A DNA stretch of 64,000 nt, from positions 2,914,001 through 2,978,000 of the forward strand of contig NZ_JAZIFX010000001.1 of assembly GCF_036634175.1 (NCBI RefSeq), given 5' to 3'. A model generated the notes under the pieces. The model ran no database searches. It worked only from the letters and a program-made list of their open reading frames with translations, and was not told the origin of the DNA. This document shows positions 1-64,000 of this stretch, in pieces. Position numbers and translations under genes: made by a program. Position 1 is the stretch's first letter. Each line of letters starts with the position of its first letter. This stretch comes from Streptomyces sp. P9-A2 (lineage in GTDB: Bacteria > Actinomycetota > Actinomycetes > Streptomycetales > Streptomycetaceae).

Positions 1-1264
1 CGATGCGGACGTCCCCTCCGGTGGCCTCCGCGAGACGGCGCACTATGTCCAGGCCGAGCCCGGTGGAGCCGTCGTTGCCGGAGCCCCGGCCGCGGGCCAT
101 CGCCGCCTGGGGGTCGGGTATGCCGGGACCCGCGTCGGAGACGAGCACGATCACCGCGTCCTCGCCGTTGTGCACGTCGACCGCGAAGGCGGTGCCCTCG
201 GGGGTGTGCCGGAAAACGTTGCCGAGCAGGGCGTCGAGGGCGGCGGCCAGATCGGCGCGGGCCACGGGGATGCGTACGGGGGTGTCCGCGCCGGCCACCC
301 GCCAGGTACGGCCCTCGTCCTCGGCGAGCGCCGACCAGAACACCATCCGCTCCCGGACCACTTCGGCCGCGTCGCAGCCGGCGCCGGGGCCGGCGGCTGC
401 CGTCTGCGGTTTGGCGTCCCGCGCGGTGCGGATGATGATGTCGACCTCGCGCTCCAGTTGTTCCACCGCCGCGCGGGTCTGTTCGGCGGCCGGTCCGTCG
501 CCGAGCGAGGCTGCGTTCAGCCGCAGCACGGTCAGCGGGGTGCGCAGCCGGTGGGAGAGATCGGCGGCCAGTTCCCGCTCGTTGGCGAGGAGTTGTACGA
601 CCTGGTCGGCCATGGAGTTGAACGCCACGGCCGCCAGCCGCAGTTCGGTCGGCCCCTTCTCCGGCACCCGCGCACCCAGTTTGCCCTCCCCCAGTTCGTG
701 CGCGCCCTCGACCAGCCGTTGCGCGGGCCGCACCATCCGTACGCCCAGCCGGTCGGCGACCGCGACCGAGCCGAGGACGAGGGCGGCGCCGACCGCCGCG
801 AGCACCGCCCAGGCCGTGCCCACCCCGTTGGTGACCTCGGACTCGGGGACGTACACCTCGACCACGGCGATCTCGCCGCTGCTGAGCGCGACCGGCTGGA
901 GCAGCGCGGAGCCGCCGGACACCGGGGAGGTGGAGACGCGCCCCAGGTTCCGTACCGCCTCGATGTCCTCGGCGGTGGCGTGCCGGCGGCCGATGTCGAG
1001 GGGCTTCTCGCCGTCCGCCGCGGGGATGTGCACGGCCATCCCGGCATCGGACCCGCCGGAACCGGCGGAGGCGACGACGCGTTCGAGCTGGCCGCGGTCG
1101 GTGGTGATGGACAGCGCGGGGGCAACCGCGGCGGCTTCCCGTTCGGCGTTGGAGAAGGCGCGGTCGCGGGCCATCTCGCGGATGACCAGACCGAGCGGCA
1201 CCGCGAAGGCGACCACGACCATCGCGGTCACCGCCACGGACACCTTCACCAGGGCCCACCTCAT
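1..1264 (-). CDS. sensor histidine kinase, 3' end outside the window
   Basis: Membrane sensor kinase of a two-component pair. The ATG at 1264 overlaps the stop of the response regulator gene (ATGA), so the two are probably translationally coupled. The N-terminus has a hydrophobic segment at about residues 5-25, then an extracytoplasmic sensor region, a second membrane segment near residue 150 and a HAMP-like linker. The H-box reads LSHRLRTPL, with His as phospho-acceptor; it is followed by VEQLEREVD. Near the window edge a G-box STGLGLDIVRR is visible, so the ATPase domain is nearly complete. The stop codon lies before base 1. The stimulus cannot be read from the sequence. The overall layout is typical of the EnvZ/OmpR-type kinases common in Streptomyces. 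Confidence 0.88.
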   Translation of the reverse strand, partial: MRWALVKVSVAVTAMVVVAFAVPLGLVIREMARDRAFSNAEREAAAVAPALSITTDRGQLERVVASAGSGGSDAGMAVHIPAADGEKPLDIGRRHATAEDIEAVRNLGRVSTSPVSGGSALLQPVALSSGEIAVVEVYVPESEVTNGVGTAWAVLAAVGAALVLGSVAVADRLGVRMVRPAQRLVEGAHELGEGKLGARVPEKGPTELRLAAVAFNSMADQVVQLLANERELAADLSHRLRTPLTVLRLNAASLGDGPAAEQTRAAVEQLEREVDIIIRTARDAKPQTAAAGPGAGCDAAEVVRERMVFWSALAEDEGRTWRVAGADTPVRIPVARADLAAALDALLGNVFRHTPEGTAFAVDVHNGEDAVIVLVSDAGPGIPDPQAAMARGRGSGNDGSTGLGLDIVRRLAEATGGDVRI

Positions 1265-1980
1265 CGCGGCTGCTCCGCTCCGGGGACCTGAGCGGCGGGC
1301 GGCTCCAGTTTCACGCCGACGCCCCGCAGGGTGTGCAGATAGCGCGGCCGGGCGGCCGTCTCCCCCAGTTTCCGGCGCAGCCAGGAGAGATGGACGTCGA
1401 TGGTCTGGTCGTCGCCGTACGACTGCTGCCACACCTCGGCGAGGAGTTCCCGGCGGGCGACGACGACACCTGGCCGCCCGGCGAGGAAGGCGAGGAGATC
1501 GAACTCACGCCGGGTCAGGTCGAGCCGTACGCCGTCGAGTTCGGCCTGGCGGCGCAGCGGGTCGACGGTCAGTCCGCCGACCCGGATCACCGGGGACGGC
1601 GCGGCCTGACCCGCGAGGGAACGGGCCCGGCGCAGGACGGCCGCCATGCGGGCCGAGAGGTGTTCCACCGAGAAGGGCTTGGTCAGGTAGTCGTCCGCGC
1701 CGGCGTTCAGCAGCCGTACGATCTCCGCCTCGTCGTCCCGCGCGGTGGCGATGATCACCGGCACGTCCGTGATGCCGCGCAGCATCTTCAGTGCCTCGGA
1801 GCCGTCCAGGTCGGGCAGCCCGAGGTCCAGGATGACGACGTCGAAACGGAAATGGGCGACCTCGCGCAGCGCCTCCAGCGCCGTCCCCACACTGCGCACG
1901 GTGTGCGCGGCATCGGTCAACTGCCGGATGAGCGCCGAGCGTACGAACGGGTCGTCCTCGACCACGAGAACACTTGCCAT
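1261..1980 (-). CDS. OmpR/PhoB-family response regulator
   Basis: DNA-binding response regulator of 239 aa. The receiver domain (about 1-115) shows the acidic pocket in VVEDDPF, the phospho-acceptor Asp in VVILDLGLPD, the Thr in IIATARD and the Lys in DYLTKPFS. The C-terminal winged helix (about 135-225) carries LTRREFDLLAFL and TIDVHLSWLRRKL, the OmpR/PhoB signature. It overlaps the downstream kinase start by 4 nt, so the pair forms one operon with the regulator first. The ATG at 1980 gives MASVLVVEDD, the normal start for a receiver domain. Regulated genes are not evident; the divergently transcribed secreted protein at 2089 is a possible target by position only. Confidence 0.93.
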   Translation of the reverse strand: MASVLVVEDDPFVRSALIRQLTDAAHTVRSVGTALEALREVAHFRFDVVILDLGLPDLDGSEALKMLRGITDVPVIIATARDDEAEIVRLLNAGADDYLTKPFSVEHLSARMAAVLRRARSLAGQAAPSPVIRVGGLTVDPLRRQAELDGVRLDLTRREFDLLAFLAGRPGVVVARRELLAEVWQQSYGDDQTIDVHLSWLRRKLGETAARPRYLHTLRGVGVKLEPPAAQVPGAEQPR

Positions 1981-2088
1981 GGGCGGCACCGTACGCCATG
2001 CCGGGCGGGCCGGCGGCGGCCTGTGGACAACTCCGGATCCCGGAGGGGACGCGACACCCGTGGGGCGGGTGAGGCAGTATGGCCGGCG

Positions 2089-2721
2089 ATGCGCAGAGGA
2101 CTCGTACACCTGTTGGCCTGGCTGCTCGCCACGGGCGCGGCGGTCACGCTGTCGTGGTGGGGGGTGCACACCGTGATGGCGGGCACCGCCTACGACCCTC
2201 CGCGTGCGCTGCCCGTCCCGGCCGGGGACGCGACGACGCAGGAGTCGAAGCCGGTGTCGTCCTCGACCCGGCGCCCCTCCGACGGGGAGACGCCGAAGGA
2301 CGCCGGGGACGACAAGGACGGCGAGGGCTCGAAGGACAAGGGCGCCGGCAAGGACGCGAAGGACGCCGAGGATTCGGACGCGAAGGCCTCCGAGTCGTCG
2401 CGGCAGTCGGCTCGGGAGCCCGGCGGGACGTCCGCCGCACCCGAGCCGAAGCCGGCCGACCCCGGGCCGGCCGGCGGCGACCCGGCCCCGGCGGCCCCCG
2501 GCGAGGTCAAGGCCTACGACACCGCCGGCGGCCGGGCGGTCTTCGACCTCGGCGAGACGTCCGCTTCCCTGGTGTCGGCGACGCCCGGGGCGGGCTGGTC
2601 GATGCAGGTGTGGAAGACGGAGTCGTGGATCCGGGTGGAGTTCGCGTCGGGCGCGGACCGGGTGTCGGTCTTCTGCACCTGGCACGACGGCCCGCCGCGC
2701 GTGGAGATCGGCACGTACTGA
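2089..2721 (+). CDS. membrane-anchored or secreted protein of unknown function
   Basis: 210 aa protein with one N-terminal hydrophobic segment (about residues 6-24, LVHLLAWLLATGAAVTLSWW), then a long low-complexity linker rich in Asp, Lys, Ser and Pro (about 45-140), and a compact C-terminal domain of about 70 residues ending in SVFCTWHDGPPRVEIGTY. The ATG at 2089 was chosen because it directly precedes the membrane segment; the upstream extension is antisense to the response regulator gene. It is divergent from the two-component operon, so a cell-envelope role or regulation by that system is conceivable, but this is inference. I do not recognise the C-terminal domain. Its stop codon lies at the first unit of a 14-bp tandem array. 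Confidence 0.7.
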   Translation: MRRGLVHLLAWLLATGAAVTLSWWGVHTVMAGTAYDPPRALPVPAGDATTQESKPVSSSTRRPSDGETPKDAGDDKDGEGSKDKGAGKDAKDAEDSDAKASESSRQSAREPGGTSAAPEPKPADPGPAGGDPAPAAPGEVKAYDTAGGRAVFDLGETSASLVSATPGAGWSMQVWKTESWIRVEFASGADRVSVFCTWHDGPPRVEIGTY

Positions 2722-2846
2722 CCGGCGCAGACCGACCGGCACGGGCTGACCGGCACGGACCGACCGGCACGGACCGACCGGCACGGACCGACCGGCACGG
2801 ACCGACCGGCACGGACCGACCGGCACGGACCGACCGGCACGGACCG
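2721..2846. repeat. 14-bp tandem array between convergent genes
   Basis: Nine copies of the 14-bp unit ACCGGCACGGACCG (the first two diverged) fill the whole space between two convergent genes. The A of the upstream TGA stop is the first base of the array, and the array ends 6 bp before the stop of the minus-strand gene. No inverted repeat typical of a strong terminator is seen, although GGxxC stretches could fold. Confidence 0.92.
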
Positions 2847-2852
2847 AGGCGG

Positions 2853-3722
2853 TCAGCGGAACACCGATGCCGGTGGCGCGGGTGAGGCGACCGCCGCCAG
2901 GTCGGTGACCGGGGCGGCTCCGCCGGCGAAGTTCCTGAGTTCCGGGCCGTGCTGGACACGGCCGGGGTGCGGGTCGGAGGCCGCGCGGCGGGTCAGTTCG
3001 GCGATCGGGAGGGGCAGATCGGAGGCGACCAGCACGGCGTTTCCGAAGCGCTTGCCGCGCAGGACCACCGGGTCGGCGATCAGAGCGAGTTCGGCGAACC
3101 GGGCGGCGGCGGTGGCGATCTGGCCGCGCAGATGGGCCAGCGGCGGTCCGTCGGCGAGGTTGGCGGCGTAGACCCCACCGGGTGCGAGGGCTCTGCGGAC
3201 GTCGTCCAGGAATTCGGTCGAGGTCAGGTGGGCGGGGGTGCGGGCGCCGCTGAACACGTCGGCGACGACGAGGCCGGCCCATCCGTCCGGTACCTTCGCG
3301 AGCCCTTCCCTGGCGTCCACCGAGCGCACCCTGATCCGTGACCTGGGGTCGACCGGCAGCTCCCGGCGGACCAGTTGCACCAGCTTCGCGTCCCGCTCGA
3401 CGACCTGCTGGGTGGACCGGGGCCGGGTGGCGGCGACGTACCGGGCGAGGGTGAACGCGCCGCCGCCGAGATGCACGGCCTGCAGGGGCCGGCCGGCCGG
3501 TGCGACGGTGTCGACGACATGTCCGAGCCGCCGCTGGTACTCGAAGGAGAGGTACGCCGGGTCGTCCAGGTCGACGTGCGACTGCGGGGCGTCGTCGATC
3601 AGCAGCGTCCACGCCCTCGGCCGCTCCCGGTCGGGGACGAGCCGGGCGAGCCCCCCGTCGACGCTCTCGACGACGGTGTCGGCGGCGGCCTGCCCGCGCC
3701 CGGAGTTCCTGGTCCTGCCCAT
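2853..3722 (-). CDS. spermidine synthase-like methyltransferase-fold protein
   Basis: 289 aa protein of the spermidine/polyamine synthase superfamily (Rossmann fold). Visible are the glycine-rich nucleotide-binding loop in AVHLGGGAFTLARY (about 82-95), the acidic end of beta2 in VVERDAKLVQ, the DARE loop (VDAREGLA) and DVFSG, where synthases usually have a D-x-x-D site. Small stand-alone homologues lacking the MFS part are common in actinomycetes and are annotated as spermidine synthase or fused MFS/spermidine synthase; actual polyamine synthesis is not established for them. The ATG at 3722 is the only reasonable start. It converges on the secreted-protein gene across the 14-bp array. Confidence 0.82.
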   Translation of the reverse strand: MGRTRNSGRGQAAADTVVESVDGGLARLVPDRERPRAWTLLIDDAPQSHVDLDDPAYLSFEYQRRLGHVVDTVAPAGRPLQAVHLGGGAFTLARYVAATRPRSTQQVVERDAKLVQLVRRELPVDPRSRIRVRSVDAREGLAKVPDGWAGLVVADVFSGARTPAHLTSTEFLDDVRRALAPGGVYAANLADGPPLAHLRGQIATAAARFAELALIADPVVLRGKRFGNAVLVASDLPLPIAELTRRAASDPHPGRVQHGPELRNFAGGAAPVTDLAAVASPAPPASVFR

Positions 3723-3764
3723 GGGGCCATTGTCACCCGACGCCCGCCCCCCTCACCCATCCCC

Positions 3765-4265
3765 TCACCGGCCCCCCTCACCGGCCGCCCGCTCACCACC
3801 CGCCCGCGGCGGCCCCCACCGGTAACCGTCCACCGCGTCGATCAGACGCTGCGCCTCGCCCAGCGCCTCCCGCAGGGCCGCGGGGTCGGTGGCGAGGTCG
3901 GTGCCCTCGGGCGGCAGCAGCCAGTCCGAGCCCTCCATCGGCGGCTCGGGGGCGGAGGCCTCGGGTGCGGAGGCCTTGAGGTCGGAGGCCTTGAGGGCGA
4001 GGGCCGGGTGCGGTCCACGGCCGTCGGTCTCCCAGCAGGTGCTGCCCGGCACGTCCCACTCCGCGGCCGTCCCCGGCGGCACCAGGAACCCGAGCGTGCG
4101 CCCGCCGTCGTCGTGCAGGACGGGACCCACCGCGTCGCCCGCCTCACCGCGCCGGAGGATGTCGACCGCCTCCAGGCCCTGGCGGGCCGGAACCGTCACC
4201 ACGTCGCAGCCGCCCGACGGCCCGCCGCGCGGCGTCCGGGGTTCACTGCTCCGGCTGTTCGTCAT
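3765..4265 (-). CDS. Prim-Pol-like hypothetical protein
   Basis: 166 aa soluble protein. It contains CDVVTVPARQGLEAVDIL, GPVLHDDGGRTLGFLVPPGTAAEW and a C-terminal helix ATDPAALREALGEAQRL. Short actinomycete proteins with this pattern (DVV...P, GPV, GFL/LLF..PGTA) are often annotated as similar to the N-terminal domain of bifunctional DNA primase/polymerase; I place it there tentatively. No obvious metal-binding triad is visible, so primase activity should not be assumed. The ATG at 4265 is preceded by GGAGG; a GTG four codons upstream overlaps that ribosome-binding site. A second member of the same kind of protein lies at 12833. Confidence 0.65.
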   Translation of the reverse strand: MTNSRSSEPRTPRGGPSGGCDVVTVPARQGLEAVDILRRGEAGDAVGPVLHDDGGRTLGFLVPPGTAAEWDVPGSTCWETDGRGPHPALALKASDLKASAPEASAPEPPMEGSDWLLPPEGTDLATDPAALREALGEAQRLIDAVDGYRWGPPRAGGERAAGEGGR

Positions 4266-4639
4266 CCCGGCCTCCACATCCCGGCCTTCGCATGTCCGGC
4301 CTCCACCACCCGCGCTCCTGCGGCCCCGCCCGAACGGGCGGGGCCGGGAACCGGGAGCCGAATGCGCTCCCGGTCCGTCTCCCGGTCCACCGGTTCAACG
4401 CGGCGGACCGTCAACGGCTACGGCGGAACCCAATAGCACAGAATGGCAGTTCATGGCGGATCACGTACGAGATATCCGGTTTGTTGCCAAACTTTGCGTG
4501 GCGGCTCCGTCACAGCGGGTACGTTCTTGCCCGCCGGTACCAGAGCGGCGCCGCGCGGCACATGGACGCACCATGACGAACCGCAAGAAACCGCCCTGAT
4601 GTCCGGCATGGTTCGACGGTTCGCAGAGAGGACCCGGCC
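4266..4639. other. divergent intergenic region
   Basis: 374 bp between the Prim-Pol-like gene and the TPR regulator; it must hold both promoters. A 9-codon reading frame MTNRKKPP starts at 4573 just ahead of the regulator, but without a convincing Shine-Dalgarno. I see no RNA gene or riboswitch. Confidence 0.4.
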
Positions 4640-6082
4640 ATGGCGTCGTCAACGGTGCCCTCGTCACCACCCGACCGGCCCCCGCGGCCGAATCTCGTCT
4701 TCCGGCAACTGCGCGGACCGCGCTCGCCGGCCGAGTTCGCCGCGTCGGTCCGCCGTGCCGCTCGCGAGATCGGCGAGCGGGTCAGTTGTGACGCGCGGTA
4801 TGTGCACCGGGTGGAGGCGGGTGAGATCCGCTGCCCCAACTACGCCTATGAGCGGGTGTTCCTGCACATGTTCCCCGGCCGCACGCTGACCGACCTGGGC
4901 TTCGCGTCCCGCGCGTCGGTCCGCGGGCGCCGGACGCGGGACGCCGGGGGCACTCCCCCGGCGCCCGCCGGGGCCCCGGCGCTCGTCACCGGTGAGAGCA
5001 GCGGGGCCGCCGAGCCCTATGACACGCAGAACCCGTACGACACGCACCACGACTACGAGGAGAGCGACGTGCTGCGTCGCGCATTCATGACCCGCGGGGG
5101 CGCCACGGTGGCCGCCGCCTCGCTGAGCCCGCTCGCGCTCGCCCCGGACGCCTCGGCGGCACAGCACGCCGTGCGCCGCCCCGGTGCGAGCGACGCCGGA
5201 GCCCTGGAAGAAGCCGTCCGCCACATCCGGCTGCTCGACGACCGGCACGGGGCCGACGGCCTCTACCGACGGGCCTCCGCACCGCTGCGCGCCGCCTACG
5301 CCCTGCTCGACGCCGGCGCGACCCGGCAGCGGACGGCGGACCGGCTGTACGCGGGCGCCGGTGAACTGGCCATCTCGGTGGGCTGGCTGGCGCACGACTC
5401 GGGCCGCTTCGACGACGCCCGCTCGCACTACGCGGAGGCACTGGCGACCGCGCGGGTGACGGGAGACTCAGGGCTCGAGGCGCACGCCTTCTGCAACACC
5501 GCGTTCCTCGCCCGCGACGCGGGCCGGCCGCGGGAGGCGGTGCGGGCGGCGCAGGCGGCGCAGCGGGCCGCGCGCCCGCTCGGCTCGCCCCGGCTGATGT
5601 CGCTGCTGGCGCTGCGCGAGGCGGGCGGCTGGGCGGGGCTCGCCGACCGGGCGGGCTGCGAGCAGGCGCTGGCCCGCGCGCAGGCCTACTTCGACCGCGG
5701 CACCACGCCTGCCGACCCCGAGTGGATGACCTTCTACGGGGAAGCCGAGCTGGAGGGCCTGGAGGCCCAGTGCTGGTCCACCCTGGGCGACTGGCCGCGG
5801 GCGGCCCGGCACGCGCGGCGGGCGGCGGAGCTCCAGGACCCGCACTTCACCCGCAACATCGCGCTGTACACGGCGGAGCTGGCGGACGACCTGGCGCGCG
5901 GCGGACACCCCGACGAGGCGGCCGCGGCGGGGATGCGGGTACTGGACCTGCTGCTGGAGGTCCAGTCGTCCCGGGTCCGGACGATACTGGCGGGCACCGC
6001 GCGCGTCCTGCTCCCGCACCGCCACGCCTCGGGCGTCTCGGCCTTCCTGGACCGCCACGCCTCACTCCCCCGCGCGGTGTGA
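4640..6082 (+). CDS. TPR-type transcriptional regulator
   Basis: 480 aa protein. Residues 25-85 look like a helix-turn-helix region (FAASVRRAAREIGERVS, then YVHRVEAGEIRCPNYAYERV). After a Pro/Gly linker comes a Tat-like patch RRAFMTRGGATVAAASL, a recurring oddity of this Streptomyces family; here it is internal, so export is unlikely. The C-terminal half (about 180-470) is a set of tetratricopeptide-like helical pairs rich in Ala/Arg (SGLEAHAFCNTAFLARDAGR, DWPRAARHARRAAEL). Related proteins such as NsdA and NsdB affect development and antibiotic production in S. coelicolor; orthology is not claimed. The ATG at 4640 follows GAGGAC. The stop codon is part of a 20-bp tandem repeat. Confidence 0.78.
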   Translation: MASSTVPSSPPDRPPRPNLVFRQLRGPRSPAEFAASVRRAAREIGERVSCDARYVHRVEAGEIRCPNYAYERVFLHMFPGRTLTDLGFASRASVRGRRTRDAGGTPPAPAGAPALVTGESSGAAEPYDTQNPYDTHHDYEESDVLRRAFMTRGGATVAAASLSPLALAPDASAAQHAVRRPGASDAGALEEAVRHIRLLDDRHGADGLYRRASAPLRAAYALLDAGATRQRTADRLYAGAGELAISVGWLAHDSGRFDDARSHYAEALATARVTGDSGLEAHAFCNTAFLARDAGRPREAVRAAQAAQRAARPLGSPRLMSLLALREAGGWAGLADRAGCEQALARAQAYFDRGTTPADPEWMTFYGEAELEGLEAQCWSTLGDWPRAARHARRAAELQDPHFTRNIALYTAELADDLARGGHPDEAAAAGMRVLDLLLEVQSSRVRTILAGTARVLLPHRHASGVSAFLDRHASLPRAV

Positions 6083-6122
6083 CCGGCACCCGCGCGGTGT
6101 GACCGGCACCCGCGCGGTGTGA
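6071..6122. repeat. 20-bp tandem repeat containing the stop codon
   Basis: About two and a half copies of CGCGCGGTGTGACCGGCACC. The first copy supplies the last codons and the TGA of the TPR regulator gene (RAV, stop), and the second repeats the same in-frame stop. It lies between convergent genes. Confidence 0.88.
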
Positions 6123-6210
6123 GCAGCCGCACGCGCGCGGCGACCGGCACCCGCGCGGGTGGCCGGTTCCCGCGGGCGACCGGCGGGAACGACGGACGGC
6201 CCCGAGGCGT

Positions 6211-6807
6211 TCAGCCCGCCAGGTGCCCCAGGTCGTTCCAGCTCTCGACGGCCGGTTCCCCGTACGCCCAGCCCAGGACCGACAGGGAGGTCGGGTTGAG
6301 GCGGATGCGGGCCGCGAAGTCGAGCGGCAGTCCCAGCCAGCGGGCGCCGATGGAACGCAGGATGTGCCCGTGGGCGAAGACCAGGACGTCACGGTCGGCG
6401 GAGCGCGCCCAGGCCACGACCTCGTCCGCGCGGGCCGTCACCTCCCCGAGGGTCTCCCCCTCGGGGACACCGTCCCGCCAGATCAGCCAGCCGGGGCGGT
6501 CCGCCTGTATCTCCGCGGGGGTCAGTCCCTCGTAGGCGCCATAGTGCCACTCCATGAGGGTGTCCCAGGGCTGCGCGCGCTCGCCGAACCCGGCGAGTTC
6601 GCAGGTCTCCCGTGCGCGGGAGAGCGGGCTGGTGCGCACCTCGATGCCCGGCACCCCGTCGTACGGCGGCCGGTGCAGGCGCTCACCGAGCAGCTTGGCA
6701 CCCTGGCGGCCCTCGTCCAGGAGCGGTACGTCGGTCCTGCCGGTGTGCTTGCCGGACAGCGACCACGCGGTCTGTCCGTGCCGGGCCAGCAGCATGCGCG
6801 GTGCCAT
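6211..6807 (-). CDS. histidine phosphatase family protein
   Basis: 198 aa enzyme of the phosphoglycerate-mutase-like histidine phosphatase superfamily. The catalytic RHG motif is in [11 protein letters not shown] (His near residue 10, phosphorylated during turnover). Supporting residues are in [14 protein letters not shown], the acid in [12 protein letters not shown], and the second catalytic His in [18 protein letters not shown]. The length fits small cofactor-independent members, which act on sugar phosphates or related small molecules; the substrate cannot be assigned. Start ATG at 6807 gives [12 protein letters not shown]. The gene is convergent with the TPR regulator and divergent from the PAP2 gene. 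Confidence 0.9.
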
Positions 6808-6990
6808 GGGAGACCTTCCGGAGAAATCACAGGTGGAACCCCTTCATCATCGCGCACCCTGGATACGGGCAACCCGGTGGGCGATCCCGACGTCTATCAG
6901 GGCCGAGGCGCCTCCGCGGGGTGCGTCCACACCGTAGAGTGGCCGACCGCCGCAGGGGCGTCGTATCGGAACGAGGGAGAGGGCGAACGG

Positions 6991-7965
6991 ATGCCGCACA
7001 CCGAGACACCGGGTACCGAAGGGGCCCCGGCGACCCGGCTGCGCTGGTGGACCGAGCTGCCGCTGATCCTTCTCGTGTACGCCTGCTACTCCGCGGGGCG
7101 GCTGTTGGTCCGGGGCGATGTCACCGACGCCGTGGACCACGGTCTGGCGATCCTGCGCATCGAGCAGGCGCTGTACCTCAACGCCGAGCACCCGCTGAAC
7201 CGTCTCTTCACGCGCGAGCCGTGGCTGGGGATACCGGCCGACTTCTGGTACGCGTCGCTGCACTACCTGGTGACGCCCGTGCTCCTGGTCTGGCTGTTCC
7301 GCTCCCGCGCGGTGCGCTACCGCGCCGCCCGCACCTGGCTGATGACGTCGACGTTCATCGGGCTGATCGGCTTCACGCTGCTGCCCACCTGCCCGCCCCG
7401 GCTGCTCGACGCGAGCCACGGCTTCGTCGACACCATGGCCCAGTACAGCTCGTACGGCTGGTGGGCGGGCGAGGCCAGCGCCCCCAGAGGCCTGGGCGGA
7501 CTGACCAACCAGTACGCGGCGATGCCGAGTCTGCACGTGGGCTGGGCCCTGTGGTGCGGGGTGATCCTGTGGCGGTACGGCGGTACGCGCCCGGCGAAGA
7601 CCGCCGCTGTGATCTACCCACTGGTGACAATCGTCGTGGTGATGGGCACCGCCAACCACTACTTCCTCGACGCGGTCGCGGGTGCCGCCGTGATGGGCGC
7701 CGGACTGCTGCTCACACCGGTCGTGTTGCGCACCACGGACCGGGTGAGGGCCCGTGTGCTGCCGCGCTTCGCACCGGCCCCGGTGGTCTCCTCCGTCCCG
7801 GGTTCCCCGATTGTCAGTGACGGATGCCAGACTTCCACGGGTGAGCAATTTCCAGGGCAGCGGCAGCGACAGCTCGAGCCACGGTTCGCCTCCGGAACCG
7901 AGCCGGGCGACTCCCCTCCGGCCCACGGGGAAGACGCCGAGACAGCTGCGGCACCGGCTCGCTGA
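6991..7965 (+). CDS. PAP2 superfamily (inositolphosphotransferase-like) membrane protein
   Basis: 324 aa integral membrane protein with about six transmembrane segments (ELPLILLVYACYSAG; FWYASLHYLVTPVLLVWLF; LMTSTFIGLIGFTLLP; VGWALWCGVILW; AVIYPLVTIVVVMGTA; AVAGAAVMGAGLLL). The acid-phosphatase-type motifs are AAMPSLHVGWAL (PSxH) and ANHYFLDAVAG (catalytic His plus Asp). This pattern matches the Aur1/Ipt1-like branch, which transfers or hydrolyses lipid-linked phosphate groups. The ATG at 6991 follows GAGGGAGAGGGCG. The C-terminal tail of about 60 residues is hydrophilic, and its last 125 nt overlap the next gene in another frame. Confidence 0.85.
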   Translation: MPHTETPGTEGAPATRLRWWTELPLILLVYACYSAGRLLVRGDVTDAVDHGLAILRIEQALYLNAEHPLNRLFTREPWLGIPADFWYASLHYLVTPVLLVWLFRSRAVRYRAARTWLMTSTFIGLIGFTLLPTCPPRLLDASHGFVDTMAQYSSYGWWAGEASAPRGLGGLTNQYAAMPSLHVGWALWCGVILWRYGGTRPAKTAAVIYPLVTIVVVMGTANHYFLDAVAGAAVMGAGLLLTPVVLRTTDRVRARVLPRFAPAPVVSSVPGSPIVSDGCQTSTGEQFPGQRQRQLEPRFASGTEPGDSPPAHGEDAETAAAPAR

Positions 7966-9142
7966 ACTGCGCGGTCCGGACGTACGGGCCAAGGCGCTGG
8001 ACGCGCGCGCCCTCGCCGCCCTGGCCGCCAACCCGGGCTGCGAGCGGCGCGCGATCCTCGACGGCGCGGGGGTGGACAAGGCCACGCTCGCGGGCGCGTT
8101 GGGCTCCCCGTCGGTCTTCGGCCAGTCCCAGTTCGCGTTCGTCCGGGGCAACGCGTTCGAGGCCAAGGTCAAGGCCGACGGCGGTACGGAGCTGCTGCGG
8201 CTGGTCCACGAGAAGCTGGACCGCTCGGCCGAACCGCCCGCCGCCGCCCGGGTGCCCGACCTGTCCGCGGCGGGCCACGCGGGGCGTGCGGCGCGTACGG
8301 AACTGGCGCTGGGCGAGGCCGTCCTGGCGCCGGGCGAGTGGACGCTGCTCGACCATCCGCTGCTCGCGCTGGACGTCGCCGGTTCCCCGGCCTTCCTGGA
8401 GCCGGACGCGGTGGTGGTGCACCCGGACGGCAGTTGGACGGTCGTGGAGATCAAGTCCTTCCCCCTGCTGGACGGGTCCGCCGATCCGGCGAAGGTCGGC
8501 GCGGCGGCCCGGCAGGCGGCGGTGTACGTCCTCGCACTGGAGGAGGTCGCCGCCCGCCTCGCCACCGCACCGGACGCCCCGAACACCCCGAACGCCTCCG
8601 GCGGGGCTCCCCGGGTGCGGCACCGGATCCTGCTGGTGTGCCCCAAGGACTTCTCCAACCTGCCGACCGCGTCCGCGGTGGACGTGCGCAAGCAACGTGC
8701 GGTGACCGCCCGTCAGCTGGCCCGGCTCACCCGCATCGAGAACATCGCCGACACGCTCCCGGACGGCACCTGCTTCGCCCCCGAACTGCCCCGCGAGCGG
8801 CTGACGGCGTCCGTGGAGTCCGTCCCGGCGAGCTACGCGCCGGAGTGCCTGTCCGCGTGCGAACTGGCCTTCCACTGCCGGGACCGTTCCCGGGCACAGG
8901 ACGCGGTGACCACCCTGGGCCGCCCGGTCCGTGCCGAACTGGGCGGCCTGACCACGGTCGAGGACGTACTGGCGGCGGCCCGCGGTGAGCTCGGCGACCC
9001 CGACGATCCGACGGTCGCCGCCCTGCGCAGGGCGGCGGCACTGCGCGCGGAGGCGCTCGCCGGAGCCGAGGCGTTCGCCGGCACGCGGGCCCTCGCCGGC
9101 GTGGCGGGGACCGCCCCCGCGGAGGTGGCCCCTTGTCTCTGA
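7841..9142 (+). CDS. Cas4/Dna2-type PD-(D/E)XK nuclease with candidate Fe-S cysteines
   Basis: 433 aa from the GTG at 7841. The nuclease core shows motif I RGNAFEAKV, motif II EPDAVVVHPDGSW and motif III VVEIKSF (the D...ExK metal site). Four cysteines are placed as in Cas4, AddB and Dna2: one before the core (Cys67, NPGCERRAIL) and three after it (Cys336, 340 and 346, in CLSACELAFHC), spaced CX3CX5C against the CX2CX5C I recall for Cas4/Dna2. This predicts a nuclease closed by an iron-sulfur cluster. The start is uncertain: a GTG at 7817 is in frame, and both overlap the PAP2 gene. The gene ends inside the start region of the next one, so three genes (7841-12155) are coupled. Confidence 0.82.
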   Translation: MSNFQGSGSDSSSHGSPPEPSRATPLRPTGKTPRQLRHRLAELRGPDVRAKALDARALAALAANPGCERRAILDGAGVDKATLAGALGSPSVFGQSQFAFVRGNAFEAKVKADGGTELLRLVHEKLDRSAEPPAAARVPDLSAAGHAGRAARTELALGEAVLAPGEWTLLDHPLLALDVAGSPAFLEPDAVVVHPDGSWTVVEIKSFPLLDGSADPAKVGAAARQAAVYVLALEEVAARLATAPDAPNTPNASGGAPRVRHRILLVCPKDFSNLPTASAVDVRKQRAVTARQLARLTRIENIADTLPDGTCFAPELPRERLTASVESVPASYAPECLSACELAFHCRDRSRAQDAVTTLGRPVRAELGGLTTVEDVLAAARGELGDPDDPTVAALRRAAALRAEALAGAEAFAGTRALAGVAGTAPAEVAPCL

Positions 9143-10806
9143 TCACCACCCTCGCCCGCCTCGAGGCCGTCAGCACCGGCCGTGCCCGGCCCGCCGCCAC
9201 CGTCCGGCACCGGCATCTGTCCCGGCGGCCCCTGGTGTTCGTGCCGCTGACCACCGCCGGTGAGGCGGGCGCCCCGCTCGGCGCGCTGGTGGGCACCGAC
9301 CGGGACGCGCCCCGGCTGCTGGCCGTACCGCAGCCGCGCGACCGTGATCTCAGGTTCGCGTTCCTGGCCGAACTGGCCGACGTGGTCCTGCCCTACATCG
9401 ACGGCTGCGCCGAGGCCGTGGAGGCCGCGGAACGCAGCGAGACCGACCCGGAGACCGGCAAACGGATCAAAGTCGAGGTCGAACTGTGCGCGGACGCCCC
9501 GCAGCTGATCGTGCCGAGCCGGGCCGGTGTCGAGCTCGTACGGCTCCTCGGCCGTTCCACGCGGTTCAGGCGCACGGCGGAGCAAGACCCGGAGGCGCCC
9601 TTCCCGGCGCCGCCCCGGGTTCCGTTGCTCGGACGGTGGCTGACGCACTTCGGGGAGCGGGCCCGGGTGCCCGGGTCGTCGCTGCTGCCCGCCATGACCG
9701 ATCTGCTGGGCCGGCACTGGGCTACCGGGCAGTCCACCCTGGAGGACCAGCACCTGGGGGCGCTGCTCGCGTGGATCGACCCGCCCGCGGGCCGCTCGGG
9801 CGCCGAGGCCGCGCGGGAGGCGGAGCTGGCTCGGGACGCCGACGGGCAGTTGCGGTGCCCGCCCGCGGGCCCGGCGACCGACCCGGCGTTCGACAACAAA
9901 CTGCTCGCCCCGGCGATCGAACGGTACGACCGCGCCCGTACGGCGCTCGCCGCCGCGCAGGACGGCCTGGAGGCCGACGAGCGGCTCGGCGCGCTGACGG
10001 CGGCGGAGCGGGAGATCCGCTCCCTGGTGGAGAGCCGTACGCGGCCCACCTGGGACGCGGTGTGGCGGGGCCTGGACCTGCTGCGCGCGCTGCCCGAGGG
10101 CACGCGGGTCGAGGAACGGTGGACGCGCGACCGCTGGTCGTTCACCGGCCACCGGGACCGGGTGCTGGCCGGAGAGCCGCCGCAGCCGCGCCGCGACGAC
10201 GCGGTGACCGCGGCCAACAAGCTCGCCACGCGCGAGCGGGAACAGGCCCGGCTGGAAGCGCAGGAAGCCTTGGACGACCCGTTGGTGATGGCGGGCCGGC
10301 GGCTGTCCGGGGAGGCGTTCGCGGGCGAGGTCACCGACGTCGTCATGGCGTACAGCGAGAGTAAGCGGCCGAGCCCGCGCCCGCTGGTCACCGTCCGCAC
10401 GGACGACCGCCCGCACCTGGGCGCGCGGACCCGGGTGTACCGCTCGCTCGGCGGAAAACCGCAGGCGGCCGAGTTCGTCGCGTACGAGGACGAGACCGAC
10501 AGGCACGGGAGGGACGGCGCCGAAGAGGGATCGGCCGGGGAGGGGCTGTCCGGGGAGGGGGCGGTCACCGGCGGGCTGCTCGTCCTGCGGATCATGGACA
10601 AGATGGGCCGCGGCAAGGAGCCGGAGGCGGGTTCGGTGCCGGAGAAGGGCGACCGCGTCTGCTTCACCCTGTTCGAGCACGAGCCGCGCGGCGGGGCGAA
10701 ACTGCCCGACCCGGAGGAGACACCGTGGACACACGGCGGCCCGCCCGGCGCGGAGGCCGCCACGCAGGAGCCCGCCGACCCGGTGACCGAGGAGGACGTG
10801 CTGTGA
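9133..10806 (+). CDS. uncharacterised middle protein of the nuclease-helicase operon
   Basis: 557 aa, TTG start at 9133 with GGAGG 8 nt upstream; it overlaps the nuclease stop by 10 nt and the helicase start by 4 nt. No catalytic motif is recognised. The N-terminal third is mixed alpha/beta, the middle (about 200-400) is charged and probably helical, with coiled-coil-like AAEREIRSLVESRTRPTWDA and KLATREREQARLEAQEAL. About residues 385-520 look like a beta-barrel (GEVTDVVMAY, PLVTVRTDDRPHLGARTRVY, AEFVAYEDE, GGLLVLRIMDKM, GDRVCFTLFEHE). That is the kind of accessory barrel found ahead of the motor in Upf1/Dna2-like SF1B helicases. The barrel assignment is inference from strand patterns. Its fixed position suggests it bridges nuclease and motor. 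Confidence 0.72.
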   Translation: MSLITTLARLEAVSTGRARPAATVRHRHLSRRPLVFVPLTTAGEAGAPLGALVGTDRDAPRLLAVPQPRDRDLRFAFLAELADVVLPYIDGCAEAVEAAERSETDPETGKRIKVEVELCADAPQLIVPSRAGVELVRLLGRSTRFRRTAEQDPEAPFPAPPRVPLLGRWLTHFGERARVPGSSLLPAMTDLLGRHWATGQSTLEDQHLGALLAWIDPPAGRSGAEAAREAELARDADGQLRCPPAGPATDPAFDNKLLAPAIERYDRARTALAAAQDGLEADERLGALTAAEREIRSLVESRTRPTWDAVWRGLDLLRALPEGTRVEERWTRDRWSFTGHRDRVLAGEPPQPRRDDAVTAANKLATREREQARLEAQEALDDPLVMAGRRLSGEAFAGEVTDVVMAYSESKRPSPRPLVTVRTDDRPHLGARTRVYRSLGGKPQAAEFVAYEDETDRHGRDGAEEGSAGEGLSGEGAVTGGLLVLRIMDKMGRGKEPEAGSVPEKGDRVCFTLFEHEPRGGAKLPDPEETPWTHGGPPGAEAATQEPADPVTEEDVL

Positions 10807-12155
10807 CCCGCCACTCATCCGCCGAGGCCGTCTTCGACGCCGGCGCGGCCGCCACCCGTGCCACCGACGCGATCCTGCGCGACACCCTGTACGGCACCGC
10901 CCGCGGTGTGGTCGTCGACTCTCCGCCCGGCGCCGGCAAGTCCACCCTCGTGGTCCGCGCGGCGCTGGAACTGGCCGACGCGGGCCGCCCGTTGATGGTG
11001 GTGGCGCAGACCAACGCCCAGGTCGACGACCTGGTGCTGCGGCTCGCCGAGAGGAACCCCGCCCTGCCGGTCGGCCGGCTGCACAGCAGTGACACCGACC
11101 CGTACGACAAGGCGCTCGACGGGCTGGACAACGTCCGCAAGTCGGCGAAGGCGGCCGACCTCGCCGGGCTCGACGTGGTCGTCTCGACGGCCGCCAAGTG
11201 GGCGCACGTCAAGGGCGTCGAGCCATGGGCGCACGCGATCGTGGACGAGGCGTACCAGATGCGTTCGGACGCGCTGCTCGCCGTGGCCGGGCTGTTCGAG
11301 CGGGCACTGTTCGTGGGTGACCCGGGGCAGTTGGACCCGTTCTCGATCGTGGGCGGCGAGCAGTGGGCGGGGCTGTCGTACGACCCGTCCGCGTCCGCCG
11401 TGACCACGCTGCTCGCGCACAATCCCGAGCTGCCGCAGCACCGCCTGCCGGTGTCGTGGCGGCTGCCCGCCTCGGCGGCGCCCCTGGTGTCGGACGCGTT
11501 CTACCCGTACACGCCGTTCCGCAGCGGCACCGGGCACGGCGACCGGCGGCTCGCGCTCGGGGTCCCGTCGGACGGTTCGGGGCCCGACCGGGTGATCGAC
11601 GAGGCCGCCGAGTCCGGCTGGGGCCTGCTGGAGCTGCCCGCCCGGCACACCCCGCGCACCGACCCGGAGGCGGTACGGGCGGTGGCGCTGGTGGTCCGCC
11701 GGCTGCTGGACCGGAAGGGCGCCTCGGTCTCGGAGCGGTCCCCCGAGGCCGTGCCGCTCACCGCCGACCGGATCGCCGTCGGCACCGCGCACCGCGACCA
11801 GGCGGCGGCGGTACGGTCGGCACTGGCCGCGCTGGGGGCGGCGGACGTCACCGTCGACACGGCGAACCGGCTCCAGGGCCGGGAGTTCGACGTCACGGTG
11901 GTGCTGCACCCGCTGTCCGGCCGCCCCGACGCCACCGCCTTCCACCTGGAGACGGGCCGACTGTGCGTACTGGCCTCCCGGCACCGGCACGCCTGCATCG
12001 TGGTGTGCCGGGCGGGCGTCGGCGAGCTGCTGGACGCCTACCCGTCCACGGAACCGGTCCAGCTGGGCACCCTCGTGAAGTTCCCGGACGGCTGGGAGGT
12101 CAACCATTCAGTCCTGGCCCACCTCGCCCGGCACCGGATCCCCTGCCGGCCATGA
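10803..12155 (+). CDS. Upf1/Dna2-like SF1 DNA helicase
   Basis: 450 aa ATP-dependent helicase motor; GTG start at 10803 overlaps the previous stop (GTGA). All SF1 motifs are visible: I SPPGAGKST (about 40-48), Ia VVAQTNAQVDDLVLRL, II VDEAYQM (about 147), III GDPGQLDPF, IV PVSWRLP, V VDTANRLQGREFDVTVV, VI LASRHRHACIVV. Motif Ia, the DEAxQ box and the NRLQGREFD motif V are closer to Upf1/Dna2 SF1B enzymes, which move 5' to 3', than to UvrD/RecB. It lacks the long N-terminal extension of Dna2, which here may be supplied by the two preceding genes. Polarity and coupling to the nuclease are inferred, not shown. Confidence 0.9.
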   Translation: MTRHSSAEAVFDAGAAATRATDAILRDTLYGTARGVVVDSPPGAGKSTLVVRAALELADAGRPLMVVAQTNAQVDDLVLRLAERNPALPVGRLHSSDTDPYDKALDGLDNVRKSAKAADLAGLDVVVSTAAKWAHVKGVEPWAHAIVDEAYQMRSDALLAVAGLFERALFVGDPGQLDPFSIVGGEQWAGLSYDPSASAVTTLLAHNPELPQHRLPVSWRLPASAAPLVSDAFYPYTPFRSGTGHGDRRLALGVPSDGSGPDRVIDEAAESGWGLLELPARHTPRTDPEAVRAVALVVRRLLDRKGASVSERSPEAVPLTADRIAVGTAHRDQAAAVRSALAALGAADVTVDTANRLQGREFDVTVVLHPLSGRPDATAFHLETGRLCVLASRHRHACIVVCRAGVGELLDAYPSTEPVQLGTLVKFPDGWEVNHSVLAHLARHRIPCRP

Positions 12156-12260
12156 CCCCACCGGCCCCGAGGCCCTCTTGCGGGACGCGGGAGAATGGAA
12201 GGTGGCCCGCTCCTCCCAGTGGGCCGAAGCGCACGCACGAGCAAGCACGAAGGAGAAGAC

Positions 12261-12632
12261 ATGGCGGAGCCCACGCCGCGTCGGGACGCACCGCGGCTAC
12301 GCCCCGCGCCCCTGTTGTTCGAGCCCACGGCGGCGGCAGCCGATCCGGAGCACTTCTTCGACCTTGAGTCGATCGACGACCCGCGCGCACTGCTGGAGCG
12401 GGCGACGGAACTGACGCTCGCGTTCCGTGTGGCGGCGGACCGGGCGATGGAGTTCCAGGCGATGGCGGCGGCCCAGCTGGCCGACCCCCGGCACTTCGAC
12501 CGGCTGACGGCCGCCGACATCGCCGAGCGGGCCGAGTGGACCGAGGACTACGCGAAGAAGATGGTCGAGTTCGGCCGGGACCTGCTGCGCGGGGGCGAGG
12601 GCCAGGACCAGGGCCCCATAGAGCCTTCGTGA
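12261..12632 (+). CDS. conserved hypothetical protein
   Basis: 123 aa soluble, acidic, mostly helical protein. ATG at 12261 is preceded by AAGGAG at a good distance. The centre contains HFFDLESIDDPRALLERATELTLAF and the C-terminal half DIAERAEWTEDYAKKMVEFGRDLL, so an all-helical fold is likely. No known domain is recognised. It follows the helicase after 105 bp in the same direction and could be the last gene of that operon, but it has its own ribosome-binding site and a possible promoter gap. Confidence 0.72.
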   Translation: MAEPTPRRDAPRLRPAPLLFEPTAAAADPEHFFDLESIDDPRALLERATELTLAFRVAADRAMEFQAMAAAQLADPRHFDRLTAADIAERAEWTEDYAKKMVEFGRDLLRGGEGQDQGPIEPS

Positions 12633-12832
12633 GGCACGACGCCCCGTACGACCGCCCCGGGCCGCCGGCCACCGGACCCCGGACCACCGCCCCCGCCCCT
12701 GCCTCCCCGAAGTCATCCGGTCGAACAGGCGTGGCATATGCCAGGTGGGCACGATACCTCCCTCACCTCCTCCGCGTCCCCGGTTCCCGCAACTCTGGGA
12801 AACCGCTCCCTCACCCCCGGTAGACAGACGGC

Positions 12833-13468
12833 ATGAGCAGTACACGCAACGCCCCTGATGCCGGCCGTGCCACCGGCGCCACCGATGCCACCGGGGTCAC
12901 CCCGGACGGCGCCGCCTGGCTCGCCTCCGCAGGAACGTATCCGCGCAGTGCGCTCTCCCTCTGGGAGGAGCGGCCGGAGGCGCCGATCGTGCTGCCCTGC
13001 GGCTCCGTCTTCGATGTGGTGAGCGCGCCCTCCACCTTCGGACGCCGGATGCTGGACCGGATGTGGGACGAGGGGCCGGGTTCGGGTCCGGTGGCCGGGT
13101 TCCGCGGCCGGATGCTGCTGTTCGCGGCACCCGGCACCGCCCAGCGGCTACCCGCGCTGCTGGGGTGGGAGGAGTGGGACGCCCGCGGCAGGGGCCCTGG
13201 GGAAGCGGGCCGTACGGGCGCGGTTCCGCCGCTGCTGTGCCACGGCGCCGGAGACGCGGTGACCGTTCCGGCCCCGGCGCCCGGTGCTCGCGCGGACCGT
13301 TCCGGCTCCCGTTGGCTGGTCGCCCCGGACACGCGTCATCCCTGGCTGCCGGGCCCGGAGGTGCTGCTCTGGGCGGCCGTACGGGCGGCTCGCGCGGCCG
13401 TACGGATATCGATTTTTCCTCCCGCCGATCAGAGTGCTAATGTCTACGACGTCAGCAGGCGCCGCTAG
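12833..13468 (+). CDS. Prim-Pol-like hypothetical protein whose end overlaps tRNA-Lys
   Basis: 211 aa protein with AAWLASAGTYPRSALSLWEE, LPCGSVFDVVSAPSTFGRRML, GPVAGFRGRMLLFAAPGTAQRL and SRWLVAPDTRHPWLPGPEVLLWAAVRAA. The GSVFDVV...PGTA pattern is what actinomycete proteins annotated as bifunctional primase/polymerase-like show, and it resembles the protein at 3765-4265. Enzymatic activity is not supported by visible metal ligands. The last ten bases, including the TAG stop, lie inside the 5' acceptor stem of tRNA-Lys, so the tRNA promoter lies within the 3' part of this coding sequence. The C-terminal stretch after residue 195 (ISIFPPADQ...) may therefore be non-essential. Confidence 0.7.
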   Translation: MSSTRNAPDAGRATGATDATGVTPDGAAWLASAGTYPRSALSLWEERPEAPIVLPCGSVFDVVSAPSTFGRRMLDRMWDEGPGSGPVAGFRGRMLLFAAPGTAQRLPALLGWEEWDARGRGPGEAGRTGAVPPLLCHGAGDAVTVPAPAPGARADRSGSRWLVAPDTRHPWLPGPEVLLWAAVRAARAAVRISIFPPADQSANVYDVSRRR

Positions 13469-13532
13469 CTCAGTTGGTTAGAGCAGCTGACTCTTAATCA
13501 GCGGGTCCGGGGTTCGAGTCCCTGGCGGCGCA
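13459..13532 (+). tRNA. tRNA-Lys (anticodon CTT)
   Basis: 74-nt cloverleaf. Acceptor arms GCGCCGC and GCGGCGC pair fully, with discriminator A. D-loop GCTCAGTTGGTTAGAGC, anticodon stem GCTGA/TCAGC with loop CTCTTAA (anticodon CTT at 13493-13495), T-arm with GGTTCGAGTCC. CCA is not encoded. A -10-like TAATGT lies just upstream. The sequence is identical to the tRNAs at 28480 and 31976. Confidence 0.98.
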
Positions 13533-13540
13533 CGACACGG

Positions 13541-13573
13541 AAAGGCCTCTTGCCACGGCAAGGGGCCTTTTAC
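13541..13573 (+). terminator. intrinsic terminator after tRNA-Lys
   Basis: Stem AAAGGCCTCTTGCC, loop ACG, then GCAAGGGGCCTTTT with a short T run. It starts 8 bp after the tRNA. It also overlaps the 3' end of the minus-strand protease gene, so it may serve both directions. Confidence 0.85.
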
Positions 13574-14940
13574 GCGTCCTCCCCGCCCACACCCGCTCCC
13601 CCTCTCTCGCTCCCGCTCCCGTCCTCGTCCCGGCCGGTGCTGATCTGTACCGTCCAGTCGCCCGAGGCCGTGCGTCCCTCCACCTCCACCCGTACGCCCT
13701 CCCCCGGCACCGTGAAGCTCTCACCGAGGGCGACCGGGGCGTCCGCGAGGGGCGGGTAGACCGAGTCCCCCCAGCAGGCCTCCGTGTGCGGGTGGGCGTC
13801 GATCACCTGGACCGGGCCGCCCCCGGACCGGGTGGCGCCACGCACCTGGTAGACCAGCACCCCCGGCCGGCAGGCGCCCACGTCGTCGCCGACCGGGCTC
13901 CGCGCCTCGAAGGCGAGCACGGTGTCCGGGCCGGTGCGCACCACCGCGAGCTTGACGCCCCGGCCCAGCCCGAAGGACGGCACCCCGGCGGCGCTCGTCA
14001 CCGGCACCCCGGGCCCCGCCCCCAGTGGTTCCAGCGTCAGCCGTACCGGCTCCGTGCCCCGCACGCACCGCACCTGCCGGGAGTCCAGCCAGCCCAGCTT
14101 CCACTTGTGCCAGCCGAACAGGTCGGGGGCGAGCCCGAACTGGCTGCCCATCAGGTCCCAGTCGCCGACATGGGTGTCCCAGTCGCCCTTGCCGTCCACG
14201 GGCCGGTCGTAGAGGTCGGGGAGGTCGAAGACGTGGCCGGTCTCGTGGGCGAGGACCAGCCGGTCCGGGGGATGGTCCTCGAACACGGTGACGACCCGGC
14301 GGATGTCGGTGCCGTCCGCCCGCAGCGGGGTCTCCAGGTTGACGACCTTCGTGGCGTCGGAGTCCACACCGGGCGCGTCCGGGTCGGCGACGAAGTACAC
14401 GACGTCGTAGCGCGAGAAGTCGACCTGGGGGTCGGCCGCGGCGAGCGCGTCGCGCAGATAGGCGGACCGGTGCCGCGTGGTCCAGTCACGCCGTATGGCG
14501 TACGCGGTGGACGGGCGCGGCATCCGGATCCAGTCGCGCAGGGCGTGCGGGTGCAGGGAGAACCTGCCGTAGGAGACCCGGTGGAAGAAGTCGCCGGTGG
14601 CGGGGAAGTGGTCGGCGGCCAGTTCCCCGGGTGTGGTCAGCGGGTTCGAGTCCGGGAAGGACAGGAACACCATGACCGCGTCCAGCCGGCCGGACGGACG
14701 GGGGTAGGCGGCGTTCCAGGTGTCCAGACCCTCCGAGTGGTGCGCGTCGGTGCGGGTCAGGGCGCACGGCACCGCGGAGAACGGCTCGGTCGCGGAGGGT
14801 GCGGCCACCATGGAGGTCGCCGCGAGCGCCGACATGGTGGTGCACACGGCCGTGGTGCCGCGCAGCCGAGGGCGTGACAGCGGACCGCCGGGTCCCAGCC
14901 GGTCCGGCCCCGGGAGCCCCGCCCTCGGCCACCGCGTCAC
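13570..14940 (-). CDS. secreted M6-family-like metalloprotease
   Basis: Zn-dependent protease with LVLAHETGHVFDLPDLYD: HExxH plus a downstream acidic third ligand, as in immune-inhibitor-A-like M6 peptidases. The family context also shows DVVYFVADPDAPGV, GDWDLMGSQFG (Met-turn-like region) and a C-terminal beta-rich domain. A signal peptide is seen around RLRGTTAVCTTMSALAATSMVAAPSA. The start is uncertain: the GTG at 14940 gives a plausible leader of about 50 residues; a further GTG at 15060 adds 40 Arg/Leu/Pro-rich residues; a shorter internal ATG also exists. It is divergent from cdgA across about 420 bp from the chosen start. It probably acts extracellularly on proteins. Confidence is high for family, moderate for the start. 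Confidence 0.82.
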   Translation of the reverse strand: MTRWPRAGLPGPDRLGPGGPLSRPRLRGTTAVCTTMSALAATSMVAAPSATEPFSAVPCALTRTDAHHSEGLDTWNAAYPRPSGRLDAVMVFLSFPDSNPLTTPGELAADHFPATGDFFHRVSYGRFSLHPHALRDWIRMPRPSTAYAIRRDWTTRHRSAYLRDALAAADPQVDFSRYDVVYFVADPDAPGVDSDATKVVNLETPLRADGTDIRRVVTVFEDHPPDRLVLAHETGHVFDLPDLYDRPVDGKGDWDTHVGDWDLMGSQFGLAPDLFGWHKWKLGWLDSRQVRCVRGTEPVRLTLEPLGAGPGVPVTSAAGVPSFGLGRGVKLAVVRTGPDTVLAFEARSPVGDDVGACRPGVLVYQVRGATRSGGGPVQVIDAHPHTEACWGDSVYPPLADAPVALGESFTVPGEGVRVEVEGRTASGDWTVQISTGRDEDGSGSERGGAGVGGEDA

Positions 14941-15060
14941 CCCCGGACGGCCCAACTCCCTCAGACGGCCCAACCCCCTCAGAGCCTCACGGCCGAGTCC
15001 CCTCGGGGCGAGCTGACGCGGCACGGGGACCTCCGGGAGACGGTTCACGGGACACCGCAC

Positions 15061-15360
15061 CCAGACTGTGATGGTTTGCAGTAATACGCCCTGTTTATCT
15101 GCACCGGACGGGTGAGGGACGGCACAGTCCGTTCACAGGTGACACCCCGAACCACTCACGGAACGTCACAACTGGTCGGAGGCCTGAAGAAGCCGTCCAC
15201 CTCCGAGCAGAAACGATCTGGCAGAGATGCGGGACCGTCCTGGACACTGGACAGTGACTGGAAGGGCTTCAGGGAGACCTCTATGATCGGCACACTTTCC
15301 TGAGACATTCCTGAGGCTTTCCGGCACGGACGGCGATCGAGTGCACGGCGGGAGCGAGCG
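15061..15360. other. promoter region between protease and cdgA
   Basis: 300 bp non-coding. It contains several GTGA/TCAC half-sites (for example GTGACACC and ACTCACGG around 15138-15162, and CAGTGACTGG near 15251), of the kind used by BldD, which is known to control cdgA in S. coelicolor. The spacing does not match one clear consensus box, so no operator is called. Confidence 0.35.
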
Positions 15361-17328
15361 GTGAGCGGAACGTCCCAAGGGCCGACGCCCGCAGCAGATT
15401 CCAACCGACCGACCGTCACGGAGAGTGAGATCACTGCCCCACCCCGTACCGGGCGCGCCGAGCTCCCCCCGCCTCCGTCGTACCGCTCGGTCTTCGCGGC
15501 CGCCCCCCTCGCCATGGCCGTGGTCGGCCGTGACGGCAGGGTGATCAGCGCCAACGGCACGCTCGCCGCCCTGCTGGGCCGCGCCCCGGACATCCTGGTC
15601 GGTGCGGTCGCCGCCGACCTGGTGGACCTCCCTTCCGACGCCCGCGCCTGGCACGCCTACCGCGACCTGCTGAGCGGCCGGCCGGGCCGGCTGCGCTGCA
15701 CACGACGGCTCAAGCACCCCGAGGGACACTCCCTGTGGGTGCAGGTGTCGGTCGCCCCGCTCCCTCCGGACGACGGCGCCGCCCACGGCGAGTACGACGC
15801 ACACGACACGCACGACGCACAGGGCTCACAGGGCACCCACGACTCGCACGGCGTGCTGCTCTCGGTCACCGACATCAGCGCCCGCCATGAACTCCAGGCC
15901 CGGCTGAGGCACTTGCAGATGCACGACCCGGTGACCCGGCTCCCCAACCGCACCCTGTTCTTCGAACGGCTGACGGCCGCCCTGGAGGCGGAGTCGTACG
16001 AGCAGAGCGGCACCGGCCGGATCGGGCTCTGCTCCCTGGACCTCGACGGCTTCAAAGCCATCAACGACGCCCTGGGCCACCGCGTCGGCGACCGGCTGCT
16101 GGCCGCCGTCGCCGAACGGCTGCTGCTGTGCGCCGAGGAGGCGGGCCGGGCCAGGACCGGCACCCCGCTGGTGGCCCGGCTCGGCGGGGACGAGTTCGCG
16201 CTGCTGGTGGAGGACTCCACGGGCACCGAACAGCTCGCCGACCTCGCCGAGTCGGTGCTCGCCGCGATCCAGGACCCCTTCGACGTGGCCGGCCAGCGGC
16301 TGTCGGTGTCCGCGTCCATCGGTGTGGTCGAACGGCACGCGGCCGGGACCACGCCCACCGCGCTGATGCAGGCCGCCGACACGACCCTCTACTGGGCGAA
16401 GGCCGACGGCAAGTCCCGCTGGACGCTGTTCGACCCGGAGCGCAACGCGCACCGCATGACCCGTCAGGCCCTCGCCTCCGCGCTCCGCCCCGCCGTCGAG
16501 CGGGGCGAGTTCGCGCTGGAGTACCAGCCGCTGGTCGGCATGGAGGACGACCGGGTGCACGGGGTGGAGGCCCTGGTCCGCTGGAACCATCCGCAGTTCG
16601 GCACGCTGACGCCGAATCGGTTCATCTCCATCGCCGAGGAGGACGGCTCGATCGTCAAGCTCGGTCGCTGGGTGCTGCGCACCGCCTGCCGGCAGGCCCG
16701 CAGCTGGCAGGTCGAGCATCCCGGGGAGCCGCCGATCTTCGTCAGCGTGAATGTGGCGGTCCGTCAGGTCTGGGACTCCGACCTGGTGGCGGACGTCGCC
16801 GAGACCCTGAAGGAGACGGGTCTGGCGCCGCAGCTGCTCCAGCTGGAGCTGACCGAGTCCGCGGTGATGGGCTCCTCGGGCCGGCCGCTCCAGGCGCTGA
16901 CCGCGCTCAGCGATATGGGCGTACGCATCGCCATCGACGACTTCGGCACCGGCTACTCGAACCTGGCCTACCTCAGCCGGCTTCCGGTGTCGGTGCTGAA
17001 ACTGGACGGCGCGTTCGTCCGCGGCTTCCAGTACGAGGACCGGGCCGCGGCGCCCAGCCCGGCGGACGAGGCCATCGTGGAGGCGATGGTGCAGCTCGCC
17101 CACCGGCTGGGGCTGACGGTCACCGCGGAGTGCGTGGAGACCTCGGCGCAGGCCACCCGGCTGCGCCGGATCGGGTGCGACACCGGTCAGGGCTGGCTGT
17201 ACTCCCGCCCGGTGCCGCCGGACCGCATCTCCGAACTGCTGGGCGCCCCGGGGGTTCAGGCGGACGTCGTCGGCGACCCGGTCGTCGGCAACCCGGTCGT
17301 CGGCGACCCGGTCGTCGGCAACCCGTAG
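15361..17328 (+). CDS. cdgA: PAS-GGDEF-EAL cyclic di-GMP enzyme (CdgA-type)
   Basis: 655 aa cytosolic protein with PAS (about 40-170), GGDEF (about 195-355) and EAL (about 370-630) domains. The diguanylate cyclase active site is intact ([10 protein letters not shown]); the phosphodiesterase domain has VEALVRW, the metal-binding ELTESAVM and [13 protein letters not shown], with KLDGAFV as the catalytic lysine loop. It can in principle both make and degrade c-di-GMP. S. coelicolor CdgA (SCO2817) has this architecture and is a BldD target linked to development; the assignment rests on architecture and neighbourhood. GTG start at 15361. The C-terminus is a 15-bp repeat encoding [10 protein letters not shown], and it overlaps the convergent LLM gene by 73 bp. 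Confidence 0.9.
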
Positions 17329-18446
17329 GCGTCCGCGATGAGTTCGTAGGACCGCAGGCGTACGTCACCGCTGTGCGCGTTCGCCGTGATCATCAGCTCG
17401 TCGGCGCCGGTGCGCTTGTGCAGGTCGTCCAGACCGGCGCGGACCTCGTCCGGGGTGCCGTACACGACGTTGGCGTTCCACGAGTCGACGAACTCCTGCT
17501 CCATCGGCGAGAACGGGTGCGCCTCGGCCTCCTCCGGGGTGGGAACCAGCCCGGGGCGGCCGGTGCGCAGCCGGACCATGTTGAGCGCGGCGGCCAGGAC
17601 CTGGCGCCGGGCCTCCTTCTCGTCCTCGGTCGCGAGCGCGGAGACGCCGATCATGGCGTAGGGCTCGTCGAGGACGTCGCTCGGGCTGAACGACTCACGG
17701 TAGAGGTCCAGCGCGGGGATCGTGTTCTGCGCCGAGAAGTGATGGGCGAAGGCGAAGGGCAGGCCGAGCATGCCGGCCAGCCGGGCGCTGAACCCGGAGG
17801 AGCCGAGCAGCCAGACCGGCGGCCGGTGCGGCGACTGCACCCCGCCCGGCGAGGTCGCCTGGACCGGTCCCGGGACGGCGTGTATCCGGTGGTAGTGGTG
17901 GCCGTCGGGGAAGTCGTCGTCCAGGAAGCGGATCAGCTCGGCGAGCTGCTGGGGGAAGTCGTCGGCGCCCTCGTTCAGCCGGTCGGTGCGGCGCAGCGCG
18001 GCGGCGGTGGCGCCGTCGGTGCCGGGGGCCCGGCCGAGGCCGAGGTCGATCCGGCCGGGGGCCAGCGCCTCCAGCGTGCCGAACTGCTCGGCGATGACGA
18101 GCGGGGCGTGGTTGGGCAGCATCACTCCGCCCGAACCGAGCCGGATGCGCTCGGTGTGCGCGGCGAGGTGGGCGAGGATCACGGCCGGGGACGAGGACGC
18201 CACACCGGGCATGGAGTGGTGCTCGGCGACCCAGTGGCGGTGGAAGCCGCGCGCCTCGGCGAGCCGGGCGAGGTCGACGCTGGTGCGCAGCGCGTCGGAG
18301 GCGGTCTGACCGGCCCCGACCGTGACCAGGTCCAGCACGGACAGCGGAACGGGCGCCGAGCCGTGCGTCACGCCGCGGATCCCGTCGGCTTCCCGGACCT
18401 CGCCGGCTCCTCGGCTCTCGGCGCCTGCGGTGTCGTCTGCGGCCAC
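17256..18446 (-). CDS. LLM-class flavin-dependent oxidoreductase
   Basis: 396 aa bacterial-luciferase-like monooxygenase. Family landmarks are the N-terminal [27 protein letters not shown] (the luciferase family EHH motif), [26 protein letters not shown] and [10 protein letters not shown]. It should bind FMN or F420 and oxidise a small organic molecule; the substrate is unknown. The GTG at 18446 is chosen because AGGAGG lies 10 nt upstream; a longer frame from 18611 runs through low-complexity repeats. Nearby isomerase/racemase, dehydrogenase, amidase and importer genes suggest it belongs to the same catabolic cluster. Its C-terminus is the PTTGS repeat shared with cdgA. Confidence 0.87.
17266..17325. 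repeat. four 15-bp repeats encoding two convergent C-termini
   Basis: Exactly four copies of GTCGTCGGCGACCCG (alternating GAC/AAC) end 1 bp before the cdgA stop. On the plus strand they encode [10 protein letters not shown]; on the minus strand, in another register, they encode [10 protein letters not shown] repeats at the C-terminus of the LLM oxidoreductase. Confidence 0.95.
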
Positions 18447-18552
18447 GGTGGGGTGCCTCCTGTTTCGAGTGACGTTCGCCGTCTTCGCAACAGGAGACCG
18501 CCCCCGCTTATTCCCTGGCGGGACGCCCGAGGGCCGCCCCGGGACCCCACAT

Positions 18553-18640
18553 GGCTCCGTACGGAGCCGTACGGCTCCACATGGCTCCGTACTCGCTCCA
18601 CGGAACTCCACGCGGCTGGGGCACGGAACTCCACGCGGCT
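18553..18640. repeat. 16-bp palindrome and 23-bp direct repeats
   Basis: Perfect palindrome GGCTCCGTACGGAGCC at 18553-18568, flanked by two copies of CACATGGCTCCGTAC, then a direct repeat of CACGGAACTCCACGCGGCT at 18599 and 18622. All of it lies between the LLM gene start and the stop of the upstream isomerase gene. It may act as a terminator or operator; nothing proves either. Confidence 0.7.
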
Positions 18641-18650
18641 CCGCGGGCCG

Positions 18651-19382
18651 CTACGCCTGCACGATCGGTTCCCGCGTGAACAGGGCGCCCAGGCTCGGCG
18701 CGTTCACCCGGCGGTCGGCCAGGCGCAGCCCCTCCCAGACGGAGACCTGGTTGGCGGTGAGGACCGGTTTGCCGAGCTCCTTCTCGAGGGCCGGGAGGTG
18801 GGCGGCCGTGTGCAGGGCCGTGTCGGGGAGGAGGAGGGCCTGGGCGTCCGGGTGGTCGGCCGCGCGGGCGAGGGCGAACAGCTCGGCCTCGCCCCAGGTG
18901 CCGACCTCCGCCGCCGTGATGACCCCGGAGCTGGTCACCGCGGTCACCTCCACCCCGCCGGCCGCCAGGAACTCCGCGAAGAGCGTGGCCACGTCGTCCG
19001 GGTAGGTCGCCCCGACGGCGACCCGCCGGGCCCCGATCTCCCGCGCCGCGTGCACGAAGGCGAAGGACGTGGAGGAGGCGGGCAGGCCCGCCGTACGGGC
19101 GAGGGCGCGCACCTGCTCGTGGGCGCCCTCCCAGCCGCGGACGAAGCTGCCGCTGGTACAGGCCCACACCACGGCGTCGGCGCCGGTGAGCCGCAGTTCC
19201 TGGAGGCCGGCCGCGAGCCGGTCGGCCGCGCCCATCTCGAGCAGGGCGTCGGCCCGGTGCGCGTCCTCACCGATCTCGGTGTGCACCAGGTCCACCCGTA
19301 CGTCGCTGCCCAGCAGTTGCTCGATGCGCGGATAGTCGTCCTCGGCGGAGTGTCCGGGGTAGAGGAATCCCAGTGCGGTCAT
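18651..19382 (-). CDS. maleate cis-trans isomerase / Asp-Glu racemase family protein A
   Basis: 243 aa member of the maleate isomerase / Asp-Glu racemase superfamily. It keeps the first catalytic Cys in VVWACTSGSFV (Cys75), but the position of the second Cys (SCTN in the neighbour) reads LPDTAL with Asp187. The family fold is otherwise complete (ALGFLYPGHSAEDDYPRIE, RRVAVGATYPDDVATLF, KPVLTANQVSVWEGLRL). Two-Cys members isomerise maleate or racemise; members with one Cys act as decarboxylases or hydrolases, so the reaction here may differ. The ATG overlaps the stop of the upstream paralogue by 4 nt (ATGA), so the two are coupled and may form a heteromeric enzyme or sequential steps. Related EutA proteins occur in ectoine-utilisation clusters. 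Confidence 0.87.
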   Translation of the reverse strand: MTALGFLYPGHSAEDDYPRIEQLLGSDVRVDLVHTEIGEDAHRADALLEMGAADRLAAGLQELRLTGADAVVWACTSGSFVRGWEGAHEQVRALARTAGLPASSTSFAFVHAAREIGARRVAVGATYPDDVATLFAEFLAAGGVEVTAVTSSGVITAAEVGTWGEAELFALARAADHPDAQALLLPDTALHTAAHLPALEKELGKPVLTANQVSVWEGLRLADRRVNAPSLGALFTREPIVQA

Positions 19383-20404
19383 GTCCAGCCTTCCTGCTGC
19401 TTCTCGTCCGGTCCGCCGGACACGCCCTGCGCGCCCGGCACACCCTGCGCGTCCGACACGCCGTGCGCGCCCCGCACGTCCGGTGGCTCCTGCCCTTCCG
19501 GCAGTACGGAGCCGGTCGGCACCACCGGTCCGGCGGCCGGCACCACCGGTCCGGCGGCCGGCACCACCGGTCCGGCGGCCGGCACCACGGTGCCGGCCGC
19601 CGGGCCCGGCAGTGCGCTCCCGGTACAGCTACCGCTACCACTACCGGTGCCGGTGCGCGCCGACGTGTCGATCAGCGCCTGATACGGTCCCACCGCTCGG
19701 GTACCCAGTCGGCGCAACGCCGCCCACATGGTCACCTGGTTGGCCGAGATCACCGGTATGCGCAGTTCCGCCTCCAGTTGCGGAATCACGTCGTAGGTCG
19801 GCAGGTTGGTGCAGGACAGGAACAGCGCGTCCGCCGCACCGAGCCGGCCGCGCGCCGCCGCCCGCCGGGCCATGTCGACCACCTCGCGGTAGGCGACCTT
19901 CCAGATCTGCCGGGTCAGGCCCATGTACGCGCGGCCGGTGACCGTGACCCCGGCCTGCGCCACGTACTCCTCCAGCGCCCGGGTCACCGACACGGTGTAG
20001 GGCGTCACCAGCGCCAGCCGCCGTACGTCCAGCTCCACCAACGCCTCCAGCAGTGCGCCCGAGGTGGTGATCGCGGGGACCGAGCCGGCCCTGCTCATCG
20101 CCTCGCACATGGCGTGCTCACCCATGGCCCCGCCGACGAAGCTGCCCGACGTACAGGCGTACGCGACGACCTCGGGGGTGACCTCGGTGAGGGTGCCCAC
20201 GGCATTCTGGAGGGTCTCGTGCTCGCTGATCATGCGGGCGAGGTCCAGGCTCACCTCGACCGGCACGTACGGCGTCCGGGTGACGTGCAGGGACACGTCG
20301 TCGGGCGTCCACCGCCACAGCTCGCGGTCCAGCGCGAAGTCGAAGGGGGCGACCACCCCGACACCGCGCTGCGGGCCTGGTCCGCCGAGAAAGGAGACGT
20401 CCAT
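19379..20404 (-). CDS. maleate cis-trans isomerase / Asp-Glu racemase family protein B
   Basis: 341 aa paralogue of the next gene, with both catalytic cysteines: AYACTSGSFVGG (Cys84) and LFLSCTNLPTYD (Cys198). It also has LALVTPYTVSVTRALEEY and ISANQVTMWAALRRLG. This is the full two-Cys arrangement of maleate cis-trans isomerase and EutA-like proteins. The ATG at 20404 (MDVSFLGG) has GAGG upstream; 11 further residues would be added from 20437. The C-terminal 80 residues are atypical: a 7-residue repeat AAGPVVP encoded by a 21-bp array, then a Gly/Gln tail, not part of the fold. Divergent from the hydroxyacid dehydrogenase gene across 137 bp, which should contain a shared control region. Confidence 0.87.
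   Translation of the reverse strand: MDVSFLGGPGPQRGVGVVAPFDFALDRELWRWTPDDVSLHVTRTPYVPVEVSLDLARMISEHETLQNAVGTLTEVTPEVVAYACTSGSFVGGAMGEHAMCEAMSRAGSVPAITTSGALLEALVELDVRRLALVTPYTVSVTRALEEYVAQAGVTVTGRAYMGLTRQIWKVAYREVVDMARRAAARGRLGAADALFLSCTNLPTYDVIPQLEAELRIPVISANQVTMWAALRRLGTRAVGPYQALIDTSARTGTGSGSGSCTGSALPGPAAGTVVPAAGPVVPAAGPVVPAAGPVVPTGSVLPEGQEPPDVRGAHGVSDAQGVPGAQGVSGGPDEKQQEGWT
19517..19600. repeat. 21-bp tandem array within the racemase B coding sequence
   Basis: Four copies of CGGCACCACCGGTCCGGCGGC (the fourth diverged). In frame on the minus strand they encode AAGPVVP heptapeptides in the C-terminal tail of the upstream isomerase. Confidence 0.92.
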
Positions 20405-20541
20405 GTCAGCACCGGCCTCACGGTGAGAGACGAGCACGCAACGGTTCGTGGAAACGCCCGTGTTGACGACGGTAGGTTCGGGGTGCCAGCGTGGTCAATC
20501 CGTACATCTCAGACTTCCGGTCCTATGAGGGAAAGGCAGCC

Positions 20542-21627
20542 ATGACCTCTCCTCGGACGACCCCCTCGACCGGCCCCGCGGCCGGCCCCTCGACCAGTCC
20601 TTCGACCGGCCCTTCGACCGGCCCTTCGACCGGCCGTTCCCTCACCCCCGGGATCTCTTCCGTGCCCCTTCCCACGCTGCTCGTCCTGGACGCCGATCCG
20701 CCGCCCCGGCTGGGCCGGCTGACCGGCAGGGTCCGCGTCGAGCACGCGGACGCCTCGACGCTCGCCGAGCGGCTTCCCTCCGCCGACGTGCTGCTGGTCT
20801 GGGACTTCACCTCGCACGCGGTACGCGCCGCCTGGCCGGGCGAGGGCCCCAGGCCGCGCTGGGTGCACACGGCGAGCGCGGGCGTGGACCATCTGATGTG
20901 TCCGGAACTCGCCGTCTCCGACACGGTGGTCACCAACGCGCGCGGTGTCTTCGACCGGCCGATCGCCGAGTACGTCGCCGCGCTCGTGCTGGCGATGGCG
21001 AAGGACCTGCCGCGGACGCTGGCGCTCCAGCGGGAGCGGACCTGGCTCCACCGCGAGTCGCGCGGGGTCGCCGGGACCCGTGCCTGCGTCGTCGGATCGG
21101 GGCCGATCGGCCGGGCGGTCGCCGGCACGCTCGAGGCGCTCGGCGTCACCACCGCGCTGGTCGGCCGCACCGCGCGCGCGGGGTCGGACGGCACCGCGGC
21201 CGTGCACGGCGCCGAGGACCTGGACCGGCTGATCGCCCGCGCCGACTGGGTGGTCGCCGCCGCGCCGCTCACCGAGCAGACCCGGGGCATGTTCGACGCC
21301 CGCCGTTTCGGGCTGATGCAGCCGTCCGCCCACTTCGTCAACATCGGCCGCGGACCGCTGGTCGTCGAGGACGCGCTCGCCGAGGCGCTGGAACGGCGCC
21401 GGCTCGCGGGCGCCGCCCTGGACGTCTTCACGTCCGAGCCGCTCACCCCGGACAGCCCGCTGTGGGATGTGCCGGGACTGATCGTGTCCCCGCACATGAG
21501 CGGGGACACCCTGGGGTGGCGGGACGAACTCGGCGCCCAGTTCGTGGAGTTGTACGAGCTCTGGGCCGCCGGCAAGCCACTGGTGAACGTGGTCGACAAG
21601 CAGCGTGGGTATGTACCCGGACACTGA
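20542..21627 (+). CDS. D-2-hydroxyacid dehydrogenase
   Basis: 361 aa NAD(P)-dependent dehydrogenase. The Rossmann dinucleotide loop is CVVGSGPIGRAVAGTLEALG; substrate and catalytic residues are in WVHTASAGVDHL, FVNIGRGPLVVEDALAEAL, the Asp in LDVFTSEPL and the catalytic His in VSPHMSGDT. The family reduces 2-keto acids to D-2-hydroxyacids or the reverse. ATG at 20542 has GGGAAAGG upstream. The first 35 residues are an (S/T)-G-P-S-T repeat, again repetitive DNA; an alternative start at a GTG near 20661 would remove it. It starts the plus-strand side of the catabolic cluster and is followed by the amidase after 62 bp. Confidence 0.88.
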   Translation: MTSPRTTPSTGPAAGPSTSPSTGPSTGPSTGRSLTPGISSVPLPTLLVLDADPPPRLGRLTGRVRVEHADASTLAERLPSADVLLVWDFTSHAVRAAWPGEGPRPRWVHTASAGVDHLMCPELAVSDTVVTNARGVFDRPIAEYVAALVLAMAKDLPRTLALQRERTWLHRESRGVAGTRACVVGSGPIGRAVAGTLEALGVTTALVGRTARAGSDGTAAVHGAEDLDRLIARADWVVAAAPLTEQTRGMFDARRFGLMQPSAHFVNIGRGPLVVEDALAEALERRRLAGAALDVFTSEPLTPDSPLWDVPGLIVSPHMSGDTLGWRDELGAQFVELYELWAAGKPLVNVVDKQRGYVPGH

Positions 21628-21689
21628 CCCGCCCGGCGTCCGCCGGCACCCCCGGCCCGCCCGGCACCCCTGACCACCCGGGAGCGTGG

Positions 21690-23111
21690 ATGACCCGAGG
21701 CACCGACCCCACCGACCGCACCGCTCTCACATCCCTCACCGCCGTGCGGCTCCTCGACGGCTACCGCACCGGCGCGTTCGGTCCCGTGGCGGTGACCCGC
21801 GCGGCGCTGGAGCGGGCCCAGGAGATCCAGCCGGAGGTGAACGCGTTCGTCCGGCTCTTCCCCGATCAGGCGCTGGAACAGGCCGCCGCGTCCGAGGAGC
21901 GGTGGCGGCGCGGCGAGCCGCACGGGCTGCTCGACGGGGTGCCGGTCACGGTGAAGGACATCCTGCTGCTGCGCGGCGCCCCGACCCTGCGCGGCTCGCG
22001 CGCCGTCGACCCGGCGGCGGGCCGCTGGGACGAGGACGCGCCGTCGGTGGCCCGGCTGCGGGAGCACGGCGCCGTCTTCCTGGGCAAGACGACGACCCCC
22101 GAGTTCGGCTGGAAGGCCGTGACGGACTCCCCGCTCAGCGGCGTCACCCGCAACCCGTACGACCCGGCGCGCACCGCCGGGGGCTCCAGCGGGGGCGCGG
22201 CGGCTGCCGTGGCGCTGGGCGCGGGACCGCTGGCGCTGGGGACGGACGGCGGGGGCAGTGTCCGCATCCCGGCGGCGTTCTGCGGCGTCTTCGCGCTGAA
22301 GCCGACGTACGGGAGGGTGCCGCTGTATCCGGCGAGCGCGTTCGGCACGCTGGCGCACGTCGGCCCGATGACGCGGGACGCGGCGGACGCGGCGCTGATG
22401 ATGGATGTGATCAGCGGCCCGGACTCCCGCGACTGGTCGGCGCTGGCCCCGTCGCCCGGCTCGTTCCGGGAGGGGCTGGGCGGCGGGGTGCGGGGGCTGC
22501 GGGTGGCGTACTCGCCGTCGCTGGGCGGGCAGGTCGCGGTGGCGCCGCAGGTCGCGGCGGCGGTGCGGCGGGCGGTGGAGCGGCTGGCCGCGCTCGGCGC
22601 GTACGTGGAGGAGACCGACCCGGACTTCTCGGATCCGGCGGACGCCTTCCACACCCTGTGGTTCTCCGGGGCGGCGCGGGTGGTGCAGCACCTCACCCGT
22701 GAGCAGCGGGGGCTGCTGGATCCCGGGCTGCGCGAGATCTGCGCCACCGGGGCGCGCCGGTCGGCGCTGGACTACCTGGCGGCGGTCGACGTCCGGATGG
22801 ATCTGGGCCGGCGCATGGGCCGTTTCCACGACACGTACGACCTGCTGGTCACTCCGACCGTGCCCCGCACCGCGTTCGAGGCGGGCGTGGAGGTGCCGAA
22901 GGGATCGGGACACCGGCGGTGGACGGGCTGGACCCCGTTCACCTACCCGTTCAACCTGACCCAGCAGCCCGCGGCGACCGTCCCCGTCGGCACCGACGCG
23001 GCCGGACTGCCGATCGGCGTCCAGCTCGTGGCCGCCCGCCACGCCGACGCGCTGGTACTGCGGGCGGCCCACGCACTGTACGAGTCCGGTACGGCCGGGG
23101 CGGCCGGGTAG
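21690..23111 (+). CDS. amidase (amidase signature family)
   Basis: 473 aa hydrolase with the Lys-Ser-Ser catalytic triad: Lys in [10 protein letters not shown], Ser in the Gly-rich [12 protein letters not shown], and Ser in [14 protein letters not shown]. It hydrolyses C-N bonds of small amides; the substrate is unknown but probably enters through the adjacent importer. Residues 10-60 form the usual helical N-terminus, and [12 protein letters not shown] and [14 protein letters not shown] mark the C-terminal part. ATG at 21690 with GGAG 5 nt upstream. Same direction as the hydroxyacid dehydrogenase (62 bp gap), so co-transcribed. A long GC-rich repeat follows its stop. Confidence 0.9.
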
Positions 23112-23581
23112 CCCGAGGGTCCGCCGGGCCCTCCGAAGGGCCCGGCGGGTCCGGGGCGTCCGGCAGGCCCGAGGGGCCCGGCAGGTCCGGAGCGTCCGGC
23201 AGGCCCGGGGAGGGCCCGGGGCGGCCAAGGGCCCGGCAGGTCCGGGGCGTCCGGCGGGTCCGGGGCCCGGCAAGCCCAGGGCCTCCGGCGGACCCGAGGC
23301 CCGGCAAGCCCAGGGCCTCCGGCGGACCCGAGGGGCCCGGCAAGCCCAGGGCCTCCGGCGGACCCGAGGGGCCCGGCAAGCCCAGGGCCTCCGGCGGACC
23401 CGAGGGGCCCGGCAGGTCCGGAGCGTCCGGCAGGTCCGGGGCCTCCGGCGGACCCGAGGGGCCCGGCAAGCCCAGGGCCTCCGGCGGACCCGAGGGGCCC
23501 GGCAGGTCCGGGGCGTCCGGCAGGTCCGGGGCCCGGCAGGTCCGGCAGGTCCGAGGGGACCGGGGCCCGGAGGGACCGGGA
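23112..23581. repeat. 470-bp GC-rich repeat tract, 36-bp units with 9-bp substructure
   Basis: Whole space between the convergent amidase and DUF3830 genes. The clearest unit is 36 bp with core AAGCCCAGGGCCTCCGGCGG at 23272, 23306, 23342, 23378 and 23468 (one spacing is 34, others 36 or multiples of 18). Flanking parts are degenerate GGTCCGGxxGTCCGGCA units. On the minus strand one frame, which directly continues the DUF3830 reading frame past its TGA, encodes perfect Gly-X-Y triplets ([12 protein letters not shown]). Confidence 0.9.
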
Positions 23582-24076
23582 TCACGCCCGCCGGAAGCTG
23601 AGGCTCTCCCCCGCCGCGCCCGTGCGCCACAGGTCGTTGCACCCGTCGGCCATCTCCGCCAGGCCCTCGACGACCTGGCCCCAGACGATGCCGGGCACCC
23701 AGCCCACGTCGCCGTTCAGCAGCAGGTTGTTGCGCTCGTAGAACAGGGCCAGGTCCACGACCGTGGCGCCGGGGCCGACCTCGCGGTCGTAGCCGTAGGC
23801 CTTGGTGCCCAGTTCCGCGCCCGCGAAGGAGAAATAACAGAGATCTCCCGGAATAGGGGTGACCGTCGGGTTCTCCAGCGGCGGCTCGGACGGAGCGAAA
23901 GGCGGGAAAAGGGCATAGATCTCGTTGCGGGCGTATTTGGCGTGATAGACGTCGCCGGACAGGGGCAGGGAGTCCCAGACGGCCGCGCAGGTGACCGGCG
24001 CGCGATCGTCGAGCAATCGGGCGGTACAGGTGATTCCACGTTTGACCAGGGAGACCTCGACATATCGGTGAATCAT
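23582..24076 (-). CDS. DUF3830 family protein (cyclophilin-like fold)
   Basis: 164 aa protein beginning MIHRYVEVSLVKRGITCTARLL and continuing APVTCAAVWDSLPLSGDVYHAKYARNEIYALFPPF, IPGDLCYFSFAGAELG and ALFYERNNLLLNGDVGWVPG. These are the landmarks I associate with DUF3830, a small beta-barrel often found in amidase/racemase/importer clusters; the function is unknown but a ligand-binding or lyase role is suspected. The ATG at 24076 is used; one three codons upstream (24085) is possible. The reading frame extends much further upstream, but that part is antisense to the binding-protein gene. It is divergent from the importer operon (97 bp). After the stop the same frame runs into a collagen-like repeat. 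Confidence 0.82.
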   Translation of the reverse strand: MIHRYVEVSLVKRGITCTARLLDDRAPVTCAAVWDSLPLSGDVYHAKYARNEIYALFPPFAPSEPPLENPTVTPIPGDLCYFSFAGAELGTKAYGYDREVGPGATVVDLALFYERNNLLLNGDVGWVPGIVWGQVVEGLAEMADGCNDLWRTGAAGESLSFRRA

Positions 24077-24173
24077 GTGCCCCATCGTCCCGCACCGGTC
24101 AAGGCCACCCGACCGCCGAACGGGGCCGAAAATGGCGGGAATACTCGGCATTGATTCGGGTAGCCGCGCCGCC

Positions 24174-25100
24174 ATGGCTCCACCACTGGGAATACCACTG
24201 AGACGACGCGGGGAAGCGTCCGCGCCCGTCGGGCCCTCACGCCGGTCGCTGCTCGCGGGGGTCGCGGCGCTCGGCGCACTGGGCGCGGCGGGCTGCTCGC
24301 GCGTCCCCACCGAGGCGAGCACGGGCGGCGGTGACCAGCTCGAACGGCTCAAGGCGGCGGGTGTGGTCCGGCTGGGCATCGCCGGCGAGATCCCCTTCGG
24401 CTACATCGACAAGGACGGCAACCTGACCGGGGAGGCACCGGAGCTCGCGAAGGTCATCTTCAAGCGGCTCGGCGTGGAGCGGGTGCAGCCCGTGCCCACC
24501 GAGTTCGGTTCGCTGATCCCGGGCCTGAACTCGCAGCAGTTCGACGTCGTGGCCGCCGGGATGTACATCAATCCCGAGCGCTGCGAGCAGGTCATATTCT
24601 CCGACCCCGACTACCAGATGCTCGATTCCTTCATCGTACGCAAAGGCAACCCGAAAGGGCTGACCAGCTACAAGGACGTCGTCGAGAAGAAGGCGAAATT
24701 CGCCACCGGCACCGGGTACGCGGAGATCGCGTACGCGGTCGAGGCCGGATATCCGGAGGGCGACATTCTGATCGTCCCCGACCAGGTCGCCGGGCTGAAC
24801 GCGGTGGAGGCCGGGCGGGTCGACGTCTTCGCCGGTACCGCGCTCACCACCCGCGAGGTGGTGAAGAAGTCCGCGAGGGCGGAGGCCACCGAGCCGTTCC
24901 AGCCGATCGTCGGCGGGGAGCCGCACACCGACGGCGGCGGTTTCGCGTTCCGTCCCACCGAGACGAATCTGCGCGACGCGTTCAACGAGGAGCTGGCGAA
25001 GCTGAAGGAGAGCGGCGAGCTGCTGCGGATCCTGCGGCCGTTCGGTTTCACCGAGGACGAGATGACGGATCTGACCGCGAAGGAGCTGTGCGGCGGATGA
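24174..25100 (+). CDS. ehuB: EhuB-type ABC transporter solute-binding lipoprotein
   Basis: 308 aa extracellular substrate-binding protein of the amino-acid/ectoine type (family 3). The twin-arginine signal SRRSLLAGVAALGALGAAGC ends in a lipobox, so it is a Tat-exported lipoprotein. The mature part shows GVVRLGIAGEIPFGYIDKDG, GEAPELAKVIFKRLG, FGSLIPGLNSQQFDVVAAGM and FATGTGYAEIAYAV. It is closest to proteins called EhuB (ectoine/hydroxyectoine), but binding specificity cannot be proven from motifs. ATG at 24174 is the chosen start; another at 24132 would lengthen the leader. It is the first gene of a four-gene importer operon with ATGA overlaps. Associated isomerase, amidase and DUF3830 genes suggest a nitrogen-containing compatible solute or derivative as substrate. 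Confidence 0.85.
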   Translation: MAPPLGIPLRRRGEASAPVGPSRRSLLAGVAALGALGAAGCSRVPTEASTGGGDQLERLKAAGVVRLGIAGEIPFGYIDKDGNLTGEAPELAKVIFKRLGVERVQPVPTEFGSLIPGLNSQQFDVVAAGMYINPERCEQVIFSDPDYQMLDSFIVRKGNPKGLTSYKDVVEKKAKFATGTGYAEIAYAVEAGYPEGDILIVPDQVAGLNAVEAGRVDVFAGTALTTREVVKKSARAEATEPFQPIVGGEPHTDGGGFAFRPTETNLRDAFNEELAKLKESGELLRILRPFGFTEDEMTDLTAKELCGG

Positions 25101-25813
25101 CCTCAGGACTCTGGGAACTCGTACTCAAGGGCGTCTGGGTCACGATCCAGCTGCTGGTGCTCAGCGCGCTGCTCGCGGCCGCGGTCTCCTTCGTGGTCGG
25201 TATCGCGCGCACCCACCGGCTGAAGTTCGTCCGCTTCCTCGCGGGCCTCTACACCGAGGTGTTCCGCGGCACCTCGGCGCTGGTGATGATCTTCTGGGTG
25301 TTCTTCGTGCTGCCCCCGGCCTTCGGCTGGCAGCTGGTGCCGCTGTGGGCGGGCACGCTGGCGCTCGGCCTGACGTACGGCGCCTACGGCTCGGAGATCG
25401 TGCGCGGCGCGCTGGCCGCCGTCGACCCGGCGCAGCGCGAGGGCGGGATCGCCCTCAGTTTCACGCCCGCGCAGCGGATGCGGCTGATCATGCTGCCGCA
25501 GGCGGTGCCGGAGATGATCCCGCCGTTCTCCAACCTGCTAATCGAGCTGCTCAAGGGCACCGCCCTGGTGTCGATCATGGGCATGGGTGATCTGGCGTTC
25601 AGCGGCAACCTGGTGCGCCTGGCACTGCAGGAGAGCGCCGAGATCTACACGTACATCCTGCTCATCTACTTCGTGATCGCCTTCCTGCTCACCCGGATCA
25701 TGCGCGGTCTGGAGAAGAAGCTGAAGGCCGGCGTCGGAAAGAAGCCCGTGCCCGAACCCGATCTGGAACTGAAGCGGGCCGAGACGACCGGTGTCGGCGG
25801 GGGTGGTGTCTGA
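25097..25813 (+). CDS. ehuC: EhuC-type ABC transporter permease
   Basis: 238 aa inner-membrane permease of the His/Glu/Gln/Arg/opine family, with about five transmembrane segments starting LVLKGVWVTIQLLVLSALLA. The EAA loop contacting the ATPase is GGIALSFTPAQRMRLIMLPQ. The ATG at 25097 overlaps the ehuB stop (ATGA), and the gene's own stop overlaps the next ATG. The cytoplasmic C-terminus (about 205-238) is charged. It forms the channel together with the following permease. Confidence 0.92.
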   Translation: MTSGLWELVLKGVWVTIQLLVLSALLAAAVSFVVGIARTHRLKFVRFLAGLYTEVFRGTSALVMIFWVFFVLPPAFGWQLVPLWAGTLALGLTYGAYGSEIVRGALAAVDPAQREGGIALSFTPAQRMRLIMLPQAVPEMIPPFSNLLIELLKGTALVSIMGMGDLAFSGNLVRLALQESAEIYTYILLIYFVIAFLLTRIMRGLEKKLKAGVGKKPVPEPDLELKRAETTGVGGGGV

Positions 25814-26463
25814 TGAAGTGGGACTGGAACGCGGTCTCCGAGTTCATGCCGTACTTCTGGGACGGTCTGCTGGTCACCCTGCAGATCCTGGTCCTCGGCT
25901 CCCTGATCTCGTTCGTCCTCGGCCTGGTGTGGGCCCTGCTGATGCGGGTGCCGTCCCGCTGGGTGACCTGGCCGGTCGGCGCGGTGACGGAGTTCGTCCG
26001 TAACACTCCGCTGCTGGTGCAGCTGTTCTTCCTGTTCTACGTGCTGCCCGAGTGGGGGGTGACCTTCTCGGCGCTGACCACCGGCATCTTCGCCATCGGT
26101 CTGCACTACTCGACGTACACGATGCAGGTCTACCGCGCGGGCATCGAGGCCGTGCCGGTGGGCCAGTGGGAGGCGGCGACGGCACTGAACCTGCCGCTGC
26201 GCCGGACGTGGACCGCGGTGATCCTGCCGCAGGCCGTACGCAGGGTGGTCCCCGCGCTCGGCAACTACGTCATCTCGATGCTGAAGGACACGCCCCTGCT
26301 GATGGCGATCACCGTGCTGGAGATGCTCGGTGAGGCCCGCCTGTTCTCCCAGCAGCACTTCCAGTTCACCGAGCCCCTGACGGTGATCGGCTTCGCCTTC
26401 ATCGTCATCTCCTACCTGGCCTCCCTTGCCCTCCGATCCCTGGAGCGACGCCTTGTCCACTGA
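25813..26463 (+). CDS. ehuD: EhuD-type ABC transporter permease
   Basis: 216 aa second permease with five predicted membrane helices (FWDGLLVTLQILVLGSLISF; VRNTPLLVQLFFLFYVLP; GIFAIGLHYSTYTM). The EAA-type loop is WEAATALNLPLRRTWTAVIL, followed by PQAVRRVVPALGNYVISMLKDTPL. ATG at 25813 overlaps the ehuC TGA by one base. The 3' end overlaps the TTG start of the ATPase gene by 11 bp, so all four importer genes are translationally coupled. Confidence 0.92.
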   Translation: MKWDWNAVSEFMPYFWDGLLVTLQILVLGSLISFVLGLVWALLMRVPSRWVTWPVGAVTEFVRNTPLLVQLFFLFYVLPEWGVTFSALTTGIFAIGLHYSTYTMQVYRAGIEAVPVGQWEAATALNLPLRRTWTAVILPQAVRRVVPALGNYVISMLKDTPLLMAITVLEMLGEARLFSQQHFQFTEPLTVIGFAFIVISYLASLALRSLERRLVH

Positions 26464-27316
26464 CAGCACCCGGCCCAGCACCCCTCCCGTCCCCGGCCCC
26501 GTCCCCGGCCCCGAGAAGACGGCCGATCCGGCGGTCGCTCCGGCGGCCGATCCGGCGGTCGGCACCGCCCGCGCCTCCGGCAGCGAGCTGATCCGGCTGG
26601 AACGGGTCACCAAGCGGTTCGGGAACCACACGGTCCTGGACAACCTGGACTTCTCCGTGGACGCCGGAAAGCACGTCACCCTGATCGGGCCGTCCGGGTC
26701 GGGCAAGACGACGATCCTGCGGCTGCTGATGACGCTGCTGAAGCCCGAGGAGGGCACGATCACCGTCGACGGGGACCAGCTGTTCCCCGCGCAGGAGAAG
26801 CAGGTCCGCGAGATCCGCAAGAAGATCGGAATGGTCTTCCAGCACTTCAACCTGTTCCCGAACATGACCGTGCTGCGGAACATCACCGAAGCGCCGGTCA
26901 CCGTGCTCGGCCTGCCCAAGGACGAGGCCGAGGAGCGGGCGCGGGAGCTGCTGGAGATGGTCGGGCTGACCGAGCACGTCGACAAGCACCCCTCGCAGCT
27001 GTCCGGTGGTCAGCAGCAGCGGGTGGCGATCGCGCGGGCGCTGGCCATGCGGCCGCAGGTGCTGCTCCTCGACGAGGTGACCTCGGCGCTCGACCCGGAG
27101 CTGGTCGCGGGTGTCCTGGACGTGCTGCGGGACATCGCCCGCTCCACCGACATCACGATGCTCTGCGTCACCCACGAGATGAACTTCGCCCGGGACATCT
27201 CCGACCGCGTCCTGATGTTCGACCAGGGCCGGATCATCGAGTCGGCCTCGCCCGAGAAGCTCTTCAGCGAGCCCGAGCACGACCGGACCCGGGAGTTCCT
27301 CAGCGCGGTCCTGTGA
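26453..27316 (+). CDS. ehuA: EhuA-type ABC transporter ATPase
   Basis: 287 aa nucleotide-binding protein. Walker A is IGPSGSGKTTIL, Q-loop VFQHFNLFP, signature QLSGGQQQRVAIARAL, Walker B VLLLDEVTSALD and H-loop VTHEM. The N-terminal 40 residues are a Pro/Ala-rich extension ahead of the usual LIRLERVTKRFG. Start is TTG at 26453 with GGAG 7 nt upstream, inside the end of ehuD. It powers import of the solute captured by the lipoprotein. A 15-bp tandem array lies downstream of the stop. Confidence 0.92.
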   Translation: MSTDSTRPSTPPVPGPVPGPEKTADPAVAPAADPAVGTARASGSELIRLERVTKRFGNHTVLDNLDFSVDAGKHVTLIGPSGSGKTTILRLLMTLLKPEEGTITVDGDQLFPAQEKQVREIRKKIGMVFQHFNLFPNMTVLRNITEAPVTVLGLPKDEAEERARELLEMVGLTEHVDKHPSQLSGGQQQRVAIARALAMRPQVLLLDEVTSALDPELVAGVLDVLRDIARSTDITMLCVTHEMNFARDISDRVLMFDQGRIIESASPEKLFSEPEHDRTREFLSAVL

Positions 27317-27350
27317 CGTCGGGGCGGTGTCCGGGGTGGGCGCTCTCAGG

Positions 27351-27410
27351 GCGGACGGTCCCGGAACGGACGATCCCGGAACGGACGATCCCGGGGCGGG
27401 CGGTCCCGGG
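27351..27410. repeat. 15-bp tandem array downstream of ehuA
   Basis: Four 15-bp units, consensus ACGGACGATCCCGGA with G/A variants, starting 35 bp after the ehuA stop and before the IclR-type regulator promoter. Confidence 0.88.
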
Positions 27411-27587
27411 GCGACGCCCGAGGTCCGCGCCCCGGGGCATCCCCTTGGCATATGCCCGTGGACCGGCGCCGCAGTTGGGAGAGCCGCAATCTAGTCAACA
27501 CCCGCTCCTCGGAAGCCGCTTGACGGCTATCGTGGAGAGGATTCGCTGACCGGATTGCGGCACCATGAGCGAGCGCAGGGGGAAACC

Positions 27588-28346
27588 GTGGCGCTGAAGC
27601 ACAAGCCGACCGCCCCGCACCACTCGGTCCAGGACGCCCTGCGCGTCCTGGACACGGTGGCGCGGCACACCACCGGAGTCACCGACACCCAGCTCGCCCG
27701 TGAGACCGGCCTCGGCCCGGAGCGACTGACCACGCTCCTGCCGATGCTGCGCCGCGAGGCCTACGTCGAGCAGAGCGCCGACGGCACGTACGTCGCCGGG
27801 GAGGCCTTCGCCCGTCTCGGCTCGGCCCACGAACACGAAGCGGCACTGCACGGCAAGCTCCAGCGCACCCTGGACCGGCTCCGCGACCGCGTGGGCGCCG
27901 CCGTCTACATGAGCCGGTACGTGGACGGCGAGGTGAAGGTCACCCAGTACGCCTCCGGGCCGTCCCTCCCGAAGGTCCACGAATGGGTGGACTTCCGCGA
28001 CGCGGCCCACGCCACCGCCATCGGCAAGAGCCTGCTGACCCAGCTGGACCACAACGGCCGGCGTGAGCATCTCGCCCGGCACCGGACGGTCCGGCTCACC
28101 TCGCGCACCATCACCAGTGACAAGGTGCTGCTGTCCCGGCTGGCGGCCCACCCGCCCACGGTGCCGGTGCTCGACCTCCAGGAGTACGCGATCGGCACGG
28201 TCTGCGCGGCCGTCCCGGTCACCGCCGGTTCCTCGGTGGGCTGCCTGGCCCTGTCCCTGCCCGTCGAGCACGCCCACCGCCTGCGCCAGGCCGCCGAAAC
28301 CCTCAACCGCAACGCGGCCCCGGTGCTGCTGTCGCTGACGATCTAG
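27588..28346 (+). CDS. IclR-family transcriptional regulator
   Basis: 252 aa regulator. The N-terminal winged helix (about 12-75) reads SVQDALRVLDTVARHT, DTQLARETGLGPERLTTLLPML and ADGTYVAGEAF; the C-terminal effector domain shows GAAVYMSRYVDGEVKVTQYA, DFRDAAHATAIGKSLLTQL and GTVCAAVPVTAGSSVGCLAL. GTG at 27588 is preceded by AGGGGG. Position directly after the importer operon makes it the likely pathway regulator of the 17-27 kb cluster. An inverted repeat CCGCAATC...GATTGCGG (27484-27491 and 27553-27560) flanks its promoter region and could hold autoregulatory sites. Confidence 0.88.
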   Translation: MALKHKPTAPHHSVQDALRVLDTVARHTTGVTDTQLARETGLGPERLTTLLPMLRREAYVEQSADGTYVAGEAFARLGSAHEHEAALHGKLQRTLDRLRDRVGAAVYMSRYVDGEVKVTQYASGPSLPKVHEWVDFRDAAHATAIGKSLLTQLDHNGRREHLARHRTVRLTSRTITSDKVLLSRLAAHPPTVPVLDLQEYAIGTVCAAVPVTAGSSVGCLALSLPVEHAHRLRQAAETLNRNAAPVLLSLTI

Positions 28347-28479
28347 GGAGCGGGTCGCGGGGGACATGGGGAGCATGGGAGGGCGCGGGGAGGCATCGGG
28401 CCGGTGCGGTCGGAAGCACCCCCCGGGAGCAGGTAGTATTTTCCGCGTCGCCGACCGCGGAAGCGGACGGCGGAGTCAT

Positions 28480-28553
28480 GCGCCGCTAGCTCAGTTGGTT
28501 AGAGCAGCTGACTCTTAATCAGCGGGTCCGGGGTTCGAGTCCCTGGCGGCGCA
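28480..28553 (+). tRNA. tRNA-Lys (anticodon CTT), second copy
   Basis: 74 nt, identical base for base to the tRNA at 13459: acceptor GCGCCGC/GCGGCGC, anticodon loop CTCTTAA, T-arm GGTTCGAGTCC, no encoded CCA. A -10-like TAGTAT lies about 45 bp upstream. Confidence 0.98.
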
Positions 28554-28558
28554 CAGTG

Positions 28559-28592
28559 AAGGGCCTCTCGCTCCCGCGAGAGGCCCTTCTGC
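28559..28592 (+). terminator. intrinsic terminator after second tRNA-Lys
   Basis: Perfect 12-bp stem AGGGCCTCTCGC / GCGAGAGGCCCT with loop TCCC, followed by TCT; it begins 6 bp after the tRNA. Confidence 0.88.
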
Positions 28593-28674
28593 GTGCCCGG
28601 CGCGGGTGCGGATCACACCCGGCCGGGGCGTGGCATCGGGGTTCGGTGCCGGACGGGTGACGCCGGAGAGCGCG

Positions 28675-29280
28675 TCAGAAGGTGACGTCCGAGCAGGCGT
28701 AGAACGCGTTGGTCGTGTCGGCGACCGACCACACCGCGAGGATGACGTGGCGCCCGCTCAGTCCGGACGGGAGCGTGCCGCTGTGCGAGAGCGTCTGCGG
28801 CGGGCGCTGCCCGTTGTAGGGCACCTTCAGGAACGGGGTGAGGTTGAGGTCGGACCGGGCCAGGTTGTGGTTCTGGTTCCAGCCCGGCTTGGTGATGTAG
28901 TACGAGAAGTCGCTGGTGGCGTGCATGGCCGTGAACTGCCACCGGAAGGTGTAGTTCTGGCCGCCCGACACCCTGGTGGCCGGCCATGCGCCGCCCGAGG
29001 GCGTCTTCGGGCCGTCGAGCTGGGCGAACCGCGTGTTGTCGGCCGAACAGAGCCGGCCGTCGGCGGCGCCGGAACCGGGGAAGCCCTTCGGGCCCTCGAC
29101 GCTCTGCGGCTCCCACTGGATGGAACCGCAGTTGGTGACGCCGCCGTTCTGGCAGAGCTTCTGCCTGCTGATGGGGAGGTCGGTGTAGCCGTGGCCGCTG
29201 GCACCGCCGGAGGAGAGCACGAGCGCTCCGGTCGTGGCCAGCCCCACCGCGGCTGCGTACAGCTTGGTCTGTGCGCGCAT
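28675..29280 (-). CDS. lpmP: AA10 lytic polysaccharide monooxygenase (LpmP-like)
   Basis: 201 aa secreted copper enzyme. A signal peptide of about 29 residues (LYAAAVGLATTGALVLSSGGASG) leaves the mature N-terminus HGYTDLP; His1 and the second His in FTAMHATSDFSYYIT form the copper histidine brace. Cys pairs (LCQNGG/NCGSI, LCSADN/ACSDV) are typical of single-domain AA10 LPMOs, which oxidatively cleave chitin or cellulose. In S. coelicolor the LPMO of this locus (SCO2833, LpmP) is reported to work with CslA, GlxA and the GH6 enzyme in hyphal-tip glycan deposition; naming follows that neighbourhood. ATG at 29280 has AGGAG upstream. A DasR-type operator lies about 70 bp upstream, predicting control by N-acetylglucosamine signalling. 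Confidence 0.92.
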   Translation of the reverse strand: MRAQTKLYAAAVGLATTGALVLSSGGASGHGYTDLPISRQKLCQNGGVTNCGSIQWEPQSVEGPKGFPGSGAADGRLCSADNTRFAQLDGPKTPSGGAWPATRVSGGQNYTFRWQFTAMHATSDFSYYITKPGWNQNHNLARSDLNLTPFLKVPYNGQRPPQTLSHSGTLPSGLSGRHVILAVWSVADTTNAFYACSDVTF

Positions 29281-29300
29281 GCTGCCGCTCCTGGGGAACG

Positions 29301-29328
29301 TGGGGGGGGTGGGGGGGGTGGTGGGGGA
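29301..29328. other. G-run tract in the LPMO 5' region
   Basis: Three runs of eight, eight and five G on the plus strand (C-runs on the LPMO coding strand), about 20-48 bp upstream of the ATG. It could form a G-quadruplex or i-motif in DNA, but biological use is speculative. Confidence 0.6.
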
Positions 29329-29348
29329 GTGTCAGTGAGCTGATGCAG

Positions 29349-29364
29349 GTAGGTCTAGACCAAG
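29349..29364. promoter_or_regulatory. DasR-responsive element (dre)-like operator
   Basis: Core GGTCTAGACCA is exact over 11 bases (29352-29362) against the dre consensus ACTGGTCTAGACCACT; the outer bases differ. Located about 70 bp upstream of the LPMO start codon, where chitin-related genes of Streptomyces normally carry this site. DasR binding is predicted, not tested. Confidence 0.75.
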
Positions 29365-29460
29365 TCTCAGATTAGGGCCGCCGATTGAGCATGTCCATAC
29401 CAATAACGCAATCCGTTCGACGCCTCCCCGCACCCGGCTCGCCCCGGCCACGGCAGTCCC

Positions 29461-29596
29461 TGCGTCCCCATCTCCCTGCGTCCCCATCTCCCTGCGTCCC
29501 CATCTCCCTGCGTCCCCGTCTCCCTACCTCCCTACCTCCCTACCTCCCTACCTCCCTACCTCCCTACCTCCCCTGCTCCCTTGCTCCCCTGCTCCC
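29461..29596. repeat. 16-bp and 8-bp tandem arrays at the SPFH gene end
   Basis: Four copies of TGCGTCCCCATCTCCC (29461-29524) run directly into six copies of TACCTCCC (29525-29572), followed by CTGCTCCC/TTGCTCCC variants up to about 29596. On the minus strand each 8-bp unit contains TAG, so the array supplies the last residues and the stop of the SPFH gene (29556). Confidence 0.93.
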
Positions 29597-30779
29597 CTGA
29601 TCTCCCGCTCCCTTGCTCCCCCCGTCCCGCGCAGAACGCCACCGTCAGATCCTTCACCAGCACCTTGCGCTCGTAGTCGTCCAGATCCACCAGGCCTCGC
29701 AGGGTCAGCCGGGTCACCGTGTCCTCCACCGAGTCCACGACCGAGGTGAGCGCGCTCGCCCGCCGCCGGGCGTCCAGCTCGGCGATCAGGCGCCGGTGTA
29801 TGGCGGCGGCCACCTCTGGGGCGTACTCCGCCCGGACCGGCCGCACCGCGAACACCTCGATCCCCACCGGGCCCGCGTCCGCCGCGACCAGCCGGGTCAG
29901 CGCGCCCTGTGCCGTGCCCGCCGCACCTCCCGGCTCGCCCGGCGCCTCCACCGGCACCCGGAGCAGCGCCGCCTCGACGCACTCGCGCACGTACCTCTCG
30001 TGGTCCTCGACGCCCAGGGTGGCCCGCGCGGTGTCCCGTACCCGCCACACGACCAGGACGACCACCCGCAGCGCCACCCCGCCGCGGTCGGCCGCCTGCA
30101 TCGGCTCACTGCGCCAGTGGCGCAGCCGTACGTCGACCCGGCGGCGCAGCAGCAGCGGGTTCACCCACAGCAGGCCGGTACGCCGGACGGTCCCGCGGTA
30201 GCGGCCGAACAGGCCGAGCACCCAGGCCCGCCCGGTCCGGCCGCGCGCCAGCCCGCCGAACCCGAACAGTCCGAGAGCCCCTGCAGCCGCGTACGCCGCC
30301 CACTGCGCGGGCCCGAGCGCGACGGCCCCCGCCGGTGGCAGGACGCCCGCCCACCACGAGGTGGCCACGCACCCGGCCGCCCCGCACATCCCGGCGAGCA
30401 CTCCCGCGCCCCCGGGCAGCACCCGGGCGGGCCGCTCCACCGGCCCGGGGTCGGCCCCCGGTACGGGTGACCGGGACGCTTCGGCGGCCGGGCGACGGAG
30501 CCGCGGCTGCTCCCCCGTGCCCTGCCGGCACCCGACGACCGCGGGGCGCGGCCGCGCGGGCACCGGGTCGGGGCCGTCGCGGAACAGCAGATGGACGGGG
30601 ATGTCGGTGGTGGACTCGTTGCGGATCACCCGCCCGGACCGCCCCACCGCCGGGCGCTCGCTCCCGGCCGGACGCCAGTGTTCGGGGGTACGGGGATCAG
30701 GCGTGCGGGAATCAGGCGTGTGCGGGCCAGGCATGTGCGGGTCAGGCGTATGGGGAGTGTCAGGAGTGGTCAGGGTCAT
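29556..30779 (-). CDS. SPFH/band-7 domain protein
   Basis: 407 aa protein. After a long Pro/Thr-rich N-terminus (about 1-130) come two closely spaced hydrophobic helices (VLAGMCGAAGCVATSWWAG and WAAYAAAGALGLFGFGGLA), then an SPFH/prohibitin-like domain: FGRYRGTVRRTGLLWVNPLL, VVVLVVWRVRDTARATLGV, RYVRECVEAALLRV, GIEVFAVRPVRAEYAPEVA. Such proteins scaffold membrane microdomains. ATG at 30779 has GGAGG 9 nt upstream, and its start overlaps the upstream NlpC/P60-like gene by 20 bp, so they are co-transcribed. The C-terminal GEQGS-type tail and stop codon are encoded by an 8-bp tandem array, which makes the C-terminus prone to length change. Its position between the LPMO and cslA suggests a link to tip-glycan assembly at the membrane. 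Confidence 0.85.
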   Translation of the reverse strand: MTLTTPDTPHTPDPHMPGPHTPDSRTPDPRTPEHWRPAGSERPAVGRSGRVIRNESTTDIPVHLLFRDGPDPVPARPRPAVVGCRQGTGEQPRLRRPAAEASRSPVPGADPGPVERPARVLPGGAGVLAGMCGAAGCVATSWWAGVLPPAGAVALGPAQWAAYAAAGALGLFGFGGLARGRTGRAWVLGLFGRYRGTVRRTGLLWVNPLLLRRRVDVRLRHWRSEPMQAADRGGVALRVVVLVVWRVRDTARATLGVEDHERYVRECVEAALLRVPVEAPGEPGGAAGTAQGALTRLVAADAGPVGIEVFAVRPVRAEYAPEVAAAIHRRLIAELDARRRASALTSVVDSVEDTVTRLTLRGLVDLDDYERKVLVKDLTVAFCAGRGEQGSGRSGEQGSKGAGEVGR

Positions 30780-31803
30780 GCGTGCCTCCAGCCTTCGCGC
30801 CGCCGGCCGTCAGCAGCTCCCAGGTCAGCGAGCCCGGTAGTCCGCCCGTGAGGATCCCCCCGCGGGCGGAAGCGGTCACGCCCAGGTACCGGTACGGGAC
30901 GTAGCCCGCCGAGTTGTTCCAGTAGGCGTACGGGGTGGTCCGCCGGAGCGTGTTCGGGCGGGTCTGCTCGTAGGCGACGTAGGTGGTGCGTGTGCTGTCC
31001 GTCCAGCCGCCGAAGAGGACGGCGTGGGAGCCGCCCTGCGGGTCGGCCGCGTTGTGGAACAGCAGCATGTCCCCCGGCTGGAGTTCCGCCTTCGTGATCT
31101 TCTGCCCGTACTGCCCGAGGCTTCCGGTCCATTCGTTCGCGGGCAGGTCCCACGCCATCGAGACGAAGCCCGAGCAGTCCTGCCGGTATCCGTCGGACCA
31201 GTACGCGGACGCGCTGTACGGGACCTTCGCGGCGACCCATTTCTCGGCCCGTTCGATGATGTCCGCGCGGGTGATCGCGCGGACCGACGACGGGGGCGAG
31301 GGGTCCGCGGGGTACGTGGGATCCACGGGGTCGGTCGTCCGGCCGTCGGGGCCGTACAGCGGCCCCCTCGGCCCCTGCGGGGTGGCGGGCCCCTCGTCGG
31401 CGGGGGCGCCCCGGACTCCGGGAAGACCGGGGCGGCCGGCGGTGTGCGGGGCGGCCAGGGCGGGGACCGCGTACGCGCCGATCACCGCCGACACCGCGGC
31501 GGCGGCCACGACGAGGGGGCGGAGCGCCGCTCGCCGACCGGCTGTACGGACGGCCGGCGAGGGGGGAAGGACGAGCGCACGCCGCCCGCGCACACAGCCG
31601 GGGCAGTCGCAGTCGCTCGCGGGATCGAACTCCTCGAACACCGGAGACTCCACGCGCTCCACACGCTCCCGGCGCTCCCCGCACACCCCGCAGTCCGGGC
31701 GGCCCGGGTCATCCGGGCGACCCGGGCGGCCCGGGCGACTCCCCTCACAGTTCCGGCCACATACCCGGTCACACGCCCGGTGAAATAAGTCACGTCTGTG
31801 CAT
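30760..31803 (-). CDS. membrane-anchored NlpC/P60-like peptidase
   Basis: 347 aa. The N-terminal cytoplasmic part is Arg/Asp/Gly/Pro- and Cys-rich (CGRNCEG, CGVCGERR, DCDCPGCVRG), an unusual cluster of paired cysteines that could bind metal. One membrane segment follows (LRPLVVAAAAVSAVIGAYAV, about 128-147). The extracytoplasmic domain has ADIIERAEKWVAAKVPYS, the catalytic Cys in DCSGFVSMAWDL and the His in GGSHAVLFGGW, the layout of NlpC/P60-like cell-wall hydrolases. The ATG at 31803 was chosen as the first start clear of non-coding sequence; the ribosome-binding site is weak (GAGAAG). It is co-transcribed with the SPFH gene. A role in opening peptidoglycan near the glycan synthase is plausible but inferred. 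Confidence 0.82.
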   Translation of the reverse strand: MHRRDLFHRACDRVCGRNCEGSRPGRPGRPDDPGRPDCGVCGERRERVERVESPVFEEFDPASDCDCPGCVRGRRALVLPPSPAVRTAGRRAALRPLVVAAAAVSAVIGAYAVPALAAPHTAGRPGLPGVRGAPADEGPATPQGPRGPLYGPDGRTTDPVDPTYPADPSPPSSVRAITRADIIERAEKWVAAKVPYSASAYWSDGYRQDCSGFVSMAWDLPANEWTGSLGQYGQKITKAELQPGDMLLFHNAADPQGGSHAVLFGGWTDSTRTTYVAYEQTRPNTLRRTTPYAYWNNSAGYVPYRYLGVTASARGGILTGGLPGSLTWELLTAGGAKAGGTHDPDHS

Positions 31804-31975
31804 AAAAATCAGCTTCTCAACTGTCCACGGGGCACGCACTCTGACGGTCCGAATGATGTAAGCGCACCGGAGTGGGCCCCGGCGCGGGCGACGGCGCCGG
31901 GGCGGGACTCGGGCCCCGCCCCGGCGGATGGTCGGGAGCACCCGCCGGGGTCCGGTAGAGTTACGGGGTCAGCGA

Positions 31976-32049
31976 GCGCCGCTAGCTCAGTTGGTTAGAG
32001 CAGCTGACTCTTAATCAGCGGGTCCGGGGTTCGAGTCCCTGGCGGCGCA
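31976..32049 (+). tRNA. tRNA-Lys (anticodon CTT), third copy
   Basis: 74 nt, identical to the tRNAs at 13459 and 28480. A -10-like TAGAGT lies about 20 bp upstream. CCA is not encoded. Confidence 0.98.
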
Positions 32050-32057
32050 CCGACAGC

Positions 32058-32092
32058 ACGGGCCCCTCGTCACCGAGGGGCCCGTCGCTTTT
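32058..32092 (+). terminator. intrinsic terminator after third tRNA-Lys
   Basis: Stem ACGGGCCCCTCG / CGAGGGGCCCGT with a short loop (TCAC), then CGCTTTT. It starts 8 bp after the tRNA. Confidence 0.9.
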
Positions 32093-32517
32093 GGCCGGAA
32101 ACCCTCTCGCGCCCGTTGAACGCCTCCTCTTTGTCACACATATGGAACAGGAGCCCCACGCGACTCCCTCGACCGTCACAATGGGATCGCATGACCGGTG
32201 AGTACCAAATTTCACACCTTGCGATCATGATGAAACCCGTCCAACCTGGTTCCTTCACGATGCCGCGGGTTCGCGGCCGTTGGGGGGGCGGAAGACCGGC
32301 CGCGGACGGCACGGGACAAGGAATCCCGCCCTCCGGGTGATGCCGCGGGGGACGCGTCATGCAACCGTATGAAGCGCTGTGCCGTGTCTATATGGTGTGG
32401 GTGCCGTGGTGACAGCGATCCACCATTGACACGTCCGGGCCGGTCGAGGGGGACCGCACACGGGCGGAAAGAAGCGACGAAACACGCGGCAAGACCGTGT
32501 GTGGGGGGATGACACTC
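32093..32517. other. cslA upstream region
   Basis: 425 bp with no gene I can support. It is A/T-richer than its surroundings around 32110-32240. A 50-codon frame from ATG 32190 (MTGEYQISHLAI...) is open, but it has no clear ribosome-binding site and weak codon bias. A TTGACA at 32426-32431 could be a -35 element for cslA; no fitting -10 is obvious. Confidence 0.4.
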
Positions 32518-34710
32518 ATGACGTCGACGCCGTCGGGCGCCCAAAGGGACGACGACCCGTCCCAGACCACCCAGCTCAGGGTGCCTGCGCACCGGACAGG
32601 AAACACGGGCGCTTTCCGCCGGATCAAGAAGACGCTGCCGAGATACGACTACGAGCACTACAGCCGGCTCGCGGGTCCCCTCACCCAGCCCGATCCGAAC
32701 AAGCCGTACACGGTGCAGTACCGCTCGCTGATCTCGCAGGAGCCGCACCGCATCCGCATCGTGCTGATGCTGGCCGCGGCCCCCCTGCTGTCGGTGGTGC
32801 TGCTGGTGTGGCTGCTCCAGCCCGCGCACTGGACGGAGCGCGACTACCCGGCGTTCGACTGGCTGCCCACCCTCGACATCGTGATGCTCGTCTCGATCGG
32901 TCTGATCGAGCTCTTCCGCTGCATGAACGTGCTGTCCAACGCGCACGCCACGCTGGTCGCCCGCGATCCGGTCCCCGTCGTGCCCGAGACCGGCACCAAG
33001 GTCGCCTTCCTCACCTCCTTCGTGCCCGGCAAGGAGCCGCTGGAGATGGTGACGAAGACCCTGGAGGCGGCGGTCAAGATCCGCCATCGGGGCACCATGC
33101 ACGTCTGGCTGCTCGACGAGGGCGACGACCCCGAGGTGAAGGAGGTCTGCGCGCGTCTGGGTGTGCACCACTTCTCCCGCAAGGGCGTCGCGAAGTGGAA
33201 CCAGCCCAAGGGCCCGCACCGCGCCAAGACCAAGCACGGCAACTACAACGCCTGGCTCGACGCGCACGGCGACGACTACGAGTTCTTCGCCTCGGTGGAC
33301 ACCGACCACATTCCGCTGGCGAACTACCTGGAGCGGATGCTCGGCTTCTTCCGCGACCCGAACGTCGGCTTCGTCATCGGCCCGCAGGTCTACGGGAACT
33401 ACGACAACTTCGTCACCAAGGCCGCCGAGTCGCAGCAGTTCCTCTTCCACGCGCTCATCCAGCGGGCCGGCAACCGCTACGGCTCGCCCATGTTCGTCGG
33501 CACGTCCAACGCCGTGCGCATCAAGGCGCTCAAGCAGATCGGCGGTCTGTACGACTCGATCACCGAGGACATGGCGACCGGCTTCGAGATGCACCGCGCC
33601 AAGAACCCGGCGACGGGCAAGAAGTGGCGTTCGGTCTACACCCCGGACGTGCTCGCGGTCGGTGAGGGCCCCAACGCCTGGACGGACTTCTTCACCCAGC
33701 AGATGCGCTGGTCCCGGGGAACCTACGAGACGATCCTCAAGCAGTACTGGAAGGGCTGGTACTCGCTGCCGCCGAGCAAGCTCTTCAACTACACCATGAT
33801 GATCATCTTCTACCCGATGTCGGCCCTCAACTGGATTCTGGCCGCACTGAGCTGTGCGCTGTTCCTGGGCCTGGGCGCCTCGGGTGTGAACATCGACCCG
33901 GCGGTCTGGCTGATGCTCTACGGCAACGCCTCCGCGCTCCAGATCGGCCTCTACATCTGGAACCGCCGCCACAACATCTCCCCGCACGAGCCGGAGGGCT
34001 CCGGCGGTGTGGCCGGTATGGCCATGTCCGCGCTGTCGGCGCCGCTCTACGCGAAGGCGCTGATCGACTCCGTCCTGCGCCGCAAGAGCAAGTTCGTGGT
34101 GACGCCCAAGGGCGACTCGGCCAGCCCGGACACCTGGTTCGGCACCTTCCGGTACCACTGGTACTTCATCCTGATCTTCGGTGGCTCCCTCGCCGCCGGT
34201 TTCGTCTACGGACACGCGCACCCGGCGATGATCATCTGGGCGACGTTCGCCCTGCTGGTCACGGCCGCACCCCTGTTCGTCTGGCGGCACAGTATGCGCC
34301 AGGACAGGAAGAAGCCGCCCGGCGCCCATGCGTCGGGACGGCTCCCGGCCGACCGGCCGGCAACGGAGCCACCGAAGGACTTCGCCCACGAGCCCGCGAC
34401 CCAGCAGCTGCAGACGCTCCCGCGGGTGCAGCAGGCGCAGGCGCAGGCGCAGACCCCCGGTCAGTACCAGGGGCAGCAGTACCAGGCTCAGGCTCAGCAG
34501 TACGGGCAGCACCACGCCCAGCAGCAGCCGCACGCCGCGCACGGCCGGCAGGACCGGCCCAGCTGGGCCGCCTCCCACGGCGGACCGGCGGGGCAGGGAG
34601 AGCCGGAAGGCCCGGCGGGGCCGGGCGGAGCGACAGGTGCCGGGAACAGCTCCGGCAGTGACCAGACGATGCAGATCGCCCTGGGTGGACTTGGGGGACG
34701 TAAGGAATGA
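32518..34710 (+). CDS. cslA: cellulose synthase-like GT2 glycosyltransferase CslA
   Basis: 730 aa processive beta-glycan synthase. It has two N-terminal membrane helices (about 75-150), a cytosolic GT2 domain with the D, D, D, QxxRW set (LLDEGDDPEV, SVDTDHIPL, SITEDMATGF, QQMRWSRGTY), then about four C-terminal helices and a Gln/Pro/Ala-rich tail (about 610-730, many QAQ/QYQ repeats). In S. coelicolor CslA makes a cellulose-like or chitin-like glycan at hyphal tips and interacts with DivIVA; the polymer identity was long debated. The ATG at 32518 follows GGGGGG; a second ATG three codons upstream overlaps that site. The stop overlaps glxA (ATGA). The long Gln-rich tail may be a docking region. 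Confidence 0.95.
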   Translation: MTSTPSGAQRDDDPSQTTQLRVPAHRTGNTGAFRRIKKTLPRYDYEHYSRLAGPLTQPDPNKPYTVQYRSLISQEPHRIRIVLMLAAAPLLSVVLLVWLLQPAHWTERDYPAFDWLPTLDIVMLVSIGLIELFRCMNVLSNAHATLVARDPVPVVPETGTKVAFLTSFVPGKEPLEMVTKTLEAAVKIRHRGTMHVWLLDEGDDPEVKEVCARLGVHHFSRKGVAKWNQPKGPHRAKTKHGNYNAWLDAHGDDYEFFASVDTDHIPLANYLERMLGFFRDPNVGFVIGPQVYGNYDNFVTKAAESQQFLFHALIQRAGNRYGSPMFVGTSNAVRIKALKQIGGLYDSITEDMATGFEMHRAKNPATGKKWRSVYTPDVLAVGEGPNAWTDFFTQQMRWSRGTYETILKQYWKGWYSLPPSKLFNYTMMIIFYPMSALNWILAALSCALFLGLGASGVNIDPAVWLMLYGNASALQIGLYIWNRRHNISPHEPEGSGGVAGMAMSALSAPLYAKALIDSVLRRKSKFVVTPKGDSASPDTWFGTFRYHWYFILIFGGSLAAGFVYGHAHPAMIIWATFALLVTAAPLFVWRHSMRQDRKKPPGAHASGRLPADRPATEPPKDFAHEPATQQLQTLPRVQQAQAQAQTPGQYQGQQYQAQAQQYGQHHAQQQPHAAHGRQDRPSWAASHGGPAGQGEPEGPAGPGGATGAGNSSGSDQTMQIALGGLGGRKE

Positions 34711-36647
34711 ACGACCGTGCAGGCCGCCGCCGCGCCCGTCGAATCGCGATAGGCACCACGGTGGTACTCGCGCTGGCCGGCATGAATGGACCGTGGCTGT
34801 ACCGCTTCGGATCCGAGAAATACCACCAGTACAAGATCAACAAGCCGGAGTACAAGGCGGAGAACGGCCGCTGGGAGATCGTCGAGTTCCCGGAGAAGTA
34901 CCGCCAGAACACCATCCACGCGGCGCTGCTGCACACCGGCAAGGTGCTGCTCGTCGCGGGTTCCGGCAACAACAAGGACAACTTCGACGCCAAGCAGTAC
35001 GACACCCGTATCTGGGACCCGGTCAAGAAGACCATCAAGAAGGTGCCGACGCCGAGCGACCTGTTCTGCACCGGCCACACCCAGCTCGCCAACGGCAACC
35101 TGCTGATCGCCGGCGGCACCAAGCGGTACGAGAAGCTCAAGGGTGACGTGACGAAGGCGGGCGGCCTGATGGTCGTCCACAACGAGAACCCGGACAAGCC
35201 GATCACCCTGCCGGCGGGCACCAAGTTCGTCGGCAAGGAGAACGGCAAGACCTTCGTCTCCAAGGACCCGGTGCTCGTCCCGCGCGCCGAGAAGAACTTC
35301 GACAAGGAGACCGGCGAGTTCCTGGGCAACACCCCGGGCTACGGCCGTACCTACGTCGAGGCGCAGAAGGAAGGCGCCAAGCACCAGACCGGTACGCAGG
35401 ACAACTACACCGTGCAGGGCCTCAGCGGTGAGGACGCGCAGAACACGTACGGCATCGCCGAGAAGCTCGCCCTGGACAAGAAGGACTTCCAGGGCATCGA
35501 CGACGCCTTCGAGTTCGACCCGGTCGCGGAGAAGTACATCAAGGTCGACCCGATGAAGGAGGCCCGCTGGTACCCGACGCTCACCACCCTGAGCGACGGC
35601 AAGATCCTCAGCGTCTCCGGCCTCGACGACATCGGCCAGCTGGTCCCGGGCAAGAACGAGATCTACGACCCCGAGACCAAGAAGTGGACCTACACGGACA
35701 AGATCCGTCAGTTCCCGACCTACCCGGCGCTGTTCCTGATGCAGAACGACAAGATCTTCTACTCGGGCGCGAACGCCGGCTACGGCCCCGACGACGTGGG
35801 CCGCGACCCGGGCATCTGGGACGTGGAGACCAACAAGTTCACCAAGGTCCCCGGCATGAGCGACGCCAACATGCTGGAGACGGCCAACACCGTGCTGCTG
35901 CCCCCGGCGCAGGACGAGAAGTACATGGTGATCGGCGGCGGCGGGGTCGGCGAGTCCCCGCTGGCCAGTGAGAAGACCCGGATCGTCGACCTCAAGGCCG
36001 ACAGCCCGCGCTTCGAGGACGGCCCCTCGATGGACAAGGGCACCCGCTACCCGCAGGCCTCGATCCTGCCCGACGACAACGTGCTGATCTCGGGCGGCTC
36101 GGAGGACTACCGGGGACGCGGCGACTCCAACATCCTCGAGGCGCGGATCTACGACACGGCGGAGAACGAGCTCAGGCGCGTCGCCGACCCGCTGGTGGGC
36201 CGCAACTACCACGCCGGTTCGATCCTGCTGCCCGACGGCCGCCTGATGTTCTTCGGCTCGGACCCGCTGTACGGGGACAAGGCGAACACCAAGCCCGGCG
36301 AGTTCGAGCAGCGCATCGAGATCTACACGCCGCCGTACCTCTACGGCGAGAACGCGCAGCCCAACCTCGCGGGAGGCCCGCAGACCATCAAGCACGGCGA
36401 GTCCGGCACCTTCACCTCGAAGGACGCCGCGTCGGTCAAGAAGGTCCGGCTGATCCGGCCGAGCGCCTCGACCCACGTCACCGACATCGACCAGCGCTCC
36501 ATCGCCCTCGACTTCGAGACCGACGGCGACAAGCTGACGGTGACCGTGCCGGAGAGCCGGAACGTGGTCCAGGCGGGCTGGTACATGATGTTCGCCGTCA
36601 CCGCGGACGGAACACCGAGCAAGGCCCAGTGGGTGCAGGTGCCGTAA
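34707..36647 (+). CDS. glxA: GlxA mononuclear copper-radical oxidase
   Basis: 646 aa secreted or tail-in membrane protein. N-terminal positive residues and a hydrophobic segment (about 11-26, RRIAIGTTVVLALAG) anchor it outside the membrane; a seven-bladed Kelch-like body and a C-terminal Ig-like domain follow. The galactose-oxidase-type active site is complete: Cys121 (LFCTGHTQL) and Tyr289 (RWYPT) can form the Cys-Tyr crosslink, Trp288 stacks beside it, and Tyr501-His502 (RNYHAG) and His590 (ASTHVTD) complete the copper site. It is coupled to cslA by ATGA. In Streptomyces GlxA is required for tip glycan deposition and morphogenesis. Maturation needs copper, usually through a chaperone such as Sco; none is encoded here. 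Confidence 0.96.
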   Translation: MNDRAGRRRARRIAIGTTVVLALAGMNGPWLYRFGSEKYHQYKINKPEYKAENGRWEIVEFPEKYRQNTIHAALLHTGKVLLVAGSGNNKDNFDAKQYDTRIWDPVKKTIKKVPTPSDLFCTGHTQLANGNLLIAGGTKRYEKLKGDVTKAGGLMVVHNENPDKPITLPAGTKFVGKENGKTFVSKDPVLVPRAEKNFDKETGEFLGNTPGYGRTYVEAQKEGAKHQTGTQDNYTVQGLSGEDAQNTYGIAEKLALDKKDFQGIDDAFEFDPVAEKYIKVDPMKEARWYPTLTTLSDGKILSVSGLDDIGQLVPGKNEIYDPETKKWTYTDKIRQFPTYPALFLMQNDKIFYSGANAGYGPDDVGRDPGIWDVETNKFTKVPGMSDANMLETANTVLLPPAQDEKYMVIGGGGVGESPLASEKTRIVDLKADSPRFEDGPSMDKGTRYPQASILPDDNVLISGGSEDYRGRGDSNILEARIYDTAENELRRVADPLVGRNYHAGSILLPDGRLMFFGSDPLYGDKANTKPGEFEQRIEIYTPPYLYGENAQPNLAGGPQTIKHGESGTFTSKDAASVKKVRLIRPSASTHVTDIDQRSIALDFETDGDKLTVTVPESRNVVQAGWYMMFAVTADGTPSKAQWVQVP

Positions 36648-36685
36648 CCGGCCCGACCCGACAGCCCGCGCCCGGCACATACGGG

Positions 36686-36736
36686 CACACGCGCAGGGGG
36701 CGTCCTCCGTCATGGAGGACGCCCCCTGCGCGTGTG
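36686..36736. terminator. bidirectional terminator between glxA and the GH6 gene
   Basis: Perfect 23-bp stem (36686-36708 with 36714-36736; arms begin CACACGCGCAGG) with loop GTCAT. It separates the convergent cslA-glxA operon and the GH6 gene and is one of the longest perfect hairpins in the window. Confidence 0.92.
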
Positions 36737-36791
36737 TGCGGTGTGCGGTGGATGACGCGTGGTGTGCGGTACGGGGTGGGGGTGTGCGGGG

Positions 36792-37814
36792 TCAGTCGCC
36801 GGCCTTGGCGAGCTTCACCGCGTAGTCCTCCCACCATTCGCCGGCCTTCGGGCCGCCCTTGCACTCACCGTCCGACTCGCCGGGCCGCTTCACCCACAGA
36901 TACGCGTCCACCAGCGGGTCCGCCGTCTTGATCGTCGGCGTCTCGCCGAGGGCACGGCCGGGCGGGTTGCACCAGCGTTCGGCCGCGTCGCCCCCGGTGT
37001 ACGGGCCGTTGCCGTTGCGGCTGGTGTCTACGACGAAGGGCTTGTCGCCGACCTTGGCGGAGAGCTGCTTGCCGTAGGCGATGGACTCCTCGGTGGAGTA
37101 GAAGTTGGAGACGTTCACCGAGAAGCCGTCGGCCCGGTCGACGCCCGCCCACTTGAGCGGCTCGAAGATCTGGTCGGGGTTGCCCCAGCCGGCGTTGCCC
37201 GCGTCCAGGTACACCGTGGTGTTCTTCAGGCTCTTGAGCTTGTCGACGGCACCGTTGAGGACGTCGTAGCGCTCCTCGTGGAACTTCTCCGGTGTGCAGC
37301 CGTCGACCAGGTGGAGCACCGCGTCGGGCTCCAGGATCACGGTCGCCGCCCGGTCCCCGATGCCCTTGGCCACGCTGTCGATGAAAGCGCGGTAGGCATC
37401 GCCGTCGGCGGCACCGCCCTGCGAGTACTGACCGCAGTCGCGGTGCGGGATGTTGTAGAGGACGAGCAGCGCGGTGCGGCCCGCCTTGTCGGCCGCCTCG
37501 GTGAAGCCGCGGGTCTGCCCCTCCGGGTTCTCCGGGCTGATCCACTCGGCGGCGGGCTGCTCCGCTATCTTGCGGATCTGCTCGGCCTCCGGCTTCTTCC
37601 CGTCTGCCCTCAGATCGGCCATCTGCCGCGCGGCCGTGCCCTCCGGGTTGACCCAGAAGGGGTTCGCGTCCTTGGGCTGCTGCGTGATCTCCGCGCCGGC
37701 CGCCTCGTCCGAATCGCCGCCGGAGGAACACGCCGTCATCAGCAGCGCAGCCCCCAGTACCGCTGCCGACGTCCGCCTCCTGGCGAACGCCCCGACCCCC
37801 CTGCTGCCGTACAT
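36792..37814 (-). CDS. cslZ: GH6 glycosidase lipoprotein (CslZ-like)
   Basis: 340 aa exported endoglucanase-type enzyme. A signal peptide with lipobox LLMTACSSG anchors it to the outer membrane face as a lipoprotein. The GH6 core shows AADKAGRTALLVLYNIPHRDCGQ, the general-acid region ATVILEPDAVLHL, TVYLDAGNAGWG and FVVDTSRNGNGPY, and VDAYLWVKRPGESDG near the C-terminus. GH6 enzymes cleave beta-1,4-glucan with inversion. In S. coelicolor the GH6 protein next to cslA-glxA (SCO2838, CslZ) is part of the glycan machinery. The ATG at 37814 (MYGSRG) follows AAGGGGG; a longer start at 37886 would put 24 residues before the leader. Convergent with glxA. Confidence 0.93.
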   Translation of the reverse strand: MYGSRGVGAFARRRTSAAVLGAALLMTACSSGGDSDEAAGAEITQQPKDANPFWVNPEGTAARQMADLRADGKKPEAEQIRKIAEQPAAEWISPENPEGQTRGFTEAADKAGRTALLVLYNIPHRDCGQYSQGGAADGDAYRAFIDSVAKGIGDRAATVILEPDAVLHLVDGCTPEKFHEERYDVLNGAVDKLKSLKNTTVYLDAGNAGWGNPDQIFEPLKWAGVDRADGFSVNVSNFYSTEESIAYGKQLSAKVGDKPFVVDTSRNGNGPYTGGDAAERWCNPPGRALGETPTIKTADPLVDAYLWVKRPGESDGECKGGPKAGEWWEDYAVKLAKAGD

Positions 37815-38121
37815 CCATCCCCCCTTGGGTGCACTTGTTCCGTGCGTGCCGAGTCCCAATCCTGACATACGCGCCGCGGCAGCCACGCGGCCGAGCCATT
37901 CTTGCCCGCGCGCTGTTACGGCCGTCGTACGGTGACAGGTCGCCTGGGGCGATCACGGAACGCGACCGGGGACGGGCGGGGGCGTCGCCCGCCCCGGAGC
38001 CACGTCCGGGCCGGGTGGACGGGGTGCTCGGGGCGGGGAGCGGTCGCGCTCGGGGCGGGGTGGACGGGGCGCTCGGGCGGGGACGCGGTCGCGCCCAGGG
38101 TGAGGGCGCGGTGGCGCTCGC
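37815..38121. repeat. intergenic region with a 45-bp imperfect duplication
   Basis: GTGGACGGGGTGCTCGGGGC... (from 38015) recurs about 45 bp later (from 38060) with a few changes, between the sortase stop and the GH6 start. The remaining part must hold the GH6 promoter. No gene is supported. Confidence 0.7.
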
Positions 38122-38784
38122 TCAGGCGGTGGTGCCCGTCAGGTACGCGGAGACGACCACGTTCGCCGTGTAGCGGTCGCGTGCCGTGTCGAAGGTGCCG
38201 CCGCAGGTGATGACGCGCAGTTCGGCCCGGCCCGGGCGGCGGGGCCCGTAGGCCTGCCGGGCGTCGAACCCGTCGCGGGCCAGGACCTGGACGTCCTCGA
38301 TCGTGAACTCGGCGACCTGGTCGTCCTCGCGGACCACCCGGATCTTCTGGCCGGGTTTCAGCGTGCTCACCTTGTAGAACACGGCGGGCCGGGTCTCGGT
38401 GTCGACGTGTCCCACCACCAGCGCGGTGCCGGACGCTCCGGGCGCCACCCCGTCCGCGTACCAGCCGACCACGTCCGGCCGGTCGAACGGCGGCGGATCG
38501 AGCGCGCCGCGTTCGTCCAGGCCGCGGGAGACCACCGGGGCCCGGACGTCCAGGCCGGGTATGTCGAGGCGCTGCGGCGGCGCCTCGCCCAGCGGGCGGT
38601 GGGCGGGCGGAAGGTCCGCCCGGGGCGGCCGGCCGGCGGCCGCCATGTCACCGGTGGAGGGGTCCGGCCCGCCGGGGTGCGGGCCGGTCGCCTCCCCGCC
38701 CCACAGCCAGAGCACGAGCAGCAGCACCACCCAGGCCACACCGGTGAGCAGCCGGCCCGGGCGTATCTCGTCGTGATCGGACAC
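38122..38784 (-). CDS. class F sortase
   Basis: 220 aa membrane-anchored transpeptidase. N-terminal helix GVAWVVLLLVLWLWG (about 15-30), a Pro/Gly-rich linker, then the sortase beta-barrel: DVVGWYADGVAPGASGTALVVGHVDT (catalytic His), TIEDVQVLARDGF, LRVITCGGTFD (catalytic Cys) and RDRYTANVVV (catalytic Arg). Class F sortases in actinomycetes attach or process surface proteins; targets are rarely known. GTG start at 38784, with GAGG upstream, lies 11 bp after the stop of the secreted-protein gene, so they form an operon. Confidence 0.9.
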   Translation of the reverse strand: MSDHDEIRPGRLLTGVAWVVLLLVLWLWGGEATGPHPGGPDPSTGDMAAAGRPPRADLPPAHRPLGEAPPQRLDIPGLDVRAPVVSRGLDERGALDPPPFDRPDVVGWYADGVAPGASGTALVVGHVDTETRPAVFYKVSTLKPGQKIRVVREDDQVAEFTIEDVQVLARDGFDARQAYGPRRPGRAELRVITCGGTFDTARDRYTANVVVSAYLTGTTA

Positions 38785-38795
38785 GGTCGGCCGCC

Positions 38796-39392
38796 TCAGC
38801 CGGTCGTTCTGCGGCTCCGCCGGACGCGGTTGCGTACGACGGCTCCCGCGGCGGCGGCCGCGAGGAAGAGTCCGGTCACCGTCTGCGCGGCACCCGGCCC
38901 GCCCTCGTCGACACCGGTGCCGGTGCCGGTGCCGACGGCCAGGGGGGCGCCGCCGCCACCGCCCGCGTCGACGGGGGCGACGGGCGAGGCGTGGGCGGTC
39001 GGCTCGGCGGCCTCCGGCTTCGACGGTTCGGCGGTCCCGGCGGGCAGGTGGCGGGCGGGGGCGACCTTGATCGTGCCCTGGCGGGCCCGCTCGCCGCAGT
39101 TGACCAGCACGGGGTACGTGCCCGCGGTGAGCGTGGAACGGACCCGGCTCTCGCCGACGAGTACGCCGTCGGCGACGGTGAGCCGGACCTCGGAGACGAA
39201 CGCCGAGGACACGGCCAGCGCCGTCCGCTCGGCACACTCCGCCACCTTGAGGGTGACGTCGGTACCGGGCGCGGGGACCACCGGTGTCACCGAGACGCCC
39301 GTGTCGTCCGCCGTGTCCGCCGCGTACGCCGCCGGGGTGAACGCGGCGGCGGCCAGGATTCCGGTGCAGAGAGTGAGTCGCAGTGAACCCAT
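38796..39392 (-). CDS. tail-anchored surface protein, possible sortase substrate
   Basis: 198 aa. A signal peptide (LTLCTGILAAAAFTPAAYAA) is followed by an immunoglobulin-like region with two cysteines (VAECAER, LVNCGER), a Pro/Ala/Glu linker (about 110-145), a Gly/Thr stretch APLAVGTGTGTG, a C-terminal hydrophobic segment (TVTGLFLAAAAAGAVV) and a basic tail RNRVRRSRR. This is the layout of cell-wall sorting signals, though the motif LAVGTG departs from LPxTG/LAxTG. ATG at 39392 has GGAGG at a good distance. Adjacent to the sortase, which is the likely partner. Confidence 0.8.
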   Translation of the reverse strand: MGSLRLTLCTGILAAAAFTPAAYAADTADDTGVSVTPVVPAPGTDVTLKVAECAERTALAVSSAFVSEVRLTVADGVLVGESRVRSTLTAGTYPVLVNCGERARQGTIKVAPARHLPAGTAEPSKPEAAEPTAHASPVAPVDAGGGGGAPLAVGTGTGTGVDEGGPGAAQTVTGLFLAAAAAGAVVRNRVRRSRRTTG

Positions 39393-39613
39393 CGTGTACC
39401 TCCAGACACCGGGAGCGTGCCCCGTCGAGCGGGGTACCGCACCCTCAGGGCGCGGTGGTTGCTCCGTACGGGTGACATGGGAGGGGACTGCTCCGAGGTC
39501 CGCCTTTGGAGCCGAAAGTGATCGACGGGACGTGCGACGGAATCCACGAGCTTGGCCAACCGATACGGCAATCGGGGCTCGAAATATCAGGTTCGGGCCT
39601 CATCGTGAAGTCA

Positions 39614-39629
39614 TAGAACGTACATTCGA
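39614..39629. promoter_or_regulatory. LexA-box-like palindrome
   Basis: TAGAACGTACATTCGA matches the actinobacterial SOS box TCGAACGTACGTTCGA at 14 of 16 positions (GAAC-N4-nTTC core). It lies 22 bp upstream of a GTG start at 39651. Confidence 0.6.
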
Positions 39630-39650
39630 CGGAAAGGGGAGACGTACACC

Positions 39651-39773
39651 GTGGAGATGAAGCGGCGGGAGCTGACACGGGTCATCGAGGCCGTGGTGAT
39701 CAAGCCCGCAGGCAAGGGTGGTACTCAACGGGGCGCTTTCCGAACCGACTTGCTCGAGATGATGTGGAAGTGA
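39651..39773 (+). CDS. small ORF behind a LexA-like box
   Basis: 40-codon frame with GTG start; GGAAAGGGGAGACG lies just upstream. The protein is basic in the first half (MKRRELTRVIEAVV, KPAGKGG) and ends LLEMMWK. It resembles nothing I recognise. Codon use (third-position bias moderate) and the good Shine-Dalgarno support translation; the LexA-like box suggests damage induction. It could also be the 5' part of a longer message reaching the HAD gene 94 bp downstream. Confidence 0.45.
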   Translation: MEMKRRELTRVIEAVVIKPAGKGGTQRGAFRTDLLEMMWK

Positions 39774-39867
39774 CGGTACGCATCTCCGCCGGGGCAGCCC
39801 CGGCGCAGAAGTGTCTGCATAGCATGAGGTCGTCCCATGGTCCACGTACGGCAGGAGTCCATCTCCC

Positions 39868-40647
39868 ATGACAGAGCGCAAACCCATCGAGTCGTGGCTC
39901 ACCGACATGGATGGGGTCCTGATGCACGAAGGGGTGCCGGTCCCCGGTGCGGATGCCTTTATCAAGAAGCTGCGCGACCTGGGGCGGCCGTTCCTGGTCC
40001 TCACCAACAACTCGATCTACACGGCCCGAGACCTGCACGCACGCCTGAACCGGATCGGGCTCGATGTGCCGGTCGAGAACATCTGGACCTCCGCCCTGGC
40101 GACAGCGACGTTCTTGGACACCCAGCACCCCGGCGGTACGGCCTACGTCATCGGCGAGGCCGGCCTGACGACGGCCCTGCACGACGCGGGCTACGTCATG
40201 ACCGATACCGACCCCGATTTCGTGATCCTGGGTGAGACTCGTACGTACTCGTTCGAGGCTCTGACGAAGGCCATCCGTCTGATCGACGACGGAGCCCGGT
40301 TCATCGCCACCAACCCGGACAACACCGGACCGTCTCCCCAGGGCGCGCTGCCCGCGACGGGTTCCGTGGCCGCGCTGATCACAAAGGCCACCGGGAAGAA
40401 ACCGTACTTCGTCGGTAAGCCGAATCCTCTGATGATGCGAACCGGCCTCAACGTCATCGGAGCGCACTCAGAGACCAGCGCCATGATCGGTGACCGGATG
40501 GACACCGATGTGCTGGCCGGGCTCGAAGCCGGAATGGAGACCTTCCTCGTCCTCACGGGCCTGACGACGAAGGACGACATCAGCCAGTACCCGTACCGGC
40601 CGACCAGGATCGTGGAGTCGATCGCGGATTTGGTGGACCTCGTCTGA
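39868..40647 (+). CDS. HAD-IIA family phosphatase (NagD-like)
   Basis: 259 aa hydrolase. HAD motif I is LTDMDGVLMHEG (nucleophile Asp), motif II LVLTNNSI, motif III Lys in VGKPNPLMM and motif IV MIGDRMDTDVLAGLEAG. The cap (about 85-180) is the C2a type of NagD/p-nitrophenylphosphatase-like enzymes, which hydrolyse sugar or nucleotide monophosphates. ATG at 39868 follows AGGAG at about 11 nt. Base composition is less extreme than in the neighbours (more A/T at third positions), a mild sign of different history. Convergent with the following surface-protein gene (7 bp gap). Confidence 0.92.
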   Translation: MTERKPIESWLTDMDGVLMHEGVPVPGADAFIKKLRDLGRPFLVLTNNSIYTARDLHARLNRIGLDVPVENIWTSALATATFLDTQHPGGTAYVIGEAGLTTALHDAGYVMTDTDPDFVILGETRTYSFEALTKAIRLIDDGARFIATNPDNTGPSPQGALPATGSVAALITKATGKKPYFVGKPNPLMMRTGLNVIGAHSETSAMIGDRMDTDVLAGLEAGMETFLVLTGLTTKDDISQYPYRPTRIVESIADLVDLV

Positions 40648-40654
40648 GACGGCG

Positions 40655-41455
40655 TCAGCGGCGCCGCCGTCCCCGCAGTACGACCACGCTCCCGGCAGCC
40701 AGCAGCAGGGCGGTTGCCGCCAGCGCCGCACCCAACCCTCCGAACCCGGTGCCGGAGAGTTCGTGGGCGAGGGGGAAGCGACTGTCACCGGGGGCGGGAG
40801 AGGTGAGGCCGGTGCCGTCGGAGTCGGCGTCGTGGGCTCCCGGTTCGGGTTCCGTTTCGGCACGTGTCTCGATGCGGAACCGGTACTCGTCCGACTGTCC
40901 GACCCAGTCGCCGTCGCCTTCGCCGTCGCCTTCGCCGTCGTCCTCGTGCCGCTGGACGATCGCGGCCGTGACGACGACCTCGTTGGCCACGGCGTCGGAC
41001 GTGAGGGCGAGCCGTACCTTCACGGTGAGGGTCCGGCCGGCCCCGACGGTGAACCCCTCGAAGCCGGCGTCGTCGTCGGCGAGGACACCGACGAGTTCGT
41101 CCTCGTCGGTGGTCTCGAAGCGGACGGTGTGCGGCGGTTCCCGGTCCGCCGCGTAGAACTCCAGCACCGTCTGCGAGGCCCGCAGCGCCCGCTTGTCGTC
41201 GTAGAGCACGACGACCGGGTGGATGCCACCGCAGGAACGGTCGGTGGTGTTGGTGAGTGCCAGGTGCCAGGTGCCGAAGCCGCCCCCGGCCCGGTAGGAG
41301 TCGGGGCCGCCTTGGATACGGGTGGTCAGCGGGAAGTCGGACTCGTCCGCGGCGGCGCAGGCGGGCGGCGGTGTTTCCGCGTGGGCCGGGGCCGCGGGGG
41401 GAAGAATCGCGGCCACCGCCGCCAGGAACAGGGACGCGGGCGTGCAGAGTCGCAT
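40655..41455 (-). CDS. secreted tail-anchored surface protein, possible sortase substrate
   Basis: 266 aa. A signal peptide (LCTPASLFLAAVAAILPPAAPAHA) precedes an extracellular beta-rich domain with TWHLALTNTTDRSCGGIHPVVVLYDD and FEGFTVGAGRTLTVKVRLALT, an acidic Glu/Asp/Gly repeat (about 178-190), then a C-terminal sorting-like signal: LSGTG, a hydrophobic helix (LGAALAATALLLAAGSVVVL) and RGRRRR. LSGTG differs from the LAxTG motif of Streptomyces class E substrates at one position. The start at 41455 gives the signal peptide directly; the frame extends further upstream without support. It is about 1.9 kb from the class F sortase. Confidence 0.8.
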   Translation of the reverse strand: MRLCTPASLFLAAVAAILPPAAPAHAETPPPACAAADESDFPLTTRIQGGPDSYRAGGGFGTWHLALTNTTDRSCGGIHPVVVLYDDKRALRASQTVLEFYAADREPPHTVRFETTDEDELVGVLADDDAGFEGFTVGAGRTLTVKVRLALTSDAVANEVVVTAAIVQRHEDDGEGDGEGDGDWVGQSDEYRFRIETRAETEPEPGAHDADSDGTGLTSPAPGDSRFPLAHELSGTGFGGLGAALAATALLLAAGSVVVLRGRRRR

Positions 41456-41621
41456 GCCATACGGCCTTGCCGTTCGGCGGGCGGACACCACGGGGGCGCC
41501 TCCGATCGCCCCCGCACGGCGGCACGATTCCCCCCGCTCGGCGTAACCCGCCGTCCCGCCCGGCTGCTCCGTCCGTCTCCCCGTCCCCTCCCTCTTGTCC
41601 TTTTCTTGTCCCTCTTGTCTC

Positions 41622-42890
41622 TTATCCGTCGCCCCGTCCGAACACCGGGGCCAGGACCGACTGGGCCGCCCCCTCGGCGACCCGCTGCCCACTCCCCTGG
41701 CGTCCCCCCTCCCCGCCGCTCCGCCCGCCGCCCGAGGCGATCCGTACCGGGACGGGGGTGTCCCCGGTGCGTCGGGCGCGGGCCTCCAGGACCTCGCGCA
41801 CACCTCGTACGAACGTCTCCGGGGCCGCCTCGACGATCCGGCCGCCGAGCAGGACGCGGTCGATGTCCAGCAGGCCGACCAGATTCGCCGCGCCGGTGCC
41901 CAGGACCCGGGCCGCCTCGTCCGTGTCGCCCCTGGCCACCGCGCCCAGGCACAGGGCCTCGACGCAGCCCCGGTCGCCGCAGCCGCAGGGCGGCCCGTCC
42001 AGTTGGAGGACCTGGTGGCCGAACTCCCCCGCCCCGGTCCGCGGCCCCCGGTGCACGCTGCCGCCGATCACCAGCCCCGCCCCGAGTCCCGTGCCGAGGT
42101 GCAGATAGGCGAAGGAGCCGCCCTCGCCGCCCACGGCCAGGCCCAGCGCCGCCGCGTTGGTGTCCTTGTCGACGACGACCGGCACTCCCAGCCGCCGCGA
42201 CAGCGCGTCCCTCAGCGGGAACCCGTCCCATTCGGGGAAGCCGGTCACCCGGTGCAGGACGCCTCGGGCGTGGTCCAGCGGTCCGGGCAGTGCGATCCCG
42301 GCGCCGAGCAGGGAGAGGCGGCGGCGTCCGCGCACGGTCGCCTCGTCCCCCGGCTCGCCCGGCTCCGCCGGTGCCTCCCGCGGTTCCCCGTCCCGTTCGC
42401 CCCACAGTTCCTCGATGACCCCTGCCACCCGGGTCAGTACCGCCTCCGCGCCCGCGCCCAGGTCCAGGGGGGTGTTCCGCTCTCCCACGACCGTCCCGTC
42501 GAGGTCGACCAGGACGGCCCGTAGTTCGTCCCGGTCCAGGTGCACGCCCACCGCGTGCCCGGCGTCCGGCACCAGGCGCAGGACTGTCCGGGGTTTGCCT
42601 CCGGTGGACGCCCGGCGTCCCGCGTCCGCCGCGAGGCCGTCCGCTCGTAGCCGGGCGGTGATCTTGCTGACCGCCTGGGGGGTGAGCCCGGTCCGCTCGG
42701 CGAGCTCGAGCCGGCTGATGCCCTCCGCTCCCGCGGTCCGCAGCAGGTCGAGCACGAGCGCGGTGTTGTGGCTGCGCAGGCCGAGCAGGTTGACCCCGGC
42801 CGTCGCAGGCCCGGTTCTGCCCGTCGTGTCCCTGCCCGTCGTGCCCCTGCCGTTCGGTCCGGCGTCCGGTCCGCCGTTCGTCCTGTTCAC
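41622..42890 (-). CDS. ROK-family transcriptional regulator
   Basis: 422 aa. N-terminal MarR-like helix-turn-helix (about 32-90: VNLLGLRSHNTALVLDLLRT, SRLELAERTGLTPQAVSKI). The C-terminal ROK sugar-kinase fold has VGVHLDRDELRAVLVDLDG, VVVDKDTNAAALGLA, LGTGLGAGLVIGG and the ROK zinc motif CGCGDRGCVEAL. It is expected to sense a sugar or sugar phosphate. GTG at 42890 is chosen; an in-frame ATG at 42947 would overlap the divergent gene. It shares a 55-bp divergent promoter, with a clear 10-bp dyad, with the Gfo/Idh/MocA oxidoreductase, so that gene is its probable target. Confidence 0.88.
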   Translation of the reverse strand: MNRTNGGPDAGPNGRGTTGRDTTGRTGPATAGVNLLGLRSHNTALVLDLLRTAGAEGISRLELAERTGLTPQAVSKITARLRADGLAADAGRRASTGGKPRTVLRLVPDAGHAVGVHLDRDELRAVLVDLDGTVVGERNTPLDLGAGAEAVLTRVAGVIEELWGERDGEPREAPAEPGEPGDEATVRGRRRLSLLGAGIALPGPLDHARGVLHRVTGFPEWDGFPLRDALSRRLGVPVVVDKDTNAAALGLAVGGEGGSFAYLHLGTGLGAGLVIGGSVHRGPRTGAGEFGHQVLQLDGPPCGCGDRGCVEALCLGAVARGDTDEAARVLGTGAANLVGLLDIDRVLLGGRIVEAAPETFVRGVREVLEARARRTGDTPVPVRIASGGGRSGGEGGRQGSGQRVAEGAAQSVLAPVFGRGDG

Positions 42891-42915
42891 CCGCCCATTC
42901 TCTCCCGTGCTTGCA

Positions 42916-42938
42916 CTTTGGCAACAGCGTTGCGAAAG
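42916..42938. promoter_or_regulatory. 23-bp inverted repeat, likely ROK operator
   Basis: CTTTGGCAAC-AGC-GTTGCGAAAG: 10-bp arms with one mismatch and a 3-bp spacer, centred in the 55-bp divergent region and covering where both promoters must lie. Binding by the adjacent ROK regulator is inferred from position. Confidence 0.75.
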
Positions 42939-42945
42939 TAGGAGC

Positions 42946-44025
42946 ATGACTGGTACTCCTCTTCGCGTCGGCCTCGTCGGCTACGGCCTCGCGGGCTCCG
43001 TGTTCCACGCCCCGCTGATCACCGCGACCGAGGGCCTCGCCCTCGACACGGTGGTCACCTCCAACCCCGAGCGGCAGCGGCAGGCCCGCACCGAGTTCCC
43101 GGACGTCCGCGTCGCGGCCACTCCCGACGAGCTCTTCGAGCGTGCCGGCGAGCTGGACCTGCTCGTGATCGCGTCGCCGAACAGGACGCACGTCCCGCTC
43201 GCCACCGCCGCCCTGAAGGCCGGCCTGCCGGTCGTCGTCGACAAGCCCCTCGCCGGCACGGCGGCCGAGGCCCGTGAGCTGGCGGCGCTCGCCGAGGAGC
43301 GCGGCCTGCTCCTCTCCGTCTTCCAGAACCGCCGCTGGGACAACGACTTCCTCACCCTGCGCAAGCTGGTGTCCGAGGGCACGCTCGGTGACGTGTACCG
43401 GTTCGAGTCCCGCTTCGAGCGCTGGCGGCCGGAGCTCAAGGGCGGCTGGCGGGAGTCCGGCGACCCCGCGGAGATCGGCGGTCTGCTCTACGACCTCGGC
43501 AGCCACGTCGTCGACCAGGCGCTCGTCCTCTTCGGCCCGGTGACCTCCGTGTACGCCGAGGCGGTCGTCCGCCGTGAGGGCGCGCGGACGGACGACGACA
43601 CCTTCATCGCGCTCACGCACGCGAACGGCGTCCGCTCCCACCTCCACGTCTCCGCGACCACGGCCCAGCTCGGCCCGCGCTTCCGCGTCCTGGGCTCCGA
43701 GGCGGGGTACGTCAAGCACGGCCTCGACCCCCAGGAGGCCGCCCTGCGCGACGGCCTGCGCCCCGGTACCGGAGCAGGCGCCGACTGGGGCACCGAGCCC
43801 GAGGAGCTGTGGGGCCGCGTCGGTTCCGGGGAGTCCCCGCTGACCGACGGCGGACGCCCCGAGCCGACCCTGCCCGGCGACTACCCCGCCTACTACACGG
43901 CCGTGGCGAAGGCCCTCCTGGAGGGCGGCCCCAACCCGGTGACCGCACAGGAGGCCGCCGCCGCCCTGGACGTGCTGGAGGCGGCCCGCCGCTCCGCCGA
44001 CGAGAAGGTGACGGTGACGCTGTGA
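42946..44025 (+). CDS. Gfo/Idh/MocA family NAD(P)-dependent oxidoreductase
   Basis: 359 aa sugar or polyol dehydrogenase. N-terminal Rossmann domain: RVGLVGYGLAGSVFHAPLI, LLVIASPNRTHVPLATAALK, and the EKP-type catalytic loop as VVVDKPLAGT. The C-terminal alpha/beta domain has RRWDNDFLTLRKLV, GGLLYDLGSHVVDQAL (catalytic-region Asp/His) and LHVSATTAQLGPRFRVLGSEAGYV. ATG at 42946 has GGAG 1-4 nt ahead, a tight spacing. Its stop overlaps the GTG of the UPF0303 gene (GTGA), so they are co-expressed under the ROK operator. Confidence 0.93.
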   Translation: MTGTPLRVGLVGYGLAGSVFHAPLITATEGLALDTVVTSNPERQRQARTEFPDVRVAATPDELFERAGELDLLVIASPNRTHVPLATAALKAGLPVVVDKPLAGTAAEARELAALAEERGLLLSVFQNRRWDNDFLTLRKLVSEGTLGDVYRFESRFERWRPELKGGWRESGDPAEIGGLLYDLGSHVVDQALVLFGPVTSVYAEAVVRREGARTDDDTFIALTHANGVRSHLHVSATTAQLGPRFRVLGSEAGYVKHGLDPQEAALRDGLRPGTGAGADWGTEPEELWGRVGSGESPLTDGGRPEPTLPGDYPAYYTAVAKALLEGGPNPVTAQEAAAALDVLEAARRSADEKVTVTL

Positions 44026-44513
44026 CACAGCCCGCATCCACCCCCGCTCCCGTCCCCACCGTCGAGGAGCTGGAGGCGCAGGAACGCCGTCTGGTGTTCC
44101 GCCGGTTCACCCACGAGGACGCCTGGGCGCTGGGTTCCCTGCTGGTGGAGATGGCCCGGGAGCGGCAGGCCCCCGTCGCCATCGACATCCACCGCGCCGG
44201 CCAGCAGCTCTTCCACGCGGCACTGCCCGGCTCGGCCCCCGACAACGACGCCTGGATCGCCCGCAAGCGCCGGGTCGTCGAGCGGTACGGTGCCGCGTCG
44301 TACCTGGTGGGTGCCCGGCACCGGGCCAAGGGCACGACGTTCGAGGAGTCCTCCCGCCTCGACCCCGACACCTACGCGGCCCACGGCGGTTCGTTCCCGA
44401 TCACCGTCGAGGGCGCGGGCGTGATCGGCGCGGTGACGGTCTCCGGCCTCCCCCAGCTCGAGGACCACCGGATGGTGGTGGAGGCGCTGGAACGGTACCT
44501 GGAACGGCTTTAG
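44022..44513 (+). CDS. UPF0303 / heme-degrading-domain (GlcG/HbpS-like) protein
   Basis: 163 aa protein of the UPF0303 family (GlcG/HbpS superfamily fold). Landmarks are VEELEAQERRLVFRRFTHEDAW, APVAIDIHRAGQQLFHAALPGSAPDN, WIARKRRVVERYG and GGSFPITVEGAGVIGAVTVSGL. GTG start at 44022 overlaps the oxidoreductase stop. The biochemical role is unknown; in other bacteria it accompanies sugar dehydrogenases, which fits here. Confidence 0.88.
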   Translation: MTQPASTPAPVPTVEELEAQERRLVFRRFTHEDAWALGSLLVEMARERQAPVAIDIHRAGQQLFHAALPGSAPDNDAWIARKRRVVERYGAASYLVGARHRAKGTTFEESSRLDPDTYAAHGGSFPITVEGAGVIGAVTVSGLPQLEDHRMVVEALERYLERL

Positions 44514-44525
44514 GGCCTCTCGTCC

Positions 44526-44560
44526 GGATCAGGCCGGGCTCGCGGGATCCGGCCTGATCC
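44526..44560. terminator. terminator between convergent genes
   Basis: Perfect 12-bp stem GGATCAGGCCGG / CCGGCCTGATCC with an 11-nt loop, 13 bp after the UPF0303 stop; it also faces the end of the minus-strand membrane-protein gene at 44638. Confidence 0.9.
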
Positions 44561-44637
44561 AAACGCCCCCCTAGTCCCACCCCAGGCCCGCGGCCGCCGA
44601 ACAGCCGCGGCTCCTCACCGACGGGGACCTCGCGGGT

Positions 44638-45072
44638 TCAGGCGCGCCAGATCAGCACGATCAGGCCGAAGAACGCCAACAGGCCCATCGGAACCAGGAA
44701 GGGGGAGGCACCGGGCCGGCGGGAAGCCGAACGGGACAGGGCGGCGATGATCCTGGCGTTCGCGAAGGCCGCCGACAGCCAGAACACCGTCCACAACGGT
44801 TCGAACAGCCAGGCGGGCGCCGCGTGGTAGAAGCTGTAGCCCAGCAGCCACTCCTCGACGTGGCTCAGGTAGATCATCACGGACGCCACGAACGTCCAGG
44901 GCATACAGAGGATGACGGCCAGAAACCGCACCATCCAACTGGACTCCACCAGGCCGAGGTTCCCGGCCGAGGCCCAGATCGCCAGAACGGCGACGATGCC
45001 GAAGTAGACCCGTGAGGTCCGGTCGCTCGTCGCGTCCTCCACGGCACTACGGATTTTCAAGGTGCCAGTCAC
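44638..45072 (-). CDS. small integral membrane protein
   Basis: 144 aa with four hydrophobic segments (YFGIVAVLAIWASAGNLGLV; WMVRFLAVILCMPWTFVASV; LFEPLWTVFWLSAAF; FLVPMGLLAFFGLIVLIW). Unknown function. GTG start at 45072 follows AAGGAC. A 36-bp perfect palindrome lies 25-60 bp upstream of the start. The gene is less G+C-extreme than its neighbours. Confidence 0.72.
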   Translation of the reverse strand: MTGTLKIRSAVEDATSDRTSRVYFGIVAVLAIWASAGNLGLVESSWMVRFLAVILCMPWTFVASVMIYLSHVEEWLLGYSFYHAAPAWLFEPLWTVFWLSAAFANARIIAALSRSASRRPGASPFLVPMGLLAFFGLIVLIWRA

Positions 45073-45096
45073 CAGCAGTCCTTATTACTAGATGGT

Positions 45097-45132
45097 CCCC
45101 TGGGGGCCACCCGGCCGGGTGGCCCCCAGGGG
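45097..45132. terminator. perfect 36-bp palindrome (terminator-like)
   Basis: 18-bp arms CCCCTGGGGGCCACCCGG / CCGGGTGGCCCCCAGGGG meet without a spacer. It lies 3 bp downstream (minus direction) of a 29-codon frame and upstream of the membrane-protein gene. A terminator for the upstream minus-strand transcript is the simplest reading; a DNA-binding site is the alternative. Confidence 0.7.
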
Positions 45133-45135
45133 CAC

Positions 45136-45225
45136 TCAACGGTTTTCGGCAGACGCCGCGGCTACCAGATGTGCCGTCTCAGGTTGCTGGCCAGCTTGCT
45201 CCAGGTGTTGTACGCACCCTTTCAC
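45136..45225 (-). CDS. possible mini-protein
   Basis: 29-codon frame with GTG start: VKGCVQHLEQAGQQPETA, ending AASAENR. It is immediately followed by the perfect palindrome at 45097. The Shine-Dalgarno is weak (AGCGGA). Reported because it sits alone between two hairpins; it could equally be an untranslated small RNA or chance. Confidence 0.25.
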   Translation of the reverse strand: MKGCVQHLEQAGQQPETAHLVAAASAENR

Positions 45226-45363
45226 TCCGCTGATGAAGCCTCCACGTCTCCGGGCAGCGCAGGATCGGCAGCGCAGGAAGGCGGCGGTCGGTATCCGTGA
45301 GAAGCCGCCACCATGGCCCTTTCACGTACTGAACCGTCCCTCCACGGCCGGCCGCCCTTCACC

Positions 45364-45387
45364 GTGGGCCCGTCTCCGCGGGCCCAC
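45364..45387 (-). terminator. hairpin after the yidC-like gene
   Basis: 9-bp perfect stem GTGGGCCCG / CGGGCCCAC with a 6-nt loop, 15 bp past the stop of the minus-strand insertase gene. Confidence 0.8.
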
Positions 45388-45402
45388 GCCTCCACGAGCG
45401 CG

Positions 45403-46173
45403 TCACCGATGGAGCGCGGCCCGCTCCACCACACCCCACGCCATGCTGGTGACCACGTACAGCGCGGCGGCGAGCGGGACCACGGCCACGGTGACGAGCG
45501 TGAAGAACGACAGGAACGGCGTCACCTTGGCCACGGCCCCCATCCCGGGCACCGCGACGGGTTCCGCGGCACCCTTGCCGGTGCCACCACCACGTCCACT
45601 ACTGCTACCGGCACCCGCACCCGCACCGGTCAAGGCCGCGTTCGCCGCCATCGACCGCTTGGTCAGCCGGTAACTGAAGGCGGCGACCGCCACGACGACC
45701 GCGAACAGCCCTGCGTACACGAGCCCCGCCCCGCCGAGCGGCCCCCCGTCCCCCAGCGCGTCGACCCAACGGCCGCCCAGCGGAGCGGTGAACAGCTCAT
45801 GGCCGAGCAGCTCGTTGGGCCGCCCGCCGATCGTGGTGTTCGAGAACAGGTAGAACAAGAGGAAAAAGGCGGGCAATTGGAAGAGGCTGGGCAGGATTCC
45901 GGCCAGCGGCGACACCTTCTCCCGGGTGTGCAGGTCGAGGAGGGCCCGCTGAAGCTTCTCGGGGTTGCGGCCGTACCGGCGCCGCAACTCGGCGATCTTC
46001 GGCTGGAGTCGGGCCCTCGCCTTCTGACCGCGCGCCGCGGCCCGGGACAGGGGGTGGACGAGGAGTCGTACGAACGCGGTGAACAGGACGATCGCGGCGG
46101 CTGCCGCGGAGAGGCCGAACAACGGCTGGAGCAGGTCGGCCAATTGCTCGACCAGGCTGGCGAAGACGGACAT
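45403..46173 (-). CDS. YidC/Oxa1 family membrane insertase (paralogue)
   Basis: 256 aa. YidC/Oxa1 core: first helix LFGLSAAAAAIVLFTAFVRLLVHPLS with the conserved Arg, a cytosolic loop RGQKARARLQPKIAELRRRYG, then EKVSPLAGILPSLFQLPAFFLLFYLF and three further helices ending AALYVVTSMAWGVVERAAL. This is the membrane-insertase fold; the short length and unusual loop (Gly/Ser-rich at about 185-205) mark it as a second, divergent copy rather than the housekeeping gene next to rnpA/rpmH. ATG at 46173 has GGAGGG upstream. A small DUF6412-like membrane protein gene lies 128 bp upstream in the same direction and probably belongs to the same unit. Confidence 0.88.
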   Translation of the reverse strand: MSVFASLVEQLADLLQPLFGLSAAAAAIVLFTAFVRLLVHPLSRAAARGQKARARLQPKIAELRRRYGRNPEKLQRALLDLHTREKVSPLAGILPSLFQLPAFFLLFYLFSNTTIGGRPNELLGHELFTAPLGGRWVDALGDGGPLGGAGLVYAGLFAVVVAVAAFSYRLTKRSMAANAALTGAGAGAGSSSGRGGGTGKGAAEPVAVPGMGAVAKVTPFLSFFTLVTVAVVPLAAALYVVTSMAWGVVERAALHR

Positions 46174-46301
46174 GGGTGAGCCCTCCGAGGGTCTCGTCGT
46201 GCCGAAGGCCCCGGGCGTACCGGGACGGGAAAGAGGGATGACGGCATGACGACCCACGCGGGGCGTGGTGGACGAAGGTGAGAACGGGTGCCCTACGTGC
46301 C

Positions 46302-46670
46302 CTACGCGACGGTCGTCGGGAGGGCGTGTCCGGGAGCTCTGGGCCGGGTGCGGCCCCTGGCGTCGGGGTCGCGTTGCGGCAGGAAGGCGGTACGCCGGTC
46401 GCGGTCGCGGAGGGCCGTACGCACCAGGGTGGGCGGCACGACGGACGCGCTGCGCGCGAGGACGACGGCGCACACGGTGAGCGTGGCGGCGGCCGCGGTG
46501 GTCGCGGCGAGCGCGACGGTGCCGGAGAGTCCGGACAGCCCGCCGGTGGCCGGCAGCATGAGCAGGGCGACCTGGAGCAGCGGGAGCAGCACGGTGACCG
46601 CGGCGAAGGCGGCGCGCACGTCGCCGCGAACGGGCGTCGCGACGCGTATCGCGGTACGGATCACCGACAC
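46302..46670 (-). CDS. small membrane protein (possibly DUF6412)
   Basis: 122 aa with two hydrophobic segments (AAFAAVTVLLPLLQVALLML and VALAATTAAAATLTVCAVVLA) followed by a basic C-terminus TLVRTALRDRDRRTAFLPQRDPDARGR. Proteins of this shape lie next to YidC paralogues in Streptomyces and I think they carry the DUF6412 label, but that is from memory. GTG at 46670 or 46664; an AGGGGG lies just upstream. Confidence 0.65.
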   Translation of the reverse strand: MSVIRTAIRVATPVRGDVRAAFAAVTVLLPLLQVALLMLPATGGLSGLSGTVALAATTAAAATLTVCAVVLARSASVVPPTLVRTALRDRDRRTAFLPQRDPDARGRTRPRAPGHALPTTVA

Positions 46671-46878
46671 CCCCTGTCCCTTCGCCTCGCGCCCGGTCGG
46701 ACCCGGCACGATGCACGATCCATTCCTGTCCGCCATCTCAACGTCCGGGACCGGCACAACAGTTCCGTACGGTTCCGCGAAGTTCCGCGAAGTTCCGCAG
46801 GAGCCGCATCCGCCGTCCGCCCTCCCGCTCCCGACCGTGCGTACGGACAGGGAGGGCGGACCGCGCCGCTGTCACATG

Positions 46879-49800
46879 TCACACGGTGAACCGGTGGTTT
46901 CCCGACCCCACCTCGAAGACGGCGAAGCCGTTCTCCGCACGCACGAAGGTTCCGTGGGTGTGTGTGACGCGCTTGGGGTGGTCCGTCGGGATCCACACCT
47001 CGGCGGTGGTGTTCGCCGGCACGCCGCACGACAGCCGGAATCGGCCGGACCGCTGCTCCCACGCGGTGGAGACCGGGCCGTAGAGGGAGGTGAAGGTCGC
47101 CCGGGCGGAGGTGACCTCGCCGCCCGGGCGCGGGCGGATGACGATCTGCCGGTAGCCCGCCCGGCCCGGGGCGATGCCGGCGATGTTGGCGTACATCCAC
47201 TCCCCCACGGAGCCGTAGGCGTAGTGGTTGAAGGAGTTCATGCCCGGGGACTGGAACTCGCCGTCCGGCTGGAGGGAGTCCCAGCGCTCCCACATGGTGG
47301 TCGCGCCCTTGTCCATCTGGAAACCCCAGCTCGGGAAGGTGCGCTGGTGCAGCAGGCGGTAGGCGACCTCGGTGTGGCCGGTGTCCGTGAGGACGGGCAG
47401 CAGGCGCGGGGTGCCGAGGAATCCGGTCGACAGGTGCCAGTCGCGTGCTTCGATCAGGGCGACGAGGCGGTCGGCCGCGGCCTTGCGCAGGGCGTCCGGA
47501 ACCAGGTTCATGGACAGGGCGAGGACGTAGGCGGTCTGGGTGTCTCCCTTCACCTTGCCGTCGGCCGTCACGTACGCCGTCTCGAACGCTGTGCGTACGC
47601 GCGCGTGGAGGTCGGCGTAGGGTGCGGGATCCTCCCCCAGTTCCGTCGCGATCAGTGCCGCGAGGTCGGCGCTGTGCGCGAAGTAGGCGGTGGCGATGAC
47701 GTCCTTGGGCGTCTCGTCGGACACGTTCAGCCAGTCGCCGTATCCCGCGTCCGGACGCAGCAGGCCGGTGCTGTTCTGCTCCAGGTAACGCAGCCAGGCC
47801 TGGACGGACGGCCAGGCATCCTCGAGGACCTGCCGGTCGCCATACGTCTGGTACAGGGCCCACGGGACCGTGACCCCCGCGTCTCCCCAGCCCGCGACGC
47901 CCTTGCCGATGTCGCCGGCCTGCGGGGCCACGTCCGTGAACGCGCCGTCGGACGTCTGTGCGTCGCGGAGGTCGACGAGCCACTTGGTGAGGAAGCGGGC
48001 GGACTCCATCGTGTAGGTGGCCGTGGGCGCGAAGACGTTGATGTCGCCGGTCCATCCCAGTCGTTCGTCACGGGCCGGTGTGTCCGTCGGGACGGAGAGG
48101 AAGTTGCCGCGCTGCCCCCAGGTGATGTTGCGGTGCAGCTGGTCGATCATCGGTACGTCGGTCTCGAAGGTGAGCGTGAAGGGTGCGGAGGTGTGCATGA
48201 CCCGTCCGGTCACGGCCGACGCCGGCGGTGTGCCGGGGAATCCGGTCACCTCGACGTAGCGGAAGCCGTGGAAGGTGAAGCGCGGTTCGTAGACCTCCTT
48301 GCCGGTCCCCTTCAGGATGTAGGTGTCCGTCGCGGCGGCCGACCGCAGGTTGGCGGTGTAGAGGGTGCCGTCGGGGTTGAGGACCTCGCCGTGCCGCAGC
48401 CGCACCGCGGTGCCCGCCTTGCCCGACACGCGCAGTCGTACCGAGCCGACCATGTTCTGGCCGAGGTCGAAGATGAAGACGCCCGGCTTGGGTTCGGTGA
48501 CCTTCTGGGTGCGGAGTTCCTTCTCGACGCGTACGGGGCCGTCCACCTGCGCGACGATCCGCGGCGGGGCGGCGGCGTCGGCGTCACGTACCGGACGCCA
48601 CGCTCCGTCGTCGAATCCGGGTGAGGTCCACCCGGCCGTCTCCTTGCGGGCGTCGTAGGTCTCGCCCGCCAGCAGGTCGGCGGAGACGATCGGGCCCTGG
48701 GCGGCACGCCAGTCGGGCCCGGTGGTGATGCGCTCGCTCGTCCCGTCGGCGTACTCGACCTCCAACTGTGCCAGCAGCCCCGGGTGTTCCCCGTACTGGT
48801 GCGGTCCGAACCAGCAGATGTTGCCCGCGTACCAGCCGTGGGCGAGGTGGACGCCGAGGGCGTTGGCTCCCGGGCGGAGCGCGTCGGTCACGTCGTAGGT
48901 CTGGTACTGCACGCGCTTGTTGTAGTCGGTCCAGCCCGGTGCCAGTTGATCGTTGCCCACCCGCTTGCCGTTGAGGTGGGGTTCGTACACGCCGAGGGCC
49001 GTGGCGTACAGACGGGCGCGTGCGACCTTCTTGCGCGGCAGCCTGAACTCGTGGCGGAGCTGGTGGGCGGCGAACAGCACCGGCACGACCTCGCCCCACG
49101 GCCCGGCGCCCCAGGCGGCGGCCACCTTGGCGGCCTGCCACCCGGTGTCGTCGAAGTCCCGCTCGCGCCAGTCGTCGGCCGGCTCCCGGTCGGTGGACCT
49201 CCACGCGCCGTCGGTGACGATCCTGCGCTCGCCGGAGGCCGTGGTCAGGGCGAGTACGCCGATGAGGCCGGCGGGGCCGACCGTGCGGTTGGTCGCGGAG
49301 ACGGCCAGGATGTTCGTGCCGGAGCGTAGGTGCTCGAGGACGTCGATGACGTCCGGGCGGCGCCATCTCCGCTCGTCCGAGTCCAGGGCGGTGCTCGCCA
49401 CTTCGGTGCCGTTGACGGAGGCGACGTAGGCGTCGTCCGCGCTGAGCACCAGCGTGGCCGCGGTGACGGCGTCCGGGAGGTCGACGGAGAGACGGAACCA
49501 CCGGGTGTCCGCCGGAACGCTCTGCGCCGGTTCGCCCTCGGGGAACCAGATCCACGAACTGCCCTCCAGGGAAGGGGGTTCGGTGAGGGAGGCGGGAGCG
49601 GATATCCACCGCGCGGACCACTCGGCCTCGTCCATCAGGCCGGTCTCCCACCAGGACGGTTCGCTCCACGGCGAGACGGCTCCGCCGGCGTCCCAGACAC
49701 GCACCGACCAGTGGTAGCGCGTACGCGGCTCGAGCCGGGGTCCGTCGTAGGAGACGAGAACGGACTCGGCCGAGGCGACCTTGCCGCTGTCCCACACGTC

Positions 49801-50094
49801 CGGGCGGGTCAGGCGGGCCACGCTCGACGCGATGCGCACCTGGTAGGCGCTCTGTCGCTGCCCCGGTGCGGTCGCGGTCAACGGCCAGCTCAGACGCGGT
49901 CGGGCCACGTCCAGGCCCAGGGGGTGGCGCACGTACTCGACGGTCGGAGAGGTCACCCGTAAGGCGCTCCCTCCCTTGCGCGCGGCGGAGGGCGCGGCCC
50001 CCGCCGGCACCGCTCCCGCGGCCGGCACCGCTCCTGCGGCCACGGCGCCCACCGTGGCCGCGGCGCTCGCGAGAATGTTCCTTCTACTGATCAC
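46879..50094 (-). CDS. secreted GH78 alpha-L-rhamnosidase
   Basis: 1071 aa exported glycosidase. Tat signal SRRNILASAAATVGAVAAGA. Domain order: N-terminal fibronectin-like domain (about 45-150, YQVRIASSVARL, YHWSVRVWDAGG), two beta-sandwich carbohydrate-binding-like domains (about 175-560, including LVLSADDAYVASVNGTEV and TYDVTDALRPGANALGVHLA), then an (alpha/alpha)6 catalytic barrel (about 640-990) with PTDTPARDERLGWTGDI (acid residues), AGWGDAGVTVPWALY and AYGSVGEWMYANIAG, and a C-terminal beta domain. This is the GH78 layout; it releases L-rhamnose from plant or bacterial polysaccharides. GTG at 50094 has GGAG upstream. A perfect LacI-type palindrome lies 77 bp upstream. Confidence 0.92.
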   Translation of the reverse strand: MISRRNILASAAATVGAVAAGAVPAAGAVPAGAAPSAARKGGSALRVTSPTVEYVRHPLGLDVARPRLSWPLTATAPGQRQSAYQVRIASSVARLTRPDVWDSGKVASAESVLVSYDGPRLEPRTRYHWSVRVWDAGGAVSPWSEPSWWETGLMDEAEWSARWISAPASLTEPPSLEGSSWIWFPEGEPAQSVPADTRWFRLSVDLPDAVTAATLVLSADDAYVASVNGTEVASTALDSDERRWRRPDVIDVLEHLRSGTNILAVSATNRTVGPAGLIGVLALTTASGERRIVTDGAWRSTDREPADDWRERDFDDTGWQAAKVAAAWGAGPWGEVVPVLFAAHQLRHEFRLPRKKVARARLYATALGVYEPHLNGKRVGNDQLAPGWTDYNKRVQYQTYDVTDALRPGANALGVHLAHGWYAGNICWFGPHQYGEHPGLLAQLEVEYADGTSERITTGPDWRAAQGPIVSADLLAGETYDARKETAGWTSPGFDDGAWRPVRDADAAAPPRIVAQVDGPVRVEKELRTQKVTEPKPGVFIFDLGQNMVGSVRLRVSGKAGTAVRLRHGEVLNPDGTLYTANLRSAAATDTYILKGTGKEVYEPRFTFHGFRYVEVTGFPGTPPASAVTGRVMHTSAPFTLTFETDVPMIDQLHRNITWGQRGNFLSVPTDTPARDERLGWTGDINVFAPTATYTMESARFLTKWLVDLRDAQTSDGAFTDVAPQAGDIGKGVAGWGDAGVTVPWALYQTYGDRQVLEDAWPSVQAWLRYLEQNSTGLLRPDAGYGDWLNVSDETPKDVIATAYFAHSADLAALIATELGEDPAPYADLHARVRTAFETAYVTADGKVKGDTQTAYVLALSMNLVPDALRKAAADRLVALIEARDWHLSTGFLGTPRLLPVLTDTGHTEVAYRLLHQRTFPSWGFQMDKGATTMWERWDSLQPDGEFQSPGMNSFNHYAYGSVGEWMYANIAGIAPGRAGYRQIVIRPRPGGEVTSARATFTSLYGPVSTAWEQRSGRFRLSCGVPANTTAEVWIPTDHPKRVTHTHGTFVRAENGFAVFEVGSGNHRFTV

Positions 50095-50170
50095 AGCGGC
50101 TCCATCGGAGAGAGGGGAGTCGTAGAGGGTGAGTCATAGAGCGTGAGTCATAGAGCGTGGCAATCGAAGC

Positions 50171-50182
50171 TGAATCGATTCA
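50171..50182. promoter_or_regulatory. LacI-type palindrome upstream of the rhamnosidase gene
   Basis: TGAATCGATTCA, a perfect 12-bp palindrome with central CG, the format of many LacI-family operators. It is 77-88 bp upstream of the GH78 start. A 15-bp repeat GTGAGTCATAGAGC lies between it and the gene. No LacI-type regulator is in this window. Confidence 0.55.
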
Positions 50183-50468
50183 TGCGAACGTAAAGGGAAC
50201 GCGAGACACCGTCAATAAGCGTGCGCGGATTTTCGTCATACCCGTCGGGTAAACGATGGAAGCGACGCGAGCGGCCCGATTCAGCCGGACCCAGGGAATT
50301 GAACCCTTTCAAAATGATCAAGAATAGCGGTACCGGCGACGGAAACGAGGGCCCGAACGCCCCCTCCCCGCCGACCTCCCGCCGGCCTCCTCGACGGGCA
50401 CGGGCACCGACTCCGGCACACCGGCACCGTCTCCTCACCTGTCACCGGTCGGCAGTACGGTGTCCCCC

Positions 50469-51479
50469 ATGCGCCCCGACACGCCCGCCGAAAACGTCGA
50501 CCACACCGCCGAAGCGGCACGCCTGGAGCGGACCGCCGGTCTCTATCCCGAGGACGCCGAAGCCCTGCTGCTCCGGGCCGCCGCCCATCTCGAACTCTCC
50601 GGCGACCGCCCCGCCGCGGCCGCCCTCTACGACCGGCTGCTGGCCTCCGACAGGGAGCTGGAGAGCCCGTACCTGGTCCGCGCCCTGAAGGCCTCGAACC
50701 TCTGGGAGTACGGCCACGAGGCGGAGGCCCGCGCGATCATCGACGGCATCCGCGCCGCGGCCCCGCGCGATCCGGCCTCCTGGGTGGTCGTCGCGGAGTC
50801 CCTGGAGGCCCACGACGAGCTGGAGCAGGCGCACGAGATGTTCACGGAGGCGGTGCGCCTGCTGCTCACCGACGTGCCGGAGCCCCCGGCCGCCGCCCAC
50901 CCGCTCCTCTTCGGCCGCCACCGCGTGCGCAGGATGCTGGGCGCGGCGCACGACGAGTGGGACGCCCTGGCGGACACCGTCCACAGCCTGCCGATCACCC
51001 TGGACGAACTCCACGACCCGAAGCGCGTCTGGTCACTGGGCTCGGAGAACCCGGCGGAGCTGGAGGCGGAGATCTCCCGTCTGCGAGCGGAAGTGGGCGC
51101 GTACCGGATGGCCCTGTCCCGCCCCTTCCCGGTGGCGGTCCTCCACTGGCCGGCGGACGAACTGACCGAGCTCCTGGAGGCGTACCCCTCCCTCGCCATC
51201 GAGTACCCGTCGCACGAGGAGCACCTGGCCACGATAGAGACGGCCCTGCGCGAACTGGCCTCCTCGGGCACCCCCAACCTGGGCATCGTCCCCGGCACCG
51301 TCCCCTCGTACGAGGCCTTCGCCGCCTCCGAGGGCACCACCCCCGACGACGCCGACCTCCTCCCCCAGTACGCGACCACCCTGGCGGCCCGCGGCCGGGC
51401 CATGCCCTGGCCGCCGCAGCGGTCGGCCCCCTGCTGGTGCGGCTCGGGCCGCCCGTACGGGGAGTGCCACGGCGCCTGA
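50469..51479 (+). CDS. SEC-C metal-binding and TPR-like protein
   Basis: 336 aa cytosolic protein. The N-terminal half (about 12-140) is made of TPR-like helical pairs (AARLERTAGLYPEDAEALLLRAAAHLELSGD, YEVRALKASNLWEYG-like, WVVVAESLEAHDELEQAHEMF), and the C-terminus is a SEC-C zinc motif CWCGSGRPYGECHG. Such proteins may act as metal-dependent adaptors; in SecA the same motif binds SecB. ATG at 50469; a GTG at 50460 is in frame. Divergent from the GH78 gene over 374 bp. Confidence 0.85.
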   Translation: MRPDTPAENVDHTAEAARLERTAGLYPEDAEALLLRAAAHLELSGDRPAAAALYDRLLASDRELESPYLVRALKASNLWEYGHEAEARAIIDGIRAAAPRDPASWVVVAESLEAHDELEQAHEMFTEAVRLLLTDVPEPPAAAHPLLFGRHRVRRMLGAAHDEWDALADTVHSLPITLDELHDPKRVWSLGSENPAELEAEISRLRAEVGAYRMALSRPFPVAVLHWPADELTELLEAYPSLAIEYPSHEEHLATIETALRELASSGTPNLGIVPGTVPSYEAFAASEGTTPDDADLLPQYATTLAARGRAMPWPPQRSAPCWCGSGRPYGECHGA

Positions 51480-51579
51480 CCGACGACCGGCCGGGGCAGC
51501 AGCCCTGCCCCGCCCCACCCCACCCTGGCCCGCCCCGCCCCACAGAGAACCCGACGGCCGTCATGAAGGGGCGCTCGGG

Positions 51580-52359
51580 CTAGTGCTGGAGCTTCGAGGT
51601 GAGCTTTGCCTGCATCTTCTGTGTCGCCTGGTGCAGGGCTTGGGTGAGTGCCGTCTCGGACGGGGTGCGGGGGTCCTCGCGGGTGAAGCAGAGGCGCGCC
51701 TGCGGCCCCGAGATGGTGATGGCGATGGGCGGGTACCCCTGAGGGGTGGGGAGCGTCTGCGCGAGTGCCGCGATGCCGGGCTGGGTCTCCTCGACGTTGC
51801 GTGCGTAGCCGCGCTGCCTGACGTTCTCCAGTTCGGCTTCGAGGGCCGTGCGGGTCGGGGTGGTGGTCTTCGCCGCGTGCGGGAGGGGTTCGTTCGGGTA
51901 GATCCGGCGGAGCTGCTCGGTGGTGAGGGTGGCGAGGAGGGCTCGTCCGCAGGCCGAGGTGTGCGCGGGGAGGATCGTTCCCGCCCGGGCTTCGATGCGC
52001 ATGTGGTGCTGTGAGGCGATGCCGTAGATGTAGCGCACCGCCTGCCCTTCGAGGACCGCGAACTCCACGGTCTCGCCGGTTGCCGCCTGCAGCTCGAGCA
52101 GGTCGTCCTGGATGAGGTGGGTGAAGTCCGTGTCGGCGTGGGCGGGGCGGGCACTGGTCATGGCCGGGCCGAGACGGTAGCCGGGGCCGTCGAGTGAGCG
52201 ACGCATGAAGCCGTTCGCCTCGAGGGTGGCCAGGAGCCGGTGGGCGACGGAGGTCCCCACACCCAGTTCGTCGGCGGCACGGGCGAGGGTGACGACCGGC
52301 TCCTGCTGGGCCAGTGCAAGCAGTCGAAGTGCCCTGTCCACAGTTTGCAGAGTATTCAC
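51580..52359 (-). CDS. IclR-family transcriptional regulator
   Basis: 259 aa. Winged helix at about 1-65 (TLQTVDRALRLLALAQQEPVVTL, TSVAHRLLATLEANGFM) and effector domain (GETVEFAVLEGQAVRYIYGIAS, GTILPAHTSACGRALLATLTTEQL, GIAALAQTLPTP, RLCFTREDP). GTG at 52359 is preferred; an ATG six codons upstream is in frame but lies almost on the inverted repeat at 52379. It is divergent from the MFS/SnoaL-like operon and is the obvious candidate to control it and itself. Confidence 0.88.
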   Translation of the reverse strand: MNTLQTVDRALRLLALAQQEPVVTLARAADELGVGTSVAHRLLATLEANGFMRRSLDGPGYRLGPAMTSARPAHADTDFTHLIQDDLLELQAATGETVEFAVLEGQAVRYIYGIASQHHMRIEARAGTILPAHTSACGRALLATLTTEQLRRIYPNEPLPHAAKTTTPTRTALEAELENVRQRGYARNVEETQPGIAALAQTLPTPQGYPPIAITISGPQARLCFTREDPRTPSETALTQALHQATQKMQAKLTSKLQH

Positions 52360-52378
52360 GCCCCGATGTTCCCACATA

Positions 52379-52406
52379 CAGGGAATGATTGACTAGCCAC
52401 TCCCTG
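52379..52406. promoter_or_regulatory. 28-bp inverted repeat, likely IclR operator
   Basis: CAGGGAATG - 10 bp - CACTCCCTG (arms match at 8 of 9 positions) immediately upstream of the IclR gene and about 190 bp before the MFS gene. Size and position fit IclR-family autoregulatory sites. Confidence 0.65.
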
Positions 52407-52590
52407 ATAGTGGATTCTCTCGATGTCCGCAGGCGAACGCACACTCGAACGGGTGTCTTTGCGTGATGCGGACTCCTGGGCGCGAGATCACCCCCTTGCC
52501 TGCCCGTGGCGTAAGTGGCCGCTGAGGCGTGAACCGCCCGTCAGCTCATGTGACGTGCCGCGCAGTGAGGACACCGAGGAGAGTGAAGCA

Positions 52591-53943
52591 ATGAGAGTCA
52601 GTGGACTCGATGGCCAGGCCGAAGCGACTCAGCCGGACACGGCACCGGAGGGCTCCGGGGGCCCGGAGGACGGGAGCGGGACACCCACCGCCCGGCGCGC
52701 GGTCGTCAGTGGCGCGCTGGGTTCCGCACTGGAGTGGTTCGACTTCTCCGTGTACGGCGCGTTGTCGGCCACGGTGTTCCCCCAGCTGTTCTTCCCCGAC
52801 CTCGCGCCGGGCACCGCACTGCTGGCGTCGTTCGCGACCTTCGGAGTCGGGCTGGTGGCACGCCCCCTGGGCGGCCTCGTGTTCGGCATGCTGGGCGACC
52901 GGCTCGGCCGCCGGAACGTCCTCATGTTCACGCTGCTGCTCATGGGCGTGGCATCGGTGCTGATCGGCCTGCTTCCGACCTACGCCACGGCGGGAATGGT
53001 GGCTCCGGCCTCGCTGGTGGTCCTGCGTTTCCTGCAGGGCTTCGCCCTGGGTGGCGAGCACACCGGGTCGCAGCTCATGGTGATGGAACACTCGCCGAGC
53101 CGGCGCCGCGGTATCGCGGGTGCTCTGATGTCGGTGGGATCGCCGATCAGCCAGGTACTCGCCACACTCACACTGACCGGACTCGCCGCGTGGCTCACCG
53201 AGGACCAGTTCACCAGCTGGGGCTGGCGGATTCCCTTCTTGATGAGCGTGGCGCTCATCGCCGTCGGGTACTACATCCGGCACCGCGTCGAGGAGACTCC
53301 GGTCTTCCTCGCCAACGAGGGCAAGAGCGAGCAGCCGGCGCGCGGGCTGCTGAGGCAGCACCGGAAGACCGTGACGCTGCTGGTGCTCGCGTGGGCCGCG
53401 CCGGGAGCGCTGTACTACATCACCGTCACCTTCGCCATCAGCTACCTCACGGGCCAACTCGGATTCGACAAGAGCTCCACCTTCGGGCTGATGGTCGTCG
53501 CGAACTCGATCTCCATCGGGGCCAGCCTGCTCGGCGGCTGGTCCAGCGACCGGATCGGGCGAAAGCGCGTCCTCTTCACGGGTCTCGCGGTGCTGCTGGC
53601 CTTCCTCGTCCCGTTCTTCCTGATCCTCGACACAGGCAACTGGTGGCTGGCCGCGCTCACCATCACGGGTGCGCTGTGCGGTGTGCAGTTCATGACCGGA
53701 TGCCAGGGAGCCTTCTACGCCGAGGCGCTGCCGACCCCCGTCCGGTACACCGGATCGGCTCTCGGACTCACCTGCGGAAACATGATCTTCGCCGCACCGG
53801 CGCCCCTGCTCGCGACGTGGCTGATGCAGATCTCGGGGAACGGAACCCTGCTGATCACCGCCTACGGCCTGCTCACGATCCTGATCTCCGCCGTGGCGAT
53901 CCGCCTGCTCCCGGACCGTACCGGCCGGCAACTCGATGCGTGA
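52591..53943 (+). CDS. MFS transporter, MHS family
   Basis: 450 aa membrane transporter with 12 predicted helices. Metabolite:H+ symporter signatures: SALEWFDFSVYGALSATVF, VARPLGGLVFGMLGDRLGRRNVLM (MHS G-[RKN]-R-G-R motif) and FLQGFALGGEHTGSQLMVMEHS. MHS members import organic acids such as citrate, alpha-ketoglutarate, shikimate or aromatic acids. The ATG at 52591 with GAGGAGAGTG upstream leaves a 40-residue hydrophilic N-terminus; the frame extends further upstream to 52423. The gene downstream (64 bp) encodes a SnoaL/ring-hydroxylating-subunit-like enzyme, so an aromatic acid substrate is plausible. Confidence 0.9.
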   Translation: MRVSGLDGQAEATQPDTAPEGSGGPEDGSGTPTARRAVVSGALGSALEWFDFSVYGALSATVFPQLFFPDLAPGTALLASFATFGVGLVARPLGGLVFGMLGDRLGRRNVLMFTLLLMGVASVLIGLLPTYATAGMVAPASLVVLRFLQGFALGGEHTGSQLMVMEHSPSRRRGIAGALMSVGSPISQVLATLTLTGLAAWLTEDQFTSWGWRIPFLMSVALIAVGYYIRHRVEETPVFLANEGKSEQPARGLLRQHRKTVTLLVLAWAAPGALYYITVTFAISYLTGQLGFDKSSTFGLMVVANSISIGASLLGGWSSDRIGRKRVLFTGLAVLLAFLVPFFLILDTGNWWLAALTITGALCGVQFMTGCQGAFYAEALPTPVRYTGSALGLTCGNMIFAAPAPLLATWLMQISGNGTLLITAYGLLTILISAVAIRLLPDRTGRQLDA

Positions 53944-54007
53944 CAGGGACCGCACCCTGCCGTACGCGCCCCCACCTGCCTGAATCCTCACCCAAGGAAG
54001 AAAAACA

Positions 54008-54586
54008 ATGACCGACGATGCAGCTCGCGCCGCCAGCGTGGTGACCGAGGAAGACCTTCGCCTCCTGAGGGAACTGAAGGTCAAGGACCGGCTGCACGAC
54101 CTCGAGGTCGCCTACTGTCGCGGGATCGACCGGCGTGACCCCGAGCTGCTTAAATCGATCTACTTCGAGGACGCCTTCGTCCGCCTGGGCGACATGAAGG
54201 AAGGCGGGGTGGACGAATGGGTGGACTGGATCATCGACGAGTTCAAGCCCCGGTTCGAGAACACCACCCACTACCTGCTGAACGAGTGGTACAAGGTGGA
54301 CGGCAAGACCGCCGAGGGGGAGACCCATCGCCTCTCGTACCACCGGTTCGGGGACCCGTCACGCGAACTGATCGCCGCCAGCCGCACCTTCAACCGGTAC
54401 GAGGAACGCGACGGCGTCTGGAAGATCACCTTCCGCGAGGTGATCCGGGACTGGATCCACGAACGCCCCGTGGACCGGGACCTGTTCACCGGCGGGTTCG
54501 CCATGGAGCTGAGCAAGCCCGGCCCCGAGGACAAGAGTTACGAGGTCCTCTCGATGTTCGGCCGAGGTCCGCTGCGGCCCGAGTGA
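54008..54586 (+). CDS. nuclear transport factor 2-like / SnoaL-family protein
   Basis: 192 aa NTF2-fold protein. KDRLHDLEVAYCRGIDRRDPELLKSIYFEDAFVRLG holds the Asp/Tyr region used by SnoaL-type cyclases and hydroxylating-dioxygenase small subunits; FENTTHYLLNEWYKVDG and AASRTFNRYEERDGVWKITFREVIRDW complete the barrel. It follows the MFS importer in the same operon and may dehydrate, isomerise or hydroxylate the imported acid. ATG at 54008 has AAGGAAG upstream. Confidence 0.87.
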   Translation: MTDDAARAASVVTEEDLRLLRELKVKDRLHDLEVAYCRGIDRRDPELLKSIYFEDAFVRLGDMKEGGVDEWVDWIIDEFKPRFENTTHYLLNEWYKVDGKTAEGETHRLSYHRFGDPSRELIAASRTFNRYEERDGVWKITFREVIRDWIHERPVDRDLFTGGFAMELSKPGPEDKSYEVLSMFGRGPLRPE

Positions 54587-54662
54587 CCCCTGGTCCCGTA
54601 TCCGGCCACAGCCCCGCCGACCGCGGGGACAGGCTCCGCGGGGAACCCGCACCACCATGAGC

Positions 54663-54778
54663 ACCGATGACCTCGCCCTTTCCCCCGGGGGCGGGGTCAT
54701 CGGTTTCCCGGCGCCACCGCCCGCTCAGCCGTACGTCGTGTCCTCCCCTCCGCCGCCTCCCCCCTGCGGGGGAGGCGG
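54663..54778. terminator. two hairpins after the SnoaL-like gene
   Basis: First hairpin 54663-54704: ACCGATGACC / GGTCATCGGT arms with an inner G/C stem. Second 54753-54778: CCGCCTCCCCC / GGGGGAGGCGG with a 4-nt loop. Together they probably terminate the MFS-SnoaL transcript; the second may act as an upstream hairpin of the peptidase message. Confidence 0.75.
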
Positions 54779-54855
54779 ATCCCCCACGCGCGCGATCTTC
54801 CCGCGCCGTCCGGCGGCTGTACTGGAGGCATCCGACGTCGAGGGAAGGACACCCG

Positions 54856-56211
54856 ATGCACCTCTGGACGAGACGACGCCTGCTGCTCTCGACCGCCTCG
54901 GCGGCCTCGGCGGCCGGTCTCGCCACGACGGCGTCCGCTCCCTCCCACGCCTTGACCGGGACGCCTCCCGCACCCGCCCCCGACGACGACCTCGTGCGCC
55001 GTCTGGGCTCCCTGCCGGGTGTGCGGATCGTGGAGGAACGGCCGGGCGCCGAACCGGGATACCGCTTCTTCGTGCTCGGACTGCGCCAGCCGGTCGACCA
55101 CACCGACCCCTCGGCCGGCACGTTCGAGCAGCGCCTCACCCTGCTCCACACATCCGCCGAGCGCCCCACCGTCCTGTTCACGACCGGCTACGCGGCCTCG
55201 CTCACGCCACGGCGCACCGAACCGACCGTCCTCCTGGACGGCAACCAGCTCCACGTCGAGCACCGCTACTTCGGAACCTCACGCCCCAGCGCCCACGACT
55301 ACTCCCACCTGACCATCCGCCAGGCCGCCGACGACCACCACCGCATCGTCCGCACCTTCCGCCGGCTCTACCGAGGCGCGTGGATCTCCACCGGTGGCAG
55401 CAAGGGCGGCATGGCGAGCGTGTACCACCGCCGCTTCCACCCCCACGACGTGGACGGCACCGTGGCCTACGCGGCCCCGAACAACGTCGACGACCGCGAC
55501 GACTCCGCCTACCTCCGCTTCCTGGAGACCGTGGGCACGGCCGCCGACCGCGAGGCGATCAAGTCCGCCCAGCGCCGGCTCCTGCTGCACCGCGCGGAAC
55601 TGGTCGCCCGCTACCAGGCCGCGACGACCGCCGCCGGGGACACCTTCCGCATCGTCGGCAGCGCCGACAAGGCGTTCGAGATCGCCGTCCTGCGCGTCCC
55701 GTTCATGTTCTGGCAGAACGGCGGCAGCCCGGCGGACCTCGCCGCCGTTCCCGGCCCGGACGCCACCGCCGACCAGCTGTACACCTGGCTGGACGACACG
55801 GCGGGCCTGGCCCTCTACGCCGACGCGATCGCCCGCGTGTACATCCCGTACTGGTACCAGCTCGGCACCGAGATGGGCTATCTCGACGTCCCCACCGCCC
55901 ACTTGGACGGCCTGCTGCGCCACCCAGGCGCCATCGAGCCGCGCTCCTTCGTCCCCCGCGACATCCCCCTGCGCTTCGACCCGGACGCGATGCCGGACAT
56001 CGACCGCTGGGTCCGCCGCAGCGGCACCCGCCTGCTGTTCGTCAACGGGACGCAGGACCCCTCGACCGCCGAGTCCTTCCCACCCGGCCGCCACGACTCC
56101 CGCGTCCTGTGGATCCCCGGCGCCAACCACCACACCACCCTCGCCGACCTCCCCACCCCGGACCGCACCGAGGCCACCGCAATGCTCACCCGCTGGTCCG
56201 TCCGCGCCTGA
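54856..56211 (+). CDS. secreted S37-family tripeptidyl/prolyl aminopeptidase
   Basis: 451 aa exported serine peptidase. Tat-like signal TRRRLLLSTASAASAAGLA. Nucleophile Ser in STGGSKGGMASVY (about 180), LDGNQLHVEHRYFGTSRPSA, and the catalytic Asp/His region near NGTQDPST and WIPGANHHTTLADLP at the C-terminus. This is the S37 family first described from Streptomyces (PS-10 and prolyl tri/tetrapeptidyl aminopeptidases), which trims tri- or tetrapeptides from protein N-termini outside the cell. ATG at 54856 has GAGGGAAGGA upstream. It probably works with other extracellular proteases such as the M6-type enzyme at 13.6 kb. Confidence 0.9.
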   Translation: MHLWTRRRLLLSTASAASAAGLATTASAPSHALTGTPPAPAPDDDLVRRLGSLPGVRIVEERPGAEPGYRFFVLGLRQPVDHTDPSAGTFEQRLTLLHTSAERPTVLFTTGYAASLTPRRTEPTVLLDGNQLHVEHRYFGTSRPSAHDYSHLTIRQAADDHHRIVRTFRRLYRGAWISTGGSKGGMASVYHRRFHPHDVDGTVAYAAPNNVDDRDDSAYLRFLETVGTAADREAIKSAQRRLLLHRAELVARYQAATTAAGDTFRIVGSADKAFEIAVLRVPFMFWQNGGSPADLAAVPGPDATADQLYTWLDDTAGLALYADAIARVYIPYWYQLGTEMGYLDVPTAHLDGLLRHPGAIEPRSFVPRDIPLRFDPDAMPDIDRWVRRSGTRLLFVNGTQDPSTAESFPPGRHDSRVLWIPGANHHTTLADLPTPDRTEATAMLTRWSVRA

Positions 56212-56686
56212 GGGCCCTGAAGGAACTGGAGGCCCCAGCGGAAGGATCTCCTGCGACACGCGGGTTCCACAGTCGCGAGAGTTGACCGGCGGCTGTGGAA
56301 CCCGGCTGCTCACTCGGCCCACCTGGCTTGCTCGGCTTGAACTCCTGACGAAATGAGGTGCTGCCGGCTCGACGTGGTCCGACGGCACCGTGCAGTCGTG
56401 CTGGTGTCACGACCCCAGAGGGCGAACCTGGAGACGACTGGTGTCACTGCATGCGCAGCAGAGACCCGCGGCTTCCCGCCAGTGCTCTCGCACGGGTGGC
56501 AGCTGAAACCTGCTTGCGCAGTCGCCCGGCGAGCCGATACCCAGCACTTGAAAGATAAGGAGGACATGGCGTTGCGGGCAGGACCAGTAACCGCGCTGCG
56601 CGGCCCTCGGCTCCCGGAAGCGGCTCGGAGCCGGGCGCGCGGTGCACCCGGCTCCCCGGGCCGGGACGCCGCCGTGACCGCGGGGG
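56212..56686. other. intergenic region with a strong Shine-Dalgarno
   Basis: 475 bp between convergent genes. AAGGAGGAC sits directly before ATG 56566, opening a 46-codon frame (MALRAGPVTALRGPRLPEAA...) that ends at 56706, inside the 3' end of the opposite gene. The spacing to the ATG is short, and the encoded peptide is Arg/Ala/Pro-rich, so translation is doubtful. Nothing else is recognised. Confidence 0.35.
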
Positions 56687-58024
56687 TCAGTGCTGGGCGT
56701 AGATGAAGCCGATCTTGTCGACCTCGTCGCCGGAGCGGCCGTGGAATCCGGCGATCCGCCAGCCGGAGGGCGCCGTGCGGGTGACACAGTCGGACGTGGG
56801 CGAACCGCCGGCCAGGGTGCGGCCGAGGTTCGTCGTGAACTTGGCGTGGAAGATCCGGGTGCGGCCGTCCTTCTTGGCCTGGCACAGGTACGCGGTGGTC
56901 ACGTACTCGGTGCTGCCCAGCGTCAGCGAGGAGGCGGTGCCGCCGGAGCCGCCGTGGGCGAGCGTGGTGCCGTTGCTCAGGGTGATGCTCATCCGGTCGA
57001 CGCGGGAGCCGGCGCGCAGGGCGACGGTGGTGGCGCGGGCCGACGCGGGGACGCTGTCGATGTCGTTGAAGTAGGTGCCGTGCGGGCCGCCGAACTGGTC
57101 GCTGAGCCGGAAGCCGGCGTTGCGCGACCAGGAGAACCCGACCGCGATCGGGTCGTGGTCGGAGAGCATGAGCCCGTCGCTGGTGAGGAACTCGGCGTGC
57201 TCGTTGTCGTAGGAGGTGGCGTTCAGTGACACGAGCTTGCTGCCGCGGTAGAGGATCTTGTCGACGACCTCGCACGTGTTGGGCACGGTGGGCTGCGTCT
57301 GGTCGCAGACGAGCGCGGCGCTGCCCTTGGCGGGAGGGGTGCCGCCGCGGATCAGCTTGACCCACGCGTCGGTGAGGCCGTTGGCGGAGGCGAACTCGGC
57401 GATGGTGTCGCCGGAGCGGGTGTAGCGGGTGTTCGTGTCGCCCATGACGACGACTGCGTTGCCGGCGGAGTGGCTCTTGATGAAGGCGGTGAGCTGGTTG
57501 AGGTTGTCCGCGCGGGAGGCGAGGTCACCGTCGCTGGTCCCGGCGTTGGTGTGGACGTTGTAGAAGTCGACGTAGACGCCCTCGGCGAGCCGCTCACGCA
57601 TGAAGGTGAAGCCCTTGGGGGTCAGGCAGTCACCCGAGTCGAACTGGCAGGAGTTCCAGCGCACCCGCTCGAAGTCGTCCACGTCGTAGGAGACCTTCGA
57701 CAGGGTGTTGAGTCCGCTGCCGATACCGGCACCGCCGCTGGTCGGGGTGCGGTGGGCGTGCGCGGTGTCGGCCGCGTAGAGGTGGGCGTGGTAGTTGAAG
57801 TCCTCCTGCACATGGACGATGTCGTACGGCGCGATCCGCCGGCCGATCTCCGTGGTGCTGGACTCACGGGGCGTCGGGGCGCTGGAGAGACTCCCGGGCA
57901 GGCCGGCGACGTTGTAGCTGAGCACGCTGAACGTGCCCGAGTCGGCGGCCGACGCGGAGGGGGCGGCGGCGGTGAGCCCGCCGAGGGTGGCGGCGGCGGC
58001 CAGACAGGCGAGGAGTCTTCGCAT
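56687..58024 (-). CDS. secreted endonuclease/exonuclease/phosphatase family protein with lectin-like C-terminus
   Basis: 445 aa. Signal peptide LLACLAAAATLGGLTAAAPSASA. The DNase-I-like fold spans about 27-300: VLSYNVAGLPGSL, IVHVQEDFNYHA (metal Glu), VYVDFYNVHTNAG, VVVMGDTNTRYT and LSDHDPIAVGFSW with the catalytic His. It cleaves phosphodiesters (nucleic acid or phospholipid headgroups); sphingomyelinase C is a typical relative. The C-terminal 135 residues form a jacalin-like beta-prism (FGGPHGTYFNDI, RVDRMSITLSNGTTLAHGG, GFHGRSGDEVDKIGFIY), probably for glycan binding. ATG at 58024 has AGGAGA upstream. Convergent with the S37 peptidase gene. Confidence 0.9.
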   Translation of the reverse strand: MRRLLACLAAAATLGGLTAAAPSASAADSGTFSVLSYNVAGLPGSLSSAPTPRESSTTEIGRRIAPYDIVHVQEDFNYHAHLYAADTAHAHRTPTSGGAGIGSGLNTLSKVSYDVDDFERVRWNSCQFDSGDCLTPKGFTFMRERLAEGVYVDFYNVHTNAGTSDGDLASRADNLNQLTAFIKSHSAGNAVVVMGDTNTRYTRSGDTIAEFASANGLTDAWVKLIRGGTPPAKGSAALVCDQTQPTVPNTCEVVDKILYRGSKLVSLNATSYDNEHAEFLTSDGLMLSDHDPIAVGFSWSRNAGFRLSDQFGGPHGTYFNDIDSVPASARATTVALRAGSRVDRMSITLSNGTTLAHGGSGGTASSLTLGSTEYVTTAYLCQAKKDGRTRIFHAKFTTNLGRTLAGGSPTSDCVTRTAPSGWRIAGFHGRSGDEVDKIGFIYAQH

Positions 58025-58325
58025 GAGGGAGTATCTCCTGGGGGGCGTGAAGCAGGTGGGGGCATGCGGGTTCGCAGAGTACATGTCAAACGCAGCGGCA
58101 AAGTCTCATGAGTCCCTTCTCTCTTGTGAACCGCTTGGACAACATTCACGGGCTTCTCGGCCGATCCTTTGCCCGTTCGTCGACTTGGCTGACCACCGGG
58201 GCAGTTGAGCGTCGTCCCCGGCTCCGGTCGCGGGAACCACGGCCCGCCGCGCACGCGCGGCGGGCCGTGGTCCGGGCGGCGTCCGTCCGCTCGGCCGTCG
58301 TCCCCCTGTCCGTTCGCGCCGAGGG
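58025..58325. terminator. GH9 terminator and phosphodiesterase promoter region
   Basis: Perfect 16-bp stem CCACGGCCCGCCGCGC / GCGCGGCGGGCCGTGG (58237-58270) terminates the GH9 transcript. The remaining part must hold the promoter of the phosphodiesterase gene; no operator is recognised. Confidence 0.8.
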
Positions 58326-60482
58326 TCAGGCGCAGGCGCTTCCGTTGAGGGTGAAGGCCGTGGGGGAAGGATTGCTTCCGCTGAGCGACCCCTGGACGCC
58401 GAAACTCGCCGTCCCCCCGGCCGCGATCACCCGGTTCCAGTCCGCGTTGCGGGCGACGACGGCGGTGCCGCTCTGGGTGACGGTCGCGTTCCAGGCGCTG
58501 GTGACTCGCTGGCCGCCCGCGTAGCTCCACCCCAGCTGCCACCCGTCCACGGCGGCCGAGCCGGTGTTCTTGACGGTCACCGTCGCGGTGAACCCGTCGC
58601 TCCAGGCGTTGTCCACCGTGTACGTCACCGCGCAGGCCGCGGTGGGTTGCTCGCCGGTGGACGTCCGCTCGGCGGCGTAGGCGGCGAGCCAGGCCAGCGG
58701 GGCGTTCCAGTTGACCGCCACCTCGTTGGTGGAGTACGAGCCGATGTCATCGACGTAGCACGCGGCGGGCGCGCAGCCGGCCAGCCTTTCCTCCGCCACC
58801 GGGTCCTGCAGGGCGCTGTTCGGGCCGCCCGCGAGCGAACCCGCCGGCGGGTTGGGCAGCGAGGCGTCCGCCTGGTGCGCCCAGAAGCGGTGATGCTGGT
58901 TGCGCGAGAACGTCTCGCCGTAGCCGGTGACGTAGGACTGCCCGAGAGCGTTGCGGCCGAGCAGGTAGTCCATCGCCTCGAGCACCCCGGCGCGGTAGCG
59001 CCCGGCACCGGTCAGCTCACCGGCGACGGCCATGACGATCGCGTTGTTGGCGAGTTCGCTGTTGGAGCCCCAGAAGTATCCGTCCGTGGGGATGGGCATC
59101 CCGTAACCCTGTCCGGCCATCGTGGACAGGTGGCTGTCGGCGGCCGAGGTCACCGAGGAGCGGATGCGGGTCAGGTCGGCGGCGGGCAGCCCGTTGGGCA
59201 CGGTGGCCAGGGTGAGCCGGCCGAGCGCGGCCGTGTCCGCCCAGCCGAAGCCGTACCGGGTGAAGGCGCCGGTGGAGGTGTGCCAGGTCGAGGAGGTGAC
59301 CGCGTCCCGGTAGGCGCTCTCGCCGGTCGTCGCGTACAACTCGGCGGCCGCCCAGTAGAACTCGTCGCTCACCTGGGTGTCGCCGTAGGCCCCGCCACCC
59401 GTGCTGTCCGAATCCGGCGCGTAGAGGGCCGGATTGGCCCGCGCCGCCGTCCAGGCCTTGCGGGCGGCCGCCAGGCAGCGGTCGGCGAACGCGGCGTCGT
59501 ACGGCCGGTAGACGCGGGCGCACTGCGCGGCGGTCGCCGCGAGGTTCAGGGTCGCCGCCGTGGACGGGCGGTGCAGCTCACGGACCTGGGCGTCCTGCTC
59601 GGGGCGGGTCGGTATTCCGGTCCAGGCCGCGTCGTGCACCTTGTGGAACGCCATGCCCGCGTACGGCTTGCCGTCGGGCACCTGCATCCGCATCAGGAAG
59701 TCCAGCTCCCAGCGCGCCTCGTCCAGGACGTCCGGCACGCCGTTGCCGCGCTCGGGGACGCGCAGGGTCGAGTCGCCCAGCGCCGCGTCGGTGCCCGCAC
59801 GCCTGGCCCGCTCGAAGGAACTGACGACGAGCCAGGTGGAGATGCCTCCGTTGACCACGTACTTGCCATGGTCGCCCGCGTCGTACCAGCCGCCCCTGAC
59901 GTCCCGGGTGTAGTCGCAGATCCCGGACTGGCAGGGGACGGAGGTGTCGCCCTTGTTCGGCGCCACGCCGAGGTGCCCGGCCGGGCGCGCGTAGGCGGAG
60001 CCCACCAGGGAGGAGTCGATGGCGATGCCGCTGCGCTGGTGGTAGAAGAACGCCATCGCGTCCGAGCGCAGGCCGTCGTAGAGGTCGGCGCGGATGTCGA
60101 ACGGGTCGCTGTTGCTGCCGTCCACCGTCAGGACGTACCCCGACCCCGTTTCTCGGTGCGAGGAGAAGTCGGCCACCTGGACGGACTGCCCAGAGGCCTG
60201 GTCCGCGCCGTGCGGGACGGTCGAACCGGAGGCGACCAGCGTGCCGGACGCGGTGCGCAACCGCCAGGTGAGCGCCTGCGACGACGTGGTGACGACGGTG
60301 GCGCGCTTGGGGCCGTCCGGCAGATAACCGACCTGATTGACACGGACGGCCGTGGTCGCCGCCGCGGCGGCGGGGAGTCCTGCCGCGGCCGGCGCGGTCA
60401 GCAGACCGCCGACGAGGAGTGAACTGGCCAGTAGGACTGCGGAGAGGGTTCTGCGCCTGCGTAACGACACGGAGGTGGGCAT
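58326..60482 (-). CDS. secreted GH9 cellulase with CBM2 domain
   Basis: 718 aa. Signal peptide [24 protein letters not shown]. An N-terminal Ig-like domain (about 40-120, [19 protein letters not shown]) precedes the (alpha/alpha)6 GH9 catalytic domain with [17 protein letters not shown] (catalytic Asp), TRDVRGGWY and the acid Glu in [16 protein letters not shown] short linker leads to a C-terminal CBM2 (about 600-718, [39 protein letters not shown], Trp-lined cellulose face). It hydrolyses cellulose at the beta-1,4 bond. ATG at 60482 has AGGAG upstream. A perfect CebR box is 41-54 bp upstream, predicting cellobiose-induced expression. Confidence 0.94.
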
Positions 60483-60522
60483 GAGCGGCTCCTGAGTCAC
60501 TGCGGGGGGGGCTCCCGGATAC

Positions 60523-60536
60523 TGGGAGCGCTCCCA
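60523..60536. promoter_or_regulatory. CebR box (cellobiose regulator site)
   Basis: TGGGAGCGCTCCCA, an exact match to the 14-bp CebR operator of Streptomyces, centred about 48 bp upstream of the GH9 start codon. CebR is released by cellobiose. Confidence 0.93.
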
Positions 60537-61662
60537 TGGTGGACCTGCCGGGGTGCGAGTTCAAGAGCGGGAGAAAGGGGTCTGCCGCGCCCCCGCCCTC
60601 CGTGTGCCGTGCCGCTCCGTCCCGTGTCGCTCACCAGCCGTCGACGCGGGTGGCGGTGGTGCCGAGGATCCGTCTTCGCCCCTGGCACGTCCTCGACGCG
60701 GGCGGGGGCCGGTGCGCGGTGCGGCCTCCGGTGAGCCGCGTCCGGGGGTTCAGTGCGGCGCGCGACCGGCGTGTCCTGGGCCGCCTCGGCGGGGTCGGGG
60801 GTCTCCGGATCCTGCCCGGGGGCGAAGCAGGACTGCGCGGCGCCGTAGTTCCGGCCAGGGCCGGGTCGCGGGCGCGCCCCGGCGGCCCTGCGGCGTCGGG
60901 GAGCACTCGAACCGTGGTGGAGGTGAGGTTGATCTTGCGTAGTGCCGCAGGCCGGGAGACTCGCAGAGGTTGCGCGAGCAGTGTCCCGACCCGATCCGCC
61001 CTGGCCCGGGTCGGCGGTGACGGCGTAGGGGGTGGCCGTGTTCATGACTTCCGGTTCCGGCTCGACTTCTGTGATCGATAACGCCGGGTTATCAGGTCCA
61101 CGATCTGGCGCTTAGGTATCTGCGCAGGTCAGATGGATGATCGCCGCCTCCGGGGCAGCACGTGGCCAGCAGGGGGCCGGACGGTGTGAGGCGAGGTGCC
61201 CGCCGCCGGAGCGCGGTGGGCACCTCTGCGACGACGCGTTCACTCCTCCGGTCGGGTGGGTGGAGTGGCTCCGCCCGATGACCCGTCGGCGCGAACGGGA
61301 CGTTCCCTGGTGCGAGTGCGCTGCTCTGCCGACCGGGCGTTGCGTGCGATCGACGAAGGGGAACCTGACCTGCGGCCCGGCGCCACAAGGGCGGGCCGCC
61401 CGATGGACAGCCAGCCGGTTCCAGGGGCGGGGCGGACTGTCCAGGGCGGCCGAAAGCCGTCGCGTAGCACCGCCGTAGGCGCCGGGGCCGTACGAGCACC
61501 GGCCCCACGGCGGCCTGCTCGTGGCGTTTCCGGCGTCCGATGACGCGCGCTGAATCACCGGGACACCACCCCCGTCCCGGCGGCATTCGCTGACGCCACG
61601 CGGTCTTCGCCGCTGACCCACGAACGGGCTGACCCACAAACGGCCGGAGCCGTCGCTCGAGG
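60537..61662. other. 1.1-kb stretch without a supportable gene
   Basis: Open frames exist on both strands but show no domain, no consistent third-position bias and no good ribosome-binding sites. On the minus strand two frames joined at about 60900 would give one 160-residue protein ending near GTTATRVDGW, so a decayed gene is possible. An inverted repeat GATAAC-GCCGG-GTTATC is at 61077-61093. Confidence 0.4.
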
Positions 61663-62400
61663 TCAGCGAGGCGTGAGGAGGCAGAACTCGTTGCCCTCCG
61701 GGTCGGCCAGAACCGTCCAGGGGAACGCGGACTGGTCGATACCGGGGTCGGTGGCGCCCAGGGCGCGCAGCCGGGCTTCCTCTGCTCCCAGGTCGTCACC
61801 GGGGTAGGGGCGGACGTCGAGGTGGACGCGGTTCCACACGCTCTTGGTGTCGGGGGTGCGGAGGAACTCCAGGTAGGGGCCGACGCCCTGGGCGGAGCGC
61901 ATGGTCGCGTGGTCGTCGGCGACCTCGTGCAGCGTCCAGTCCATCGCCTCGCCCCAGAACCGGGCCATCGCCCGCGGGTCGGTGCAGTCGACCACCACCG
62001 CGGCGATCGGCCCGGTGTCCCGGTAGACCGGGCGGGGCTCCAGGACACAGAACTCGTTGCCCTCCGGGTCGGCCATGACCGTCCAGGGGACGTCGCCCTG
62101 ACCCACGTCGGCGGGCGTCGCGCCGAGGTCCTTCAGGCGCGCGACCAGCTCCGCCTGATGGGTGGTCGAGGTGGTGGCCAGATCAAGGTGCACCCGGTTC
62201 TTCACCGTTTTCGGTTCCGGGCGGGCGATGATGTCGATGCAGACGGCCACGGGGTCGGGGTAGGCGAAGCCCACGGGTTCGAGGTTGGTCACACCGGGCG
62301 CCTCGCTGTCGACACCCCACCCGAGTGCCTCCGCCCAGAACCGGCCGAGCACGGAGTCGTCCCGGGCCTTCATGTTGATCTGCACGAGTCTCGTTGCCAT
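61663..62400 (-). CDS. VOC family protein, two glyoxalase-like domains
   Basis: 245 aa with a duplicated vicinal-oxygen-chelate fold. Each half repeats VQINMKARDDSVLGRFWAEALGW / VVVDCTDPRAMARFWGEAMDW, VKNRVHLDLA / VWNRVHLDV and WTVMADPEGNEFCVLE / WTVLADPEGNEFCLL. In this subgroup metal ligands are not always kept; an antibiotic-resistance or small-molecule-binding role is usual. ATG at 62400. A single gene with no operon partner on either side. Confidence 0.9.
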   Translation of the reverse strand: MATRLVQINMKARDDSVLGRFWAEALGWGVDSEAPGVTNLEPVGFAYPDPVAVCIDIIARPEPKTVKNRVHLDLATTSTTHQAELVARLKDLGATPADVGQGDVPWTVMADPEGNEFCVLEPRPVYRDTGPIAAVVVDCTDPRAMARFWGEAMDWTLHEVADDHATMRSAQGVGPYLEFLRTPDTKSVWNRVHLDVRPYPGDDLGAEEARLRALGATDPGIDQSAFPWTVLADPEGNEFCLLTPR

Positions 62401-62624
62401 GCGCAGATCCTAGAAGCCGCCGCCGGACCGGGCCGCCGCGATCAGACATGTGCTCAGCCCGGCGCTGACCGTGGTCCCCCCCCTCGTCGAGACTGTGCGG
62501 TTCCTTGCTGGTGTGCACTGACGACGAGACGGTGGCCGCCGGCCACAGCAGAGATCCCGCACGTCACGGACAAGGGATCCGGACCCGCCCCCGGACCGGA
62601 CCCCTCACCGCGTGCTGCTCCTCG
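62401..62624. other. intergenic region
   Basis: 224 bp between two minus-strand genes; a C-run (CCCCCCCCT) at 62477 is the only feature. No terminator hairpin of note. Confidence 0.4.
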
Positions 62625-63335
62625 CTAGGCAGCTCGGCGCGCCGGGTGGAAGTTGATGCGTTCGCTGACGACGGGGAAGCCGGCCTTGGCGAAGTTCGCG
62701 GCCATGGGGAAGTTGCCCCGGTCGGTCCCTCCGCCGATGAACTCCGCACCCTCCTCGACGAGGAGGTGGGTGCACTCCGCGAGGAGGTCGTAGGCGTAGC
62801 CGTGACCACGCTGTTCCGGGACGACTCCGATGAAGCCGATGGTCGGGCCGGAAGGGTTGTGGGCCGGGATGTGGATGCCGGCCAGGTCGCCCTCCGGCGT
62901 GTACGCGATCTGCCACCACTCCCGTGGGGAGGGGCACCAGTGGAAGAAGTCGAGTTCCTCCTGGGCGGCCTGGTCGAGGCCGCCCTCCTCGACGGCCCTG
63001 AGCGCGTGGGCGTCCAGGGTGACGGAGTGGATTCGGCGCAACGCGTCGAAGAACACGGTGTCGTCGGGTTCGGCGCTGAAGCGCAGGCGTCCGGGCCGCT
63101 CGGGCAGACCTCGCTTTGGGGTCCAGCGGTACAGGAAGCGTTCCACCAGGAGTTCGTACCCGGCGGCTCGTGCGGCGGCGAACCGTGCCTCGGCGGCGGC
63201 GCGCAGGGCGACGCGCTTCCAGTCGGGGCGGAACCGGGTACGCCGATGGCCTTCACGGGCGCCCAGTGGGTCGGGGAGTGCGTCGAAGAGACGGGCGTCG
63301 CTCGCGGTGAGCGCGCGGATGACCGGATCGGTCAT
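62625..63335 (-). CDS. GNAT-family N-acetyltransferase
   Basis: 236 aa. N-terminal variable part (about 1-100), then the GNAT acetyl-CoA core: IAYTPEGDLAGIHIPA, FIGVVPEQRGHGYAYDLLAECTHLL (motif A, QxxGxG/A) and GGGTDRGNFPMAANFAKAGFPVVSERINF (motif B). It transfers acetyl groups to a small amine; the substrate is unknown. ATG at 63335. Two CebR-like half-matching sites lie 25-80 bp upstream. Confidence 0.88.
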   Translation of the reverse strand: MTDPVIRALTASDARLFDALPDPLGAREGHRRTRFRPDWKRVALRAAAEARFAAARAAGYELLVERFLYRWTPKRGLPERPGRLRFSAEPDDTVFFDALRRIHSVTLDAHALRAVEEGGLDQAAQEELDFFHWCPSPREWWQIAYTPEGDLAGIHIPAHNPSGPTIGFIGVVPEQRGHGYAYDLLAECTHLLVEEGAEFIGGGTDRGNFPMAANFAKAGFPVVSERINFHPARRAA

Positions 63336-63359
63336 GGATTCCTCCGGGAGACAGGCTGC

Positions 63360-63373
63360 TCGGAGCGCTCCCG
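63360..63373. promoter_or_regulatory. CebR-box-like sites upstream of the GNAT gene
   Basis: TCGGAGCGCTCCCG matches the CebR box at 12 of 14 positions; a second, weaker AGGGAGCGCTGGAA lies about 35 bp further upstream (10 of 14). They could bind CebR or a related LacI regulator. Confidence 0.4.
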
Positions 63374-64000
63374 GTCAGAAGTGACGCACCACGCCGGGAC
63401 AGCGGAAAAGGGAGCGCTGGAAAGGTGTGAACCGCACGGCACTCGCCTCCTTCCATCCGTCTCAGGGCGTGGAGCCACACCGTACGTGATCTTCCGCGGC
63501 TCCGTCATGGATTTCCGCGGCCCTTGGGAAGGACGGGTTCACGGGACGATGCAGAGCGCACCCAAAGGCCTGTGGGGCCTTGATCCTCCGCCCGTAGACC
63601 GCGATCGCCACACCTGACGCGCTGTCAACGCTTCTGTCGGCGGATGAGTACCCGAGTCGGCGAGCTGTGCCTGCCGAGTGGCAGGCCAGGGGCTGCAGGT
63701 GGTCTGCTGGCAGGCACTCACAGGGCCCCGAGGCGGGAGGCCGCCTCCTTCGCCGCGCCGACCGAACCGCTCGATCATGTCCGGGCTGCTTGCCTCCGGT
63801 GGGACCGGTCGAGCCGGGGCGATGGGCGTACAACCGGGCCGCCGAGCAGCGCGAACACCGGGGCGCCGGCAGACCCGTGCCTCGTGCTCAACCGCCTTGG
63901 CCTCCTTACAACTGGTCCCCCCTACCGGCTGGTTCCGGAGGATGCTCCCCGCCACCGTCCTTGATGTCCTCCGCGCAGGTTCGTCGGTCGTAGGACTGGT
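63374..64000. other. window end without a supportable gene
   Basis: 627 bp. Minus-strand frames are open (for example ending in AAEIHDGAAEDHVRCGSTP) but lack a family match and a clear start. It may contain the end of a gene that begins beyond the window or degenerate sequence. Confidence 0.35.

Follow-up and report, generated by a model that had tools for sequence, protein, structure and literature searches.

A candidate three-gene Dna2-like helicase-nuclease in Streptomyces and its extra copies on mobile DNA

Within a window of 64,000 nucleotides from Streptomyces sp. P9-A2, which is the whole stretch of DNA analysed here, three genes that we call NUC, MID and HEL follow one another on the forward strand at 7841..12155 (Table 1). 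An earlier note on this DNA had reported three overlapping genes at this place, and the open reading frames lie as it described, with overlaps of 10 and 4 nt. With starts assigned by script, all 21 loci with a whole trio showed a nuc-mid overlap, of 4 to 13 nt, and 17 of them a mid-hel overlap, of 1 to 11 nt, while in a wider locus set short gaps replace the overlaps at many loci. Upstream of NUC lies a PAP2 reading frame that stays open to position 7965. This open frame and the mostly low AlphaFold confidence of residues 1-24 leave some uncertainty about where NUC begins. In the database records examined, the trio proteins are annotated only as hypothetical protein or AAA ATPase, and no title among those listed by text searches of a literature library, which lacks bioRxiv preprints and the majority of subscription articles, concerned the trio. 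The NUC-MID-HEL set is uncharacterised.

Table 1. Features of the NUC-MID-HEL locus, in window coordinates.
Feature	Position	Strand	Remarks
NUC	7841..9142	+	GTG start, 433 aa; predicted iron-staple PD-(D/E)XK nuclease (RecB/Cas4/Dna2-type)
Cys67, first predicted Fe-S ligand, before nuclease core	8039..8041	+	C in 117/117 sequences
E203-I-K205, nuclease active-site motif	8447..8455	+	E203 in 114/117, K205 in 115/117
Cys336, Cys340, Cys346 (CxxxCxxxxxC), predicted Fe-S ligands after core	8846..8878	+	each C in 117/117
NUC end / MID start overlap	9133..9142	+	10 nt
MID	9133..10806	+	TTG start, 557 aa; accessory subunit without family match; AlphaFold model
RNase H-like (family-B polymerase exonuclease-like) region with long helices, MID residues 31-383	9223..10281	+	predicted, tentative
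Stalk helices and 1B-like beta-barrel, MID residues 334-519	10132..10689	+	predicted
MID end / HEL start overlap	10803..10806	+	4 nt, GTGA
HEL	10803..12155	+	GTG start, 450 aa; Upf1/Dna2-like SF1 helicase motor
Walker A region of HEL, SPPGAGKST	10920..10946	+	G43, G45, K46 in 83/83
Motif II of HEL, DEAY	11244..11255	+	D148, E149 in 83/83

Four cysteines of NUC, one before the nuclease core and three after it, are invariant among 117 distinct homologues and persist in those of only 21-27% identity, in agreement with the Cas4/Dna2-type cysteine placement that had been proposed (truncated ORFs, duplicates and ORFs of 250 aa or less were excluded from the residue counts for NUC and HEL). The RecB-family motifs D / ExK / QxxxY are also present, with D189 in 115/117, Q225 in 116/117 and Y229 in 117/117 sequences. 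In structure comparison, the AlphaFold model of NUC resembles Cas4, Exo5, AdnA/AddB and Dna2, and by this predicted fold NUC groups with the PD-(D/E)XK nucleases of the iron-staple Cas4/Dna2/AddB class, as first suggested; a 4Fe-4S cluster is predicted. Direct searches with NUC and MID, those of the PDB included, yielded nothing useful: the NUC and MID proteins of the window had no match in Pfam, NCBIfam, PADLOC or PHROGs, and a NUC profile search of the PDB returned no Cas4 or Dna2, only two designed repeat proteins matched via a short repeated stretch and two chains at E values of 0.36 and 1.1. PDDEXK_1 was detected in 9 of 70 aligned NUC members, the best E value of 0.0048 falling short of the cut-off for a family call. 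As a difference from Cas4, no NCBIfam model, Cas4 included, matched the window NUC at E ≤ 1. A Pfam scan of six window proteins revealed no Cas family. Three NUC copies (loci L021, L024 and L128) have lost the active site and retained the cysteines, as might be seen if NUC were mainly a structural DNA-binding subunit in which selection keeps the Fe-S fold and not cleavage. However, the near-invariance of E203 and K205 (Table 1) makes this scarcely credible.

HEL is, by sequence, an Upf1/Dna2-type SF1B motor, as had been proposed. It matches Pfam AAA_11 and AAA_12, both over the cut-off, as well as SMUBP-2 (E = 2.8e-13), Dna2 (E = 1.2e-08) and Upf1. Its Walker A starts only 39 residues from the N-terminus, which suggests that no 1B domain lies ahead of the motor. 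The C-terminus of MID models as a stalk and barrel of the Senataxin/Sen1/Dna2 type (mean pLDDT of the AlphaFold model, 90.6; supported by a structure match), consistent with the barrel that the earlier note had suspected there. Its N-terminus tentatively adopts an RNase H-like fold in the model, which that note had missed, while the nuclease class, motor, barrel, trio and gene order that it put forward held up. A Foldseek search with the MID model gave zero matches at E ≤ 0.001, and RNase_H_2 (PF13482) was absent from all 64 aligned MID members scanned.

Eukaryotic Dna2 holds a nuclease, a 1B barrel and an SF1B helicase in that order, and the gene order and predicted folds of the trio support the same arrangement, as had been claimed, with the difference that in the trio the genes are split. 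Dna2 also lacks an RNase H-like fold, whereas MID tentatively models with one. The bacterial Dna2-like helicase-nuclease Bad of Geobacillus shares with the trio a four-cysteine iron-staple nuclease, an SF1B motor and the nuclease-then-helicase order, but is one polypeptide instead of three genes (PMC7430649). Compared with Bad, the middle subunit of the trio has an extra region, which is probably RNase H-like. Identity with Dna2 or Bad in the strict sense was rejected, as nuclease and helicase occupy separate ORFs. If the N-terminus of MID is RNase H-like, the nearest fused architecture would be found in TM0106-type proteins (TIGR03491/PF13482; L166 and L168) as well as in Dna2: these combine a RecB nuclease, RNase_H_2 and an SF1 helicase in the same domain order, in one fused protein where the trio is split. 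Neither NUC nor MID matched TIGR03491 or PF13482. When the three trio profiles were compared by hhalign with six TM0106-type proteins, several of which were truncated by the end of their locus, NUC and MID gave no informative result, so that the case for this kinship is one of domain order and fold. AdnAB and AddAB, which act on DNA ends, similarly join an Fe-S RecB-type nuclease with an SF1 motor; we rejected AdnAB, AddAB and RecBCD as the identity of the trio, given that HEL is Upf1-like (AAA_11/12) and not UvrD-like (UvrD_C_2 in Pfam, E = 0.34 only).

NUC, MID and HEL each had strong matches in one identical set of 14 genomes among the 396 of the phylum that were searched, with the best 3-4 candidates per genome scored, indicating that the trio groups more than by chance. 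With this co-occurrence, the predicted fold of NUC and its conserved cysteines, none of the three outcomes that the earlier note had named as refuting its reading came about. MID was found in 25/25 genomes of the genus, and the trio is kept in nearly every genus genome sampled, which makes it a core gene set. With a joined MID and HEL query, no MID-HEL fusion appeared among the best 120 of 233 matches. The alignments comprised 69/78 loci plus the window for NUC, 63/75 plus the window for MID, 37/57 plus the window for HEL, and 27/47 plus L021 for GX, the fourth gene of the four-gene operons in which extra trio copies occur.

These extra copies sit on mobile DNA, and two Streptomyces plasmid records carry the system. 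SbcCD adjoins 21/99 loci (20 distinct, as L031 and L077 apparently represent the same contig), and Wadjet-type genes adjoin 10/99; the tree was built without 29 named loci that were near-duplicates or closely related, 4 of them with SbcCD. Next to the copy at L021 lies an SNF2 helicase that comes close to the PADLOC models HKD+Snf2 and DrmD, and next to that at L084 a GmrSD-like gene. Paralogous operons, GX and the SbcCD and Wadjet neighbours were all absent from the earlier note. Such neighbours and plasmids could mean that the trio, its core copy included, is a dedicated anti-phage or anti-plasmid defence that destroys foreign DNA and not host ends. We find this unlikely: the neighbourhood of the window copy is largely common to 6/7 displayed core loci of the genus, GX is absent in the 22/25 genus genomes that have the core trio only, and a Pfam scan of window genes around the trio detected no defence gene. 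A known PADLOC 2.0 anti-phage system was rejected as well, NUC and MID matching no family and HEL giving motor-level matches only. Nor did phage records contain a MID or HEL homologue, or viral contigs a MID relative, although HEL does match one PHROG family without known function (E = 2.4e-15). Of the defence role proposed earlier, what stands is a suggestion from the extra copies only; the window trio belongs to the core set. Upf1-like helicases act on RNA too, and the kinship of HEL with Upf1 and SMUBP-2, the Senataxin-like barrel of MID and perhaps its RNase H-like fold would also suit an RNA-processing machine. This is improbable, as nucleases of the Cas4/Dna2/AddB class have DNA as their substrate, and SbcCD and Wadjet, with which the extra copies are linked, are systems that act on DNA.

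We consider it probable that the trio encodes a Dna2/Bad-like helicase-nuclease that is split over three genes and acts on DNA ends, with a domesticated chromosomal copy and mobile copies used in defence. The analysis shows how the genes are ordered, overlap, are conserved, occur together and neighbour other genes, and which folds are predicted for their products; the complex, its cluster, polarity, substrate and pathway are inferred. HEL would be the ATPase motor, and MID would supply it with a stalk and a 1B barrel, parts that in other SF1B helicases belong to the motor's own chain, its RNase H-like body probably scaffolding or guiding DNA. NUC, braced by the predicted 4Fe-4S cluster, would cleave the single strand fed by the motor. 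The machine would act at DNA ends that SbcCD (Mre11-Rad50) has made ready, loading there to resect or degrade them; eukaryotic Dna2 is similarly paired with Mre11-Rad50, the counterpart of the SbcCD found beside extra trio copies. In Streptomyces, a genus with linear chromosomes, the core trio would serve DNA-end processing, while mobile copies with GX, often with their own SbcCD and close to Wadjet or to further defence genes, would rid the cell of foreign linear DNA. Wadjet cuts circular DNA and spares linear DNA (PMC10586767), so that an adjoining degrader of linear DNA would be a testable complement.

More speculatively, and with more doubt than confidence on our part, actinomycetes could have their own Mre11-Rad50/Dna2-type end resection, with an SF1B motor built from two polypeptides that keep motor and barrel apart; a mobile version, equipped with an SbcCD of its own and one further subunit, the fourth, acting as a linear-DNA arm that completes what circle-cutting Wadjet opens; and a related MID and HEL module on actinobacterial plasmids, in which a MoxR/VWA partner replaces the nuclease. 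If the favoured reading of a split helicase-nuclease is true, Streptomyces would offer a bacterial, genetically tractable Dna2 in three parts, with nuclease, barrel and motor removable singly. It would also give a function to three genus-wide proteins that now carry uninformative names, and the extra copies would tie Mre11-Rad50-type end processing to Wadjet immunity.

The trio formed by NUC (a predicted iron-staple nuclease), MID (the middle protein) and HEL (an SF1 helicase motor) is rated here as a helicase-nuclease like Dna2 and Bad, the Dna2-like enzyme of Geobacillus, and as new in carrying motor and barrel on separate proteins; none of the titles listed by text searches of the literature was on it. 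The overlapping three-gene set described in the earlier note was recovered, both adjacent ORF pairs overlapping in the window. A PAP2 gene (PF14378) flanks the trio on one side and small genes followed by a tRNA-Lys gene on the other, and the closest named relatives of NUC were Streptomyces proteins (94–95% identity). HEL matched the families AAA_11 and AAA_12, and its profile (38 sequences) matched SMUBP-2 (2.8e-13), Dna2 (1.2e-08) and Upf1 (1.6e-05), bearing out its earlier description as a Upf1/Dna2-like SF1 motor. Dna2 and Upf1 place a 1B domain ahead of the Walker A region; in HEL, however, this region begins at residue 40, which leaves no room for such a domain. Three tRNA-Lys(CTT) genes of the window, spread over ~18.6 kb, are possible integration sites for mobile elements. 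A short protein whose N-terminus matches Prim-Pol (PF09250, E 9.3e-07) has a frame that enters the tRNA-Lys gene beside the trio.

Coordinates of the trio, its additional copies and associated genes (window positions unless a locus is named)
Feature	Position	Strand	Remark
NUC	7841-9142	+	ORF; end overlaps MID start
MID	9133-10806	+	ORF; end overlaps HEL start
HEL	10803-12155	+	ORF
Short Prim-Pol-like protein	12833-13468
tRNA-Lys(CTT)	13459-13533
tRNA-Lys(CTT)	28480-28554
tRNA-Lys(CTT)	31976-32051
Second trio, own genome	L021:8689-12733		C1:2172772
Third trio, own genome	L022:6360-10380		on 102-kb contig
GX	L070:7971-8816
Gene between MID and HEL	L084:11577-13919		Micromonospora
TM0106/RNase_H_2 nuclease gene	L192:3059-4753

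Among 41 genomes surveyed for presence (25 of the window's genus, its own included, and 16 others), MID was found in 32 (genus 25/25), NUC in 31 (24/25) and HEL in 32 (24/25), G040 being counted on a weak match; in G001 the state of HEL was unreadable because the contig stops within MID. Genome G010 (L195) had no NUC and a shortened, frame-broken MID, with an adjoining HEL that aligned across residues 8–446, which means either that the trio could be dispensed with in at least one instance or that this assembly contains an error. Across 396 genomes of the phylum, strong matches to all three proteins fell in the same 14 genomes, the co-occurrence by which the grouping was to be judged. Totals at E ≤ 0.001 were 14 for MID, 17 for NUC and 41 for HEL. 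Two small genomes, G204 and G291, were found via NUC and HEL and missed via MID; both carried a diverged trio on DNA in the order NUC, MID, HEL (L191, L192), with MID homology at a profile comparison probability of 99% (E 3e-18; 26 rows, L191 among them). G357 had a borderline NUC match and nothing else of the trio, and the other HEL matches, none stronger than E 1.9e-14, appear to be SF1 helicases of a generic kind.

The own genome, with contigs of 8.28 Mb and 102 kb, held two further trios. In L021 the nuclease retains the four cysteines but no longer has the catalytic residues, and an SNF2-type helicase follows. An SbcC query hit two places in this genome, one of them strongly, adjoining the trio of the 102-kb contig. 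Neighbourhoods were scanned with one genome per species at the best 80 of 556 confirmed places, a non-random sample ordered by resemblance to a mobile copy; together with loci fetched earlier, this gave 99 loci with NUC or MID, with genes called by a simple codon-usage caller. A fourth gene, GX (~280 aa), occurred in 58 of these, immediately 5' of NUC in the rows displayed; operons of the mobile and Actinomadura types have it ahead of NUC, and it was not found in genomes of the genus with the core trio alone. Pfam placed neither of two GX representatives in a family, and one had no match among the PADLOC models; judged by eye, its middle part looks like a winged helix. SbcD/SbcC-like genes (Metallophos and SbcC_Walker_B in the representative) were present in 21/99 loci, 20 of them distinct, mostly divergent from GX and co-directional after HEL in L105, L115 and L130. 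On the MID tree, built from 71 rows by a quick search with SH-aLRT as the only support measure, at least six changes of the SbcCD label were needed, gains and losses combined, and its bearers stood apart as the main mobile clade (L022 nearby, on a long branch of unsure placement), L105 and L115/L130. Wadjet-type genes occurred in 10/99 loci: type I JetABCD in L065 and L070–L075 (representative L070 confirmed with Pfam and PADLOC), and DUF2397/DUF2398 genes, which we take to be Wadjet II JetA/JetB, in L023, L076 and L080 (Pfam-matched in L023 only). The annotated plasmid WAC00288 carries the same GX-NUC-MID-HEL genes, then JetABCD.

HEL relatives (26–36% identity among the matches listed) also occurred on Mycobacterium, Mycolicibacterium, Rhodococcus and other plasmids, following a MID homologue (profile comparison of 7 rows, probability 96%, E 3.8e-09). 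Seven regions from Mycobacteriaceae, Rhodococcus and Euzebya were examined (L066, L067, L068, L184, L185, L186, L189). Six had a MoxR-like or AAA ATPase, a VWA-like protein (matching DUF2201 in L184) and a 63–70 aa protein ahead of MID-HEL, with no NUC annotated; the Euzebya region had a small protein and MID-HEL without adjoining MoxR/VWA genes, and two Arthrobacter-type plasmids were arranged differently. Given this replacement of the nuclease, MID and HEL look like a constant core whose partner is exchanged, and the MoxR/VWA-MID-HEL set is possibly a separate uncharacterised system. HEL was not beside MID in 21 of the 80 scanned loci, mostly Micromonospora (L099 and L149 stop at MID or NUC), and lay elsewhere in the genome in all 14 split-operon genomes searched. 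The gene between MID and HEL in Micromonospora L084 and L086 has a GmrSD N-terminal domain (matched in L084). A GGDEF-EAL gene lies a few genes downstream in 6/7 core loci of the genus displayed (L032 lacks it), and one of the same loose cluster follows MID in Micromonospora; this shared neighbour suggests that the chromosomal position of the core trio is old.

The actinobacterial fused proteins L166 and L168 run from TM0106 nuclease through RNase_H_2 to AAA_11 helicase (PDDEXK_1 itself in L166), an order shared with the trio, given the tentative RNase H-like region of MID, but split there over three genes. In the diverged L192 locus, the last 17 nt of HEL also belong to a TM0106/RNase_H_2 nuclease gene, so that the two types seem to share a single operon. 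Comparing the sequences of NUC and MID with those of six TM0106 proteins was uninformative, so the likeness is one of domain order. The paper on Bad (PMC7430649) also speaks of another class of DNA2-like proteins, from Mycobacteria and Rhodococcus, which we infer to be the TM0106 class.

By analogy with Dna2 and Bad (PMC7430649), HEL, as the motor, would pass a single strand on to NUC, and barrel and stalk would guide the DNA; SbcCD would prepare DNA ends. Wadjet cuts circular and not linear DNA (PMC10586767), so a neighbouring degrader of linear ends would be a reasonable complement. The core copy more probably serves DNA-end repair than a dedicated defence role, given that its neighbourhood is largely common across the genus and that no defence gene was seen among the nearby genes looked at.
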